This document shows, piece by piece, positions 1 through 64,000 of a stretch of 64,000 nucleotides of DNA. Every line of letters starts with the position of its first letter. Within the stretch, counting starts at the first letter, position 1. The translations under genes were made by a program, and so were the position numbers. The notes under the pieces were generated by a model. The model was given only the letters and a program-made list of their open reading frames with translations. It searched no databases and was not told the DNA's origin. Source of the DNA: Crossiella sp. CA-258035 (GTDB lineage Bacteria > Actinomycetota > Actinomycetes > Mycobacteriales > Pseudonocardiaceae); assembly GCF_030064675.1 (NCBI RefSeq), contig NZ_CP116413.1:2512001-2576000 (forward strand), given 5' to 3'.

Positions 1-357
1 ACCCGGTTGTCCCGCAACCCCTTCATCCCGCTGTGGCGCTCGGCCCAGGCCCCGGTGTGGAACCACCACATCGTCCGCCCAGTGCCGGTGTGGTCGGCCG
101 AGGAGGGCATTGCCACCGACGCGCTGACCGCGCTGGCCGAAGGCGACCTGGAGCCGTTCCGCGCCGAAGCTCCGTCCACAGTGGACTACCAGGCCCGGCT
201 GGTCGAGGAGCTGGCGCTCTGCCACGCCGCGCTGCGTGCCGCCACCGAGAACTATGAGGCCCGCCGCTGGGCCCCCGGCAAGCTGGAACCGCACGCGGAC
301 CTGCTGTTCCGGTCCAGCAAGGGTTACCTCGAACTGCTCGCCGCGAGTGGCCGCTAG
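1..357 (+). CDS. hypothetical protein, 5' end outside window
   Basis: The frame is open from the first base of the window to a TAG at 355-357, so the real start is probably upstream. A TTG at 7 is possible but has no visible Shine-Dalgarno. The visible part is soluble, with aromatic clusters near the left edge (PLWRS, VWNHH, VWSAEE) followed by Ala/Leu/Glu-rich helices; there is no signal peptide or membrane segment in view. Third-codon GC is high, as expected for a real gene here. The next gene starts 9 bp downstream on the same strand, so the two are probably co-transcribed. I do not recognise a family. Confidence 0.7.
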   Translation, partial: TRLSRNPFIPLWRSAQAPVWNHHIVRPVPVWSAEEGIATDALTALAEGDLEPFRAEAPSTVDYQARLVEELALCHAALRAATENYEARRWAPGKLEPHADLLFRSSKGYLELLAASGR

Positions 358-366
358 GCTGGCCGG

Positions 367-906
367 GTGCCTGACTTCGATCGCACCGACGCCGTGCTGG
401 ACGCCCAAGGCGAGCAGGTGGTCATCTGGCACGTGCAGACCGGGCTGGACGACGGCATGTCCCGGCTGACCGGCGCCTGGGTGACTGGCCGGGACGAGCC
501 GGAGAAGATCGCCGCACTGCTGGAGCGCCGCCGCTGCCTGATCACCTCAGCCGGGGAGAAGGCGTTGGCGGAGCTGGAGATCACCGTCGAACGGCGCATC
601 GACCCGGTCGCCACGGTGGCCGCGATCGAGGCCGAGCGGGAGGCCCTGCAGGCGGTCTACGACGCGCTGCCCGCCCCGCACACCTTCGTCGCGCCGATCT
701 GGCCGCCGCTGCCGGAACCGTTGGACCTGACCGACCCGCCGGCCAGTGACGCGGTGCCGCCGACCGGGACCGCGCACGCGGTGGCCAGCTGGCTGGCCGG
801 AGTCGCGGACACCTGGGAGAAGGTCGAGCGCGAGCGGATCACCCGGAAGTACCTGCACGACACCGACTCCAGGGACCGCAGGCTCACCCCGTTCGCGGTG
901 CGCTGA
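367..906 (+). CDS. hypothetical soluble protein (179 aa)
   Basis: A GTG start at 367 lies 9 bp after the stop of the preceding gene. The product is an acidic, soluble, mostly helical protein with no signal peptide, membrane helix or recognisable catalytic motif. A Pro-rich linker (about residues 98-135, PPLPEPLDL region) separates an N-terminal region from a short basic C-terminal helix. Codon use matches the genome style. It probably forms an operon with the upstream partial gene and ends at a strong hairpin terminator. Function unknown. Confidence 0.75.
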   Translation: MPDFDRTDAVLDAQGEQVVIWHVQTGLDDGMSRLTGAWVTGRDEPEKIAALLERRRCLITSAGEKALAELEITVERRIDPVATVAAIEAEREALQAVYDALPAPHTFVAPIWPPLPEPLDLTDPPASDAVPPTGTAHAVASWLAGVADTWEKVERERITRKYLHDTDSRDRRLTPFAVR

Positions 907-907
907 G

Positions 908-939
908 GCGCGGGGCCCTCGGGGCGGAGGGCCCCGCGC
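908..939. terminator. bidirectional hairpin terminator
   Basis: A perfect 13-bp inverted repeat (908-920 with 927-939) with a 6-nt loop lies between the convergent ends of the hypothetical gene (stop at 906) and the small secreted protein (stop at 946). There is no U-tract, which is usual for actinobacterial terminators. Confidence 0.75.
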
Positions 940-945
940 GCGGCA

Positions 946-1305
946 TCACCAGCGGAGACCGAGCTCCCAGGTGGGGGCATCGAAGCTGGCCCGCGCGGTC
1001 AGCGTGTAGAAGCTGGCCGGCAGCGTGCAGGTCCAGCTGCGCGCGGGCTCGTTGGCGTAGGCGCCGCCCTTGCAGTTGCCGATGGTGAACGTGAAGTAGG
1101 TGTCCTGGGCGCCAGGACGCAGCCACGCGTCGATGTCGATGGAGATGGTGCCGCCGGGGAAGTACCCCGAGGCCAGGCTGCAGCTCCGGTCCGGGTTCGG
1201 GTCGCAGCGCTTGGTCGGGTTCGCGGCGCTGGCCGTGCCGGCTCCGAGGAGCACACCGGTCAGCACCGTGCCCGCCACCGTCGCGGTGGCCAACAGCTTC
1301 TTCAT
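946..1305 (-). CDS. small secreted protein (119 aa)
   Basis: The N-terminus is a classical Sec signal peptide: MKK, a hydrophobic core rich in Ala/Val/Leu/Gly, and a probable signal peptidase I site after GTASA (about residue 28). The mature part (about 90 aa) has four cysteines, spaced to allow two disulfides, and predicted beta strands. ATG at 1305 is chosen because GGGGA lies 5 nt upstream; a TTG 12 nt earlier would put the ribosome site inside the ORF. No family recognised. It is probably an exported small beta-rich protein. Confidence 0.75.
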   Translation of the reverse strand: MKKLLATATVAGTVLTGVLLGAGTASAANPTKRCDPNPDRSCSLASGYFPGGTISIDIDAWLRPGAQDTYFTFTIGNCKGGAYANEPARSWTCTLPASFYTLTARASFDAPTWELGLRW

Positions 1306-1388
1306 CGGGTTCCCCAACGGGTTCAGGCTCCGTCCGGCGCGGAGATCGCGGCGAGCCTAGCCACCAGCGGCCGGGGACCGCCGTCCTT

Positions 1389-2195
1389 TCACGCTGGGCT
1401 GAAACCCAGGCCCAGTCCGGCCCGCTGCCGGGCGACCTCGATCCCGTCCAGCAGCACGGCCAGCCCGGCCTCGAAGGTCTTCCGCGCCTCGAACTCCAGG
1501 TACGGCGTGTCCCCCCGGTCCTCCTCCGGACCCTCCTGCAACCGCGCCAGCAGCGGGAACCGGGTGCCGAACTCCGGGGCCACCTCGCCGAGGTGCGCCG
1601 AGCGCCCGAACCACCACTCCTCGTCGGTCTGCCCGGTCGCGACCAGCGCCTGCCGCGCCTCGGCGATCGGCTGCGCGGCCCCGCGCACGTACTGCGAGAG
1701 CGCCCCGACCAGCCGCCGCACCAACTCGGTGTCCAGCCCGGTGGCGAAGAGCAGGCCCAGCGTGGTCTCCAGCACGGTGAACTCGCCCGGCCCGAGCACC
1801 GGCCGCGCCTGGGAGACCTGCAGGACCCACGGGTGCCGCAGGTAGAACTCCCAGGTGTCCTCCGCCCACATCGTGATCGCGGCCCGCCAGCCCTCGTCCA
1901 GGTCGTATTCGACCGGCAGCTCGGTCAGCACCCGGTCGTACATCAGGTCGATGAGCTCGTTCTTGTTCGGCACATAGGTGTAGAGCGCCATCGCGGTGCG
2001 TCCGAGCCGCTGGCCGACCGCGCGCATCGACAGCGCGGCCATGCCCTCCGCATCGGCGACCTCGATCGCCGCGGTCACCACCGCGGCCAGGTCCAAACCC
2101 TGCTTCGGGCCGGGTTTTGGCTGCTCATCCGCTGTGCCGCGCCACAGCAGGGCCATCGACCTGGCCGCGTCACCCTGGGCGGCGTAGACCACCAA
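1389..2195 (-). CDS. TetR-family regulator, probable repressor of the divergent resistance gene
   Basis: Residues about 35-85 form a TetR-type helix-turn-helix (ALSMRAVGQRLG, then MALYTYVPNKNELID). The rest is an all-helical ligand-binding domain of the TetR_C type. The N-terminal stretch SMALLWRG is typical of the drug-responsive members of that subfamily as I know them. TTG at 2195 is chosen because AAGGAG sits 7 nt upstream. The gene is divergent from the DrrC-like protein across a 73-bp spacer containing three ACTTTA/TAAAGT half-sites, so autoregulation and control of the resistance gene are likely. The inducer is unknown. Confidence 0.9.
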   Translation of the reverse strand: MVVYAAQGDAARSMALLWRGTADEQPKPGPKQGLDLAAVVTAAIEVADAEGMAALSMRAVGQRLGRTAMALYTYVPNKNELIDLMYDRVLTELPVEYDLDEGWRAAITMWAEDTWEFYLRHPWVLQVSQARPVLGPGEFTVLETTLGLLFATGLDTELVRRLVGALSQYVRGAAQPIAEARQALVATGQTDEEWWFGRSAHLGEVAPEFGTRFPLLARLQEGPEEDRGDTPYLEFEARKTFEAGLAVLLDGIEVARQRAGLGLGFSPA

Positions 2196-2211
2196 CTTGC
2201 ATCTCCTTACG

Positions 2212-2254
2212 CCATAAAGTACCGTCCTGCGGCCATCACTTTACAGCCTAAAGT
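2212..2254. promoter_or_regulatory. candidate TetR operator region
   Basis: ACTTTA (2238-2243) and TAAAGT (2249-2254) form a perfect 6-bp inverted repeat with a 5-nt spacer. A third half-site, TAAAGT, lies at 2215-2220. All fall in the AT-richer spacer between the divergent TetR gene and the DrrC-like gene, where an autoregulatory operator would be expected. Binding is inferred, not shown. Confidence 0.6.
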
Positions 2255-2268
2255 TCTCTGGGGGTCAA

Positions 2269-4530
2269 GTGGCACTGCCTGCCGACAGTCACGATGTGAT
2301 CGAGGTCAGGGGAGCACGGGAGAACAACCTGGCCGACATCTCGGTCGACATTCCGAAACGTCGCCTCACCGTCTTCACCGGGGTCTCCGGCTCCGGCAAG
2401 TCCTCCCTGGTCTTCGGCACCATCGCGGCCGAGTCGCAGCGGATGATCAACGAGACCTACAGCGCGTTCCTGCAGTCCTTCATGCCGGCCCTGGGCCGTC
2501 CGGACGTCGACTCGCTGCGCAACCTCAGCGCCGCGATCGTGGTCGACCAGGAACGCATGGGCGCCAACGCCCGCTCCACGGTGGGCACCGCCACCGACGC
2601 GCACACCATGCTGCGCATCATCTTCAGTCGCCTCGGCCAGCCGCACGCCGGCACCTCGGGCGCGTTCAGCTTCAACCTGCCCGAGGGCATGTGCCCGGAG
2701 TGCGAGGGCATCGGCAAGGCCAGCGCCATCGATGTCGATCAGCTCGTGGACCGGGAGAAGTCGCTCAACGAGGGCGCGATCACCGTGCCCCAGTTCGCGG
2801 TGGACTCCTGGTACTGGAAGCTGCTGGCGCACTCCGGCCTGGTCGACCCGGACGTCAAGCTCAAGGACTACACCGAGCAGCAGTGGCAGGACTTCCTGCA
2901 CAAGCCGGCCACCAAGATGAACATCGCCGGGATGAACACCAACTACGAGGGCCTCGTGGTCAAGGTGCAGCGGGTGTACCTGAGCAAGGACCGGGAGGCG
3001 ATGCAGCCGCACGTCCGGGCCTTCGTGGACCGCGCGGTGGCCTTCACCACCTGCCCCTCCTGCCAGGGCGCGCGGCTCAACCAGGCCGCGCTGGCCTCGC
3101 TGGTCAACGGCAAGAACATCGCCGAGTGCTCGGCCATGCAGATCAGCGACCTGGCGGCGTTCCTGCGCTCGATCGACGAACCCGCGGTGGCCCCGCTGCT
3201 GGCCGGGCTGCTGGAGACGCTGGACTCGATGATCGGCATCGGCCTGGGCTACCTGAGCCTGGACCGGGAGTCCGGCACCCTCTCCGGTGGTGAGGCGCAG
3301 CGGGTGAAGATGGTGCGGCACCTGGGTTCCAGCCTCACCGACGTCACCTACATCTTCGACGAGCCCACCGTCGGCCTGCACCCGCACGACATCCAGCGGA
3401 TGAACGAGCTGCTGCTGTTGTTGCGGGACAAGGGCAACACCGTGCTGGTGGTGGAGCACAAGCCCGAGGTGATCGAGATCGCCGACCACGTGGTCGACCT
3501 CGGCCCGCGCGCCGGCTCCGGCGGCGGCCAGGTCTGCTACACCGGCGACGTGGCCGGGCTGCGCGCTTCCGGCACCCTCACCGGCCGCCACCTGGACCAC
3601 CGGGCGCAGCTGCGCGAGGAGGTCCGCACGCCGGCCGGGCAGCTGCCGATCACCGGCGCGAACCTGCACAACCTGCGCGATGTCAGCGTGGACATCCCGC
3701 TCGGCGTGCTCACCGTGGTCACCGGCGTGGCGGGCTCCGGCAAGAGCTCACTGATCCACGGGTCCCTGTCCACAAAGGACGGTGTGCGGATCGTCGACCA
3801 GGCCCCGATCCGCGGGTCCCGGCGCAGCAACCCTGCCACCTACACCGGGCTGCTGGACTCCATCCGCACCGCCTTCGCCAAGGCCAACGGGGTCAAGGCC
3901 AGCCTGTTCAGCGCCAACTCAGAGGGGGCCTGCCCGAACTGCAAGGGCCTCGGCCTGGTCTACACCGACCTGGCCATGATGGCCGGGGTGGCCTCGGTGT
4001 GCGAGCAGTGCGAGGGCCGCCGGTTCACCCCGGAGGTGCTGACCTACACCTTGCGCGGCAAGAACATCAGCGAGGTGCTGGCCATGCCGGTGACCCAGGC
4101 GCGGGACTTCTTCGCCAAGGGCGCCGCGCACGCCGTGCTGGACCGGATGCACGAGGTGGGCCTGGGCTACCTCAGCCTCGGCCAGCCGCTGACCACGCTC
4201 TCCGGCGGCGAGCGGCAGCGGCTCAAGCTGGCCATCCACATGGGCGAGGGCGCGGCCACCTACGTGCTGGACGAGCCCACCACCGGCCTGCACCTGGCCG
4301 ATGTGGACAAGCTGCTCGGGCTGCTGGACCGGTTGGTGGACAACGGGAACACCGTGGTGGTGATCGAGCACCACCAGGCCGTGATGGCGCACGCGGACTG
4401 GATCATCGACCTGGGCCCCGGCGCCGGGCACGACGGCGGCCGGATCGTCTTCGAGGGCACCCCGGCCGAGCTGGTGAAGAACGCGGACACGCTGACCGCC
4501 CGCCACCTGCGCGACTACGTGGGGGTCTGA
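2269..4530 (+). CDS. UvrA-like drug-resistance ATPase (DrrC type)
   Basis: This 753-aa protein resembles UvrA but is about 250 residues shorter than the repair protein. It has two ABC ATPase units. Unit 1 has Walker [10 protein letters not shown] at residues 38-46, CxxC zinc motifs (CPECEG, CPSCQG), signature LSGGEAQRV and Walker [11 protein letters not shown]. Unit 2 has Walker [10 protein letters not shown] near 484, [21 protein letters not shown] and [10 protein letters not shown]. DrrC of the daunorubicin producer is the known model: it protects DNA or displaces intercalating drugs without acting as a membrane pump. GTG at 2269 has GGGGG 4 nt upstream. A divergent TetR gene suggests drug-inducible expression. 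A bona fide uvrA lies at 28954, so this is a paralogue. Confidence 0.9.
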
Positions 4531-4532
4531 CC

Positions 4533-5972
4533 GTGACGCCACCTCTTGTCGACCACCTCCGGGTCACCGCGGTCCGCAGGCTCAGCCCGCACCTGGTGCG
4601 GGTGAGCTTCACCGGCCCCGGTCTGGAGAACTTGCCCACCTGGCCCGACCAGCAGCTGAAGCTGTGCTTCCCGCAGCCGGGCCAGACCGAGCCGGTGCTG
4701 CCGGCACTGCCGCCGGACGGCGACCCGATGCGCTGGTACCAGGCGTACCTGGCGATTCCGGCGGCCGAACGCCCGGTGCTGCGCAGCTACACCGTCCGGG
4801 CGCACCACCCGGAGACCGCCACCATCGACGTCGACTTCGTGCTGCACGGCGGCGCGGACGGCCCGGCCACCGCCTGGGCCGCCCGCGCCGAGGTCGGCGA
4901 CCTGCTGGGGCGCTACGGCCCGGACGCGCAGTACGCTCGCCCGCTCGGCGAGTCCGACTGGGTGCTCTTCGCCGGTGACCTGACCGCCCTGCCCGCCATC
5001 GCCACCCTGCTGGAGTCGCTGGCCCCGGACCGGAAAGCGTTGGTGTACCTGGAGGTTCCGGACACCGCCGACGAGCAGCCGCTGACCACGGCGGCCGAGC
5101 TGGAGCTGCACTGGGTGCGCCAGGGGCCGGACGCGCTGCTGAACGCGGTGCGCGGCGCGGAGCTCCCGTCCGGCACCGGGCTGGCCTGGCTGGCGGGGGA
5201 GGCGGGCGCGGTCCGCTCGTTGCGCCGCCACTTGGTCGGCGAACGCGGGATGGCCAAGCGGGACATCGAGTTCACCGGCTACTGGCGGCTGCGGCTCACC
5301 CAGGACGACGCGCCCACCGAGGAGGACATGGCCGAGGTCCAGGAACGTCTCGCCGAGGTCAGCCAGCCGACCGGGCTGGACACCTTCGAGCGGGCTTACG
5401 GTGAGAACAGCGCGCCGTGGGTGATCGGCGAACCGCAGCCCGCGGTGGTGGAGCTGGCCGCGGCAGGGGAGTTCCGCGGTGAGGTGCTGGACGTGGGCTG
5501 CGGCGACGGCCAGCACACCATCCACCTGACCGCGCTGGGGCACCGCGTGCTGGGTGTGGACTACTCGGCGCTGGCCATCACCGCGGCCAGGGCCAACGCG
5601 GTCCGTGCCCAGTCCCCGGCCCGGTTCGAGGTGGCCAACGCGCTGGACCTGGGGCCGGAGCCGCGTTACGACACGGTGCTGGACTCCGCGCTGTTCCACG
5701 TCTTCGGCGCGGCCGACCGGGCCGCGTACGTGCGCAGCCTGCACCGGGTGTGCCGTCCCGGCGCGGTGCTGCACCTGCTCGCGTTGTCCGACAAGGGACC
5801 CGGCTTCGGCCCCGAGGTCAGCGACTCGGTGATCCGGGCGGCCTTCGCCGAGGGCTGGGTGATCGAGTCACTGGCCGACGCCGAGTACCGGGGCGTGGTC
5901 GGCCAGGCCGAGGACGGCGGCAAGCAGCTCGGCGATCTCCCGGCCTGGCTGGCCAAGATCCGCCGCGTCTAG
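4533..5972 (+). CDS. siderophore-interacting (SIP) flavoprotein fused to SAM methyltransferase
   Basis: The start is GTG at 4533, 2 bp after the upstream stop, so translation is probably coupled. Residues about 1-270 look like a siderophore-interacting/ferric-reductase domain: the FAD-binding motif RSYTVR at 84-89, an NAD(P)-side segment [16 protein letters not shown], and the terminal EFTGYWR typical of SIP proteins. Residues about 290-479 form a class I methyltransferase with SAM motif I DVGCGDGQ near 319-326 and a following acidic strand end (VLGVDYS). Two unrelated enzymatic domains in one 479-aa chain is unusual. The substrate is unknown; association with the DrrC-like gene suggests modification of, or defence against, a small molecule rather than housekeeping iron release. 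Confidence 0.8.
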
Positions 5973-6000
5973 CCGGTGTGGCAGGCGCCGCCGGAGCTGG

Positions 6001-7932
6001 TCACCCGGCTTCGGCGGTGCCCCACCACAGGAAGTCCCGCGCCCTGGTCGCCGCGACCAGCTGCTGCCGCTCGCGCAACGCCCGCTGCTCCTCGTCCTCG
6101 GTGGGCCGTGCGCCGAACTCGACCACCAGCACCGCCTGGAAGTCCAGTCCCTTGGCCCGGTGCACCGTGCCCACCTTGACCCGGTCGTCCTCCGCGCCCA
6201 CGTAGTCGTCCAGCCGCAGCATCGGAATCCCGGCCGCGCGCAACAGCGCCGTGCACCGGTCCAGGTCCTTGCGGTGGAACACGATCACCGCCGTCCGTCC
6301 ACTCGGGACGGTCGACCCGGCCAGTGCCGAGCGCAGCGCGAGACCCAGCTCCGCCTCCGGCCCGCGCCAGGACTGGATCTCCCCGCCCTCGTTGGCCGAC
6401 TCGGCCTCGCGCAGCCCGACCCCGGCCGCGCCGTCCAGGTCGTCGACCTGGTTGGTCGCGTCGAACCGCTGCGCGAAACCCAGCACCTCGGCCCGGTTCC
6501 GGTAGTTGATCCGCAGCACCTCACCCCGGCCCTGCACCGGAATCCCGGCGTCGGCCAGCCGCCAGCCGCCCGGGTAGACCTGCTGCTGCCCGTCGCCGAC
6601 CAGCAGCAGCCGGTTCGGCCCGTCCCCGGCCAGCTCGCGCAGCAACCGCAGCCCCATCAGCGTGATGTCCTGCACCTCGTCCACCACCACCGCCGCGTAC
6701 GGCCGCTGCGGCGGTTCCCGGCGCAGCTCGGCCAGGGCCAGCGCGATCAGGTCGTTGTGGTCGTGCAGCCCGCGTTCGGCCAGGTAGCGCTGGTAGCTCT
6801 GGAACAGCGCCCACACCAGTTCCCGCTGCCCGCCGTCGAGCGGCTTGACGCGACCCCGGCGCGGCGTGCGCTTGTACTCCGCCAGGCTGCCGACACCCCG
6901 GCCCTTGATCACCCGGTCGATCTCGGTCCGCCAGTAGCCGACCTCCTCGATCTCTTGCAGGGCAAGGCGGTGCGCCATCCAGGCCCGGCTGAACGCGGTC
7001 TCCGCCGAGGAGGACCGGATGGTCAGCTCGTGCCCGCGCTCGCGCAGGAAATCCCGCGCCCAGGCGTGCAAGTTGGTGAACTCCACCCGGTCGGCCAGCT
7101 CCGGCGCCAGCCGGGCGAAGGAAGCCTTGTGCACCAACGGAAGTGTGCGCACGAACGTGGTGAACAGCAGCGGCCCGGTGCTGCGCCGGGCCAGGTGCCG
7201 CAGGCGGTGCAGCGCGACCACGGTCTTGCCGGTCCCGGCCGGCCCGCTGATCCGCGCCGGCCCGCTGTAGTCCCGCACCGCCACCGCCTGCTGGCGCGGG
7301 TGCAGGAAGGTCAGCCAGCTCTCGAACGGCCGCCGCTGCGCCGCCCCCACCTGGTCCTCGGTGATCTCCGCCAGCCCCAGCAGCCCTTCGGCGGGCTGTT
7401 CCCGCTCCGGCGGCGACACCCGCAGCTCCAGGTACTCCGGCAACCGCTCGACCAGTTGCGCGGCAACGGAATCCACCTGTGTCCGGTCCAGGTGCGCGGC
7501 CTCCCGGCGGAACAGCTCGGGCAGCTGAGCCTCGGTCAGCACCCAGCCCAGCCGCCGCTCCCTGGGCGCCCCGGCCTCCCCGCCCAGCACCACCGCGAGG
7601 TGGATCGCACTGCGCGCCAGCACCTGCCCGCGCGGCCCGGCGACCCCCGCGCACCGCCGCTCCGCGTGCAACACGGTCTGTCCCAGCTCGGTGTCCGAGG
7701 GCATCTGCTCCCCGATCAGCACCGCGAACACCCCCCGCGCCGCCACCAGGAAGGCAACCGCCTGTCCCGCAACGGGTTCCGGCCGAACCAGCAACCGGGC
7801 CCCGGTCGCGGTCCTGGCCAGCAGGGCGGTCAGCACCCGCCGCGACACCGCGTCCAGCCCCGGCGCCCGCTCGGTCAGCACCGCCTCGGCCCGCCGAGCC
7901 ACCTCCCGCTGCGCGTGCGCGCTGATCCCCAC
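6001..7932 (-). CDS. UvrD/Rep-type superfamily 1 helicase with N-terminal NERD-like domain
   Basis: A 643-aa protein. Residues about 1-190 resemble a nuclease-related (NERD-like) domain without clear catalytic residues. The helicase core follows with motif I GPAGTGKT, motif II VVVDEVQDI, motif III region GDGQQQVYPGG, motif V GTVHRAKGLDFQ and motif VI VAATRARDF. It lacks the long 2B insertion of true UvrD, so it is one of the short actinobacterial DNA helicase-like proteins. A role in repair or transcription-replication conflict is inferred. ATG at 7932 is the only good start. It is convergent with the SIP-methyltransferase gene and stands alone. Confidence 0.8.
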   Translation of the reverse strand: MGISAHAQREVARRAEAVLTERAPGLDAVSRRVLTALLARTATGARLLVRPEPVAGQAVAFLVAARGVFAVLIGEQMPSDTELGQTVLHAERRCAGVAGPRGQVLARSAIHLAVVLGGEAGAPRERRLGWVLTEAQLPELFRREAAHLDRTQVDSVAAQLVERLPEYLELRVSPPEREQPAEGLLGLAEITEDQVGAAQRRPFESWLTFLHPRQQAVAVRDYSGPARISGPAGTGKTVVALHRLRHLARRSTGPLLFTTFVRTLPLVHKASFARLAPELADRVEFTNLHAWARDFLRERGHELTIRSSSAETAFSRAWMAHRLALQEIEEVGYWRTEIDRVIKGRGVGSLAEYKRTPRRGRVKPLDGGQRELVWALFQSYQRYLAERGLHDHNDLIALALAELRREPPQRPYAAVVVDEVQDITLMGLRLLRELAGDGPNRLLLVGDGQQQVYPGGWRLADAGIPVQGRGEVLRINYRNRAEVLGFAQRFDATNQVDDLDGAAGVGLREAESANEGGEIQSWRGPEAELGLALRSALAGSTVPSGRTAVIVFHRKDLDRCTALLRAAGIPMLRLDDYVGAEDDRVKVGTVHRAKGLDFQAVLVVEFGARPTEDEEQRALRERQQLVAATRARDFLWWGTAEAG

Positions 7933-8003
7933 CCAGTCCCCCTAGGTCGTCGTCCCGCCAACCTACGACCCCGGGCTGCGCCGAACTCCCTGGAAACCGG
8001 GAT

Positions 8004-8468
8004 TCACCCGGATGCCCCAGCCATCGCCTCCTGCAACCCCTTGAGCGCCAACCGGTCCGCCCGCTCGTTCTCCGGATGCCCCGCGTGCCCCTTGACCCAG
8101 AACCACTCCACCCGGTGCCGCGCCGCGGCCGCCCCCAGCCGCTGCCACAGGTCCACGTTCTTCACCGGCTCCTTGCGCGAGCTGAGCCAGCCGTTCTTCT
8201 CCCACTTGGCCATCCAGGCGGTGACCCCGTTGCGCACGTAGGTGCTGTCGGTGTGGATGTGCACCACCGAGGGCCGGGTGAGCCCCTCCAGCGCGCTGAT
8301 CGGCGCCATCAGCTCCATCCGGTTGTTCGTGGTCACCCCGGGCTCGCCGCCGCAGATCTCCTTCTCGTGGCGCCCGTACCGCAGCACCGCGCCCCAGCCA
8401 CCGGGACCGGGGTTGGGGATGCAGGCCCCGTCGGTGTAGATCTCCACCACGTTCTCGTCGTCCGGCAC
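8004..8468 (-). CDS. rnhA: ribonuclease HI
   Basis: A 154-aa RNase HI degrading RNA in RNA:DNA hybrids. The four acidic catalytic residues are visible: Asp in [11 protein letters not shown], Glu in NRMELMA, Asp in HTDSTYV and Asp in ENERADRLA. The fold is complete, including [15 protein letters not shown]. The length is typical for the single-domain enzyme. ATG at 8468 is used. A second, extended RNase HI lies at 21350-22063, so the genome has paralogues. Confidence 0.95.
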
Positions 8469-8490
8469 ACCGGGACGATACCCGCGCAGG

Positions 8491-9012
8491 TCAGCGCCAC
8501 CTCCAGGCCGACCGCCCGAGGATGCTCACCCCGCACCCCGGACACGCCTGCTCCACCGGCCGACCGGCCCCGCACACCACGCAGTCCCGCCCGAACACCG
8601 ACCCGTCCTGGTGCGCCGCGACCACCCGCGCCACCACCCGCGCCATCGAGTCCACCGGCCGCAGCGCGGGGTTGGGGCAGTACAACTCCAACCGCCAGGT
8701 CAGCCACCGGTCCCGCTTCAGGTGCTGCCGCCGCCCCGCTGCCTTCTCCACCCGCCGCCGCGCCGCGAACTCCGCGGTCAACGGCAGCCACAGCTCCCTG
8801 GCGCCCCGCAGCTCGGCCACCGCCCGGGTCAACGAGTCCAGGTCGTCCTCCAGGCGCAACGGGATCCGTGCCCAGGAGATGAGGTGCTGCCAGCTCGCCT
8901 GGTGGCCGTAGAGCGGGAACCGGGTGACGCAGTCCTTGAGCGCGAGCAGGCGCTGACGCACGGACAGCTCAGGGTTCTCGGCCTGGCGCGCGCGTTCGGG
9001 GAAGCTGCTCAC
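8491..9012 (-). CDS. hypothetical protein with C-terminal zinc ribbon
   Basis: A 173-aa soluble protein. The first 130 residues are helical and rich in Arg/Leu/Trp; the C-terminus carries CVVCG-x6-ACPGCG, a compact four-cysteine zinc ribbon. It starts at GTG 9012 and ends 22 bp upstream of the RNase HI start, so the two are probably co-transcribed. A nucleic-acid role is plausible from the ribbon and the neighbour, but no family is recognised. Confidence 0.7.
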
Positions 9013-9062
9013 GCGGCGACGATAGCCAGGGGAGCCGGTCGCCGCGAACGGGTATCGCGCGG

Positions 9063-9737
9063 TCAGGGATGGGGGAGCTGGGCCGCGACCTCGGCCACCG
9101 CGTCCAGCGCCTCCGGGTCCAAGCTGCCCGCCGCGGTCTCGGTCTCCGCGATCACCACCGCGTTGCCGTTGGGCTGCGCGTCGTAGTTGCGGCCGCTGAA
9201 CCGGATGTCCCGCAGCTCCAGCAGCTCCGCCCCCAGCGGTGTGATGTCACCGGAGCCGTGCACATCGCTGAGCCGCCGGAAGTCCTCGGCCTGCCCCCTG
9301 GTGCGGAAGCGCACCCAGACCACCGAGACGACCACCACGTTCCCCTCGCCGTCGCCGATGCTGAACAGCGCCCGGTCGAGTGACTTGCACGGGGTGTGCG
9401 CGAAGAACTCGCGGACCCGGCCGAAGGAGTGGGACAGGCACTCGGCCGCGGTCCTGACCTCCTTGCGCAGCTGCCGGGTGCCCAGCCGCTGCCACGCCTG
9501 GTCCGCCTTGCCGCTCTTCGCCGACTTCTTGCCCTCGTGCTTCCGCGCGCTGATGTTCCGCGAGGCGGCCGAGTTCGCCGCGCCGCCGCCCGAGCCGCCG
9601 CCCGCACCGCCCAGTCCCAGCCCGCCACCAGCCCCTGCCGCGCCGACCACCACCACGGCCACCGCCGCGACCGCGACGGCCCCGCCCTTGCCCGCCGGAT
9701 CCGAACCGCCGCCCGCGCCACCGATACGTCGTCCCAT
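9063..9737 (-). CDS. membrane-anchored protein of unknown function (224 aa)
   Basis: ATG at 9737 is preceded by GGGGAGGAG at 6 nt; the frame is open further upstream but without a better start. Residues about 15-45 form one hydrophobic segment (AVAVAAVAVVVVGAAG) followed by a Gly-rich low-complexity linker (about 45-65). A basic stretch (ARKHEGKKSAKSGKAD) precedes a C-terminal domain of about 150 residues with alternating strands and helices (VVVVSVVWVRF). Topology suggests a single membrane anchor with the folded domain on one side. No family recognised. Confidence 0.65.
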   Translation of the reverse strand: MGRRIGGAGGGSDPAGKGGAVAVAAVAVVVVGAAGAGGGLGLGGAGGGSGGGAANSAASRNISARKHEGKKSAKSGKADQAWQRLGTRQLRKEVRTAAECLSHSFGRVREFFAHTPCKSLDRALFSIGDGEGNVVVVSVVWVRFRTRGQAEDFRRLSDVHGSGDITPLGAELLELRDIRFSGRNYDAQPNGNAVVIAETETAAGSLDPEALDAVAEVAAQLPHP

Positions 9738-9873
9738 GTCGCTCCTCCCCGAGCCGACCTGATCCCGCTGACCTAACTCGCCGACGGCGGACACCTGACG
9801 CGAACCGGAAGCCGGTCCCCTGAACGGCCCAGGGAAAGCACCCGACCGGGCTCCCGGAATATCTCTAGGCAGG

Positions 9874-10065
9874 ATGTTTTCCGGCGGGAGGGAAAACGCG
9901 GAAATGGCCCGCCGAGATGGTTCCATTTGGCCGAAGTTCGAGGCTGGGAGCTGCCCCAACGGGCAGTTGACAAGCTTGACACTTGGCGAAGCCGAGATCA
10001 TGGCCAAGGCTGATACCCCTGTCGCCCAAGGGACAGGGGGACCGAATGAGATCATCGACTGGTAA
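9874..10065 (+). CDS. candidate small ORF (63 aa) upstream of the LAL regulator
   Basis: An ORF of 63 codons (or 21 codons from an internal ATG at 10000) ends 20 nt inside the start of the LuxR gene. Composition is unlike a shadow ORF: the tail reads AQGTGGPNEIIDW and the middle LTLGEAEIMAKAD. Third-codon GC is only about 70 percent, well below neighbouring genes, so it may be non-coding leader DNA. ATG 9874 has only a close AGG. If real it could be a peptide precursor or a leader coupled to the regulator. The rest of the 308-bp gap 9738-10045 shows no other gene. Confidence 0.25.
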   Translation: MFSGGRENAEMARRDGSIWPKFEAGSCPNGQLTSLTLGEAEIMAKADTPVAQGTGGPNEIIDW

Positions 10066-12451
10066 TTCCCCGGCCAAGTTCGTCGCGCGGGAAAAAGAAC
10101 TGGAACAGGCGCTCGGCGCATTGCTGGCCGATCGGGGCATGGCGATCACCGGGCCGGTCGGGATGGGCCGGACCGCGCTGTTGTCGGCGGTGGCGGACCG
10201 GCTCAACGCGGCCAGGTTCGCGGTGGTGTGGACCTCGGCGACGCAGGCGGGCCGGGAGCTGCCGCTGGGGGCGTTCACCGGGCTGTTCGGCGCGACCGAG
10301 CGGACCTCGCCGGGCGGACTGGTGGCGGCGCTGCTGCGGCGGGCCGAGGGCCGGACGCCGGTGCTGGTCATCGACGACGCGCACTACCTGGACCCGGCCT
10401 CGGCCGCGCTCGCGCTGGGGCTGGCGCACGAGCGGGAGGTGCGGCTGCTGGTCACCGCGCGGCCGGACGCGCCGATGCCGGATGCCGTTGTCGCGCTGTG
10501 GAAGGACCGCTACCTGCGCCGGCTCGACCTGGCGCCGTTCGAGCTGGAGGGCACCACCCGGCTGGTGCGCGCGCTGGTGGACGGCCAGGTGGCCGGACCG
10601 GCCGTGCGGCTGCTGCACGGCTGGACCGGCGGCAACCCGTTGTTCCTGACCGAGCTCGTCCGGCACGGCCTGGCCGCGGGCCGCCTGGTCACCGAGGGCG
10701 GGCGGTGGTGGTGGCGTGGCGCGGCCACCGTGCCGCCGCGGCTGGGCGAGCTGTTCGACGGGTGGCTGCGCGGGCTGGACCACCCGCAGCGGGAGGCGCT
10801 GGCCGCGGTCGCGCTCGGCGAACCGCTGCCGCTGCCGGTGCTGGCCGCAGTCGCGCCCGGCATGGAGGAGGGCCTGGAGGACCGGGGCCTGCTGCGCACC
10901 TCGGCCGACGGCGGGCGGATCGTGGTCCGGATCGCGCAACCCATGCTGGCCGCCGCGTTGCGCCAACGCTTGCCCCGGCTGCGCCGCCGTCGGCTGTGCG
11001 CCGCGCTGCTGGCCGCCGCCCCGGACACCGCGGACCCGGTGCTGCGCGCCAGCTGGCAGCTCGACGCGGACACCCCCGACCCGCGCACCCTGCTCCGCGC
11101 GGCCGCACTGACCTGCCGGCACGACCCCGAGCTCGCGGTACGCCTGGCCCGCCGCGCGCTGGAACGCACCGACCTGGCCGCGCCCACCCTGGCCGCCGCC
11201 CTGGTCGAGCTCGGCGAACCCGGCCAGGCCCGCCGGGTGCTGGAGACCGCCGGTGCGCGGCTGGCGCTGGCCGCGCACCGCTGCTGGGCCGAGCGCGACC
11301 CGGCCGGCGCGCTGGCCGACCTGGCCAGGCTGCCCGGACCGGGCGCGGTGGGACTCAGCTCGCTGGTGCTGCTGTTCAGCGGGCAGACCGCGCAGGCGGG
11401 CCAGTTGGCGGCGGAGGTGCTGCGCGTGCACGGGCCCGGACTCGACTCGGCCTGGCTGGCGTACTCGCTGGCCGAGGTGCTCGCCGGGCGCACCGCGGTG
11501 GCCGCCGGGCAGGAGCCGCGCACCGGCCCCGACCTGGCCATCCGCGCCCTCGCCCAGCTCTGGCGCGGCGACCCGGCCCAGCTGCCCGCCAGCGATCTCG
11601 CCTTCGGGCGTTGGCCGCGGACCACCGCCGGTGTGCCCTGGTCCCTGCTCAGCGGCCACGCGCACGCCCTCGCGGGGGAACCGGACTTGGCCGTGGCCCG
11701 GCTGCGCGAAGCCGTGGTGCAGCACGGTGGCGGGCACCGGCTCTTCCGCACCGAAGCGGTGTCCTGGCTGGCCTTCGCCCTGCTCGCGCAGCAGCGCACC
11801 GCCGAGGCCGGGGCCGCGCTGGACGCCGCCCCGCCGGATGCGATCACCCTGCTCCCCGGCCTCGCTGAGCAGGCCCGCGGCGCGGTCGCGGCCGCCCGCG
11901 GCGACCTGGCGGGTGCCCTGACCGCGTTCACCGCGGCCGGCGCCACCGCGCGGGCCGCGGGCGCGCACACCCTGGAGCTGACCGCGCTCACCGAGCTGGC
12001 CTGGCTCGCCCCCGGCGCCCCGCCCGACCGCCTGCGCACCCTGCTGACCAGCGTGGACGCCCCCCGGCTCGGCGCGGAGGCGGCGGCCGCGCTGGCGCTG
12101 GGCCGGGGTGAGCCGGGTGAGCTGCTGGAGCACGCGGCCCGGTTGGAGGCGCTCGGCCGGACCGACCGCGCGGCCCGGCTGGCCGAGGCCGCCACCGCCG
12201 CCGGTGGCGCCCGCCGGGGCGAGGCGCTGGTGCTGGTCAGCAGGCTGCGCGGCCGTTCCGCTCAGCCAACGGCCACCGAGGCGCTGACGCCGAGGGAGAT
12301 GGAGATCGCCGCGCTGGCCGCGGCCGGGCGGTCCGACCGGGAGGTGGCCGGCGCGCTCAACCTCTCGGTGCGGACCGTGCAGAGCCACCTGGCCCGGATC
12401 TACCGCAAGCTCGGCGTGCACTCACGCCGTGACCTGCCGTTCCGGCGCTGA
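10046..12451 (+). CDS. LuxR-family regulator of the large ATP-binding (LAL) type
   Basis: An 801-aa regulator. The N-terminal AAA-like domain starts at FVAREKEL; its P-loop reads GPVGMGRTALL, with Arg where the Walker A lysine is normally found, and Walker B is VLVIDDAHYLD. A long helical repeat region (about 300-730) follows. A C-terminal LuxR helix-turn-helix is at about 735-795 (LTPREMEIAALAAAGRSD, then VRTVQSHLARIYRKLG). ATG at 10046 is chosen because AGGGGG lies 5 nt upstream. LALs are known activators of natural-product clusters. The gene is convergent with the ABC exporters and overlaps them by 30 bp, so it is a candidate regulator of that locus. Confidence 0.88.
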   Translation: MRSSTGNSPAKFVAREKELEQALGALLADRGMAITGPVGMGRTALLSAVADRLNAARFAVVWTSATQAGRELPLGAFTGLFGATERTSPGGLVAALLRRAEGRTPVLVIDDAHYLDPASAALALGLAHEREVRLLVTARPDAPMPDAVVALWKDRYLRRLDLAPFELEGTTRLVRALVDGQVAGPAVRLLHGWTGGNPLFLTELVRHGLAAGRLVTEGGRWWWRGAATVPPRLGELFDGWLRGLDHPQREALAAVALGEPLPLPVLAAVAPGMEEGLEDRGLLRTSADGGRIVVRIAQPMLAAALRQRLPRLRRRRLCAALLAAAPDTADPVLRASWQLDADTPDPRTLLRAAALTCRHDPELAVRLARRALERTDLAAPTLAAALVELGEPGQARRVLETAGARLALAAHRCWAERDPAGALADLARLPGPGAVGLSSLVLLFSGQTAQAGQLAAEVLRVHGPGLDSAWLAYSLAEVLAGRTAVAAGQEPRTGPDLAIRALAQLWRGDPAQLPASDLAFGRWPRTTAGVPWSLLSGHAHALAGEPDLAVARLREAVVQHGGGHRLFRTEAVSWLAFALLAQQRTAEAGAALDAAPPDAITLLPGLAEQARGAVAAARGDLAGALTAFTAAGATARAAGAHTLELTALTELAWLAPGAPPDRLRTLLTSVDAPRLGAEAAAALALGRGEPGELLEHAARLEALGRTDRAARLAEAATAAGGARRGEALVLVSRLRGRSAQPTATEALTPREMEIAALAAAGRSDREVAGALNLSVRTVQSHLARIYRKLGVHSRRDLPFRR

Positions 12452-14221
12452 CAGCGCGGCGTAGGCCGCCGCGTGCAACGCGTACATCTCCGCGTAGTGC
12501 CCGTCCTGAGCGATCAGCTCGGCGTGCGTGCCGGTCTCGGCGACCCGGCCGTCCCGCAGCACCACGATCAGCTCCGCCTGCCGGACGGTGCCGAAGCGGT
12601 GCGAGACGACCAGCGTGATCGGCGCGTCCGGCCCGCGCTCGCTCAGGTAACGGCGCAGCAGCTCGGCCTCGCTGTCCGGATCCAGTCCGGCGGCGGGCTC
12701 GTCCAGCAGCACCAGCGCCGGGTCCGGCCGCATCCGGGCCCTGGCCAGCGCGAGCTTCTGCCACTGCCCGCCGGAGAGCTCCACGCCCTCGTGCGTCTTG
12801 CCGAGCTGACTGTCCAGCCCGTCGGGCAGCCCGGCGACCAGGCCGTCCGCGCCGCCTGCGGTCAGCGCGGCGCGCACCGCGGCCTCGTCCTCCAGCCGGG
12901 ACAGCTCGCCCACCCCGACGCTCTGCCGCAGCAGCAGCTCGAACCGGCAGAAGTCCTGGAAGCAGGCGGTCACCCGGCTCTGCCAGACCGCCGGGTCCAC
13001 CTCGGCCAGGTCCTGCCCGCCGAAGCTGATCGTGCCGGTGTCCGGCGGGTGCAACCCGGCCAGCAGCGTGACCAGGGTCGACTTGCCCGCGCCGTTGTCG
13101 CCCACCACCGCCACCGTCGACCCGGCGGGCAGCCGCAGGTCCACCGAGCTCAGTGCGGGGGAGTCCTGACCTGGGTAGGTGAAGCCAACCCCGCGCAGCA
13201 CCAGCTCGCCGCGTTCGGGCAGCGCCGCGCCACCGCCGGAGCGGGGGTCCTTGGGCCGGCTGTCCAGCTTCAGCAGCAGGCCGATGGTGTCCAGCGAGCG
13301 CCGCAGCCAGCCGATCAGCCAGCCCAGCCCGGTGGTCGCGCCGACCAGCCGGGTGGCCAGCAGCACCACCAGCACCGCGGCCCCGGCCGAGGCCGATCCG
13401 TCGAAGACTGACCGCGCCAGCTGGTACAGCCCGCCCAGCAGCGCCCCGACGAAGACCAGCCAGCCGCCCGCCACCGCCAGCGCGCCCTTGAGCCGGGCCG
13501 ACTCCCTCGGCCGGACCGCCTCGGCGAAGGCGGCCGCGTGCCGGGCCGCGATCTCCGGACCCAGCCGGTACAGCCGAAGTTCCCGCGCGGCCGAAGAATC
13601 AGTCGCCAGGGTGAACAGGCTCAGCCGCCGCCGGTCCGCCTCCGCCCCGGCCAGTTCGGCGGCGTTGACCAGCTTGGCCTGCCACCTGTTGGCCGCCACC
13701 AACGGCGCCACGAACAGCGGCAGCAGCGCCAGCAGCGGGTGCGCGAAGGTCAGCACCACCGCCGCGGCCAGGAACCGGGCGAGCAGGTTCGCGTTCTCCA
13801 CCAGCGCGGCGAAGGCGATGCTGAACTCGCCGCGCCGCTGGCGCAGCAGCTCCGCGGTGTCCAGGAACTCCGGGTCCTGGAAGTGCCCGATGCCCGAGCG
13901 CCCGGCACAGGCGGTCATCATCCGCTGGTCCAGCTCGAGGCCGATCCGCTGTTGCAGGGTCTGCCGCAGGTCGGTGCTGATCGCCGACCACTGGTGCGCG
14001 GCCACGGTCACCCCGGCCAGCACCGCCCCGCCCCAGAGCACCAGGCTCCAGTCCCGCCCCACCGCCCCGTCGATGAGCTGCTGCAAGCCGATGGCCTGGG
14101 CCGCGGCGACCATGTTGACCAGCGGGGACAGGATGAGCACCAGCAGTGCCCTGCGCCGGTCCACCCGGAGCGCGGTGCCGACCAGCAGCCGGACCGCGGC
14201 GAAGCTCTTACCCACGACCAT
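12422..14221 (-). CDS. ABC exporter half-transporter, second subunit
   Basis: A 599-aa type IV ABC exporter: about 340 residues of six-helix membrane domain, then an ATPase with Walker A GDNGAGKST near 372, signature LSGGQWQKL near 481, Walker B LLDEPAAGLD near 503 and H-loop SHRFGTV. There is no C39 peptidase domain. The start overlaps the end of the upstream half-transporter by 14 bp; ATG 14221 or GTG 14215 are possible, the latter better spaced from AAGGGA. The partner has identical length, so the pair is probably a heterodimeric exporter. Its 3' end overlaps the convergent LuxR gene by 30 bp. Confidence 0.9.
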   Translation of the reverse strand: MVVGKSFAAVRLLVGTALRVDRRRALLVLILSPLVNMVAAAQAIGLQQLIDGAVGRDWSLVLWGGAVLAGVTVAAHQWSAISTDLRQTLQQRIGLELDQRMMTACAGRSGIGHFQDPEFLDTAELLRQRRGEFSIAFAALVENANLLARFLAAAVVLTFAHPLLALLPLFVAPLVAANRWQAKLVNAAELAGAEADRRRLSLFTLATDSSAARELRLYRLGPEIAARHAAAFAEAVRPRESARLKGALAVAGGWLVFVGALLGGLYQLARSVFDGSASAGAAVLVVLLATRLVGATTGLGWLIGWLRRSLDTIGLLLKLDSRPKDPRSGGGAALPERGELVLRGVGFTYPGQDSPALSSVDLRLPAGSTVAVVGDNGAGKSTLVTLLAGLHPPDTGTISFGGQDLAEVDPAVWQSRVTACFQDFCRFELLLRQSVGVGELSRLEDEAAVRAALTAGGADGLVAGLPDGLDSQLGKTHEGVELSGGQWQKLALARARMRPDPALVLLDEPAAGLDPDSEAELLRRYLSERGPDAPITLVVSHRFGTVRQAELIVVLRDGRVAETGTHAELIAQDGHYAEMYALHAAAYAALSAPERQVTA

Positions 14222-16007
14222 TCCCTTCGGCGGTGGCGAACGGCGCGGACTGCACGCGGAACATCCGCGCGTACCGGCCGTCCGCGGCCAGCAGTTGCTC
14301 GTGCGTGCCGTACTCGCTGACCCGGCCGTTCCGCAGCACCGCGATCCGGTCGGCCAGGCGCACGGTGGCGAAGCGGTGGGAGACCAGGATCGTGGTGCTG
14401 CCCTTGGTGATCTCCAGGAGCCGGGCGTACAGCTCGTGCTCGGCGCGCACGTCCAGGTGCGCGGTCGGCTCGTCCAGCACGAGCACCCGCGCGCCGTGCC
14501 GCACCGCGTACAGCGCCCTGCTCAGCGCCAGCCGCTGCCACTGCCCGCCGGAGAGGTCGGTCCCCTCGGCGTACTCCCCGCTCAGCGGCGTGTCCCAGCC
14601 CTTGGCCAGCTTCTGCTCGACGCCGAGGAACCCGCCGAGCCGGGCTGCCGCAACGAGTTCCGCCTCCGTCGCCGGCGTCTCCACCGCCCCGAAGCCGATG
14701 TTGTCCCGCACCGGCAGCGGGTAGCGGACGAAGTCCTGGAACACCACCGCGAGCCTGCGCCGCCAGTCGGTGAGATCCAGCTCGGCCAGGTCGTGGCCGT
14801 CCACCAGGATCCGGCCCCGGTCCGGCCGGTAGAGCCCGGCGAGCAGCTTGGCCAGGGTGGACTTGCCCGCACCGTTGTCACCGACGATCGCCAGCGAGGT
14901 CCCGGCCGGCACCACCAGGTCTAGCCCGTCGAGCACCGCCCGGTCGTCGCCGGGGTAGCCGAAGCCCACGCCCTCGAACCGGATCTCCTTGCGCGGCAAG
15001 CCTTCGGCCGAACGTGTCTCGGCCGGCGAGTCGTCGGTCAGCGCGCCGACGGTGCGCGCGGCCGGGATGGCGGCGCTGGCCGAGTGCAGGGTCCACTGCA
15101 GGTCGCCGGTGAACCCCAGCGCGAACAGCCCGAGCAGCGCCTGCAGGGCCACCGCGAGCTGCTCGGGGGAGAGTGCGCCGTCCGCGGCCCACACCGCCAG
15201 CGGGCCGATCACCGCGGCGTGCCCGGCCAGTAGCAGGAAGACGGCCGCGGTGTGCCTGCTCTTGTTGATCGCGGTGCGGCGCAGCTGGACCATGCCGTCC
15301 CACCAGCACCGGGTGAACCCGGTCACCAGCCAGGAGTGCAGCCCGAACAGCCGCACCTCCTTGGCCGCGGCCGGGGTGGTGGCCAGGTCGCGCAGGTAGC
15401 CGGCCTGCCGCAGCTGGGCCACCTCGCCGGAGTGCGCGGACACCGAACGCCGGATCTCCAGCTCCTGCCAGTGCCCGGTGACGATCCAGGCCGCGCCCAG
15501 CACCAGCGGCATCCACCACGCCCCCGCCCAGCCGAGCAGCACCGCGGCGGCGATCCCGGTGAGCCGCAACGGAACCAGCCCGGCCAGCGCGGCCACCGCC
15601 TCCCTCGGCGGGAAGCTGCCCACGCCCACCGCGCGGGCCTGCTCGATCGCGTCGGCCACCTTGGGGTCGTCCAGGTGCGCGATGCCGGGCGGGCGCAGCG
15701 CGCCTTCGACGGTGCGCTGCGCGGTGGCCACGTCCACCGCCGCGCCCAGTCGCGCGGTGACCACGGCCCGGACCGGGTCCAGCACCACGTCCAGCACCAG
15801 CGCCGCGGCCAGCAGCGCCAGCCCGGCGAACACGGCCGCCTCGGCCCCGGTGAGCGCGGCCACCAGCCGCCCGGTGGCCAGCGGCAACAGCACCGCGCCC
15901 AGCACCTGGCCGAGGATCAGGGCGCACAGGACGGCGGTCCACCCGCCGGAGATCCGCGGCAGCTGCCGGATGAGCAGGAACGCCCCGTTGGGGCCGGTGG
16001 TGGGCAC
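14208..16007 (-). CDS. ABC exporter half-transporter, first subunit
   Basis: A 599-aa protein with an N-terminal six-helix exporter domain (first helix WTAVLCALILGQVLGAVLLP) and a C-terminal ATPase: Walker A GDNGAGKST near 376, signature LSGGQWQRL near 486, Walker B VLDEPTAHLD near 508 and H-loop SHRFATV. GTG at 16007 is chosen because AGAGGA lies 9 nt upstream and it gives a length equal to the partner; the open frame continues upstream without membrane-protein character. No peptidase domain is present. It lies behind a 10-codon ORF and a hairpin, opposite a radical SAM gene, so its cargo may be a modified peptide. Confidence 0.88.
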   Translation of the reverse strand: MPTTGPNGAFLLIRQLPRISGGWTAVLCALILGQVLGAVLLPLATGRLVAALTGAEAAVFAGLALLAAALVLDVVLDPVRAVVTARLGAAVDVATAQRTVEGALRPPGIAHLDDPKVADAIEQARAVGVGSFPPREAVAALAGLVPLRLTGIAAAVLLGWAGAWWMPLVLGAAWIVTGHWQELEIRRSVSAHSGEVAQLRQAGYLRDLATTPAAAKEVRLFGLHSWLVTGFTRCWWDGMVQLRRTAINKSRHTAAVFLLLAGHAAVIGPLAVWAADGALSPEQLAVALQALLGLFALGFTGDLQWTLHSASAAIPAARTVGALTDDSPAETRSAEGLPRKEIRFEGVGFGYPGDDRAVLDGLDLVVPAGTSLAIVGDNGAGKSTLAKLLAGLYRPDRGRILVDGHDLAELDLTDWRRRLAVVFQDFVRYPLPVRDNIGFGAVETPATEAELVAAARLGGFLGVEQKLAKGWDTPLSGEYAEGTDLSGGQWQRLALSRALYAVRHGARVLVLDEPTAHLDVRAEHELYARLLEITKGSTTILVSHRFATVRLADRIAVLRNGRVSEYGTHEQLLAADGRYARMFRVQSAPFATAEGNGRG

Positions 16008-16047
16008 GCGGATCGTCCTCTCAGGCGTTCGGGGGCGGGAGAAGAGC

Positions 16048-16078
16048 GGTGGCCGCTCGCGATCCGCAAGCGGCCACC
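16048..16078 (-). terminator. hairpin between 10-codon ORF and ABC genes (attenuator-like)
   Basis: A perfect 10-bp inverted repeat (16048-16057 with 16069-16078) with an 11-nt loop lies in the transcribed spacer after the stop of the 10-codon ORF (16087) and before the GTG of the ABC gene (16007). It could cause partial termination, giving more of the short peptide than of the exporter. Confidence 0.55.
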
Positions 16079-16086
16079 ACGGCGGG

Positions 16087-16119
16087 TCAGCGACCCACGC
16101 CGGTCGGGGGGTAAGCCAT
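16087..16119 (-). CDS. 10-codon ORF, candidate RiPP precursor or leader peptide
   Basis: ATG at 16119 opens an ORF encoding MAYPPTGVGR and then TGA. GGAGGAGGT at 16128-16136, 8 nt upstream, is close to a perfect anti-16S match and one of the strongest ribosome sites in the window. An in-frame TGA three codons before the ATG rules out a longer N-terminus. It lies between a divergent radical SAM gene and two exporter genes on its own strand. Very short precursors are known for some RiPPs (the biarylitide precursor is five residues). A regulatory leader peptide is the alternative. Translation and function are inferred. Confidence 0.5.
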   Translation of the reverse strand: MAYPPTGVGR

Positions 16120-16127
16120 GGAAGTTC

Positions 16128-16188
16128 ACCTCCTCCCAGCTCGGCCGAATTCCCATCGGGCGGGCTGATTCGGTTGCCGCAGACGCTA
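16128..16188 (-). promoter_or_regulatory. ribosome site and possible promoter of the 10-codon ORF
   Basis: The Shine-Dalgarno is at 16128-16136. A -10-like TAGCGT (minus strand, 16183-16188) would place transcription initiation near 16175 and give a leader of about 55 nt. No convincing -35 is seen, so the promoter is tentative while the ribosome site is clear. Confidence 0.35.
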
Positions 16189-16349
16189 ATCCGGCGCGAC
16201 CGCACCCCGAATCCGCAATCGGCTACGCAAACCCGGCCGCGCATTACCGAGGCCATCCGGCCCATACCCAGCCCTGCGTAGTCCGCGCCCCGGATTGGGT
16301 ATTCCGTTGCGGACGCGGCAATTCCGCCCGCTTCGTAGCGTTGCCGTCC

Positions 16350-17384
16350 ATGGACGCCACCGACCGCCCGAATGTCCTCATCTGGGACATGACCTTCGCC
16401 TGCCCGCTGCGCTGCTTCCACTGCTACACCGAGTCCGGCCGCCGCCCCGCGCGCAACCTGGACGGCCAGGACCTGTTCACCGTCGCCGACGCGCTGCTCT
16501 CCCTCAACGCCGAGCTGATCACCCTGTGCGGCGGCGAACCGCTGACCATTCGCCGCATCGTGGAAGTGGCCGGCCGGTTCCGCGCCGGCGGGATGCGGGT
16601 CTACGTCTACACCAGCGGCTGGGCGGCCAAGCCGGAGCTGCTGGCCGAGCTGGCCAGGGTGGTGGACAAGATCGTGGTCAGCGTGGACGGCCCGGACCCC
16701 GCCGTGCACGACCGCATCCGCGGCCGGGCCGGCTCCTTCGCGCACTGCCTGCGCACCCTGGGCCTGCTCAACGACCAGGTGGAGCGCGACCTGGCCGCCG
16801 GGCTGCCGCCGCTGCGCTTCGGCATCGACTACGTGACCGTGCGCAGCAACTACGCCCACATGACCCGGATGTGCACCGAGGTCGCCCCCCGCTTCCCGCA
16901 CCTGGAGTCACTGTCCTTCGGCGCGGTGGTGCCCACCGGCCTGGCCAGCAGACCCAGCTTCGTGGAGCGCGAGCTGCTCAGCGACGAGCAGGTGACCGAG
17001 CTGACCACCCCGGACTTCCGCCAGTGGCTGCGCGCGGCGGCCCCGGCCACGGTCGAGGTGGACACCACGGACAACTTCGAGGTGCAGATGAACCCGGCGT
17101 ACCTGGCCGCCAACCCGGACTTCCGCCCGATGGAGGTCGAGCCGGACGGCGCGGTCCGCGGCATGCCGATCTACGAGGGCACCGTCGGCAGCCTGCTGAC
17201 CGAGGATCCAGTGGAGCTCTGGCAGCGTTCAAGGGCCCGCTGGCACGACCCGTTCGTGCTGGACTGCCTGTCCCGGATCCGCACTCGCCGTGACTGGGCC
17301 GAGGCGGTCCGTCAGATCGACCGCCGGTTCGGCTCGCCCGAGGTGGTGGCCCGGATCGAGGCCAGGCCGGCGCTCGTGCCGTGA
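16350..17384 (+). CDS. radical SAM enzyme, probable peptide-modifying
   Basis: A 344-aa protein with the [4Fe-4S] triad Cys18-x3-Cys22-x2-Cys25 (ACPLRCFHC) and GGEP at 61-64 for SAM binding, then a TIM-barrel-like body. The C-terminus has no SPASM/twitch cysteine pattern. The N-terminal style (NVLIWDMTFACPLRC) resembles enzymes acting on ribosomal peptides or in cofactor synthesis. ATG at 16350 is used although it has no clear Shine-Dalgarno, so leaderless translation is possible; an in-frame TTG at 16341 is the alternative. It is divergent from the 10-codon ORF and the exporter pair. The substrate is unknown; modification of that peptide is my inference. Confidence 0.82.
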   Translation: MDATDRPNVLIWDMTFACPLRCFHCYTESGRRPARNLDGQDLFTVADALLSLNAELITLCGGEPLTIRRIVEVAGRFRAGGMRVYVYTSGWAAKPELLAELARVVDKIVVSVDGPDPAVHDRIRGRAGSFAHCLRTLGLLNDQVERDLAAGLPPLRFGIDYVTVRSNYAHMTRMCTEVAPRFPHLESLSFGAVVPTGLASRPSFVERELLSDEQVTELTTPDFRQWLRAAAPATVEVDTTDNFEVQMNPAYLAANPDFRPMEVEPDGAVRGMPIYEGTVGSLLTEDPVELWQRSRARWHDPFVLDCLSRIRTRRDWAEAVRQIDRRFGSPEVVARIEARPALVP

Positions 17385-17579
17385 CCTGCGCACATCCGGG
17401 GCCATCCCACCAGGCAGGACAAAGCGGCACAGAGTGGGCACTTCGCTAGACTCCCCAGGGGCGGCAGTGTGGCCGTACCGCTGGAGAAGCAGGTCTGGGG
17501 AGACCACTTCGGCCGGTTCCTCAAGTAGCTGAATCACGCGACGCGGCGCACAGGGTTGTTCGGTACCCTCTTCGCTGAA

Positions 17580-17623
17580 GGTCGAGAGGCGCTGCAACGG
17601 GTTCCGGCCCGCCACGCTCGACC
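17580..17623 (+). promoter_or_regulatory. S-adenosylhomocysteine (SAH) riboswitch aptamer
   Basis: P1 is formed by GGTCGAG (17580-17586) and CTCGACC (17617-17623). Between them lies GAGGCGCTGCAACGG, very close to the conserved core of SAH riboswitches, and a second conserved block GCCACGCTCG. Known SAH riboswitches control ahcY and metH in proteobacteria and actinobacteria, and metH is directly downstream. Identification is by eye; an Rfam covariance search for the SAH riboswitch would confirm it. Confidence 0.8.
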
Positions 17624-17642
17624 GGTACGAAGACACCAAAGG

Positions 17643-17670
17643 GCGCCTCCCAGACTGAGTCGGGAGGTGC
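17643..17670 (+). promoter_or_regulatory. ribosome-site-sequestering hairpin of metH
   Basis: GCGCCTCCC (17643-17651) pairs with GGGAGGTGC (17662-17670; one G-U pair) across a 10-nt loop. The 3' arm contains the metH Shine-Dalgarno GGGAGG, 9 nt before GTG 17676. This is a translational expression platform; SAH binding upstream would be expected to free it. Confidence 0.7.
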
Positions 17671-17675
17671 ATTCG

Positions 17676-21311
<3,636 letters not shown>

Positions 21312-21316
21312 CCCCA

Positions 21317-21348
21317 GGTGGGGGCCGCACACCCACGCGGCCCCCACC
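21317..21348. terminator. bidirectional terminator between metH and RNase H gene
   Basis: A perfect 12-bp GC-rich inverted repeat (21317-21328 with 21337-21348) with an 8-nt loop fills the gap between the convergent stops of metH (21311) and the RNase HI-tail gene (21350). Confidence 0.8.
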
Positions 21349-21349
21349 C

Positions 21350-22063
21350 TCAGCCCGAGAACAGTTCAAGCACCACCGCCGCGTCCCGATGTCGCGCACA
21401 CCGCCCACCCCCGGTCGCCACCGCACACGGCTTGCCGTTCTTCCGCGCCGCCCGGCACTGCAACACCGGATCGTGCACATGGCACAACCCACCCGGCCCA
21501 GCCTCGATCGGACACGGCCTGCCCGCCTTGGTGATCGCCGAACACCGCCGCTGAACGAGCACCGCCGACCGCGGCACCGGCGCACGCTTCCCAGCCGCCC
21601 GCCGCGACACCCGCGCGCCGGTCACCTCCCGCACACCGCGTCCCGCCAGCCGATCCGCCCGTTCGTTCTCCGGAATCCCCGAGTGCCCCTTCACCCACCG
21701 CCACTCAACCCGGTGCGGCGCAACGACATCGTCCAGCAACCGCCACAGATCGGCGTTCGGCACCGGCCGGTTCCCCTTCGCCAGCCAGCCATTGGCCTTC
21801 CACCGCGGCACGCTGACCCCCATCCCGTCGGTCAGGTAGCGACTGTCGCTGAAGACCCGCACCGCACACGGCCGGGTCAGCGCCCGCACCGCCTGGATGG
21901 GCGCCATCAACTCCATCCGGTTGCTCGTGGTCGGCCCCGGCTCACCGCCGTACAGCTCCCGCTCACGCCCGCCGCACCGCAACACCGCACCCCAGCCACC
22001 GGGGCCGGGGTTCCCCCGGCACGCGCCATCGGTGTAGATCTCCACAACCTGTTCGGTCTCCAT
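21350..22063 (-). CDS. ribonuclease HI with duplicated Cys/His C-terminal tail
   Basis: A 237-aa protein. Residues 1-150 are a complete RNase HI with Asp in [11 protein letters not shown], Glu in NRMELMA, Asp in FSDSRYL and Asp in [10 protein letters not shown]. The tail carries two copies of a Cys-x8-Cys-x(9-10)-Cys-x2-His motif: [12 protein letters not shown]...LCHVH and [12 protein letters not shown]...RCARH. Such C..G..C..C..H repeats (DUF5763-like, by memory) are presumed zinc-binding. ATG 22063 is chosen because the upstream 65 codons of open frame lack protein character. It is a paralogue of the RNase HI at 8004-8468. The tail may target the enzyme to a nucleic acid or protein partner. 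Confidence 0.85.
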
Positions 22064-22300
22064 GAACCCGAACGTAAGACCACCCCGCGCACCCGTCCGC
22101 GTAGCGAACTCCGGTCCGGCACAGGGCTCACTTCTTGATGAACAGGGTGATCGTCGCAGCGACAGCCGAGGCGAAGCTGCCCACCGCGCCCACCGTCGCG
22201 GCCCGTGCACCATACGCACAGTGCGACAGTCGTCTGTCGCTCGACCCGCCTCGACCACAGACGTGCCGTGTTGACTCCGCTCGGACCGGGAGGCCAGGCG

Positions 22301-23398
22301 TCAGAGGTCGGATGGCGCCCGGCGCGTCACGTGCTCGATGTGGTGCGACGTGGCGATGGCTATCCAGCGGGGCACGGTGCCCGCGGTTCTCCCACCCCCT
22401 CGCCTGCAACGGGTCAACTCGTGGTCACCCCACGAGAAGTCCCGGCCGGCGAACTCCTGCCGTGCCAGCAACTCCTCCGCCAAGGCGGTGAAGGCCTCGA
22501 CGGCCGCACCCTGCACCGGCTTGCCGTCCTCCCTGGCGAGTTGTCTGCGCAGCGCGACCCTGGAACCCGGAGCCGTGTAGTAGAGGTACGGGTTGACGGT
22601 TCTCGGACCGGGGTCCCCGCCTTTGGCCGGCACCGGGTGAACCACGCCGTAGTCCCCGTAGTTCACCGCCCCGTCCACCTGCTCGGCGACCGCATGCCAC
22701 AGCGGTACTTCGGGGCGCTGACAGGTAGTCGTGGCGAAGCTGTTCCGGTTGGCCGGGACCGAACCGGCCAGCAGCGTCGTCGACGACGGCCCGATGTTGT
22801 CGACGATCGTGCCGATCAGCCGTGCGGCCCGTGTCACATGGGCGGGCTGCAAGGTCTCGACGAAGCCGAGGTCGATCACGGTGTGCAGATGCTCCGCCTC
22901 GACACCGGTCCGGCTGACCACGCGCCGGAGCCGGTTGACGATCTCTGCCGGCGGCGTGGCGAGCCCGCGCACCCGCACCACGACGTCCCGCGGCCGGTGC
23001 TGCCGGAGTAAGGAGATCGTCCTGAGCTCGTCGTCCGTCGCCGAGTCGGCCACGACTGGGATCAACGCGGTGACGTCGAGCGCCAGAAGCCCCCGCTCGT
23101 CGCGCAGCGTGTTCTCGATCTGCTTGTCGAGGAATTCCAACGGGCCACCCGGCTGCCGGGCCAGCGAACTGGTCGCGCTGAGCAGGTGCGCGTCGATCCA
23201 CAGCGGTTTGTCGTGCACCGCCGCGTCCACCGCGGCTCTGACGAGCGCGGGCAGGAGTTGCCCTCTTTCCGTTACTCCAACCGAGTCCAGCAATTCCACC
23301 AGGATCGCCGGTCGTGGCTCGGAGTTCGCCGGAAGGTGGCGGAGCGCGTCGAGTTCGCCCATTTTGCTCTTCAACGCGATCAGTGGGGTGAAGGTCAT
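22301..23398 (-). CDS. Beta-family protein (T4 Beta protein-like)
   Basis: A 365-aa protein beginning MTFTPLIALKSKMGELDALR, with a following PAILVELLD strand. This is the characteristic start of the Beta protein family (Pfam Beta_protein) as I know it. The body alternates strands and helices like a TIM-type barrel (WIDAHLL, LALDVTALIPVV, VVVRVRGLA, HTVIDLGFV). ATG 23398 is chosen for GGGAGT 9 nt upstream. The biochemical role of the family is unknown; members often sit in phage or defence-type accessory DNA. It lies in a decayed island with fragments of other accessory genes. Confidence 0.7.
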   Translation of the reverse strand: MTFTPLIALKSKMGELDALRHLPANSEPRPAILVELLDSVGVTERGQLLPALVRAAVDAAVHDKPLWIDAHLLSATSSLARQPGGPLEFLDKQIENTLRDERGLLALDVTALIPVVADSATDDELRTISLLRQHRPRDVVVRVRGLATPPAEIVNRLRRVVSRTGVEAEHLHTVIDLGFVETLQPAHVTRAARLIGTIVDNIGPSSTTLLAGSVPANRNSFATTTCQRPEVPLWHAVAEQVDGAVNYGDYGVVHPVPAKGGDPGPRTVNPYLYYTAPGSRVALRRQLAREDGKPVQGAAVEAFTALAEELLARQEFAGRDFSWGDHELTRCRRGGGRTAGTVPRWIAIATSHHIEHVTRRAPSDL

Positions 23399-23604
23399 CG
23401 CGCGACTCCCTGCCGAAGAGCGCCTGTGGTCGCAAGCCGGGCAACTTCGATCCTGGGAGTTCGACCGGCCCGCTGACGCCCGCCGATCGGGTGATCTTCG
23501 GCTCCCAGTCTCGCGCCGAGAGCCCCGGTGACCCGTGCGGGATACAGGCCGCCGCATAAGTGCGGCGTCATTCGATCGGCATCACCACATCGTGCAGTCG
23601 ATCA

Positions 23605-23697
23605 ACGGGCAACGACTTCGGCGTGGATCTTTACGTCACCTTCGTGTCGGATTCCAAGGCTACGGGTGACACGATCGCGGTGCAGGTCAAGGCGGGA
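23605..23697 (+). pseudogene. DUF4365 domain remnant
   Basis: Translation gives GNDFGVDLYVTF...GDTIAVQVKAG, matching the core of DUF4365-type nuclease-like domains (D..G.D....Q.K). No start, upstream strand or downstream part of the domain is found in any frame, and it runs into the 3' end of the opposite GIY-YIG pseudogene. It is a leftover fragment. Nothing else is seen between 23399 and 23604. Confidence 0.5.
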
Positions 23698-24559
23698 AGG
23701 TCTCCTCGCTTCGATCAGGGGAGATCGCATCGGCAGGCGTTTCCGCGCTGCCTTGCTGGTGTTCACGAAGTGTCCGTCCCTGGGCATCTCGCCACTCGAT
23801 ACGGCCATTCTTGCTGCCCCCGGACAGCACGCTCGCCGCACTTGACGGGCTGTCGAACGCATACGTTCTGGTCAGACGGATCTGATCTGCTCCGTGCGCT
23901 ACCAGTACGCCTTCTGTCAGCAGTTTCTCTCGCAGTGCGTGGTAGCCGGCTGTCATGGCCTTCGTCTCGAAGCGTCCGAGCGCTCCTTCAAAGACGGTGA
24001 AACCGCGGGGATCTTCGATTCCCTCTGCGGTTGTGAGCTGGGTTTTCAGGAAGTATCTCGTGCGGGCTCCTGGCGCGTCGGCTGCGTCGGTCCCGCCAAC
24101 CTCACCCGTGACAATCGGAATCTCGAATTGCGTGAACCCCCGCGATGGGCAGGATCACCAGCATGTTCGCCAGGTACGGCTCCATGTCGGCGACCTCGGG
24201 CTCGCTCAACCACGGCACATTGGGGGTTTTCCTTGAGGGGAATCGTCGGTAGTCGTCAGCACGTAGGCATTCGTCCAGAAATCTTTTGTCCGCTGGTGCG
24301 AGTCGAGTCGTGCGGCCACCTCGTCCCCCTCCCCGATGTAGAGGACGTCCGGACCCTTGCCCTCTGGGTCCGGGCCGGTCAGCAGGTAGACCCCGGTGCG
24401 CCCGAACTCGTTGCGCAGGCGTGCGCGGGCGTAATCGGCTCGGGAGAAGGCCAGGCACACCTCGGTCCACTGACTGCGGTCGACAAGTCGTATGCCCTGA
24501 GGTGTGCCGTCGACGAGGAACAAGCGGATGGTGGCGCCACTCGTGCCAGCGTGCGTCAT
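23687..24559 (-). pseudogene. broken GIY-YIG nuclease-family gene with DUF4357 C-terminus
   Basis: Three consecutive pieces of one protein lie in different frames. Piece A (24559 to about 24240) has GVYLLTGPDPEG...VLYIGEGD...KDFWTNA, a GIY-YIG domain. Piece B (about 24230 to 24140) has WLSEPEVADMEPYLANM. Piece C (about 24140 to 23687) has FTQFEIPIV and then TYAFDSPSSAASVLSG...GRIEW, a DUF4357 domain. The A/B junction lacks about 40 residues (the helix after the GIY-YIG core) and changes frame. The B/C junction is a 1-nt shift at a five-C run (24137-24141). The internal deletion shows genuine decay, not only a sequencing slip. Confidence 0.8.
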
Positions 24560-24649
24560 GGCGCCATTGAACCAACCGCTCCCCGCGTTCCGGTCAACCG
24601 CCAGCGTTGCGTGCGCTTGACCTCGAAACTCACGCATGTCGGCTGCCGG

Positions 24650-25330
24650 TCACCAGCCGCGTTCGCGCCATTCGCTGAGCTTCGGCCGCTCCGCCCCAAT
24701 AGTGGAGTCGTCCCCGTGCCCCGGATAGAACCAGGTGTCATCCGGCAGGTAGTCGAACAGCCGCTCCGACACATCCGCGATCAACGACTCGAAGTCCTCC
24801 GGCGACCCCGTCTTCCCCACCCCGCCAGGGAACAGCGAGTCCCCCGTGAACAGGTGCCCGGTGCTCTCCGGATCCCGGTACAGCAACGCGATCGACCCCG
24901 GGGTGTGCCCGCGCAGGTGGATCACCTCGAGTTCGCTCTCGCCCACGGTCACCGTGTCGCCGTGCTCGACCAGCACGTCCGGCGGGGCGGGCAGGGGGTC
25001 GGCGTCGAGGGGGTGGACCACGATCTGGGCGCCGGTGGCGCCGGCCACCGCGCCCAGGGCCTGCCAGTGGTCGGGGTGTTGGTGGGTGGTGACGATGGCG
25101 CGCAGGCGGGGGCGGTCAGCGTCGTGGCCCAGGAGGTCCAGGAGGCGTTCCGCGTCGTTGGCGGCGTCGATCAGGAGGGCGTCGCCGGTGCTGCGGCACA
25201 CCAGGAGGTAGGCGTTGTTGTTCCAGTCTCCGCCCACGGACAGTTTGGTGATAGTCAGGTGGGCCAGGGTGCGGCGGGCGGCTGGGCCGCCGGGCTCGAC
25301 ATGGCCGGTGTAGTTCTCGAGGACCTCCAC
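24650..25330 (-). CDS. metallo-beta-lactamase-fold hydrolase (glyoxalase II-like)
   Basis: A 226-aa MBL-fold enzyme with the zinc motif THQHPDHW (HxHxDH), a second His in LRGHTPGS, Asp in LFTGDSLF and His in YPGHGDD. The length and single domain fit the glyoxalase II-like group acting on thioesters or related bonds. GTG at 25330 is used; the long open frame upstream lacks coding character. In mycobacteria an MBL-fold gene lies beside uvrA on the opposite strand, so this is the conserved backbone neighbour, here separated from uvrA by three inserted genes. Confidence 0.88.
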   Translation of the reverse strand: MEVLENYTGHVEPGGPAARRTLAHLTITKLSVGGDWNNNAYLLVCRSTGDALLIDAANDAERLLDLLGHDADRPRLRAIVTTHQHPDHWQALGAVAGATGAQIVVHPLDADPLPAPPDVLVEHGDTVTVGESELEVIHLRGHTPGSIALLYRDPESTGHLFTGDSLFPGGVGKTGSPEDFESLIADVSERLFDYLPDDTWFYPGHGDDSTIGAERPKLSEWRERGW

Positions 25331-25489
25331 GGGACCACCGTAGTACCTGGGTGGTTCCGATCGCGGACCGCTATCGGCGGGGCGTGTTTTCCTGCGGCAT
25401 TCGGGGGTGGGATCCCTCTTCAGGTTACGCTCAGCAATGGGGCTTAGGGTTGGGCTGCAAACGATCACCAGCACCTCCCAGCCCCCTCT

Positions 25490-26725
25490 GTGAGCGACGT
25501 GCCGAACTCCTCCACCGCAGCCACGACACCAGCGACGCCGGCCTCCGCGCCGCCGGTCGTGGCCACCACCCGTCATGTCAGCTGGGACCTCATCCGCGTC
25601 CTCGCCGTGACGGCGGTGTTGTTGCAGCACGCCACCAACCTCGGGCCGCACGACCACCCCGAGCTGGGCGGCATGCCGTTCCGGTTCGGCATCCAGGTCG
25701 GGGCCAACAGCCTGCTGGTGATCTCCGCCTACTTCACCGCGCGGACCTTGGCGCGTGGGCGGTCCGGGCGTTTTGTCTGGCACAAGGTGGCGCGGCTGCT
25801 GCCCGCCTACTGGCTCGCGGTCACCGTCACCTACCTGCTGCGCACCAACATCGCGCCCGCGGACTGGACCGGCGGCCTCAACCTGCACGACTACCTGGCC
25901 AACCTGGCCCTGCTCCAGGCCCGCATCCCGGACGCCGACTTCGTGGACATCAGCTACTGGACCCTCCAGCTCCAGATGACCGCGTTCGTGGTGGCCGCGG
26001 TGCTGGCCGCGTGCTGGAAATGGTCCTATCGGGACCTGCGGATCCTGTGCTGGGCGCTGGTGCTCGCGCCGTTGCCGCTGAGCTGGCTGCGCGAGCACTA
26101 CGGATCACTCGACTGGTGGTTCGGCATGCTCCAGCTCAACCGCACCCACCTGTTCGCGGTCGGCCTGGCCATCTGGCTGTGGTCCCGCCGCCGGATCAGC
26201 CCGGTCCAGTTCGGACTGCTGCTCGCCGCGGCCGCCGCGGCCCAGGAATGGCATCTCGGCGAACCAGGGGGAGCGGCGGCGCTGGCCGGCATGGTGGCGC
26301 TGATGGCGCTGGCCGCGCGACGGCCGGTGTGGGACCTGCCGGTGCTGCGCTCGCTGGGCAGGCCGCTGGCCTGGCTGGCCGGCATCTCCTTCGGCGTGTA
26401 CCTGGTCAACTACCAGGTCGGCTCACTGATCTCGTTGGGGCTCAAGCGAATCGGCGTCGACTCCTGGGCGCGGCTGGCCCTGGTGCTCGGCGCGCTGGTG
26501 CTGCTCGGCTGGCTACTCACCCGGCTGGTGGAGAAGCCGTTGTTCCGGCTCCTCACCACCAGCAGGATCCGCCGCCGGCGTCAGAGCCAGCGGGGCAGCT
26601 CGGGCACGGTGCCGGACAACGCGGTGCCGTCCCCGCGCCCGGTCAGCCAGGCCAGCATGGCAGGCGCTTCCCCGCGCACCACCGCGGCCGGGGCGTCCGA
26701 GCCCTCCAGCGTCCAGACCCGCTGA
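25490..26725 (+). CDS. membrane acyltransferase (acyltransferase 3 family)
   Basis: A 411-aa polytopic protein with about ten membrane helices. The N-terminal segment SWDLIRVLAVTAVLLQHAT carries the conserved Arg and His of acyltransferase-3 enzymes; HKVARLLPAYW is the conserved cytoplasmic loop. Such enzymes acylate sugars, antibiotics or cell-wall lipids. The last 48 residues after RLLTTSRIRRRRQ are low-complexity and lie antisense to the conserved end of the next gene (145-bp convergent overlap), so the original stop was probably lost. GTG 25490 start. Acceptor unknown. Confidence 0.85.
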   Translation: MSDVPNSSTAATTPATPASAPPVVATTRHVSWDLIRVLAVTAVLLQHATNLGPHDHPELGGMPFRFGIQVGANSLLVISAYFTARTLARGRSGRFVWHKVARLLPAYWLAVTVTYLLRTNIAPADWTGGLNLHDYLANLALLQARIPDADFVDISYWTLQLQMTAFVVAAVLAACWKWSYRDLRILCWALVLAPLPLSWLREHYGSLDWWFGMLQLNRTHLFAVGLAIWLWSRRRISPVQFGLLLAAAAAAQEWHLGEPGGAAALAGMVALMALAARRPVWDLPVLRSLGRPLAWLAGISFGVYLVNYQVGSLISLGLKRIGVDSWARLALVLGALVLLGWLLTRLVEKPLFRLLTTSRIRRRRQSQRGSSGTVPDNAVPSPRPVSQASMAGASPRTTAAGASEPSSVQTR

Positions 26726-27366
26726 CCGCCCTCGGGCAGCTCGACCTCCAGCTGCAGCGCGGGCGCGCCCGGCCGTTCCCCGTACACCGCGAGCGAACTG
26801 CCGATCAGCTCGCCCAGCACCGCGGGGTCGATGTCCTCGAACTCGACGCCGACATCCAGGTCAACCAGGTGCACCCACACTTCGCGCAGGCGCAGCCACG
26901 GGATCTCGTGCGCCACGAACGGGGTGCCGCTGGTGTGCTGGATGTCCGCGGTCCAGGCCGTCTCGCTGAGCGCCCTCGCCGCCGCGGCGAACCGCTCGCT
27001 CGCGGCCACCAGGTCCTCTTGTAAGAGCCGGAGCCTGCGGTTGGCGCCTTCCTCGATGTCGGCGTCCCGGTCCGCGCGGCTGGCGTACATCGGGTGCTCG
27101 ACGCCGGTGCGCGCCCAGATCACCAGGTTCAGCAGGGCATCGGCGTTGCGGGCCAGGTGGGTCAGCAGGTGACCCCTGGTCCAGTCCGGCAGTCCGCTGG
27201 CACCGCGCACCTCCGCGTCGCCCAGTTCGGCGACGGCTTGGAGCAGCCGCTGGTCCGCGCGTTCCAGCGCGTCCAGGGCGGTGCTCGCCCTGGACGCGGC
27301 ATCGGCGGGACTGCGGCGCGGTGATGGCACGGAAACTCCCGTCAGCTGGCGTGCTAATCCGGTCAT
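26581..27366 (-). CDS. maleylpyruvate isomerase-family mycothiol-dependent enzyme
   Basis: A 261-aa protein with the DinB-like four-helix domain of the MDMPI family (DWTRGHLLTHLARNADALLNL, with the metal-ligand His, about residues 55-85) and the C-terminal MDMPI domain (ELPEGGQRVWTLEG...VVRGEAPAMLAWLTGR). ATG at 27366 has GGGGAGGGG about 5 nt upstream. The family uses mycothiol, the actinobacterial thiol, supporting the lineage assignment. The substrate is unknown; only a few members isomerise maleylpyruvate. It is divergent from the MFS transporter. Confidence 0.85.
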   Translation of the reverse strand: MTGLARQLTGVSVPSPRRSPADAASRASTALDALERADQRLLQAVAELGDAEVRGASGLPDWTRGHLLTHLARNADALLNLVIWARTGVEHPMYASRADRDADIEEGANRRLRLLQEDLVAASERFAAAARALSETAWTADIQHTSGTPFVAHEIPWLRLREVWVHLVDLDVGVEFEDIDPAVLGELIGSSLAVYGERPGAPALQLEVELPEGGQRVWTLEGSDAPAAVVRGEAPAMLAWLTGRGDGTALSGTVPELPRWL

Positions 27367-27550
27367 AGCGCCCCTCCCCGACTGGTAGGCGTGTCCGGTG
27401 TCTGTGACGAAGTCCTTGATCCTAGGGACCCAGGCTACTCGTCCGCTTCGGCCGAATGTGGTGCTCACATCGTGGAAATTGTGGCCCTCGGCCACCCCGA
27501 AGAGGTTTGATCTGCACCGTACGGACCGTTCTGACCCTGCTGGAGGCCCT

Positions 27551-28852
27551 GTGTCCACAACAGACACCCCGGTCGCGCCGACCCCGGCCGACCGCCGCAA
27601 GGGCCTGGTCGCCGCCTCCATCGGCAACGGCCTGGAGTGGTTCGACTGGAACGCCTACGCGATCTTCGCGGTGTTCTTCGCGCCGCAGTTCTTCCCCAAG
27701 GACGACCCCACCGCGGGCACCCTCAGCACCCTGCTGATCTTCGCCGTCGGCTTCTTCTTCCGGCCGCTCGGCGGCGCCCTGCTGGCCGCCTTCACCGACC
27801 GGCACGGCCGCCGCGCCGGGCTCAGCCTCTCGGTGATCCTGATGGCCGGCGGCAGCCTGCTGATCGCGGTCGCGCCCACCTACGAGCAGATCGGGCTGTT
27901 CGCGCCCGGCCTGCTGCTGCTCGCCCGGATCGCCCAGGGCCTGTCCACCGGCGGCGAGTTCGCCTCCTCCTCGACCTACCTGGCCGAGCTGGCCCCGACC
28001 GGCAGGCGCGGCTTCTACAGCAGCTTCATCTACGTCAGCAACGTGCTCGGCACCATCGCCGCGACCCTGGTGCTCACCCTGCTCACCGCCACCCTGGGCC
28101 GCGAGGCGCTGGCCGACTGGGCCTGGCGGATCCCGTTCGCGGTCGGCGCGCTGCTCGGCGTCTACGGCCTCTACCTGCGGCGCGCCCTGGAGGAGACCGA
28201 GGCGTTCCTGCTCGGCAAGGACCGCAGGGTGGCCAGGCCCACGCTGGAGGTGCTGCGCCGCCACCCCGGCGCCGCGCTGCGGGTGGTCGGGTTCACCGCG
28301 GGCGCGACCGCCGCGTACTACACCTTCGCCGTCTACCTGCCCACCTACGCGCAGAAGGCGCACGGCATGGCCGCCACCGGTGCGCAGTGGGCCTCGGTGG
28401 CCGCCCAGCTGCTGATGGTCCTGGCGCTCCCCCTGCTGGGGTCGATTTCCGACCGGATCGGGCGAAAGCCGCTGTTGATCGTGTTCGCCGCGGGCTACCT
28501 GCTGCTGGTCGTGCCGTTGTTCGGGCTCATCTCCAGTTCACCGCTGTCACTCTTCCTGGTGATGTCCGGCGGGCTGCTGCTGTTCGCCTGTTACGGAGCG
28601 GTGGCACCGGTGGCGATGGCCGAGCTGTTCCCCACCGAGGTGCGCTCGGCGGGCCTCGGACTGCCGTACTCGCTGACCGTGGCGCTGTTCGGCGGCACCG
28701 CGCCCTACGTCGTGGAACAGCTCACAGCGGCGGGTTCGGGAGCCCTGTACCCTTGGTACATCGCAGCGTTGTGCCTGGTCAGCCTGGTGGTCTACCTCAC
28801 ATCGAAGGAGACCAGGCACGTGAGCCTGGCAGGCGTCAAGGCCGATTCCTAG
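27551..28852 (+). CDS. MFS transporter, metabolite:H+ symporter (MHS) family
   Basis: A 433-aa, 12-helix transporter. The opening GNGLEWFDWNAYAIFAVFF is typical of MHS symporters (proline/betaine, alpha-ketoglutarate, shikimate permeases). MFS loop motifs DRHGRRAG and SDRIGRKP are present in the two halves. GTG 27551 is chosen because GGAGG lies 4 nt upstream and it matches the family start. It probably imports an organic acid or zwitterion with protons. No catabolic partner lies beside it; uvrA follows after 101 bp under its own promoter. Confidence 0.88.
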   Translation: MSTTDTPVAPTPADRRKGLVAASIGNGLEWFDWNAYAIFAVFFAPQFFPKDDPTAGTLSTLLIFAVGFFFRPLGGALLAAFTDRHGRRAGLSLSVILMAGGSLLIAVAPTYEQIGLFAPGLLLLARIAQGLSTGGEFASSSTYLAELAPTGRRGFYSSFIYVSNVLGTIAATLVLTLLTATLGREALADWAWRIPFAVGALLGVYGLYLRRALEETEAFLLGKDRRVARPTLEVLRRHPGAALRVVGFTAGATAAYYTFAVYLPTYAQKAHGMAATGAQWASVAAQLLMVLALPLLGSISDRIGRKPLLIVFAAGYLLLVVPLFGLISSSPLSLFLVMSGGLLLFACYGAVAPVAMAELFPTEVRSAGLGLPYSLTVALFGGTAPYVVEQLTAAGSGALYPWYIAALCLVSLVVYLTSKETRHVSLAGVKADS

Positions 28853-28853
28853 A

Positions 28854-28900
28854 TCGTTCGAACACCTGCGCGAACGAATGTCGGTGGGTCGGCTTAGCAT
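28854..28900 (+). promoter_or_regulatory. candidate uvrA promoter with inverted repeat
   Basis: TAGCAT at 28895-28900 is a good -10 element. A perfect inverted repeat TCGTTCG (28854-28860)/CGAACGA (28871-28877, 10-nt spacer) ends at the -35 position. It shares the CGAAC core of actinobacterial LexA boxes, but the spacing does not fit the usual CGAAC-N4-GTTCG, so SOS control is only a possibility. Confidence 0.35.
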
Positions 28901-28953
28901 GGCTCCTGCCTTGCCCCAAGACCGCAAGACCCTTGTGAAGGGACCCCACCTCA

Positions 28954-31977
<3,024 letters not shown>

Positions 31978-31989
31978 CCCCACCCGGCC

Positions 31990-32028
31990 GAGTCGGCTGA
32001 TCCCGCACCGCGCGGGATCGGCCGGCTC
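31990..32028. terminator. bidirectional terminator after uvrA
   Basis: Arms 31990-32006 and 32012-32028 pair over 17 bp (two G-U wobbles) with a 5-nt loop, between the convergent stops of uvrA (31977) and the response regulator (32027). Confidence 0.75.
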
Positions 32029-32686
32029 AGCTGCCGGGGCGGATGAGGCGGTGCTCGTAGGCCCAGATCACCGCGTGCACGCGGTCGCGCAGGCCGAGCT
32101 TGGCCAGAATGCGGCTGACGTGGATCTTCACCGTGCCCTCGGACAGGAACAGGGTGGCGGCGATCTCGGCGTTGGCCGCGCCCCGGGCCAGGCAGAGCAG
32201 CACCTCACGTTCGCGGGCGGTCAGCGCGGCGGCCGGGTCGGTGGCGGCCGGGCCGGGCAGGTCGGGGGCGATGTGGTCCAGCAGCCTGCGCGTGGTGGAC
32301 GGCGCGATCACCGCGTCGCCCTGGTGCACGGTGCGGATCGCGGCCAGCATCTCCTCGGCCGGGCCGTCCTTGAGCAGGAAGCCGCTGGCGCCTGCGCGCA
32401 GGGCGGCGAAGGCGTGCTCGTCCAGGTCGAAGGTGGTCAGCATGATCACCTTGGGCGCCGGGCCGGGGCGGGCGAGCAGCCGGCGGGTGGCCTCGACGCC
32501 GTCCAGGCGGGGCATCCGCACGTCCATCAGCACCACGTCCGCGGGGGTGTGCGCGAGCAGGGCGAGGGCCTCGACGCCGTCGGCGGCCTCGCCGACCACC
32601 CGCAGGTCCGGCTGGGACCGCACCACCAGCACACAGCCGGTGCGGACCAGTCCCTGGTCGTCGACCACGACCACCCGGATGGTCAT
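32027..32686 (-). CDS. NarL/LuxR-type response regulator
   Basis: A 219-aa two-component regulator: receiver domain with acidic pair D9/D10, phospho-acceptor D55 (VVLMDVRMP) and Lys in FLLKDG, then a C-terminal LuxR helix-turn-helix (LTAREREVLLCLARGAANAE, VKIHVSRILAKLGL). Its start overlaps the end of the histidine kinase gene by 4 bp (stop of the kinase at 32683), indicating coupled expression. Targets unknown. Confidence 0.93.
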   Translation of the reverse strand: MTIRVVVVDDQGLVRTGCVLVVRSQPDLRVVGEAADGVEALALLAHTPADVVLMDVRMPRLDGVEATRRLLARPGPAPKVIMLTTFDLDEHAFAALRAGASGFLLKDGPAEEMLAAIRTVHQGDAVIAPSTTRRLLDHIAPDLPGPAATDPAAALTAREREVLLCLARGAANAEIAATLFLSEGTVKIHVSRILAKLGLRDRVHAVIWAYEHRLIRPGS

Positions 32687-33777
32687 GACCGCTCCGGCAG
32701 CCAGGCGGTGACCGCGAACCCGCCGCCCGGCCGCGTGCCCGCGGTGAACCTGCCGCCCGCGGCCTCGGCCCGCTCGCGCATCCCGGTCAACCCGTGTCCC
32801 GCCACCGCCGCGGCGCCACCACCGTCATCGGCCACCGTCACGGTGAGCCCGGTGGCCGACCAGGCCAGCTCGACCTCGGCGGCGCCGGCCCCGGCATGCC
32901 GCAGCACGTTGGTCAGCGCCTCCTGCACCACCCGGTAGGCGGCCAGCCCGGCGACCGCGCCCAGCGGCCGGGGCTCGCCCCGCTCGGTGAGGCGGACCGG
33001 CAGTCCGGTGGCGCGAATCCCGGTCAGCAGCTCGGGCAGGTCGGCGAGACCGGGCTGCGGTCGCCGGGTGTCCGGCTCGGGCCCGCGCAGCACGCCGAGC
33101 AACCCGCGCATCTCGGTCAGCGCGGCCCTGCCGGTGTCCTCGACCACCCGCAGTGCCTCGCCGGCCAGCTCCGGCGCGTACCGGCCGCCCTTGGCCTGGC
33201 TGACGATCACCGCCAGCGAGTGCGCGATGACGTCGTGCATCTCCGCGGCGATCCGGGCCCGCTCGTCCCGCCGCGCCCGCTCGGCCAGGCCCGCCGCCCG
33301 CTGCCGGTGCGCCAGCCCCAAACTCCACGCCGCGATGACCACCGCGCCCAGCAACCCACCCAGCAACACGGCCGGTACCGGCGCGTTGGCGGCCCTGACC
33401 TGCGGAGATCCCACAAAGGCGACGGTGGCCAGCCCAGCCAGCGCGAGCCCGATGGCCAGGGCGACCGAGGGAACCCGCCGACCGCCGTGCGCGCAGGCGG
33501 AGTACAGCGCGATCGGCACCACCAGCGCCGAGGGCAGCACCAACGCGAAACCGGAGATCAGCGTCGCGGCGGCGAAGGCGAGGCAGGCCAGCAGGAGGGC
33601 GTGGAGGGGATGGGTGCGGCGGGCGGCCAGGGCCAGGTGGGCGATGGCCAGGGTGGTGAGCAGGGGGACGGCGGTCGGGTGGGGGAGCGCGACGAGCGCG
33701 AGGGTGGCGGAGAGGCCGCCGAGCACCGCGCAGAGCACGGCGGCGAGCAACGCGTCCCGCACACCGGGTGGGGTCAT
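32683..33777 (-). CDS. sensor histidine kinase (NarL-partner type)
   Basis: A 364-aa kinase: about five membrane helices in residues 1-150, then a HisKA_3 dimerisation domain with phosphorylated His near 180 (ARIAAEMHDVIAHSLA) and a short GHKL ATPase domain (QEALTNVLRHAGAG, VADDGGG, GHGLTGMRERAEA). ATG 33777 overlaps the stop of the upstream membrane-protein gene (ATGA). It has no extracellular sensor domain, so signal detection is presumably within the membrane or through the coupled membrane protein. Confidence 0.92.
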   Translation of the reverse strand: MTPPGVRDALLAAVLCAVLGGLSATLALVALPHPTAVPLLTTLAIAHLALAARRTHPLHALLLACLAFAAATLISGFALVLPSALVVPIALYSACAHGGRRVPSVALAIGLALAGLATVAFVGSPQVRAANAPVPAVLLGGLLGAVVIAAWSLGLAHRQRAAGLAERARRDERARIAAEMHDVIAHSLAVIVSQAKGGRYAPELAGEALRVVEDTGRAALTEMRGLLGVLRGPEPDTRRPQPGLADLPELLTGIRATGLPVRLTERGEPRPLGAVAGLAAYRVVQEALTNVLRHAGAGAAEVELAWSATGLTVTVADDGGGAAAVAGHGLTGMRERAEAAGGRFTAGTRPGGGFAVTAWLPERS

Positions 33778-34556
33778 GTCAGCACCGTAGGCCGCCGGGT
33801 GCGGGTGCGGTCGGCGAATCCCAGGGTTGCCGCGCCCAGGGTGATGCCGAGCAGGGTCCAGCTGAGGTAGACCACCAGCACCACCAGCGTGGCCGGGTCG
33901 CCCAGGTCGAAGGGCAGGGCCGGGCCGCCGAGCGGGACCGACAGGGCGGCGAAGATCGGCATTGAGCCCTGGCTGACCAGGGCGATCGTCGCGATCGTGC
34001 CGCTGAGCAGCAACAACGGCCTTGGCAGTGGCCAGGACCGGACCAGGGCGCAGGCCAGCAGGGCCGCCGCGCCGAAGGCGAGCACCTCGCCCAGTGGCAG
34101 GGCGCCGCCGTCCAGCCACCAGTAGACCTTCAGCGCCGGGTAGGGCAGGGCGAGGGCGAGCGCGAGGTGGGCCAGTCCGCGCTGGTCGCGGGCTTCGCGG
34201 CGGCGGGTGCGCAGCAAGGTGGTCAGCAGCGCGAGCAGGGCCACCAGCGCGGTGCCGCGGCTGAGTGCGCCTGGCCAGTCGACCAGGGCGAAGTCGCCAG
34301 CGGGGATGCCGGTCACCCAGAAGAAGAACCGGAAGCCGTCCAGTGGCAGGCCCGCGCTCGCCCACAGCAGCAGCACACAGCCGAGCGTGCCCGCGGTGCG
34401 GGTGGCACGGCCGGTGAGGGCGAGCGCGCCGCAGACCACGGCGAGCGCGACCAGCCACGGTGGGGTGGAAACCTGTTGGTACGCCTGGGCTCCCGGCAGG
34501 AACGGTCTGGCCAGCGCGGCGGCGAGGGCCAGGGACAGCGTGAGGGCGGATGTCAT
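33774..34556 (-). CDS. polytopic membrane protein coupled to two-component system
   Basis: A 260-aa protein with about seven hydrophobic helices (TSALTLSLALAAALARPFLP, WLVALAVVCGALAL, TLLGITLGAATLGF) and few charged residues. ATG 34556 is used; an earlier start at 34628 gives a non-membrane leader. The stop overlaps the ATG of the histidine kinase, so translation is coupled. No family recognised. The organisation suggests a sensing or accessory subunit for the kinase. Confidence 0.7.
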   Translation of the reverse strand: MTSALTLSLALAAALARPFLPGAQAYQQVSTPPWLVALAVVCGALALTGRATRTAGTLGCVLLLWASAGLPLDGFRFFFWVTGIPAGDFALVDWPGALSRGTALVALLALLTTLLRTRRREARDQRGLAHLALALALPYPALKVYWWLDGGALPLGEVLAFGAAALLACALVRSWPLPRPLLLLSGTIATIALVSQGSMPIFAALSVPLGGPALPFDLGDPATLVVLVVYLSWTLLGITLGAATLGFADRTRTRRPTVLT

Positions 34557-34657
34557 GGGTTGACCGTGGCCCGCGGGGTGGTGACGGCGCGTCTGCCGCG
34601 TGGCCAGTCCGGGTCGGTCGCGCGGCACATCCGGGGCTGGTCGCCGCGGGCGGAACC

Positions 34658-34696
34658 ACGGCGGCGGCCCGCGCCGGTGTGGCGCCGGGCCGCCGT
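34658..34696 (-). terminator. hairpin downstream of secreted hydrolase gene
   Basis: ACGGCGGC (34658-34665) pairs with GCCGCCGT (34689-34696), with further GC pairing inside. It lies 21-59 bp beyond the stop of the minus-strand hydrolase at 34717. Confidence 0.5.
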
Positions 34697-34716
34697 GCTC
34701 AGGGCCGGTTACCGGG

Positions 34717-35727
34717 CTAGATGTGTGTGCCCAGCCAGTTCAGCACCGCCTGCTGGTACCGCGGTGCGCTCGGATGCAGGTTGAGGTCGTGCCCCACCCC
34801 GGGCGCGACGTAGGCCGAGACGTTCGGCGCGTGCGGGTAGTAAGCGCTTTCCGTTGCCAGCACGGTGTGCGCGCTCGAACAGTTGGTGGCCCCGGTGCCG
34901 CAGAACAGCTTGTCCGAGCCGCCGATGGTCAGCAGCACCGGCGCGTTGATCAGCGCCGAGTACGGCGGGATGATCCCGACGCCCAGCGAGTCGCCGGTCT
35001 CCAGCACGGTCAGCACGTCCTTGGTCTGCTCGTCCACCGCCACCACCCCGGGATCGACCGCGCCGGGCTCGTGGAACAGCGGGCCGCGCTTGCCGGGCTT
35101 GCTGGTCAGGTAGTTCGGGTCGTAGCCGCCGCCCTGCAACTGCGGGTCCAGCATGGCCGGGTGGATGTCGGTGAGCGCGGTGGACAGGTTGAGCAGGTTC
35201 GGGTGGTGCGTCATGCCGGTCAGCACCACCCCGTCCACATCGCGGTGGGTGCCCGCCTCCAGCACCGAGATCGCCGAGCCGATCGAGTGTCCAATGAGGA
35301 CGACCTTGGCGAAGGAGGAGCGCAGCGCCTGGATCACCTTGTGCACCGCCTTGGCCTGCACCAGCGCGGTGACCAGCGTGCCGAGCGGGCGCGAGCTCGC
35401 GCCGGTGCCCAGCCGGTCCACCACCGCGGTGGCGTACCCGGCGGCGTTCATCGCCTTGCGGAAGTTGTAGGTGCCCTCCTGGTACGGGAAGTTCCAGTAG
35501 GTCTGGTTGTAGGTGCCGCCGGGCACCATGACCAGCAGCTTGGTGGCGCCGGGCGGGGTGCACAGCGTGCCGCGCATCTGCTGCTGGGTGAGCAGCACGG
35601 TGACGTTCTGGGTGAAGGGCTGACAGACCGGTTCGGTTGCGGATGCGGTCGCGGGGACGAGGAACTGGGCCAGCAGGACGGGGACGACCAGACCGAGGAG
35701 ACGGGTGATGACCGACCGTCGGCGCAT
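34717..35727 (-). CDS. secreted alpha/beta hydrolase
   Basis: A 336-aa protein with a Sec signal peptide (MRRRS, then LLGLVVPVLLAQFLV, cleavage near ATASA). The alpha/beta-hydrolase core has the nucleophile elbow GHSIGSA, a possible acidic residue in the TIGGSDKLF region and catalytic His in VGHDLNLH. ATG 35727 has GGAGG 5 nt upstream. It is probably an extracellular lipase- or esterase-like enzyme. The substrate cannot be told from sequence. Confidence 0.85.
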   Translation of the reverse strand: MRRRSVITRLLGLVVPVLLAQFLVPATASATEPVCQPFTQNVTVLLTQQQMRGTLCTPPGATKLLVMVPGGTYNQTYWNFPYQEGTYNFRKAMNAAGYATAVVDRLGTGASSRPLGTLVTALVQAKAVHKVIQALRSSFAKVVLIGHSIGSAISVLEAGTHRDVDGVVLTGMTHHPNLLNLSTALTDIHPAMLDPQLQGGGYDPNYLTSKPGKRGPLFHEPGAVDPGVVAVDEQTKDVLTVLETGDSLGVGIIPPYSALINAPVLLTIGGSDKLFCGTGATNCSSAHTVLATESAYYPHAPNVSAYVAPGVGHDLNLHPSAPRYQQAVLNWLGTHI

Positions 35728-35860
35728 GGGACCTCCGGGTCTCGACAAGCGGAATCGGTTCCAGCGCAGCCATGGTGGAGGCTCGACCGCGTGCGCGGAC
35801 TCGGCCGAACGGGTGCTGACCCGGTCTGACACCACGCTGTGATCGGTTCGCGTCCGAAGA

Positions 35861-37261
35861 TCAGCTCTCGGTGCGGCGGCGGTGGAGAATTCCCTTGTAC
35901 AGCAACAGGAATCCGGCCAGTGCGAGCAGGCCGCCGGCCAGTGCGACGGGTTGCGGGCCGTAGAGCCTGCCGAGCACGGTGGTGTCCGCGCTGACCTTTC
36001 CGCTGAAGTACATGAGCTCCTGCCCGGCCAGCGCCAGCCCGGTGAACAGCGGGCCCAGCGCCATCGGCAGCGCGCCGCGGTCGGCCAGGCCCGGGGTCAC
36101 CGCGCCCGCGGCCAGGACCACCGCCACGATCACCAGCAGCATGACCAGTTCGGCAGGCAGGTGGCCGGTGTGCTCCAGCAGCGCGCGCAGGCCGCGGCCG
36201 GGCAGTTCGGGCGCGGTCAGCGCCACCGCGGCCAGTCCGAGGCAGACCGCGGCCGCGGCCAGCATTCGGTGCCGTACGGTGGCGGCGAGCACGCCCAGCG
36301 CGAGTCCGGTGGCCGCGATCGGCAGGATCGGCGTGGCGGCCACGGTCATCGCGTAGTAGGCCGCGAACAGCGGCGCGCTGGCCGCCAGCGCGGCCGCGCT
36401 GACCACCACCACCGCGCCCAGCACCCCGGCCCCGGCGATCACCGCCACCGCGACGGTGGCCGCCAGCGCGGTCGCCGCGGACACGCCCACCTCGGCCGCG
36501 GACTGCGGACCGGCCGGGAAGAACGCGCCGATCAGCTTGGGCAGCAACGGGATCGCGCTGGCGCACAGGCCGAGCTGGAGCATCCGGCGGTCCGGCGGGT
36601 ACTCGGCTGGCTCGGTCAGCCTGCCGGTGGCCGCGGCCAGCACCGCGAGCACCGCGCCGGTCAGGCCGACCACGGTCAGCAGCGCCACCGCGGTGTCCGG
36701 CGGCGGCGGGCCGGGCACCGGAACGGGCCGTCCGAACAGGATCCGGCTGAACAGCTCCGCGCCGATCATGGCCGCGACCACCGCGGCGGCCGCGGCCCGG
36801 GAACCGGCGCGGGCCAGCTGCTGGGCCGCGCCCAGGATGCCCGCGATCAGCAGCGAGCCGCCCATGGTGCCGCCCGCGGTGAGCGTGTCCAGGATGCCGT
36901 CCTGGCCGGTGGTGTACTTCTCCGGCCAGGTCGTCTCGTGCAGCAGCGTCGGCCAGATCCGCACCACCGCCGCGGGCACCCCGGCCATCGCGCCGGCCAG
37001 CAGCAGCCAGGGCCAGCGGCGGATCAGGCACAGCCCGGCCGCGATGCCGATCATCCCGGCGCCGACGGTGACCAGCTGGCCGAAGTTCAGCTCGATCACC
37101 GGCCGGGTGGACAGGTCGGTCAGCCGCCTGCCCTCCGGCCCGACCAGGCCGATCAGCCCGGCCACGCTGGCCAGCACCACCAGCACGATCGACCGGGTGC
37201 CCAGCTGCCTGGGCGCCCGCCGCCGCTCGGCGAAGGCGAGGGTGGCGGCCCCGGAGGTCAT
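35861..37261 (-). CDS. multi-pass membrane protein of unknown function (466 aa)
   Basis: About twelve hydrophobic helices rich in Ala, Val, Leu and Gly (SIVLVVLASVAGLIGLVG, AVALLTVVGLTGAVLAVLA, and others) with short loops and a basic C-terminus. One longer extracytoplasmic-type loop (about 105-135, LLHETTWPEKYTTGQDG) is polar. ATG 37261 or GTG 37270 are possible; neither has a strong ribosome site. It has no transporter signature that I recognise. It lies behind the secreted hydrolase with a 133-bp gap. Confidence 0.7.
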   Translation of the reverse strand: MTSGAATLAFAERRRAPRQLGTRSIVLVVLASVAGLIGLVGPEGRRLTDLSTRPVIELNFGQLVTVGAGMIGIAAGLCLIRRWPWLLLAGAMAGVPAAVVRIWPTLLHETTWPEKYTTGQDGILDTLTAGGTMGGSLLIAGILGAAQQLARAGSRAAAAAVVAAMIGAELFSRILFGRPVPVPGPPPPDTAVALLTVVGLTGAVLAVLAAATGRLTEPAEYPPDRRMLQLGLCASAIPLLPKLIGAFFPAGPQSAAEVGVSAATALAATVAVAVIAGAGVLGAVVVVSAAALAASAPLFAAYYAMTVAATPILPIAATGLALGVLAATVRHRMLAAAAVCLGLAAVALTAPELPGRGLRALLEHTGHLPAELVMLLVIVAVVLAAGAVTPGLADRGALPMALGPLFTGLALAGQELMYFSGKVSADTTVLGRLYGPQPVALAGGLLALAGFLLLYKGILHRRRTES

Positions 37262-37345
37262 GCGCAGCACGCTAGCGGCACCCCCAGCGGCCTCCGGAAG
37301 AGCGAAATCGGAAACTTTGGGGTGCCCTGACCTTCGACCCGACGA

Positions 37346-38011
37346 TCAGCCCTTGGCCGCCATGGTGGACCTGGCCAGCACGTACGCCGGCAGCATCTGC
37401 TTGTGCTCGTCGGTGTCCAGTCCGCCGAGCTGCAGCACCACCGCGCCCTTGGGCAGGGTCACCGCGAGCGCGCGCTGGCGGCGGTCGCCGCCGTTGATGG
37501 TGTCCGGCACCACGTAGGTCGCCTCGACCGCGGCTAGCGAACCCGCCGCGGTCGTGCGGATCTCGGACTTGGCGGCCTTCTTCTCCCCGGCCATGAAGTT
37601 CTGCAGCGCCTGCTCGGCGGTGAACACCGAGTCGGTGCTCCAGACCCGCAGGAAGCCGATGTTGCCCGCGGGCTTGGCGTCGACCTCGCAGGCGACCTGG
37701 AAGGCGCCCTGCCTGCCCAGCAGGCCCGAGCCCTCCTTGGACACCGCCTTGGCCACCCACAGCTTGGCCACGTCGAACTCCACCGGCAGCGGGCAGGCCG
37801 CGGAGAGCTTGCCGTCGGCGGTGGCCACCTTCAGATCGTCGAACCAGGGTTCACCCGGTTTGGCGACGGCGGAAGTCGGGCCGGGCGCGGCACTGGCCGA
37901 GGTCGGGCCGGAGGTGGCGGGCGTGCCGCTGCCGCCGCCCGCGCCGCCGCAGCCGGTGAGCAGCAGGGCGAGCAGGGCAGCGGACAGCGGCGCGCGAAGA
38001 CGCGAGTTCAT
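37346..38011 (-). CDS. lipoprotein of unknown function
   Basis: A 221-aa protein with a lipoprotein signal peptide: basic start, LSAALLALLLTG and lipobox Cys21 (LLTGC). A Gly/Ser/Thr/Pro linker (about 22-50) precedes a globular domain of about 160 residues with two cysteines. The architecture resembles Pseudonocardiaceae substrate-like lipoproteins, but the domain is not recognised. Expected on the outer face of the membrane. Confidence 0.78.
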   Translation of the reverse strand: MNSRLRAPLSAALLALLLTGCGGAGGGSGTPATSGPTSASAAPGPTSAVAKPGEPWFDDLKVATADGKLSAACPLPVEFDVAKLWVAKAVSKEGSGLLGRQGAFQVACEVDAKPAGNIGFLRVWSTDSVFTAEQALQNFMAGEKKAAKSEIRTTAAGSLAAVEATYVVPDTINGGDRRQRALAVTLPKGAVVLQLGGLDTDEHKQMLPAYVLARSTMAAKG

Positions 38012-38063
38012 GATCGTTATCCCCCACGGAAAGTGTTGCTTGCGGGGGCGACCCTATACGGCC

Positions 38064-39464
38064 TCAGCCGATGACCACACTGAGAATCGCGGCCACCCCG
38101 AAGCCGACCACGGACAGGATCGTCTCCAGCACGGTCCAGGTCTGCAGGGTCTCCTTGGTCGGGATGCCGAAGTACTTCGACACGATCCAGAAACCGCCGT
38201 CGTTGACGTGCGAGGCGATGATGGAACCGGCCGCGATGGAGGCGCCGATCAGCGCCAGCTGCGGCTGGGAGTACCCGGCGTCGGCCAGCAGCGGGGCCAC
38301 GATGCCCGCGGTGGTCACGATGGCCACCGTGGCCGAGCCCTGGGCGATGCGCAGGCCGCAGGAGATCACGTAGGCCAGCACGATGAACGGCAGGCCCGCG
38401 TCGGAGAGCGTGCCGGCCAGCGCCTTGCCGACGCCGGTGGCCGAGAGCACCGCGCCGAAGAAGCCACCGGCGCCGATCACCAGCAGGATCATGCCGACCG
38501 GGCGCAGCGCGGCCCCGGTCATCTCGCCGATCTCCTTGCCGGTCATGCCGCGCCGGGTGCCCAGCAGCCACAGCGCCAGCAGCAGCGCGATGGTCAGCGC
38601 GATCGCCGGGTTGCCGAAGAAGGTCAGCACCTTCAGCACCTCGTTGCCCTTGGGCAGCAGCACGCTGCCGAAGGTGGCGCCCAGGATCAGCGCCAGCGGC
38701 AGGCCGATGATGAAGGCCACCAGGCCCAGCAAGGGCACCGTGCGGTCCTTGTTCTTCTCCGCGAACGCCTCGCCAGCGGCCACCAGCTCCTCGGCCACCG
38801 GGATGTTGATCCGCTTGCCGATCCAGGAGGAGAAGAACACGCCACCGATCAGCCAGGCGGGGATGGCGCAGGCCAGGCCCATGATGATCAGCCAGCCCAG
38901 GTCCACCTTGAGCAGTCCGGCCAGCGCGACCGGGCCGGGGTGCGGTGGCAGGAAGGCGTGCATCACGGACAGCCCGGCCAGCAGCGGCATCGCGTAGAGC
39001 ACGATGGACCGGCCGCTGCGCTTGGCCGCCACGTAGACCAGCGGGGCGAGCACGAAGATGCCGATGTCGAAGAACACCGGGATGCCGAAGATCAACCCGG
39101 CCAGGCCCATGGCCAGCGGCGCGCGGTTCTCGCCGAAGAGCGCGAGCAGCCTGCGGGTGAGCACCTCGGCGCCGCCGGATGCCTCCAGGATCGCGCCGAG
39201 CAGCGTGCCCAGACCGATGATCGCGGCCACGTGCCCGAGCACGCCGCCGAACCCGGTCTCGATCAGCGACTCCTTGGCGCTCTGCGCCGAGCCCACGAGC
39301 TTGTCGATCGGCAGCCCGGCGGTGAGCGCGACCAGCACGCCCGCGATCAGCAGGGCGATGAACGGCTCCACCTTGAACTTGATGATCATGGTGAGCAGCA
39401 CGGCGATGCCGACCGCGGACAGCAGCAGCAGTCCTGGTGTCGACGTTTGCAGCCAGGTGAGCAA
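38064..39464 (-). CDS. GntP-family gluconate/D-serine-type permease
   Basis: A 466-aa transporter with about 12-14 helices and GntP hallmarks (MLTWLQTSTPGLLLL start, IIKFKVEPFIALLIAG, LPPHPGPVALAG, GSATVAIVTTAG, SHVNDGGFWIV). GntP permeases take up gluconate, related sugar acids or D-serine with protons. TTG at 39464 has GGGAG 7 nt upstream. It is the last gene of a minus-strand run with the D-aminoacylase and PLP deaminase-like gene, so it likely imports their substrate. Confidence 0.9.
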   Translation of the reverse strand: MLTWLQTSTPGLLLLSAVGIAVLLTMIIKFKVEPFIALLIAGVLVALTAGLPIDKLVGSAQSAKESLIETGFGGVLGHVAAIIGLGTLLGAILEASGGAEVLTRRLLALFGENRAPLAMGLAGLIFGIPVFFDIGIFVLAPLVYVAAKRSGRSIVLYAMPLLAGLSVMHAFLPPHPGPVALAGLLKVDLGWLIIMGLACAIPAWLIGGVFFSSWIGKRINIPVAEELVAAGEAFAEKNKDRTVPLLGLVAFIIGLPLALILGATFGSVLLPKGNEVLKVLTFFGNPAIALTIALLLALWLLGTRRGMTGKEIGEMTGAALRPVGMILLVIGAGGFFGAVLSATGVGKALAGTLSDAGLPFIVLAYVISCGLRIAQGSATVAIVTTAGIVAPLLADAGYSQPQLALIGASIAAGSIIASHVNDGGFWIVSKYFGIPTKETLQTWTVLETILSVVGFGVAAILSVVIG

Positions 39465-39497
39465 GAGGGTCTCCCCAGTGGCGGTGGGTGTGTTGAG

Positions 39498-41102
39498 CTA
39501 GCGGGTGCCGGTTGGTGTGTTGCGCACGGAACGACCGGCCAGCGCGCCGGTGTGCCTGCCGTCGTCGATCACCGGGACCCCGTTGACCACGACATACGGA
39601 ATGCCCTCGGGGCGGGTGCGGGGCTCCTCGAAGGTGGCGGTGTCGCGCACCGCCGCCGGGTCGAACAGCACCAGGTCCGCCGCGAAGCCCTCGCGGACCA
39701 GGCCGCGGTCGGTCAGCCGCAGCCGCCGGGCGGCGCGGCCGGTCATGTGCGCCACGCAGTCGGCGAGCCCCAGCACGCCGAGCTCGCGGACGTAGTGCGC
39801 CAGGTAGCGCGGGAAGGTGCCCCAGGCGCGCGGGTGCGGGCGGTCGCCGACCAGCAGGCCGTCGCTGCCCACGGTGTGCGCCGGATGCCGCATGATCGCG
39901 CGCACGTTCTCCTCGTGGCCCACGTGCATCAGGCAGGAGGTGCCCAGCGACTCGGCGACGAGCGTGTCGAAGTACAGCTGCGAGGGCGGAACCCCTTGCC
40001 GGGCCGCGCTGTCCAGCACGGAGGAGCCGACCAGGTGGCCGTGCAGCTCGGGCTTGCGCACCCCGTTGATCTCGATGGCAGACCAGTCCACCGGCACGCC
40101 GTGGCAGCCGTCGGAGCCGATCTCCTCCAGCTCGGCCCTGATCCGCTCGCGGGTGTCCACATCGGACAATCGTGCCAGTGCCGCGTCCAGTCCGCCCGCG
40201 GTCGCCCAGCTGGGCAGCAGCGCGGAGAGGTAGGTCGCGCCGGGCAGGTAGGGGTAGGTGTCCAAGGTGATGTCGCAACCGTCGTCGATGGCACTGTCCA
40301 CCATGGACAGCAGCTCACCGGCACGGCCCTTGTTCACCGGGAAGTTCATCGTGGCGTGCGCCAGGTGCAGCGGGCAGCCGGAGCGGACCGAGACGTCGAT
40401 CATCTCCGCGTAGGCCTCCACCGCGCCCGCGCCGTAGCTGCGGTGGTGCGGGCTGTAGAAGCCGCGGTTGCGGCCCACCACCTCGCACAGCTCGGTCAGC
40501 TCGGCGGTGCTGGCGTACATGCCCGGGGTGTAGGTCAGGCCGGAGGACATGCCGACCGCGCCCTGGGCCAGACCCTCGGCCAGCACGGTCTTCATCCGGT
40601 CCATCTCGGACTCGGTGGCCGGGCGGTCGTCCCAGCCCACGCACAGCATCCGCAGCGTGCCCTGCGGCACCAGGTAGGCGGCGTTGACCGCGATCCCGGT
40701 GTCCAGGCGGTCCAGGTACTCCCCGACGCTGCGCCAGTTCCAGTCGAACCCGGCCGGGTCGTCGTTCCACCCGGCGAGCTGCTGGCGGAGCTGGGCCAGC
40801 ACCGAGTCGTCGACGGGCGCGTAGGACAGCCCGTCCTGGCCGAGCACCTCCAGGGTCACGCCCTGGCACACCTTGGCCTCGTGGTCCGGCTTGGCCAGCA
40901 CCTGGAGGTCGGAGTGCGAGTGCATGTCGATGAACCCGGGGGTCAGCGCGAGACCGTCGGCCTCGACAACCCTTGTCCCGCCAAGGGATCCGGGCGCACC
41001 GATCTCGGCGATCCGCCCCTGGTCCACCGACACGTCCGCGAGCCGGGGTTCCCCGCCCGTGCCGTCCACCAGCAGGGCGCCGCGAAAGACGAGCTCAGCC
41101 AT
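39498..41102 (-). CDS. N-acyl-D-amino-acid deacylase (D-aminoacylase)
   Basis: A 534-aa amidohydrolase-superfamily enzyme: metal ligands in FIDMHSHSDL, a Cys in the SGCPLHLAHATM region typical of D-aminoacylases, His in LHGHLVGSS and HVGHEENVRA, and Asp in VGSDGLLVGDRPHPRAWGTF. The product hydrolyses N-acyl-D-amino acids to D-amino acids. The next enzyme in the run is a D-serine-deaminase-like PLP protein and the third is a permease, giving a coherent D-amino-acid pathway. ATG at 41102. Confidence 0.92.
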   Translation of the reverse strand: MAELVFRGALLVDGTGGEPRLADVSVDQGRIAEIGAPGSLGGTRVVEADGLALTPGFIDMHSHSDLQVLAKPDHEAKVCQGVTLEVLGQDGLSYAPVDDSVLAQLRQQLAGWNDDPAGFDWNWRSVGEYLDRLDTGIAVNAAYLVPQGTLRMLCVGWDDRPATESEMDRMKTVLAEGLAQGAVGMSSGLTYTPGMYASTAELTELCEVVGRNRGFYSPHHRSYGAGAVEAYAEMIDVSVRSGCPLHLAHATMNFPVNKGRAGELLSMVDSAIDDGCDITLDTYPYLPGATYLSALLPSWATAGGLDAALARLSDVDTRERIRAELEEIGSDGCHGVPVDWSAIEINGVRKPELHGHLVGSSVLDSAARQGVPPSQLYFDTLVAESLGTSCLMHVGHEENVRAIMRHPAHTVGSDGLLVGDRPHPRAWGTFPRYLAHYVRELGVLGLADCVAHMTGRAARRLRLTDRGLVREGFAADLVLFDPAAVRDTATFEEPRTRPEGIPYVVVNGVPVIDDGRHTGALAGRSVRNTPTGTR

Positions 41103-41112
41103 GGCCGTCCCC

Positions 41113-42420
41113 TCAGAAGTAGGTGCGCACGAAGTCGACGACGGTCTCGCCGTCGGCCGCCACCACGGGCAGCAGCTGCCACTTGTCGAAGACCGTGCAC
41201 GGGTGGGACAGGCCCAGCCGCACCCAGTCGCCGACCTCGACCTGGTCCACAGTGGACAGTTCGAGGAACGCGTGCTGGTCGTTCAGCTTGGTGACCGCGC
41301 AGCCGGTCAGCTCGGTGGTCTCGTCACCGCGGCGGCGCAGCTGTGGTTCGGGCAGGCCCTCGTCGAAGGAGAAGTCCCGCTTGCCCGCGGTGAGCAGGGC
41401 CAGCCTGGGCTCCGGCTTGGAGGTGACCTGCGCCCAGCCGTGCAGCGCGGGCCTGAGCGCGGTGGTGCCCGCCAGCCGGGCGTCCGGGCCGAACGGGGTG
41501 ATGCCGCGGTAGAAGCCGTCGTCGTGGGTGAGGTAGGCGCCGCTGCGCAGCACCGGCAGCAGCTCGGGGCCGGTCCAGCCGGGCGCGAACTCGGTGAACG
41601 CCTCGGCCACCAGGTCCGGCCAGGCGCTGCCGCCCGCGGTCAGCACCACGCGCTCCGCCCCGGCGAAGAGCCCGTCGGCCTGGAGTTCGCCCAGCAGCGC
41701 GCACATCTCACGCAGGTAGCCACGCACGGTCGCGGACGCGGTGTCCACATCCCCGTGCGCCACCGCGCCCTCGTAACCACCCGCCCCGGCCAGCCGCAGC
41801 ACCGGGCTCGCGCTGACCGCCTCGGCCACCGCGCGGGCGGTGGCCCGGTCCCGCGCCCCGGTGCGGCCGCCGGGCGCGCCCAGCTCCACCAGCACCTCGA
41901 CCGGCCGGGACAGCCCGGCCAGGCCCTGCGCCATCAGCTCGACCCCGCGCACCGAGTCGGCCCAGCACAGGAACTCGAAGTCCGGGTCGGCGTTGACCTG
42001 CTCGGTCAGCCAGGCCAGCGCGGCGGCGTCGGCCAGCTGGTTGGCCAGCAGGATCCGGCTCACCCCGAAGGCCCGGTAGACGCGCAGCTGGCTGGCGTTG
42101 GCCGCGGTGATCGCCCACGCGCCCGCGGCGAGTTGCCGCTGGTAGAACTGGGGCGCCATCGGGGTCTTGCCGTGCGGGGCGAGCAGCAGCCCCTGGCTCG
42201 CCACCCAGTCGGCCATGGTGCGCAGGTTGTGCTCCAGGGCCTCGTCGTCGATGACCACCAGCGGGGGTAGGAAGCCGTCCCGGAACAGGTTCGGGCGGGC
42301 CGCGGCGGCCTCGGCGATGGTCTGACCCGCGAGCGCGTCCGGCAGGCCCTTGAAGCGCCAGTCGATCCGCTCGGTGGCGATCGCGGCCACCGCGTCCTGG
42401 TCCAGACGAGCCGGTTCCAC
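41113..42420 (-). CDS. PLP-dependent D-serine deaminase-like enzyme (fold type III)
   Basis: A 435-aa protein with an alanine-racemase-like barrel: PLP lysine in LLAPHGKTPMAP and a C-terminal zinc-site motif LSHPCTVFDKW typical of D-serine dehydratase/D-threonine aldolase-like proteins. GTG 42420 is chosen because it follows AAAGG at about 9 nt; the further upstream open frame lies in the AT-richer regulatory spacer. It probably deaminates or cleaves D-amino acids released by the adjacent D-aminoacylase. Divergent from the PfkB-IclR-Rid genes. Confidence 0.88.
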   Translation of the reverse strand: MEPARLDQDAVAAIATERIDWRFKGLPDALAGQTIAEAAAARPNLFRDGFLPPLVVIDDEALEHNLRTMADWVASQGLLLAPHGKTPMAPQFYQRQLAAGAWAITAANASQLRVYRAFGVSRILLANQLADAAALAWLTEQVNADPDFEFLCWADSVRGVELMAQGLAGLSRPVEVLVELGAPGGRTGARDRATARAVAEAVSASPVLRLAGAGGYEGAVAHGDVDTASATVRGYLREMCALLGELQADGLFAGAERVVLTAGGSAWPDLVAEAFTEFAPGWTGPELLPVLRSGAYLTHDDGFYRGITPFGPDARLAGTTALRPALHGWAQVTSKPEPRLALLTAGKRDFSFDEGLPEPQLRRRGDETTELTGCAVTKLNDQHAFLELSTVDQVEVGDWVRLGLSHPCTVFDKWQLLPVVAADGETVVDFVRTYF

Positions 42421-42434
42421 AGCATCCGCCTTTC

Positions 42435-42451
42435 GTTGCGAATTATGCAAC
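42435..42451. promoter_or_regulatory. candidate operator between divergent catabolic operons
   Basis: GTTGC (42435-42439) and GCAAC (42447-42451) form an inverted repeat with a 7-nt AT-rich spacer in the only low-GC stretch nearby. Its place between the two divergent transcription units fits control by the IclR regulator encoded at 43526. Binding is inferred. Confidence 0.4.
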
Positions 42452-42533
42452 TGAGATTGCGCTATGTGATGCGTGGCTGTGTAGCATTCCGCTGAGCTGG
42501 TCGTCAACGTTGGCCGGGCCGGAGGGAACCTGA

Positions 42534-43529
42534 GTGGATGAGCTGAAACCCCCAGTTGATCGCGGGGTTGCGGACGTGGTGTGCCTGGGTGAGTCGATGG
42601 CCCTGTTCGTCCCGGCCGAGCCGGGGCCGACGCACGAGGTCACCACCTGGACCAGGACGGTCGGCGGCGCGGAGTCCAACGTGGCCTGCCACCTGGCCCG
42701 CTTCGGCTGGCACAGCCGCTGGGTCAGCGCGCTCGGCCAGGACGCCTTCGGCCAGGCCATCCTGGACCGGATCGGCTCCTTCGGCGTGGACACCGCCGAC
42801 GTGGCCAGGGACGAGCACCGCCCGACCGGCCTCTACGTCAAGGAGGCCGACGCCGGCGGCAGCACGGTGCGCTACTTCCGGCGCGGCTCGGCCGCCTCCG
42901 GCATGGGGCCGGAACTGTTGCAGACGCTCAACCTGGACCGCACCGCGCTGATCCACGTCTCCGGGATCACCGCCGCGCTCTCGGAGAGCTGCCTCGCGCT
43001 GCTCACCGCGATCCTGGACCCCTGGCGCGGCGACCGGCTGGTCTCCTTCGACCTGAACTGGCGCCCGGCGCTGTGGCGCGGCAGGGACACCTCGGTGCTG
43101 GCCGAGCTGGCCAACAAGGCCGACATCGTGCTGGTCGGCTCGGACGAGGCCGAGGCGCTCTGGGGCGTCGGCGACCCGGCCGCGCTGCGCGAGCTGCTGC
43201 CCGAACCGCGCACGCTGGTGGTCAAGCAGGCCGAGCAGGGCGCCACCCTGGTGGAGAACGGCAGCACCCACTTCGAGCCCGCGCTCAAGGTCGACGTGGT
43301 CGAGCCGGTCGGCGCGGGCGACGCCTTCGCCGCCGGGTTCCTCTCCGCGCACCTGGACGGCCTGGACGCCGCGCGCCGCCTCCGCCAGGGCCACCTCACC
43401 GCCGTCGGCTCCCTGCTGACCAGGGACGACGTCGGCGAGCCGGTGCCACTGCCGCGGCGGGCGGAGTTGCTCGCCGCGGACCCGGCGACCTGGGCGGCCA
43501 CCCACTTCACCGCGGGGGCACTGGCATGA
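42534..43529 (+). CDS. PfkB-family carbohydrate kinase (KDG kinase-like)
   Basis: A 331-aa ribokinase/PfkB kinase with the N-terminal GGAESNVACHLARFG motif and the C-terminal ATP/anion-hole motif PVGAGDAFAAGFL with catalytic Asp. The closest general type is 2-keto-3-deoxygluconate kinase. GTG 42534 start. Its stop overlaps the ATG of the IclR gene. The neighbourhood (GntP permease, D-aminoacylase, deaminase, Rid protein) is a known actinobacterial arrangement linking sugar-acid and D-amino-acid use; the exact substrate is unproven. Confidence 0.9.
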   Translation: MDELKPPVDRGVADVVCLGESMALFVPAEPGPTHEVTTWTRTVGGAESNVACHLARFGWHSRWVSALGQDAFGQAILDRIGSFGVDTADVARDEHRPTGLYVKEADAGGSTVRYFRRGSAASGMGPELLQTLNLDRTALIHVSGITAALSESCLALLTAILDPWRGDRLVSFDLNWRPALWRGRDTSVLAELANKADIVLVGSDEAEALWGVGDPAALRELLPEPRTLVVKQAEQGATLVENGSTHFEPALKVDVVEPVGAGDAFAAGFLSAHLDGLDAARRLRQGHLTAVGSLLTRDDVGEPVPLPRRAELLAADPATWAATHFTAGALA

Positions 43530-44278
43530 GCCAGAGCCTGGACCGCGCGCTGACCATCCTCACCGAGCTGGCCGGCGGCCGGCGCACGCTGGACGAGCTG
43601 GCCGCGGTGCTGGACGTGCACAAGTCCACCGCGCTGCGACTGCTGCGCACCCTGGAGGCGCGCCGGTTCGTGCAGCGCGAGGACGTGCGGCACTACCGGC
43701 TCGGCACCACGCTGTTCGACCTGGCGCACCGCGCGCTGGAGGAACGCGATGTGCGGCGCACCGTCGAGCCCGCGCTGCGTGAGCTGAACGCGAGCACCGG
43801 GCACACCGTGCACCTGGCCAGCTACGAGGGCGGCGAGGTGATCTACATCGACAAGTACGACAGCCGCCACCAGGTCCGGATGTACTCCAGGGTCGGCAAG
43901 AGCGCGCCGTTGCACTGCACCGCGGTGGCCAAGCTGCTGCTCTCCGCGCTGCCCGAACGCGAGCAGCGCCGGATCGTGGAGGGCATCACCTTCACCAAGC
44001 TGACCGCGAACACCATCACCGACCCCACCGCCTACCTGGCCGAGCTGCGCAAGGTCCGGGCCCAGGGCTACGCGGTGGACCGGTCCGAGCACGAGGACTT
44101 CATCCACTGCATCGGCGCGCCGATCCTGGGCGCCCGCGGCGAGGTGCTCGCCGCGGTGTCGATGTCGGTGCCGAAGATGCTGCTCGACTACGACGGCCTG
44201 CTCGCGCTGCTGCCCGAGCTGCGCGCCGCCGCCAGGACCGCCAGCGCCGCCTGCGGCTGGCGCCCGGACACCCCCTGA
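43526..44278 (+). CDS. IclR-family transcriptional regulator
   Basis: A 250-aa regulator: N-terminal winged helix (RTLDELAAVLDVHKSTALRLLRTLEAR, about 20-60) and C-terminal IclR effector domain (GHTVHLASYEGGEVIYIDKYDS, SAPLHCTAVAKLLLSAL, with the conserved pocket Cys). ATG 43526 overlaps the kinase stop by 4 bp. It likely controls the divergent catabolic operons through the inverted repeat near 42443, with a keto-sugar acid or D-amino-acid product as effector. Confidence 0.93.
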   Translation: MSQSLDRALTILTELAGGRRTLDELAAVLDVHKSTALRLLRTLEARRFVQREDVRHYRLGTTLFDLAHRALEERDVRRTVEPALRELNASTGHTVHLASYEGGEVIYIDKYDSRHQVRMYSRVGKSAPLHCTAVAKLLLSALPEREQRRIVEGITFTKLTANTITDPTAYLAELRKVRAQGYAVDRSEHEDFIHCIGAPILGARGEVLAAVSMSVPKMLLDYDGLLALLPELRAAARTASAACGWRPDTP

Positions 44279-44328
44279 GCTCCCCCCACAACACTGATCC
44301 CGCAACACCGACAAGGAGTCCCCGCACC

Positions 44329-44715
44329 ATGGCCAAGACCGAGATCCGCACCGAGAACGCGCCCACCCCGGTGGCCAACTTCTCCCAGGGCGTCCGCAAG
44401 GGCAACATCCTGCAGGTCGCGGGCCAGGTCGCCTTCGACCCGGCCACCGGCGCGATCGTCGGTGAGACCGTCGCCGAGCAGACCCGCCAGACCCTGAAGA
44501 ACGTGGCCGCCGTGCTGGAGGCCGGTGGCGCCAGCTTCGACGACGTGGTGATGGTCCGCGTCTACCTCACCGACACCGGCCACTTCGGCGAGATGAACGC
44601 GGTCTACAACGAGGTGATCAACTCCGGCCCGTTCTCCGGCCGCACCACGGTCTACGTGGGCCTGCCCGCCGGCCTGCTGGTCGAGATCGACGCGCTGGCC
44701 GTGCTCGGCGACTGA
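44329..44715 (+). CDS. Rid-family (YjgF/YER057c/UK114) protein
   Basis: A 128-aa Rid protein: NFSQGVRKGNILQVAGQV opening and VEIDALAVL end. RidA hydrolyses reactive enamine/imine intermediates such as 2-aminoacrylate, made by serine-type PLP deaminases, which fits the neighbouring D-serine deaminase-like gene. However, the residue before LP in YVGLPAG is Gly, where archetypal RidA has catalytic Arg105, so it may belong to an Arg-less Rid subgroup of different activity. It starts at ATG 44329 behind AAGGAG and follows the IclR gene by 50 bp. Confidence 0.88.
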   Translation: MAKTEIRTENAPTPVANFSQGVRKGNILQVAGQVAFDPATGAIVGETVAEQTRQTLKNVAAVLEAGGASFDDVVMVRVYLTDTGHFGEMNAVYNEVINSGPFSGRTTVYVGLPAGLLVEIDALAVLGD

Positions 44716-44879
44716 TCACCGCCGGTGACTGAACCTCGCGCCACTGCCCCGAGGGATACCGCGTCCGCTACCAACGCGTGAGATCCGTCCCCTGGTGGAG
44801 TGGCGCGGGATTGAGTCCCCGGCGGCGCCTGGGTTTGGTGGGAAGAGCAGACGTTCCACCAGCTCAGGAGGTTCACGCC

Positions 44880-45146
44880 ATGGCACACCGATCCCGCGTC
44901 GCCGGGTTTCTGATCGCCCTAGCCCTCGCCCTCGGCGGATCGGTGGCCCTGGCCGCCCCCGCCAGCGCGGACAGCTACGACTGCTACCAGTACCTCAGGC
45001 TGCACTACTGGGGCATCCACGAGGCGCACGAGGACGCCTGCCTCGACGGTGAACACGGATTCTTCGCCGACTGCGTCGACGAGCTCCGCGACCACGGCAT
45101 CCACCGCCGCTTTGCGATCAGGGCCTGCGAGCGCGCCGACTGGTGA
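44880..45146 (+). CDS. small secreted four-cysteine protein (88 aa)
   Basis: ATG 44880 is preceded by AGGAGG at 9 nt, a very strong ribosome site; an earlier in-frame start lacks one. Residues 1-31 form a Sec signal peptide (GFLIALALALGGSVALAAP, cleavage after ASA). The mature part of about 57 residues has four cysteines (DCYQY, DACLD, ADCVD, RACER), compatible with two disulfide bonds, and many charged residues. No family recognised. The stretch 44716-44879 holds no other gene. Confidence 0.75.
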   Translation: MAHRSRVAGFLIALALALGGSVALAAPASADSYDCYQYLRLHYWGIHEAHEDACLDGEHGFFADCVDELRDHGIHRRFAIRACERADW

Positions 45147-45186
45147 CCCCTGTCTGAACCCACCCGATCCGGGATACAAGGAGGGG

Positions 45187-45807
45187 GTGAAGCTCTACGC
45201 CGACCACGGGGCCCGCCGCACCGCCCAGCTGGTGGTCGACCTCGGTGCCCTGTTGATCATCGCCGTCAGCGTCTGGCTGGCCATGGACCTCTACGACCTG
45301 GTCAGCAAACTACGAGCGCCCGGCGTCGAGCTGGTCGAGGCGGGCGGTTCGCTGCGCGAGCTGTCCGCCTCGGCCGCCGCCCAGGCCGGGCGGTTGCCGC
45401 TGGTGGGGGACGAGCTGGCGGCCGCGCTGGGCCGGGGTTCGGCGGTGGCGGACCGGCTGGTGGACGCGGGGAACAAGCAGATGTCGGCGGTGGACTCGAC
45501 CGCGCTGTGGCTGAGCGCGCTGCTGGTGCTGGTCCCGGTGTCGCTGCTGCTGGTGTCCTGGCTGCCGCTGCGGGCCCGGTTCGTCCGCCAGGCCACCGCG
45601 GCCAGGCGGCTCGCCCGGCTGGGTGAAAGTCATGTCGACCTGCTGGCCCTGCGCGCCTTGGCAAATTTGCCGCTGCACACTCTCGCTGAACCGGGAATCG
45701 ACCTGGTGGGAGCGTGGCGGGCAGGGGATCGTGAGACCATGGCAAAATTGGCAGACAAAGAACTGCGCCGGGTCGGGTTACGTCTGGCAAAAAGCCATGT
45801 TCAATAG
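45187..45807 (+). CDS. membrane protein with two hydrophobic segments
   Basis: A 206-aa protein. One helix at about 15-35 (LVVDLGALLIIAVSVWLAMD) and a second at about 110-130 (WLSALLVLVPVSLLLVSWLPL) flank an Ala/Gly-rich helical extracytoplasmic region, with a basic cytoplasmic tail. GTG 45187 follows AAGGAGG by only a few nt, so the start is uncertain. The end overlaps the upstream context of the Uma2 gene. No family recognised. Confidence 0.7.
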   Translation: MKLYADHGARRTAQLVVDLGALLIIAVSVWLAMDLYDLVSKLRAPGVELVEAGGSLRELSASAAAQAGRLPLVGDELAAALGRGSAVADRLVDAGNKQMSAVDSTALWLSALLVLVPVSLLLVSWLPLRARFVRQATAARRLARLGESHVDLLALRALANLPLHTLAEPGIDLVGAWRAGDRETMAKLADKELRRVGLRLAKSHVQ

Positions 45808-45823
45808 CGGTATGGAGCGGGAT

Positions 45824-46405
45824 ATGGATATCGTCGACGGCATGGCCGCACTGCCCGATTGGATGCACCCTCCGCGTGAAGAGGGTTGGTATGCGGACGA
45901 CCTCGACAGCCTGCCTGAGGCGCCGAGGCACACCGAACTGATCGATGGGGCTCTCGTCTTCATGATGTCACCACAGCGGGCATGGCATGCCCGCATGGTC
46001 TCCGGTCTGCGGGCCAGACTTGCCGAACAGGCACCGGATGGTGTCCAGGTCTTCCATGAGATGACAATTCGACTGGACAAACGCAATCGGCCCGAGCCCG
46101 ATATCGTCGCCACCACCGCGCCCGTTGATGACGACTCAACCTGGTTCTCCCCGGCAGACGTCCTGCTCGCGGTCGAGGTGGTGTCGCCGGAATCTGAGCA
46201 CCGCGACCGCACCGTCAAGTTCCGCAAATACGCCGAGGCGGGCATTCCGCATTACTGGGTGGTCGAGCAGGAGGGCAAAGCCCCGCTGGTGCGGACGTAT
46301 GAGCTGGATATGCCGGCCGGTAGATACGCTCCGGCCGGCATCTTCCGCGGCACCCTGGAGCGACCGGTGCCATTCCCGATCACCCTGGACCTGAGCAAGG
46401 TGTAG
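45824..46405 (+). CDS. Uma2-family restriction-endonuclease-fold protein
   Basis: A 193-aa PD-(D/E)xK protein of the Uma2 family: TELIDGALVFMMSP, then EPDIVATT (Asp), LLAVEVVSPESEHRDR (Glu-x-Val), KFRKYAEAGIPHYWVV (Lys, conserved helix). ATG 45824 is chosen for GGAG 6 nt upstream; ATGs at 45797 and 45812 are in frame. The family is greatly expanded in actinobacteria and its targets are unknown. It ends directly against the convergent DUF1844 gene. Confidence 0.85.
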   Translation: MDIVDGMAALPDWMHPPREEGWYADDLDSLPEAPRHTELIDGALVFMMSPQRAWHARMVSGLRARLAEQAPDGVQVFHEMTIRLDKRNRPEPDIVATTAPVDDDSTWFSPADVLLAVEVVSPESEHRDRTVKFRKYAEAGIPHYWVVEQEGKAPLVRTYELDMPAGRYAPAGIFRGTLERPVPFPITLDLSKV

Positions 46406-46765
46406 TCAGTACACCGGTCCCGTGTACTTCTCGCCCGGCCCCTGCCCCGGCTCGTCCGGCACCGCCGAGGCCTCCCGGAACGCCTTCTGCAGCGCCTGCA
46501 GCCCGTCCCGCAGCGGCGCCGCGTGAATCCCCAGGTACTCCACTGACGCCGTGATCAAACCGGCCAGCGCGGTGATCAGCCTGCGCGCCTCGTCCAGGTC
46601 CAGGCGGTCGCTCTCGGCGGGGTCGGGGTCGGCCAGGCCGAGCTTCTCGGCGGCGGCGGACATCAGCATGACCGCGGCGCGGCTGATCACCTCGATGCTG
46701 GGGACGTCGGACAGCTCGCGCACGGGGTCGGGGTCGGAGCCCTCGATTGGGTGGGACGTACTCAC
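46406..46765 (-). CDS. DUF1844-domain protein
   Basis: A 119-aa protein with the DUF1844 helical domain ([45 protein letters not shown]). GTG 46765 is used; an upstream GTG at 46843 is possible. In actinobacteria this gene is a conserved neighbour of infC, divergent as here. Function unknown. Confidence 0.88.
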
Positions 46766-46946
46766 ACCTGCTACGATTCCACGAGCGACCAGCCCCCGCG
46801 CACGTGGGGGCGGCAAGTGGAGCCCCGCTCCCACCCGAGTCACCGCTTGAGGTGTCCGGGTCCGGTCAGGTAGTCGACCCAGGTCAGACTACCCGTGCGC
46901 GATCCTCGCCGGTGACGGCGGGTGATCGCGAGATCGGAAATGGGCG

Positions 46947-47043
46947 GGCCCCGTGCGCGGAACAATGCGCCGGGGCCTCGTCGTTGTGTCGGGGTTCTTC
47001 CTGTCGCGGTGCGCGCGAGCTACCGCCAAACCGAGGAGGCCCC
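46947..47043 (+). promoter_or_regulatory. structured infC leader with two alternative stems
   Basis: GGCCCCG (46947-46953) pairs with CGGGGCC (46971-46977) to form a hairpin. The same 3' arm extended, GGGGCCTC (46972-46979), is also fully complementary to GAGGCCCC (47036-47043), which overlaps the infC Shine-Dalgarno and abuts the start codon. The two pairings are mutually exclusive, so the leader can in principle switch the ribosome site on or off. Autogenous control by IF3 or a ligand is inference. Confidence 0.5.
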
Positions 47044-47616
47044 ATCAGCTCCGAAACACGCATCAACGACCGCATCCGGGTACCCGAGGTCCGTCTGGTC
47101 GGACCCGCGGGTGAGCAGGTCGGCATCGTCCGCATCGAGGACGCGCTGCGACTTGCCGAGGAAGCGGACCTCGACCTCGTCGAGGTGGCCCCACAGGCAC
47201 GACCGCCGGTCTGCAAGCTCATGGACTACGGCAAGTTCAAGTACGAGAGCGCGCAGAAGGCCCGCGAGTCCCGTCGCAACCAGCAGATGACGGTCATCAA
47301 GGAGCAGAAGCTCCGGCCGAAGATCGACTCGCACGACTACGAGACCAAGAAGGGGCACATCGTCCGCTTCCTCGGTCAGGGGCACAAGGTCAAGGTGACC
47401 ATCATGTTCCGTGGTCGTGAGCAGTCCCGGCCCGAGCTGGGTTTCCGCCTGCTGCAGCGCCTCGCGGAGGACGTCGCCGACCTGGGTGTCGTTGAGTCCA
47501 GCCCCAAGCAGGACGGCCGGAACATGATCATGGTTCTGGCTCCGCACAAGAACGTGAAGCCGCGCACCGCCACCAAGGCGGACGCGGAGACCGAGCAGGA
47601 CGCGGCGGCGGAGTAA
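47044..47616 (+). CDS. infC: translation initiation factor IF-3
   Basis: A 190-aa IF3: N-terminal domain ([14 protein letters not shown]) and C-terminal domain ([37 protein letters not shown]) joined by a basic linker, plus a short acidic tail. No ATG, GTG or TTG lies at the conserved N-terminus; ATC at 47044, behind GAGGAGG, is the start. Non-canonical ATT/ATC starts are known for infC and let IF3 repress its own synthesis. It heads the infC-rpmI-rplT ribosomal operon. Confidence 0.95.
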
Positions 47617-47633
47617 CTCCGCGCGTTCTGCGA

Positions 47634-47688
47634 GCAACGCGGGCACCCTCGCCCGCGTTGCGGGCCGGTTCCCCCGGCGGGAACCGGC
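47634..47688 (+). terminator. two tandem hairpins between infC and rpmI
   Basis: A perfect 11-bp stem (47634-47644 with 47651-47661) is followed by a perfect 10-bp stem (47664-47673 with 47679-47688). They may attenuate or process the infC transcript before rpmI. Confidence 0.5.
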
Positions 47689-47738
47689 TGGCCCCGTGCT
47701 GCCCCTGTGGCGGCGCCAGCAAACGAACGAGGACGGAC

Positions 47739-47933
47739 ATGCCCAAGCAGAAGACCCACAAAGGCACCTCGAAGCGCATCCGGGTGACCGGCAGCGGCAA
47801 GCTGATGCGGGAGAAGACGGGGCGCCGTCACAAGCTGGAGCGCAAGAGCTCCCAGCTGACCCGCCGTCTTGAGGGCACCGAGGTCGTCTCGAAGAACGAC
47901 GCTCCCCGCCTCAAGCGCCTGCTCGGCCTCTGA
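47739..47933 (+). CDS. rpmI: 50S ribosomal protein L35
   Basis: A 64-aa very basic protein starting [20 protein letters not shown] and ending RLKRLLGL, complete L35. ATG 47739 is chosen from family length; the frame is open 27 codons upstream but unconserved. It lies between infC and rplT as in nearly all bacteria. Confidence 0.97.
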
Positions 47934-48005
47934 CGGCCACCCCAGACCGACTTTTCCACCTGGGACCGCCCCACTCCGGTCCCACTTGATTGACAGGATG
48001 TACCC

Positions 48006-48386
48006 GTGGCACGCGTCAAGCGGGCAGTGAACGCCCAGAAGAAGCGCCGTACGATTCTGGAGCAGGCCAGCGGCTACCGCGGTCAGCGCTCGCGGATGTA
48101 CCGCAAGGCGAAGGAGCAGGTGCTCCACTCGCTCAACTACGCCTACCGGGACCGCCGTGCCCGCAAGGGTGACTTCCGCAAGCTGTGGATCACGCGTATC
48201 AACGCGGCCGCTCGCGCGAACGGGATCACCTACAACCGCTTCATCCAGGGCCTGAACCTGGCCGGCGTCGAGGTGGACCGCAAGATCCTGGCCGAGCTGG
48301 CCGTCAGCGACTCGGCGGCCTTCGCGGCCCTCGTCGAGGTCGCGCGCGAGGCCCTGCCCGCCGACCGGAACGCGGCGGCCTCCTGA
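48006..48386 (+). CDS. rplT: 50S ribosomal protein L20
   Basis: A 126-aa L20 with the typical start [15 protein letters not shown], then [19 protein letters not shown] and [23 protein letters not shown] 48006. It binds 23S rRNA early in assembly and in some bacteria represses the operon. The 3' end is followed within about 40 bp by the SpoU methylase. Confidence 0.97.
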
Positions 48387-48427
48387 CCCGCCACCAGGCG
48401 AACAGCACCAGCCGACCCGGGGCCGTC

Positions 48428-49237
48428 CTGACCGAACGGACGCCCCGGGTCGCTGCTGCTCGCCAGCTGACCCGCCGCCAGGGCCGGGACCGCGCGGGCC
48501 GCTTCCTCGCCGAGGGCGCGCAGGCGGTCCGGGAAGCGCTGGGCTGGGCAGGTGCAGGCCGCGGCCAGGTGCACGAGCTGTTCGTCACCGAGGTCGCCGC
48601 CGGGCGCAACGCCGACCTGCTGCACGCCGCGGACGCGGCCGGGATCCGGATCAGCGAGATCACCGAACGGGCTGCCGAAGGGCTGTCCGAGACGGTCACC
48701 CCGCAGGGCGTCATCGCCGTCTGCGACCGGGTCGAGGTCACCATGGCCGAGGCGCTGCACGGCAGTCCCCGGCTGGTCGCCGTGCTCGTCGGCATCGCCG
48801 ACCCCGGCAACGCGGGCACCGTGGTCCGGGTCGCCGACGCGGCAGGCGCGGACGCGGTGATCTTCGCAGGTGACACCGTGGACGTGCACAACGGCAAGTG
48901 CGTGCGCGCCTCCACCGGCAGTGTCTTCCACCTGCCGATCGCCCGGTCCCGGGACACCGCCTCGGTTCTCCAGGCATGCGCGGAGGCGGATCTGCGCCTG
49001 GTCGCCGCCGACGGCAACACCGAGGCCGACCTGGACACCGCCGATGATCGGGGCGAGCTGGCCGTGCCGACGGCCTGGCTGTTCGGCAGCGAGGCGCACG
49101 GCGTGCCCCAGGATGTGTTGGCAGCGGCCGACATCGCGCTCAAGGTGCCCATCCACGGCGCCGCGGAGAGCCTGAACCTGGCCACCGCCGCCGCGGTCTG
49201 CCTCTACGCCAGCGCGCGCGCCCAGCGCCGCGGCTGA
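48428..49237 (+). CDS. SpoU/TrmH-family RNA 2'-O-methyltransferase
   Basis: The product has an N-terminal substrate-binding domain (LTRRQGRDRAGRFLAEGAQAV) and a SPOUT domain with motif 1 NAGTVVRVADAAGAD, motif 2 GSEAHGVP and motif 3 LNLATAAAVCLYA. It probably methylates 23S rRNA; the homologue in M. tuberculosis (tsnR) also follows rplT. The conserved protein begins near LTERTPRVAAARQL, where no ATG, GTG or TTG exists. CTG at 48428 is proposed. The nearest ordinary starts are GTG 48185, deep inside rplT, and a GTG near 48570, which would remove the N-terminal domain. Confidence 0.88.
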   Translation: MTERTPRVAAARQLTRRQGRDRAGRFLAEGAQAVREALGWAGAGRGQVHELFVTEVAAGRNADLLHAADAAGIRISEITERAAEGLSETVTPQGVIAVCDRVEVTMAEALHGSPRLVAVLVGIADPGNAGTVVRVADAAGADAVIFAGDTVDVHNGKCVRASTGSVFHLPIARSRDTASVLQACAEADLRLVAADGNTEADLDTADDRGELAVPTAWLFGSEAHGVPQDVLAAADIALKVPIHGAAESLNLATAAAVCLYASARAQRRG

Positions 49238-49334
49238 CCTGCCACCGGCAGTTCTGCCCACCGGGACGCTGTTCGCGGCCGGGGTTTTCGGGAGTATGAA
49301 ACGGGAAACCCTGCCCCGACTGGAGGCTGCTCCG

Positions 49335-49844
49335 ATGCCGGTGCCACTCGGCGACCTGTCCGACCTGCCCGCCACCACCAGGATGTTGCTCGCCGCCGAC
49401 GGCTCGACCACGGCCCTGCTGGAAGCCCTGCTGAGCGCGCCGCTGACCGCGGTGATCGACCGGCAGGAGACGCACACCGCGAACTCGGTTCCGGTGCCAC
49501 TACGCGAAAAACTGCGCACCGCGCGCGGTGGCGGATATGTGCACCGGCACAGCCGCCTGGTCACCCCTGCCAACCAGGTGGTCAGCATCAACCTGGTGCT
49601 GCTGCCGCGTCAGGAGGCCGACGCCCTGCTCCCGCCCGGCCAGCGTCCGCTGGGCCGCCACCTCACCGGCAACCGGCTCAGCGCGGGCCGGGAGGCGCTG
49701 GGCCGGTTCACCGCGCACTGGCCACCCCGGTCGGGGCTGGAACGTTGTGTGGGCAAGGACTACCTCATCCACCTGCGCTCCGGCGCCCGCATCTACGTCC
49801 GCGAGCTGTTCAACCCCTGCCTGGTGCCCACGACGCCGAACTGA
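49335..49844 (+). CDS. probable chorismate lyase-like (DUF98-type) protein
   Basis: A 169-aa protein opening with TTRMLLAADGSTTALLEALL and containing a Gln-rich strand (AVIDRQETH) and a PLGRHL segment. The pattern resembles the chorismate pyruvate-lyase-like family, though key residues cannot be assigned by eye. ATG 49335 is chosen because GGAGG lies 8 nt upstream; ATG 49296 is in frame but has the ribosome site too close. It is convergent with the TPR gene. Substrate unknown. Confidence 0.6.
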   Translation: MPVPLGDLSDLPATTRMLLAADGSTTALLEALLSAPLTAVIDRQETHTANSVPVPLREKLRTARGGGYVHRHSRLVTPANQVVSINLVLLPRQEADALLPPGQRPLGRHLTGNRLSAGREALGRFTAHWPPRSGLERCVGKDYLIHLRSGARIYVRELFNPCLVPTTPN

Positions 49845-49845
49845 C

Positions 49846-52581
49846 TCAGAGACGGGCCAGCAGCTGCTGCGCCAGGGGATCGCGTTCCACCGTGCGGTGC
49901 TGCTCGGTGAGGGCGTCGCTGAGCGCCTTGAGCACCCCGGCCACATCGGCGTGCGGGGCGTCCTCGGGTAACAGCGCGGCGGCGCGGCGGGCCTCGCTCT
50001 CGCTGCGCCGCGGATCTCCTTGCAGCAGGTGGATCTGGGCCGAGCGGTTCACCAGGTACACCTGCCACAGCACGTCGCCGAGGCACACCGCCAGCCGTTC
50101 CGCCTCGGCGTTGTCGGCCAGCGACTCGGCGTAGCGGCCGTGCAGGGCCAGCACGAAGGCCCGGCCGGCGATGAGCTCGGCGTGCAGCTCCTCGTCGTCC
50201 TCGGCGGCCAGCTCCGCCGCCCTGCTCAATGCGGCGAGCGCGGCCTCCTGGTCCTGTGCGCCCACGGAGTTGGCCAGCCGCAACAACATCCGGGCCGCCT
50301 GGTCCGGGCGCTCGGCGGTGCACAGGATCTCCGCGGACTCCCAGTAGGCGGCGCGGGTGGGCTCCACCCGGTCCAGGTTGGTGTAGGCGGCGGCCAGGTT
50401 GGCCAGCACCTGGGCGCGGTGCAGGCGGTTCTCCGGCGGCACCAGCTCCAGCGCGGCCAGCAGGTGCTCCTCGGCCGCCTCGTGCTCGCCGAGCACCCCG
50501 CAGACCGCGCCCAGGCGGTGCCGCACCGGCAGTTCGGTGCTGCGCTGGTCCCGGCCCTCCACCAGCCGCAGCGCCTCCTCCAGGGTCTCCGCGGCCTCCA
50601 CGTACCGGTCCAGCTCCAGGTAGGCGCCGCTGAGCAGGAAGCAGGCCTGCGCGGTGGCGGTGGCGCCCAGGTGCCTGCGGCAGGCGGCGACCGCGTTCAC
50701 CAGGTCGGGCAGCCGCTCCACCTCCAGGTCCAGCTCGACCAGCACCGCGGCCCGCTCCAGCAGTGCCTCCGCGGTCCACGGGCCGTCCGCGGCGGTGGCG
50801 AAGGCGGCCAGCTCGTCGTAGGCGTGCACGGTCTCGGCCGGCTCGCCCAGGTCCTTGCACAGCCGGGCGCGGGCCACCAGCGCACTGAACCGGTCGGCCT
50901 GCGAGCTGTCCACGGTGAGCGCGGTGGTCAGCGCGGCCAGCGCGGCGGTCAGGTCCCCGGTGAGCACGAACTGCTCGGCCTCGCGCACCGCGAGCCGGGT
51001 GGCCAGCCGCCGGGCGCGCAGCAGCACCAGGTCCCGCGCGGCCTCCAGCTGCGCGGCGGCCGGTTCGCCGAGGCCGCGTTCCTGGCACACCTCGGCCAGC
51101 ACCAGCCTGGCCCCGACCTCCAGCTCCGGATCGCCCAGCAGCACCGCGTCCCGCACCGCCTGCTCGGCCACCGCGCCTGCCCGGTGGTCGGCGTGCGCGC
51201 GCAGCTCCAGCACGGCCAGCCCGCACCGGTGCCGCACCGCCAGCTCGTGCTCGCCGAGCGCGGCGAATGCCTCCACCGCCCCGGCCAGCACGGTGCGCGC
51301 CTCCGGCGGCTGCGGCCTGGTCTCGAACACCCGCCGCGCGCGCACCCGCAGCGCCAGCACCGGGGGCAGGTCGACCTCCTGGGGCAGGCAGGCCAGCAGC
51401 CGGTGCCCGCTGACGAAGTCGCCCGCGTCGAAGGCGTCCACCGCGGCCGCCGCCACCGTGCGCGGATCCTCCGGTGGCACAACGGGTTCGGCCACCTCGG
51501 GCGGGGGCAGCGCCAGGGTCACCCTCGGCCCGTCCGGCTGTTCCAGGAACTCCGCCAGCCTGCGCATCAGCCACACCGCGCCGTTGCGCCGGTCGAATGC
51601 CTCGGCCAGCCCGCCCGCCTCGGCGACCAGCTCGGCGCGCAGCACCCCCGCGGCCACCCGGCGCGGCCCCGCGCACACCACGCGGTCCGGGTCCACCCGG
51701 CCCAGCACCAGCGCGACCGCGCCTAGGAAAACCAGGCGCGCCAACGGGTTCGGCAGTTCGGTGAGCAGTTCGGCGTGCCGCTCCAGCAGCTCCACCCCGC
51801 GTTCGGCGTTGCCGGTGACGGCCAGGAACTCCAGGTTCGCGGCCAGCGCCGCGCCATCGCCCGGCCGCTCGCGCAACCGCCGGTAGGCCATCAGGTGCGC
51901 CTGCCGGGCGCGGGCCGGTTCGCCGCCGCGCAGGAACGCGCCGAGCAGGCTGCTGAGCACCCCGGCCGGCTGCATCGAGCAGGCGCTTTCCTGACGCAGC
52001 ACCGGATCGGCGTGCGCCACCGCCTCGGCGTGCCGCCCGTGCGCGACCAGGAACTCCACCTGCGCGCCGACCACGCAGGCCGCGCAGTCGCTGAGCTGGT
52101 CGCCCGCGCTGCCCAGCCAGGCCGGGAAAAGCTCCTCCGCGGTGGCGTCCCCGCGCTGCCCGGCCAGGCGGATCCGCAAGCCCAGCACCGGTTGCGGTGA
52201 GGCGCCCTCCCGCTGGAACCGCGCGGCCAGCTCGGCCAGCGCCGCCTCCACCTGGTCCAGGCTGAACCGGGGATCGGAGATCAGCCCGTTGACCACCCAC
52301 TTGTGCATCCAGCGCAGCTGGTGCAGCGCGGCCGGGTCGAAGGCGGCCGGATCGCGGCGCTCGGCGGCCACCGCCCAGGCGAAGGGGGCCAGCATCAGGT
52401 CGGAGCGGCGCAGCTCGTGGCAGAGCCGGATCATGGCCAGCCGCACCCGCAGCCCCAGCCGGACATCCCTGGCCGCGTCCGCCCCGCGCGCGGCCCGCTC
52501 CAGGGCCTCGTAGCGCGGCAGCCCGGCCGGCATGTGCTCGGCCGTGGCCAGCATCCGCGCCGGCGCCTGCTCCTCGGTCAC
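49846..52581 (-). CDS. large TPR-type helical repeat protein, partner of HSP90 homologue
   Basis: A 911-aa soluble protein made almost entirely of helical hairpins. Clear TPR-like units are seen in the C-terminal third (YLELDRYVEAAETLEEALRL, GVLGEHEAAEEHLLAALEL, LANLAAAYTNLDRVEPTRAA). There is no membrane segment or enzymatic motif. GTG 52581 lies only 10 nt after the stop of the HSP90-family gene, so they form an operon. In eukaryotes TPR proteins are classical HSP90 co-chaperones; a functional pair is suggested here but unproven. Confidence 0.82.
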   Translation of the reverse strand: MTEEQAPARMLATAEHMPAGLPRYEALERAARGADAARDVRLGLRVRLAMIRLCHELRRSDLMLAPFAWAVAAERRDPAAFDPAALHQLRWMHKWVVNGLISDPRFSLDQVEAALAELAARFQREGASPQPVLGLRIRLAGQRGDATAEELFPAWLGSAGDQLSDCAACVVGAQVEFLVAHGRHAEAVAHADPVLRQESACSMQPAGVLSSLLGAFLRGGEPARARQAHLMAYRRLRERPGDGAALAANLEFLAVTGNAERGVELLERHAELLTELPNPLARLVFLGAVALVLGRVDPDRVVCAGPRRVAAGVLRAELVAEAGGLAEAFDRRNGAVWLMRRLAEFLEQPDGPRVTLALPPPEVAEPVVPPEDPRTVAAAAVDAFDAGDFVSGHRLLACLPQEVDLPPVLALRVRARRVFETRPQPPEARTVLAGAVEAFAALGEHELAVRHRCGLAVLELRAHADHRAGAVAEQAVRDAVLLGDPELEVGARLVLAEVCQERGLGEPAAAQLEAARDLVLLRARRLATRLAVREAEQFVLTGDLTAALAALTTALTVDSSQADRFSALVARARLCKDLGEPAETVHAYDELAAFATAADGPWTAEALLERAAVLVELDLEVERLPDLVNAVAACRRHLGATATAQACFLLSGAYLELDRYVEAAETLEEALRLVEGRDQRSTELPVRHRLGAVCGVLGEHEAAEEHLLAALELVPPENRLHRAQVLANLAAAYTNLDRVEPTRAAYWESAEILCTAERPDQAARMLLRLANSVGAQDQEAALAALSRAAELAAEDDEELHAELIAGRAFVLALHGRYAESLADNAEAERLAVCLGDVLWQVYLVNRSAQIHLLQGDPRRSESEARRAAALLPEDAPHADVAGVLKALSDALTEQHRTVERDPLAQQLLARL

Positions 52582-52591
52582 CCCAGTCCCC

Positions 52592-55626
<3,035 letters not shown>

Positions 55627-55630
55627 GCCC

Positions 55631-58207
55631 GTGCGCATCCCGGTGTCCTGGCTGTCCCAGCACCTCGAACTGCCAGAGGGGACCACGCCGCAGCAGCTGG
55701 CCGACGCGTTCGTCCGGGTCGGGCTGGAGGTGGAGGACGTCCACCCCCTCGCCACCGTGACCGGACCGCTGGTCATCGGCCGCGTGGCCGAGATCGAGGA
55801 ACTGACCGAGTTCAAGAAGCCGATCCGCTACTGCAAGGTCGAGATCACCGGCCCCGGCGTGGTCGGCGCGGCCGCCACCGCCGCGGCCGAGGAAGCCCCG
55901 GCCGAGGTGGCCGAGGAAGCGGCCGAGCAGGCCGCGGTGGCCGCCGCGCTGAGCGAGCCGACCGGCATCGTCTGCGGGGCCAGCAACTTCCGCGAGGGCG
56001 ACCTCGTGGTGGTCGCGCTGCCCGGCGCGGTGCTGCCCGGCGACTTCAAGATCGCCGCGCGCAAGACCTACGGCCGGGTCAGCAACGGCATGATCTGCTC
56101 GGTCAAGGAACTGGGCATCGGCGAGGACCACGCGGGCATCCTGGTGCTGCCGCCCGGTTCGGCCAGCCCCGGCGACGACGCGGTCACCGTGCTCGGCTTG
56201 CACGACGCGGTGATCGAGCTGGCGGTCACCCCGGACCGCGGCTACGCGCTGTCTGTGCGCGGCCTGGCCCGCGAGATCGCCAACGCCTTCGACGTGCCCT
56301 ACGGCGACCCGGCGGGCAACGAGCCGCCGGAGGCAGATGGCGAGTGCTGGCCGGTGCACATCGAGGACCGCGTCGGCTGCCGCCGCTTCGTCGCCCGCCG
56401 GGTCACCGGCCTGGACCCGACCGCGCCGACCCCGTGGTGGATGCGCCGCACGCTGATGCTGTGCGGCATCCGGCCGATCTCGCTCGCGGTGGACGTCACC
56501 AACTACGTGATGCTGGAGATGGGCCAGCCGCTGCACGCCTACGACGCCGCCGCGCTCAAGGGCGGCATCACGGTGCGGCGGGCCAACGAGGGGGAGAAGC
56601 TCACCACCCTCGACGACGTCGAGCGCACGCTGAGCACCGACGACCTGCTGATCACCGACGAGTCCGGGCCGATCGGCCTGGCCGGGGTGATGGGCGGGGC
56701 CAGCACCGAGGTGCGGGACAGCACCTCCGACGTGGTGATCGAGGCGGCCAACTTCGAGCCCGCCTCCATCGCCCGCGGCGTGCGCAGGCACAAGCTGCCG
56801 AGTGAGGCGTCCAAGCGGTTCGAGCGGTTCGTGGACCCGGCGCTGCCCGCGGTGGCCGCCGAGCGCGCCGCCCAGCTGCTGGCCCGCTACGGCGACGCCC
56901 AGATCCACCGCGGCCGCACCGACGTGGGCAGCCCGGCGCTGCCCGAGCCGATCACCATGCCGCTGGCGCTGCCGGACCGGGTGGCCGGGGTGAACTACGC
57001 GCGCGGGGTCACCGCGCACCGGCTCACCCAGATCGGCTGCCGGATCGAGATCGGCTCGGCCGACGACGGCACCGCCGTGGTGGTGGCCTACCCGCCGACC
57101 TGGCGCAACGACCTCAACCAGCAGGCCGACCTGGTGGAGGAGGTGCTGCGGCTGGAGGGGTACCACACCATCCCCACCACGCTGCCCGCCGTGCCCGCCG
57201 GTCGCGGCCTGACCCAGGCGCAGCGCCGCCGCCGCACGGTCTCCCGCGCGCTGGCCGCGGCCGGGTTCGTGGAGATCATCCCGAGCCCGTTCACCGGCCC
57301 CGCCATGTGGGACGCGCTCGGTCTCGCCGAGGACGATGTGCGCCGCCGCACGGTCAAGCTGCTCAACCCGCTGGAGGCGGACAAGCCGGAGCTGGCCACC
57401 ACGCTGCTGGCGGGTGTGCTGGAAGCGGTGCAGCGCAACATCTCCCGCGGTGTCAAGGAGCTCGCGGTGTACGGCATCGGCCAGGTGGTGCTGCCGCGCG
57501 CCGAGCAGGTCCCGATGCCGGAGGTCGGCGTCGCCGGTCGTCCGTCCGATGAGGACCTGGCCCGGCTGAACGCGGCGATCCCGAACCAGCCGGTGCACGT
57601 GGCCGCGGTGCTCACCGGGTCCCGCGAACGCGCGGGCTGGTGGGGCAAGGGCCGCGAGGCGAGCTGGGCGGACGCGGTGGAGGCCGTGCGCGCCATCGGC
57701 CACGCCGCCGGGGTCGAGCTGGAGGTCGTGGCGGGCAGCCAGCCGCCGTGGCACCCCGGCCGCTGCGCCGAGTTCCGCGTGGGCGGCATCCCGGTCGGCC
57801 ACGCCGGCGAGCTGCACCCCAAGGTCGTGGAGGCCCTCGGCCTGCCCAAGCGCGCCTGTGCGCTGGAGCTGGACCTGGACGCCCTGCCGGTGGTCAGCTC
57901 CCGCCCGGCCCCGGTGATCTCGCCCTACCCGCCGGTCCTGCTGGACCTGGCGCTGGTGGTGGACGAGTCGGTGCCGGCGGCCAAGGTCACCGACGCGGTC
58001 CGCGACGGCGGCGGCGACCTGCTGGAGGACGTCCGCCTGTTCGACGTCTACACCGGCGAGCAGCTCGGCGAGGGCAAGCGCTCGCTGGCCTTCTCGCTGC
58101 GCCTGCGCGCCGCGGACCGCACGCTGACCGTCGAGGAGGCCACCGCGGCCCGCGACGCGGCGATCGCGGTCGCCACTGAGCGCCACGGCGCGACGCTGCG
58201 CGCCTGA
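55631..58207 (+). CDS. pheT: phenylalanyl-tRNA synthetase beta subunit
   Basis: An 858-aa subunit with tRNA-binding (EMAP-like, about 40-160), B3/4 editing (about 215-390), B5 (about 410-480), core-like and C-terminal FDX-ACB (about 765-858) domains. Conserved pieces include SWLSQHLELP, CGASNFREGD and PSEASKRFERFVDP. A stretch of about 35 residues rich in Ala and Glu (about 80-115) interrupts the tRNA-binding domain. GTG 55631. It overlaps no other gene and ends before a hairpin. Confidence 0.97.
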   Translation: MRIPVSWLSQHLELPEGTTPQQLADAFVRVGLEVEDVHPLATVTGPLVIGRVAEIEELTEFKKPIRYCKVEITGPGVVGAAATAAAEEAPAEVAEEAAEQAAVAAALSEPTGIVCGASNFREGDLVVVALPGAVLPGDFKIAARKTYGRVSNGMICSVKELGIGEDHAGILVLPPGSASPGDDAVTVLGLHDAVIELAVTPDRGYALSVRGLAREIANAFDVPYGDPAGNEPPEADGECWPVHIEDRVGCRRFVARRVTGLDPTAPTPWWMRRTLMLCGIRPISLAVDVTNYVMLEMGQPLHAYDAAALKGGITVRRANEGEKLTTLDDVERTLSTDDLLITDESGPIGLAGVMGGASTEVRDSTSDVVIEAANFEPASIARGVRRHKLPSEASKRFERFVDPALPAVAAERAAQLLARYGDAQIHRGRTDVGSPALPEPITMPLALPDRVAGVNYARGVTAHRLTQIGCRIEIGSADDGTAVVVAYPPTWRNDLNQQADLVEEVLRLEGYHTIPTTLPAVPAGRGLTQAQRRRRTVSRALAAAGFVEIIPSPFTGPAMWDALGLAEDDVRRRTVKLLNPLEADKPELATTLLAGVLEAVQRNISRGVKELAVYGIGQVVLPRAEQVPMPEVGVAGRPSDEDLARLNAAIPNQPVHVAAVLTGSRERAGWWGKGREASWADAVEAVRAIGHAAGVELEVVAGSQPPWHPGRCAEFRVGGIPVGHAGELHPKVVEALGLPKRACALELDLDALPVVSSRPAPVISPYPPVLLDLALVVDESVPAAKVTDAVRDGGGDLLEDVRLFDVYTGEQLGEGKRSLAFSLRLRAADRTLTVEEATAARDAAIAVATERHGATLRA

Positions 58208-58216
58208 GCCGGACCT

Positions 58217-58244
58217 CGGGTGGGCTGCCACGGCGGCCCACCCG
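58217..58244 (+). terminator. pheT terminator hairpin
   Basis: CGGGTGGGC (58217-58225) pairs with GCCCACCCG (58236-58244); additional pairing occurs in the loop. It lies 10 bp after the pheT stop. Confidence 0.65.
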
Positions 58245-58290
58245 GGCGGTTCACCGCACGGCGCTGTCCGATGTGGACTAGTTTCTCCCC

Positions 58291-59280
58291 GTGCGCAGCG
58301 TTATCGGCCTGATCCTGGTGGGGCTCTTGGTCTCCGGTTGCACCGGGCCCAGCCCCACGCCAACGGCGACCAAACCCACCACCCCCGCGCAGACCGGTCC
58401 GGTCACCATGGACCAGAGCATGCGGCAGCGGCTGGCGGAGAACACGGTGTACCGCACCTGGGACACCTGTGCCCTGCACGATCCGGAAGCGGTCAAGAAG
58501 GTCTTCGGCGGCGAGTTCGAGCTGCTGGAACCGGAGACCTTCGACCAGTGCGTGGCCCGGGTGAAGCTCCCTGACCTGGGCACCTTCTCGGTGACCACCT
58601 TCGTGGGCGCCCAGTTCTTCCCGCAGGACGAGCCGAAGTCCGAGATCGGCGGCAAGACCTTCCTCAGCGACTCCAAGGACGCGAGCGCGTGCAGCTGGTA
58701 CTACCCGACCAGCAAGCAGTCCGCGATCACCCTGCGCATCTCCTTCCACGGCGGCACGCAGAACAAGCAGCCGCCGAAGCCGGCCTGCGAGCTCGGCAAG
58801 GAGTACCTGACCACCCTCGCGCCGATCTGGTCGAACCCGCCCCTGCGCAGCGAGGGGGCCACCGAACCGGCGATCGCCCTGGCGGCCAAGGACCCCTGCG
58901 CCACCCACGAGGAACTGGCCAAGCTGCTGCCACAGGGCGGCGAGAAGCCCCAGCTCCAGGCGGCCAACCCGTACTCGTGCGTGGTCAGGTTGCCGGTGCG
59001 CACCAAGACCGGCCCCGGCGGCTTCGACATCCGCTTCCTGCTCGCCGACGACCCGGTGGCCGCGGTCCAGCGCACCCCGGGGCAGTACAAGCCGATCCAG
59101 GTCGAGGGCAGGCCGGGCAGCGTGCAGCAGAAGAAGGACGAGTGCCAGATCAACGTGCAGGCCGAGGAGCTCTCCATCCCTGGCCTCAACGAGGAGGTCC
59201 CGGTGATCCGGGTGACCGGCCCCGACTGCCAGCAGACCGAGACCGCGGCCAAACTCGTCACCAAGGCGGCCCTGTCATGA
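58291..59280 (+). CDS. DUF3558-type lipoprotein (329 aa)
   Basis: Lipobox LVSGC with Cys17, then a Pro/Thr linker and two cysteine-containing repeats of a DUF3558-like fold (YRTWDTCALHDPEAVKKVF...FDQC; DPCATHEELAKLL...YSC). This suggests a duplicated domain. DUF3558 lipoproteins are abundant in Pseudonocardiales and of unknown function. GTG 58291 start. The stop overlaps the next lipoprotein start (ATGA). Confidence 0.82.
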   Translation: MRSVIGLILVGLLVSGCTGPSPTPTATKPTTPAQTGPVTMDQSMRQRLAENTVYRTWDTCALHDPEAVKKVFGGEFELLEPETFDQCVARVKLPDLGTFSVTTFVGAQFFPQDEPKSEIGGKTFLSDSKDASACSWYYPTSKQSAITLRISFHGGTQNKQPPKPACELGKEYLTTLAPIWSNPPLRSEGATEPAIALAAKDPCATHEELAKLLPQGGEKPQLQAANPYSCVVRLPVRTKTGPGGFDIRFLLADDPVAAVQRTPGQYKPIQVEGRPGSVQQKKDECQINVQAEELSIPGLNEEVPVIRVTGPDCQQTETAAKLVTKAALS

Positions 59281-59939
59281 AGAAGCTCCTGCCCCTGCTC
59301 GCCGCCCTGGCCGTGCTGAGCGCCTGCACCCAGTCCATCCCCGGCACCCCCACCCCCGCCACCGGCCCCAGCGCCGCCGACGCGGGCGTCACCCCACCCT
59401 CCGGCGACAAGGTCAAACGCCAGCCGATCCGCCTGGGCCTGCAAGATCCGCCCAAGGACTGGCAGGCCGCAGGCGCCCCCTTCGACCCGTGCACCGTCCT
59501 GGGCTGGAACGACATCCCCGAGCCACAGCGCGACCCGAAGGCCCGCCCGCCGAAGCTGATGGTGCTGAAGAAGGACGACGCCATCGAGACCGGCTGCATG
59601 TTCTACAACGACGAAACCATCAGCGTCGTCATCCCCAGCCCCGGCGCCACCACCCCAGCCGCCCCCGTCACCAAGAGCCCGTACTTCCGCGTCAGCGTGG
59701 TCTGGGGCGCCACCATCGACCCAGCCAAGTTCGGCGGCGAGAAAACCACGCTGGGCGGCAAGCCCGCGGCGGTCGTGCCGGACACCATCGGCTCCCTCAA
59801 GGACCCGATCTGCCTGGTCGCGATGAAGTTCGCCAAGGGCGGCGGGGGAGTGGACGTCCGCAATGGACGGTTCCCGGGCCTGGACCCCTGCCCCATCGCC
59901 AAGGCCCTGGCAGAGAAACTGGCCGCGAAGGTCCCGTAG
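59277..59939 (+). CDS. DUF3558 lipoprotein (220 aa)
   Basis: ATG 59277 overlaps the stop of the preceding lipoprotein. Signal peptide MKKLLPLLAALAVLSAC gives a lipidated Cys17; a Pro/Thr/Ala linker is followed by a DUF3558 domain (FDPCTVLGW, GCMFYNDE, VCLVAMKF-type strand, LDPCPIAKALAEKL). It is probably exposed on the cell surface together with its upstream partner, with which it is translationally coupled. Confidence 0.85.
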   Translation: MKKLLPLLAALAVLSACTQSIPGTPTPATGPSAADAGVTPPSGDKVKRQPIRLGLQDPPKDWQAAGAPFDPCTVLGWNDIPEPQRDPKARPPKLMVLKKDDAIETGCMFYNDETISVVIPSPGATTPAAPVTKSPYFRVSVVWGATIDPAKFGGEKTTLGGKPAAVVPDTIGSLKDPICLVAMKFAKGGGGVDVRNGRFPGLDPCPIAKALAEKLAAKVP

Positions 59940-59984
59940 CGAAAGGGTTGTGGCTCTTCGCTTTTGCTCGCAAACGGAGCGGCC

Positions 59985-60138
59985 GGTCTGGGTGGTTCTG
60001 CTTCGACGGCCTGGAAAAAACACACCAGCCCTGTCAAGCGCCCCACGTTCCAGCCCACCGCCACAAACCGCTGGGACCGGGGCGCTTGACAGGGCTGGTT
60101 TGGTTTTGGAAGGCCGTCGAAGCAGAACCACCCAGACC
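59985..60138. repeat. nested perfect inverted repeats I (154 bp)
   Basis: Outer arms 59985-60012 and 60111-60138 are perfect over 28 bp; inner arms 60025-60044 and 60079-60098 are perfect over 20 bp. The whole element can fold into one long hairpin or cruciform. It starts 46 bp after the DUF3558 stop. It is far longer than a terminator. Confidence 0.85.
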
Positions 60139-60233
60139 CCGCGGAACCACCCACGCTTCATCCGGCGCGCCAACACAAACTTGCACTGGTCTGCAACTCA
60201 TCTCGCCGCCTTTGATCCTCCCCCTGCTTTGAT

Positions 60234-60320
60234 GGTCTGCCCGTCCGGCGAGGACACTTCTTTTTCTTTTGATCTTAAAAGCGAAAAGCGAAAAGAATGT
60301 CCTCGCCGGACGGGCAGACC
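60234..60320. repeat. inverted repeat II (87 bp)
   Basis: Arms 60234-60256 and 60298-60320 are perfect over 23 bp. Inside, a pyrimidine-rich TTCTTTTTCTTTT faces a purine-rich AAAAGCGAAAAG, extending the stem imperfectly around an AT-rich loop. Strongly atypical base composition for this genome. Confidence 0.85.
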
Positions 60321-60408
60321 CCCGGAGGGGTGGGACAAGTCAAACCCCGGTTGAGCAGGTTGCGGGGCGGGGTCTGGGCTGCCGACGAGAGATCCAGCGT
60401 GTTCGAGT

Positions 60409-60561
60409 CCCTCTCGTCTTCTCCGCACGACCTTCCGACAGCAAACCACATCTCTCCACCCAGCCCCCGTCACGTTGCGAGGCTAGGGCGGCGGCAGGTT
60501 GCAGGGGCCGGGTGGAGAGATGCGGTCAGCAGTCTCCAGGCCGTACGGAGAAGACGAGAGG
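60409..60561. repeat. nested inverted repeats III (153 bp)
   Basis: Outer arms 60409-60431 and 60539-60561 match over 23 bp with two differences that allow G-U pairing. Inner arms 60449-60461 and 60510-60522 are perfect over 13 bp, extendable with one mismatch. The architecture is the same as element I: two nested arms and similar length. Confidence 0.8.
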
Positions 60562-60616
60562 ACCTCTTGTGTGTAGAGCCCAACCCCTCGCTTGCCTCGG
60601 GCTTCGCCCGTGCCGC

Positions 60617-60654
60617 AACGGCCAACACTCCGTACGAGAACGGCCAACACTCGG
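60617..60654 (+). repeat. direct repeat
   Basis: AACGGCCAACACTC occurs twice about 24 bp apart, flanking CCGTACGAG. It lies between inverted repeat III and the aminotransferase gene. The entire stretch 59940-60733 holds no gene: it consists of these repeats plus short unique spacers. Confidence 0.55.
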
Positions 60655-60733
60655 GTGTGGTTCAGCTGGGGTGGAGTGGTGAACCCCGGTCGTCGCGCGC
60701 ACGTGTTATCCGTGACGGCGAAGGGAGCTTGGT

Positions 60734-61990
60734 GTGCGGCATGGCATGGACACGGGACTGTTGAGACAGGGCGCGCACAGTCCGTCGTACTTCGCGTTGC
60801 AGCGGAGCATGGGCGGGCGCGAGCTGGTCGACTTCTGCATTCCGTGCAACCCGTACTTCCCGACTCCCCGCATGTTCGGCGAGCTGGCGGACAACCTGGA
60901 GCGGATCCTGCGGTTCTACCCCAGTGACGCCGCCACGATCACCGCTCAGCTGTCCAGGGTGATCGGGCTGAACCCGGCGACCATGGCCATGGCCAACGGG
61001 TCCACCGAGCTGATCACCTGGATCGACCGGTTGCTGGTGGAGGAAAGTCTCGCGGTGCCGATTCCGACCTTCGGGCGGTGGACCGACCAGCCGTTGGAGA
61101 CCGGTAAGCGGGTGGACATGTTCCTGTTGCACGAGGCGGACAAATTTGCCTTGGACGTGGACGCCTATCTCCGCTTCATCGCCGCCCGGGGGTCCAGGGT
61201 CGCGGTGCTGTGCAACCCGAACAACCCGGACGGCGGCTACCTGCCCCGGCGGGAGGTGGTCCGGTTCCTGGATGAGCTGGCGCACCTGGACCTGGTGGTG
61301 GTGGACGAGTCGTTCATCGACTTCGTGGAGGTGGAGAAGGACGCCTCGGTGGCCAGGGAGGCGATGATCCGGCCCAACGTGGTGGTGCTGAAGAGCCTGG
61401 GCAAGAACTTCGGGCTGCACGGCATCCGGTTCGGTTACCTGGTGGCCAATCCCGCGCTGGTCAAGCGGATCGGCGGCGCGCTGCCGATGTGGAACCTCAA
61501 CTCGCTGGCTGAGGCGGTGATCTTCATGCTGGCCGAGCACCAGGAGGAGTACCGGGACAGCCTGCGGTTGCTGGCGCGGGACCGGTTCCTGATGACCGCT
61601 TCGCTCGGCCGGTTTCCGGAGCTGACCATCTTCTCCTCGCAGGCCAACTTCCTGCTGGTCAAGCTGCCCAGCGGGGTGCACGGCGCGGAGCTACGGGACT
61701 ACCTGCTGGCCAAGCACGGGGTGTTCGTCAGGGAGTGCGGCAACAAGCTCGGCATGACCAGCGACTTCCTCCGGCTGGTGGTCCGGCCGGAGTCCGATGT
61801 GGACAGACTGGTGGAGGGGCTGCGCGGGTATGCGCGGAGCCGCACCGGCGAGCTGCCTTCCGAACCCCGGATTCCGGCCCCGGCCCCGCCCGAGCCCCGG
61901 ACCCGGCCGACGGGGGAGGTGGTGGTGGATCTGGACGCCCCGACGGTGGGCGCGCCCCGGCCGCCCCGGGGCAGATCGCGCTCGGCTTAG
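60734..61990 (+). CDS. PLP-dependent class I/II aminotransferase (HisC/CobD-like)
   Basis: A 418-aa fold type I enzyme with LCNPNNPDGGYL, VVDESFIDF (PLP-ring Asp) and VLKSLGKNFGLHGIRFGYL, where Lys forms the internal aldimine and Arg binds phosphate. This arrangement is like histidinol-phosphate aminotransferase and threonine-phosphate decarboxylase. The C-terminal 40 residues are a Pro/Arg-rich disordered tail. GTG 60734 has GGGAG 6 nt upstream. No histidine or cobalamin genes are nearby, so the substrate is open. Confidence 0.85.
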   Translation: MRHGMDTGLLRQGAHSPSYFALQRSMGGRELVDFCIPCNPYFPTPRMFGELADNLERILRFYPSDAATITAQLSRVIGLNPATMAMANGSTELITWIDRLLVEESLAVPIPTFGRWTDQPLETGKRVDMFLLHEADKFALDVDAYLRFIAARGSRVAVLCNPNNPDGGYLPRREVVRFLDELAHLDLVVVDESFIDFVEVEKDASVAREAMIRPNVVVLKSLGKNFGLHGIRFGYLVANPALVKRIGGALPMWNLNSLAEAVIFMLAEHQEEYRDSLRLLARDRFLMTASLGRFPELTIFSSQANFLLVKLPSGVHGAELRDYLLAKHGVFVRECGNKLGMTSDFLRLVVRPESDVDRLVEGLRGYARSRTGELPSEPRIPAPAPPEPRTRPTGEVVVDLDAPTVGAPRPPRGRSRSA

Positions 61991-62001
61991 CTCCCGGCGG
62001 G

Positions 62002-62508
62002 CTAGATCGCGCTGCCCTCATAGCGTTTGGCGATGCGCGGAAAGTGGGTCCGGAGCTGTTCGAGGCCCCCGGTCACCTGGTCACCGGCCGGGTCCTCGAA
62101 CAGCTCCGGCGACTCCAGCGACTCGGCCAGCCCGTTCGCCCCGCGCTCGGTCAGCAGCTCCACCGCCAGCGTGCTCAGCTCAGCCGCGGCGCACAGGTCA
62201 TCCGGGTCGTCCGGGAACAGCTCGGCCAGGGTCTCCGGGTCGGCGACCGCGCGGTCGAAGGCGGCCTGGCCCTGCAGGATCAGCCAGTTGCGGGCCGCGG
62301 TGAACTCCTGATCGGACAGTCCACCGCGGACCAGGTCGAAAGCGGCCCACAGCTCCCACCGGTAGGCCCGCCGGTGCGCCGCCACCAGCTCCCGGTGGAA
62401 CGCCGCCAGCTCCTCGGCGCCGCGGGCCGCGAGTCGTGCTCGCAGCTCGGTCAGCCGAGCGTCCACTGTGGCCGCCGCCGAAGCGACCACCGTCCAGAAC
62501 TCCAGCAC
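62002..62508 (-). CDS. DUF4240-domain protein
   Basis: A 168-aa protein starting VLEFWTVVASAAATVD and containing AYRWELWAAFDLVRGGLSDQ...ARNWLILQGQAAFDRAV, the DUF4240 pattern. GTG 62508 is chosen for an upstream AAGGG and family start; the frame is open to 62571. Convergent with the aminotransferase (11-bp gap). Function of the family unknown. Confidence 0.82.
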   Translation of the reverse strand: MLEFWTVVASAAATVDARLTELRARLAARGAEELAAFHRELVAAHRRAYRWELWAAFDLVRGGLSDQEFTAARNWLILQGQAAFDRAVADPETLAELFPDDPDDLCAAAELSTLAVELLTERGANGLAESLESPELFEDPAGDQVTGGLEQLRTHFPRIAKRYEGSAI

Positions 62509-62601
62509 GTGCCCGCCCTTCCGCACCCGCCTCCCCAACGCACGGTACGTGCGGCAACGCGATCCGCGCACGCATCGGCAGCAAGATGCAGCAACTCGCT
62601 A

Positions 62602-62629
62602 CAAATTTGCTCCCGAAGAAGCAAATTTG
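62602..62629 (-). terminator. AT-rich terminator of the phosphotransferase gene
   Basis: CAAATTTGCT (62602-62611) and AGCAAATTTG (62620-62629) form a perfect 10-bp stem with an 8-nt loop, 2 bp after the minus-strand stop at 62632. The AT-rich stem stands out from the surroundings. Confidence 0.7.
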
Positions 62630-62631
62630 CG

Positions 62632-63657
62632 CTACCAGCAGAGCCTTTGCGTGCTCAGCCGGGCCAGCTGCTGGGCCGAGGCCAGCTTGTTCGGCAGCGC
62701 GGCGATCAGTCCGGGCAGGATCTCCCGGCATCGGGCCACGTCATCGGGGCCGTGCGCGCCGTCGCCCAGTGCGCGCCTGGCCACCGAGGCCACCCAGTCC
62801 ACCTCCACGCCCAGGTCCCCGGCCGCGTCCACCGCGGTCAGCGGCTCGTCGAAGTCGCCGTGGTTGCGCCGGTAGCCGTCGATCACCGCCCGCGCGGTGG
62901 CCTCCACCATCCCCTGTGGCCGGTTCCACCCGGCCAGGGACAGCGCGCAGCCCGCCAGCTCCTCGCGCGGCACCCTGGCGCAGGCCACGTCCCAGTCCAC
63001 CAGCACCGGTCCGTCCGCGGCGACCAGGATGTTCTTCGCGCGCAGGTCCGCGTGCCCGATCACCTCGGGCAGCCCGCGCGGCGCCTCCACCGTGACCAGC
63101 CGGTAGATCTCCTTGACCGTGGCGCTGAGCCCGGCCAGGTCCTCGGTCCACGGCGCGTGCGCCACCTTGGCCTGTTCCACCAGTAACGGCCACAGTTCTG
63201 CCTGTCCGCCGGAACCGGTGGGGAAGGCCCAGCGGGGCTGCGGCGGCATGGCCAGGCGGTGCAGCTCGGCCATGGTCTCCCCGGCCCAGCGGCCCACCTC
63301 GGGCAGCACCGGCTGGGAGGTCGGCTCGGCCACCACCCAGCGGTGCACCCGCACCGTCGCCGCAGGTCCGTCCGCTACCGGCACCTCGGTGACCACATCG
63401 CCACCTGGCGCGATGACCGGCTCCGGCATCCGCACGCCGGCCGCCCACGCGGCCCGCTCGAACCGCCACGCGGCGCGCAGCCACGGCAGCCACTCGGGCG
63501 CGTCGAGTCGGTTCATCTCCTTGACGGCATAGGACCCCAGTTCGGTGTCCAGCCGCCACATCCGGTGGCTGTGACCACCGGCAACGGGTGTCAGCGGCCC
63601 CAGTGGCCGACCGAGGTCGAACACGGCGGCGACCGCCATAGCCTCCAGCCCGCGCAA
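62632..63657 (-). CDS. phosphotransferase (aminoglycoside-phosphotransferase/APH-like kinase)
   Basis: A 341-aa APH-fold kinase: nucleotide-binding N-lobe (YAVKEMNRLD with the ATP-binding Lys), catalytic loop VIGHADLRAKNILV (H-x-D-x4-N) and metal-binding LVDWDVACA. TTG 63657 is chosen because GGAGG lies 6 nt upstream; a TTG at 63663 abuts the ribosome site. Such enzymes phosphorylate antibiotics, homoserine, choline or sugars; the substrate is not evident. Divergent from argC. Confidence 0.85.
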   Translation of the reverse strand: MRGLEAMAVAAVFDLGRPLGPLTPVAGGHSHRMWRLDTELGSYAVKEMNRLDAPEWLPWLRAAWRFERAAWAAGVRMPEPVIAPGGDVVTEVPVADGPAATVRVHRWVVAEPTSQPVLPEVGRWAGETMAELHRLAMPPQPRWAFPTGSGGQAELWPLLVEQAKVAHAPWTEDLAGLSATVKEIYRLVTVEAPRGLPEVIGHADLRAKNILVAADGPVLVDWDVACARVPREELAGCALSLAGWNRPQGMVEATARAVIDGYRRNHGDFDEPLTAVDAAGDLGVEVDWVASVARRALGDGAHGPDDVARCREILPGLIAALPNKLASAQQLARLSTQRLCW

Positions 63658-63692
63658 AGACAACCTCCTTCAACGTGCCCTATCTCAACTAG

Positions 63693-64000
<308 letters not shown>

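Follow-up and report, generated by a model that had tools for sequence, protein, structure and literature searches.

The locus described here lies in a stretch of 64,000 nucleotides of Crossiella sp. CA-258035 (contig NZ_CP116413.1, positions 2,512,001 to 2,576,000), referred to as the window. A cassette extending from 9916 to 17386, with genes on both strands, aligns with G185 and G187 as one 7.5-kb block of 82% identity. At its far end, a LAL-type LuxR regulator with an ATPase and a LuxR HTH domain (PF13191 and PF00196) is encoded on the plus strand (9983-12451) and converges on the genes of two ABC half-transporters, namely ABC2 (12422-14221, minus strand, 599 aa) and the adjoining ABC1 (14208-16007, minus strand, 599 aa, GTG start). 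These are followed by an ORF of only 10 codons (16087-16119, minus strand) and, divergent from it, by the gene of a radical SAM enzyme of 344 aa (16350-17384, plus strand; PF04055, E 7.4e-18). The metH gene, found beyond the radical SAM gene at 17679-21311, is not regarded as part of the set, because none of the window ORFs lying further than +1095 from the start of the enzyme gene had a match in at least two other loci. Two similar ORFs (8004-8468 and 21350-22258, minus strand), which by their motif look RNase H-like, stand one on each side of the region formed by the cassette and metH.

A scan of genome contigs with a 40-sequence alignment of the enzyme yielded 76 loci, and the LAL regulator, the two ABC genes, the short ORF and the radical SAM gene were found together in 13 of them. 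In these loci the homologues of ABC1 (at the same place, 64-84% identity) and ABC2 (59-83%) are divergent from the enzyme gene, and a short ORF is present in every gap between enzyme and ABC1. Relatives of the enzyme were detected in 13 of 390 same-family genomes at E 1e-20, four of them of the YPP cassette type (see the peptides below), and in 20 of 392 genomes of the genus of G779 at E 1e-80, two of them of this type; the genus was taken to be Streptomyces since several of its enzymes are at zero distance from named Streptomyces loci. A search of plasmids with the radical SAM enzyme at E 1e-60 and a search of another order with ABC1 at E 1e-180 gave no match.

The cassette varies between strains in both presence and position. 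G188 (L215), which belongs to the same species and has flanks 95 and 98% identical, lacks window positions 9855-17266 through a clean gap, and of its radical SAM gene just the final 118 bases are left; in this one case, therefore, the set has been lost as a whole. In G185 and G187 the order of the cassette and a neighbouring gene (9057-9841 in the window; L216, L217) is reversed relative to the window. Since this gene flanks the cassette on one side in some Crossiella strains and on the opposite side in others, either the cassette or the gene has moved.

The short ORF encodes the peptide MAYPPTGVGR and, read directly from 16119 to 16087 on the minus strand, consists of ATG-GCT-TAC-CCC-CCG-ACC-GGC-GTG-GGT-CGC-TGA. 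It is preceded by the Shine-Dalgarno sequence GGAGGAGGT (16128-16136, minus strand), and its start is fixed by an in-frame TGA (16126-16128) standing 9 nt 5' of the ATG. A preliminary description, based on the letters of this DNA, had proposed a minimal RiPP-like locus made up of this ORF with its strong ribosome site and limiting upstream stop, a divergent radical SAM gene devoid of SPASM cysteines, two exporter genes and a LAL regulator at the far end. All these elements were recovered, and the RiPP-like reading is supported by the comparison of loci: an ORF of 9-14 codons occupies the same place in 16 of 16 loci having the same layout. The window, G185 and two genomes belonging to the genus of G779 are included in this set, and all its members have ABC1 at the same place. 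The 16 loci come from five genera and comprise 15 distinct ones, as L099 repeats L023; a single strain accounts for L021 and L022, which are separate contigs.

Eleven distinct peptides are encoded at this position: MAYPPTGVGR, MAYPPTGLGR (in two strains, starting with GTG in one of them), MMYPPPTVGTGR, MMYPPPTTGGN, MMYPPPTVGDAS, MMYPPPTTSGPRPS, MMYPPPTVGD, MRAYPPVDAS, MSAYPPVDPA, MAFPPTTLGGTR and MRKYPDVGA. The element [Y/F]P is found in 11/11 and [Y/F]PP in 10/11, MRKYPDVGA being the one without the second Pro. What is kept is thus [Y/F]-P(-P), beginning at residue 3 or 4, with Phe in place of Tyr in the Kutzneria ORF, and the tail differs in both sequence and length; the PPTGVGR-like ending that the preliminary description proposed to look for is not the conserved part. 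The same description had made conservation of the residues beside homologous radical SAM and ABC genes the decisive point, and on this count it holds: [Y/F]P is maintained, while the codons of Tyr (TAC/TAT) and Pro (CCC/CCG/CCT) vary synonymously across genera. When the gap between the radical SAM and ABC1 genes was read locus by locus, the peptide starts were found to vary (MM, MR, MS, MA), with GTG as the start codon in Crossiella S99.2. A scan restricted to short ORFs starting with MA had given matches in 6 of 76 loci, of which only three had an aromatic-Pro peptide; the non-conservation that it seemed to indicate was rejected because the starts differ between loci.

An ORF of 8-14 codons led by a Shine-Dalgarno sequence, with aromatic-Pro at residues 3-4, was present in 16/16 real regions and in 0/3200 dinucleotide shuffles, the 16 regions being those chosen for having the ORF and the set of Shine-Dalgarno sequences having been widened by AGGTG to admit the weaker Kutzneria site; any Shine-Dalgarno-led ORF of 8-14 codons occurred in 62 of the 3200 shuffles. 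At the DNA level, the window and two Crossiella strains share 31/33 and 29/33 positions of the ORF (94 and 88%), 17/19 of the predicted operator in both comparisons (89%) and 26/31 and 27/31 of the hairpin (84 and 87%), against 72-75% identity in the spacers flanking the operator. With respect to strain G187, the conservation of the ORF DNA (88%) does not exceed that of the operator (89%). Judged by its sequence, a ribosomally encoded precursor ORF with residue-level conservation is found beside the gene of a modifying enzyme, as is the case in RiPPs.

Conserved DNA elements surround the ORF. Just 3' of it lies a 12-bp hairpin (16046-16080, minus strand; fold z = -4.36 for 16005-16140), whose 156 pair cells were 100% paired, with 8 double-change cells, in 13 sequences from the 16 loci, from which the scored structure itself had been drawn. 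This hairpin is likely a partial terminator or an mRNA stabiliser between the precursor and the exporter genes. On the 5' side, the predicted operator TTGCGTAGCCGATTGCGGA (16212-16230, minus strand; TTGCGTA-N6-TACGGA) is the single match in the window at up to 3 mismatches (chance 0.02) and the sole match in the 9.17-Mb genome at up to 2. Of the 15 loci scanned, all but Kutzneria (14/15) have a copy upstream of the ORF with no more than 3 mismatches, and copies facing the enzyme gene were seen in several loci. A -10-like TAGCGT (16183-16188, minus strand) may belong to the promoter of the short ORF, and a TAGC element is found 41-70 nt before the start codon in 16/16 loci. A second TAGCGT (16336-16341, plus strand), also with a putative promoter role, stands 8 nt before the ATG of the radical SAM gene, and no Shine-Dalgarno sequence was seen in this interval (16336-16350, plus strand). 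The radical SAM gene is thus possibly expressed from a leaderless transcript, next to a strongly initiated precursor.

As regards the enzyme, Pfam gave no SPASM match and placed Fer4_12 just below threshold. In 98 distinct sequences, the window included, only the three cysteines of the CxxxCxxC motif (C18, C22 and C25) are invariant; no auxiliary-cluster Cys is conserved beyond them, the next best being C175 (82/98). The best 25 of 37 NCBIfam matches cover the first half of the protein and are all far below their cut-offs. The AlphaFold2 model (pLDDT 91, pTM 0.91) is closest to the RiPP maturase SkfB (TM 0.65), with DesII, SuiB, BlsE, viperin and PqqE among the best 21. A maturase-like fold devoid of auxiliary-cluster cysteines might point to a change that needs no extra electron acceptor, which is a guess from the model. 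C175, placed on a helix there, gives a weak hint of a hydrogen donor for epimerisation.

In the enzyme tree, the YPP enzymes form one clade of 15 rows (support 100/100), and short ORFs also accompany a second (WPP) clade of 5 rows (support 100/98). The peptides of the latter, MAYWPPTKVSH, MAYWPPTTVSH, MAFWPPAKGTHA or MAWPSWPEGIR, are encoded directly 3' of the enzyme gene, and the ORF is followed by a hairpin-like repeat, recognised by eye, and then by an MFS gene (4/5) or an M28 peptidase gene (1/5). The peptidase case is L050 (about 9047 and 9162-10547), where the peptidase takes the place of an exporter after a WPP-type short ORF and is a candidate for peptide trimming. The peptide MALPKLDPRKTW of L017 was not counted, as its enzyme is a weak sister of the YPP clade (92/76) and the peptide has no aromatic-Pro.

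The wider enzyme family, by contrast with both clades, is accompanied by lanthionine synthetases. A LanKC/LanL-like gene, searched with two query proteins having RamC_N and LANC_like domains, was found in 55 of 61 other loci (all except L032, L035, L037, L039, L062 and L093), in 0/13 YPP loci within the flanks examined and in 0/2 WPP loci. Four of six precursors tested matched the NCBIfam ALQxL class IV lanthipeptide family above cut-off, and 49 of 51 lanthipeptide-like precursors near the enzyme, in 34 of the 61 loci, carry [YFWH]P after residue 15, in mutually related rows that do not count as independent events; one of the two lacking it (L059) is unlike a real precursor. Under the same precursor rule, [YFWH]P after residue 15 occurred in 0 of 13 precursors from 20 LanKC loci without the enzyme (8.5-9 kb examined), drawn from 54 places in 41 genomes of one genus. 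No aromatic-Pro precursor was obtained under the common rule in 27 of the 61 loci, nine of which are positive under a looser one (L034, L038, L044, L048, L068, L072, L080, L090 and L094), and none was convincing by eye in L012, L018, L031, L032, L037, L039 and L062. Precursors with [YFWH]PC, often several per cluster, occur in L036, L043, L049, L053, L055, L060, L066, L067, L069, L088, L089 and others. By their predicted gene content, these represent a large set of lanthipeptide clusters of class III/IV-like type in which this radical SAM gene occurs, a group of which no description was found in the literature searched, and the wider enzyme family mostly sits in class III/IV-like clusters. In L033, a close non-YPP relative, the lanthipeptide-like precursor ends in ...VSAWPPTTICLCCVQD, with a core resembling the short ORFs. 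Four relatives of the enzyme (53-54%; L032, L039, L100 and L117) had no aromatic-Pro precursor in the DNA examined, which was little in L100 and L117 and little downstream in L039; L032 and L039 also have no LanKC.

From these data, the 10-codon ORF is probably the whole precursor of a small radical-SAM-modified peptide, namely a RiPP lacking a conventional leader; the five genes of the cassette that encodes it are found in some strains and missing from others. In the proposed mechanism, the LAL regulator would activate the promoter of the short ORF and the exporter through the TTGCGTA-N6-TACGGA box, a putative site for this regulator, and the strong ribosome site together with the hairpin 3' of the ORF would allow the peptide to be translated in excess. 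The radical SAM enzyme, with its single iron-sulfur cluster motif, would then recognise and change the aromatic residue of Tyr/Phe-Pro(-Pro). This modification may be redox-neutral or involve a single electron, epimerisation being one guess, since no auxiliary cluster motif is kept. The variable tail may be trimmed by host peptidases, since the cassette has none of its own, and export of the product would fall to the ABC pair.

An alternative in which the ORF is a ribosomal carrier, whose Tyr is altered by the enzyme and then released to give a small molecule or a building block, is unlikely, even if it has precedents. In the case of PQQ, the modified residue is excised from a ribosomal carrier peptide. 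In rufomycin, as outlined in PMC12951456, a nitrated pentapeptide serves as building block. The peptides at our locus are likewise very short, their core is just [Y/F]P(P), and their tail is too variable to be easily seen as a functional part of the product; the absence of a peptidase from the cassette, and of the second Pro from MRKYPDVGA, also weigh against the precursor reading. The occurrence of Phe in Kutzneria and of Trp in the second clade, however, means that phenol chemistry is not required, and neither a peptidase nor an assembly-line gene is conserved, given that no window gene beyond the five matched at least two loci.

It is decidedly doubtful that the LAL regulator senses the modified peptide as a signal, as opposed to the peptide being secreted to act on a target outside. 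The regulator strictly co-occurs with the ORF, its homologue being found in 13/13 YPP loci (cut by the contig end in L022) and in 0/63 others, and its presumed box lies upstream of the ORF; yet a regulator of the pathway would co-occur equally.

The preliminary description had also considered a leader peptide controlling the exporter. In such a mechanism, ribosome pausing at Tyr-Pro-Pro would open the hairpin and switch the exporter on. An N-terminal PP or PPP behind a strong ribosome site could equally be the look of a stalling leader peptide, the hairpin directly 3' is conserved with compensatory changes, and the short ORF is followed in both clades by a hairpin and, in most cases, by an exporter gene (mostly MFS in the second one, with the hairpin recognised by eye). 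This explanation is nevertheless very unlikely in view of the exporter relatives. ABC1 has a relative at E 1e-60 in 145 of 297 same-family genomes. Among 30 such loci fetched, the ORF was present in 4/4 standing beside a radical SAM gene, and an aromatic-Pro ORF within 600 nt upstream was found in 0/26 of those without the enzyme in the DNA examined, two of which have unrelated short ORFs. An attenuator, on the contrary, should track its exporter across relatives. Moreover, the ORF accompanies two unrelated exporters as well as a peptidase gene in L050, and aromatic-Pro marks the full-length lanthipeptide-like precursors beside the enzyme family, not those of LanKC loci without it. The exporter family itself is uninformative on the cargo, as of two distant ABC1 relatives whose neighbours were checked, one is next to an NRPS and the other to a glycosyltransferase and an HTH protein. 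Taken together, the exporter relatives, the second clade and the precursors of the wider family indicate that the short ORF follows the radical SAM gene and not the exporter.

Lastly, a chance ORF in a conserved regulatory region is hardly credible: in one pair of strains the operator and hairpin DNA are conserved to about the same degree as the ORF, but the shuffles never reproduced the pattern of the 16 regions, Tyr and Pro codons change synonymously across genera, and the ORF is better kept than plain spacer between Crossiella strains.

With regard to the origin of this precursor, the enzyme has most likely evolved from enzymes that tailor class III/IV-like lanthipeptides and that would act on this aromatic-Pro site where the core begins, and the short precursors look like such a core after loss of both the leader and the lanthionine synthetase. 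This history, with a presumed direction of change, is drawn from the enzyme tree and from the L033 precursor. On balance, we lean towards a new RiPP family with naked-core precursors, in which an enzyme with kin among lanthipeptide-tailoring enzymes acts alone on Tyr/Phe-Pro-Pro peptides of 9-14 residues, without a leader or a recognition domain, and in which leader-free precursors arose on two branches of the enzyme (YPP with ABC and YWPP mostly with MFS).

If true, the radical SAM RiPPs would gain a leader-free family whose substrate is so short that it could be supplied as a synthetic peptide, and the enzyme could then be assayed directly. The presence of aromatic-Pro both in full-length lanthipeptide-like precursors and in naked ORFs of 9-14 residues would show a way in which a RiPP enzyme could become independent of a leader, and it predicts that, in one group of lanthipeptide clusters of class III/IV-like type, aromatic-Pro undergoes a so far undescribed modification. 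It also provides a search rule, namely this radical SAM family plus a Shine-Dalgarno-led ORF with [YFWH]P, by which genes much smaller than those usually predicted could be found. In the titles and abstracts of the full-text literature searched, with subscription papers and preprint servers outside its scope, no description of a radical SAM enzyme with leader-free aromatic-Pro precursors was found.

Several known systems share part of these features. The known radical SAM/SPASM RiPP maturases use a leader and auxiliary clusters. The enzyme described here resembles SkfB, SuiB and PqqE in its overall modelled fold, its CxxxCxxC core and its association with a peptide, but differs in that conserved Cys beyond CxxxCxxC are absent in 98 sequences. 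The enzymes of three-residue cyclophanes (triceptides) carry SPASM clusters and leaders as well, and in these systems the aromatic residue is located within a short motif; this is also the case here, although Pro directly follows the aromatic residue in our peptides. With the class III/IV lanthipeptide clusters that have a radical SAM gene, the locus shares the enzyme family and the aromatic-Pro in the precursor, whereas it differs in having no LanKC/LanL found, no leader and no Cys in peptides of 9-14 residues. An ELQ/ALQxL-type leader with a Ser/Cys core was not found in the short ORFs, and a loose rule gave one LanA-like ORF in 15 YPP/WPP loci (L020), without resemblance. In a survey of lanthipeptide clusters (PMC7268733), radical SAM genes are named as possibly encoding tailoring enzymes.

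The closest precedent in size is provided by the biarylitides (BytA/BytO), which, according to the outlines in PMC13417212 and PMC12951456, derive from a 5-residue precursor with almost no leader, encoded by an 18-bp gene adjacent to that of one modifying enzyme, a cytochrome P450, and yield a cross-linked tripeptide. RiPP precursors as short as five residues, mentioned in the preliminary description, thus do exist (PMC13417212; PMC12951456), and a preprint on the P450 macrocyclisation of leaderless ribosomal peptides is cited in PMC12951456. The two systems have in common a tiny precursor with almost no leader beside one modifying enzyme, and differ in the radical SAM enzyme in place of the P450, the Tyr/Phe-Pro-Pro core, and the LAL regulator and ABC pair. 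In fact, instead of a pentapeptide with cross-linked residues 3 and 5, the 11 peptides have 9-14 residues and one aromatic each, and instead of a P450 the conserved neighbours are the LAL regulator, the two ABC genes and the radical SAM gene. What is known, therefore, is the RiPP logic and a precursor without a leader; what appears to be new is the enzyme family, which the literature searched does not describe.
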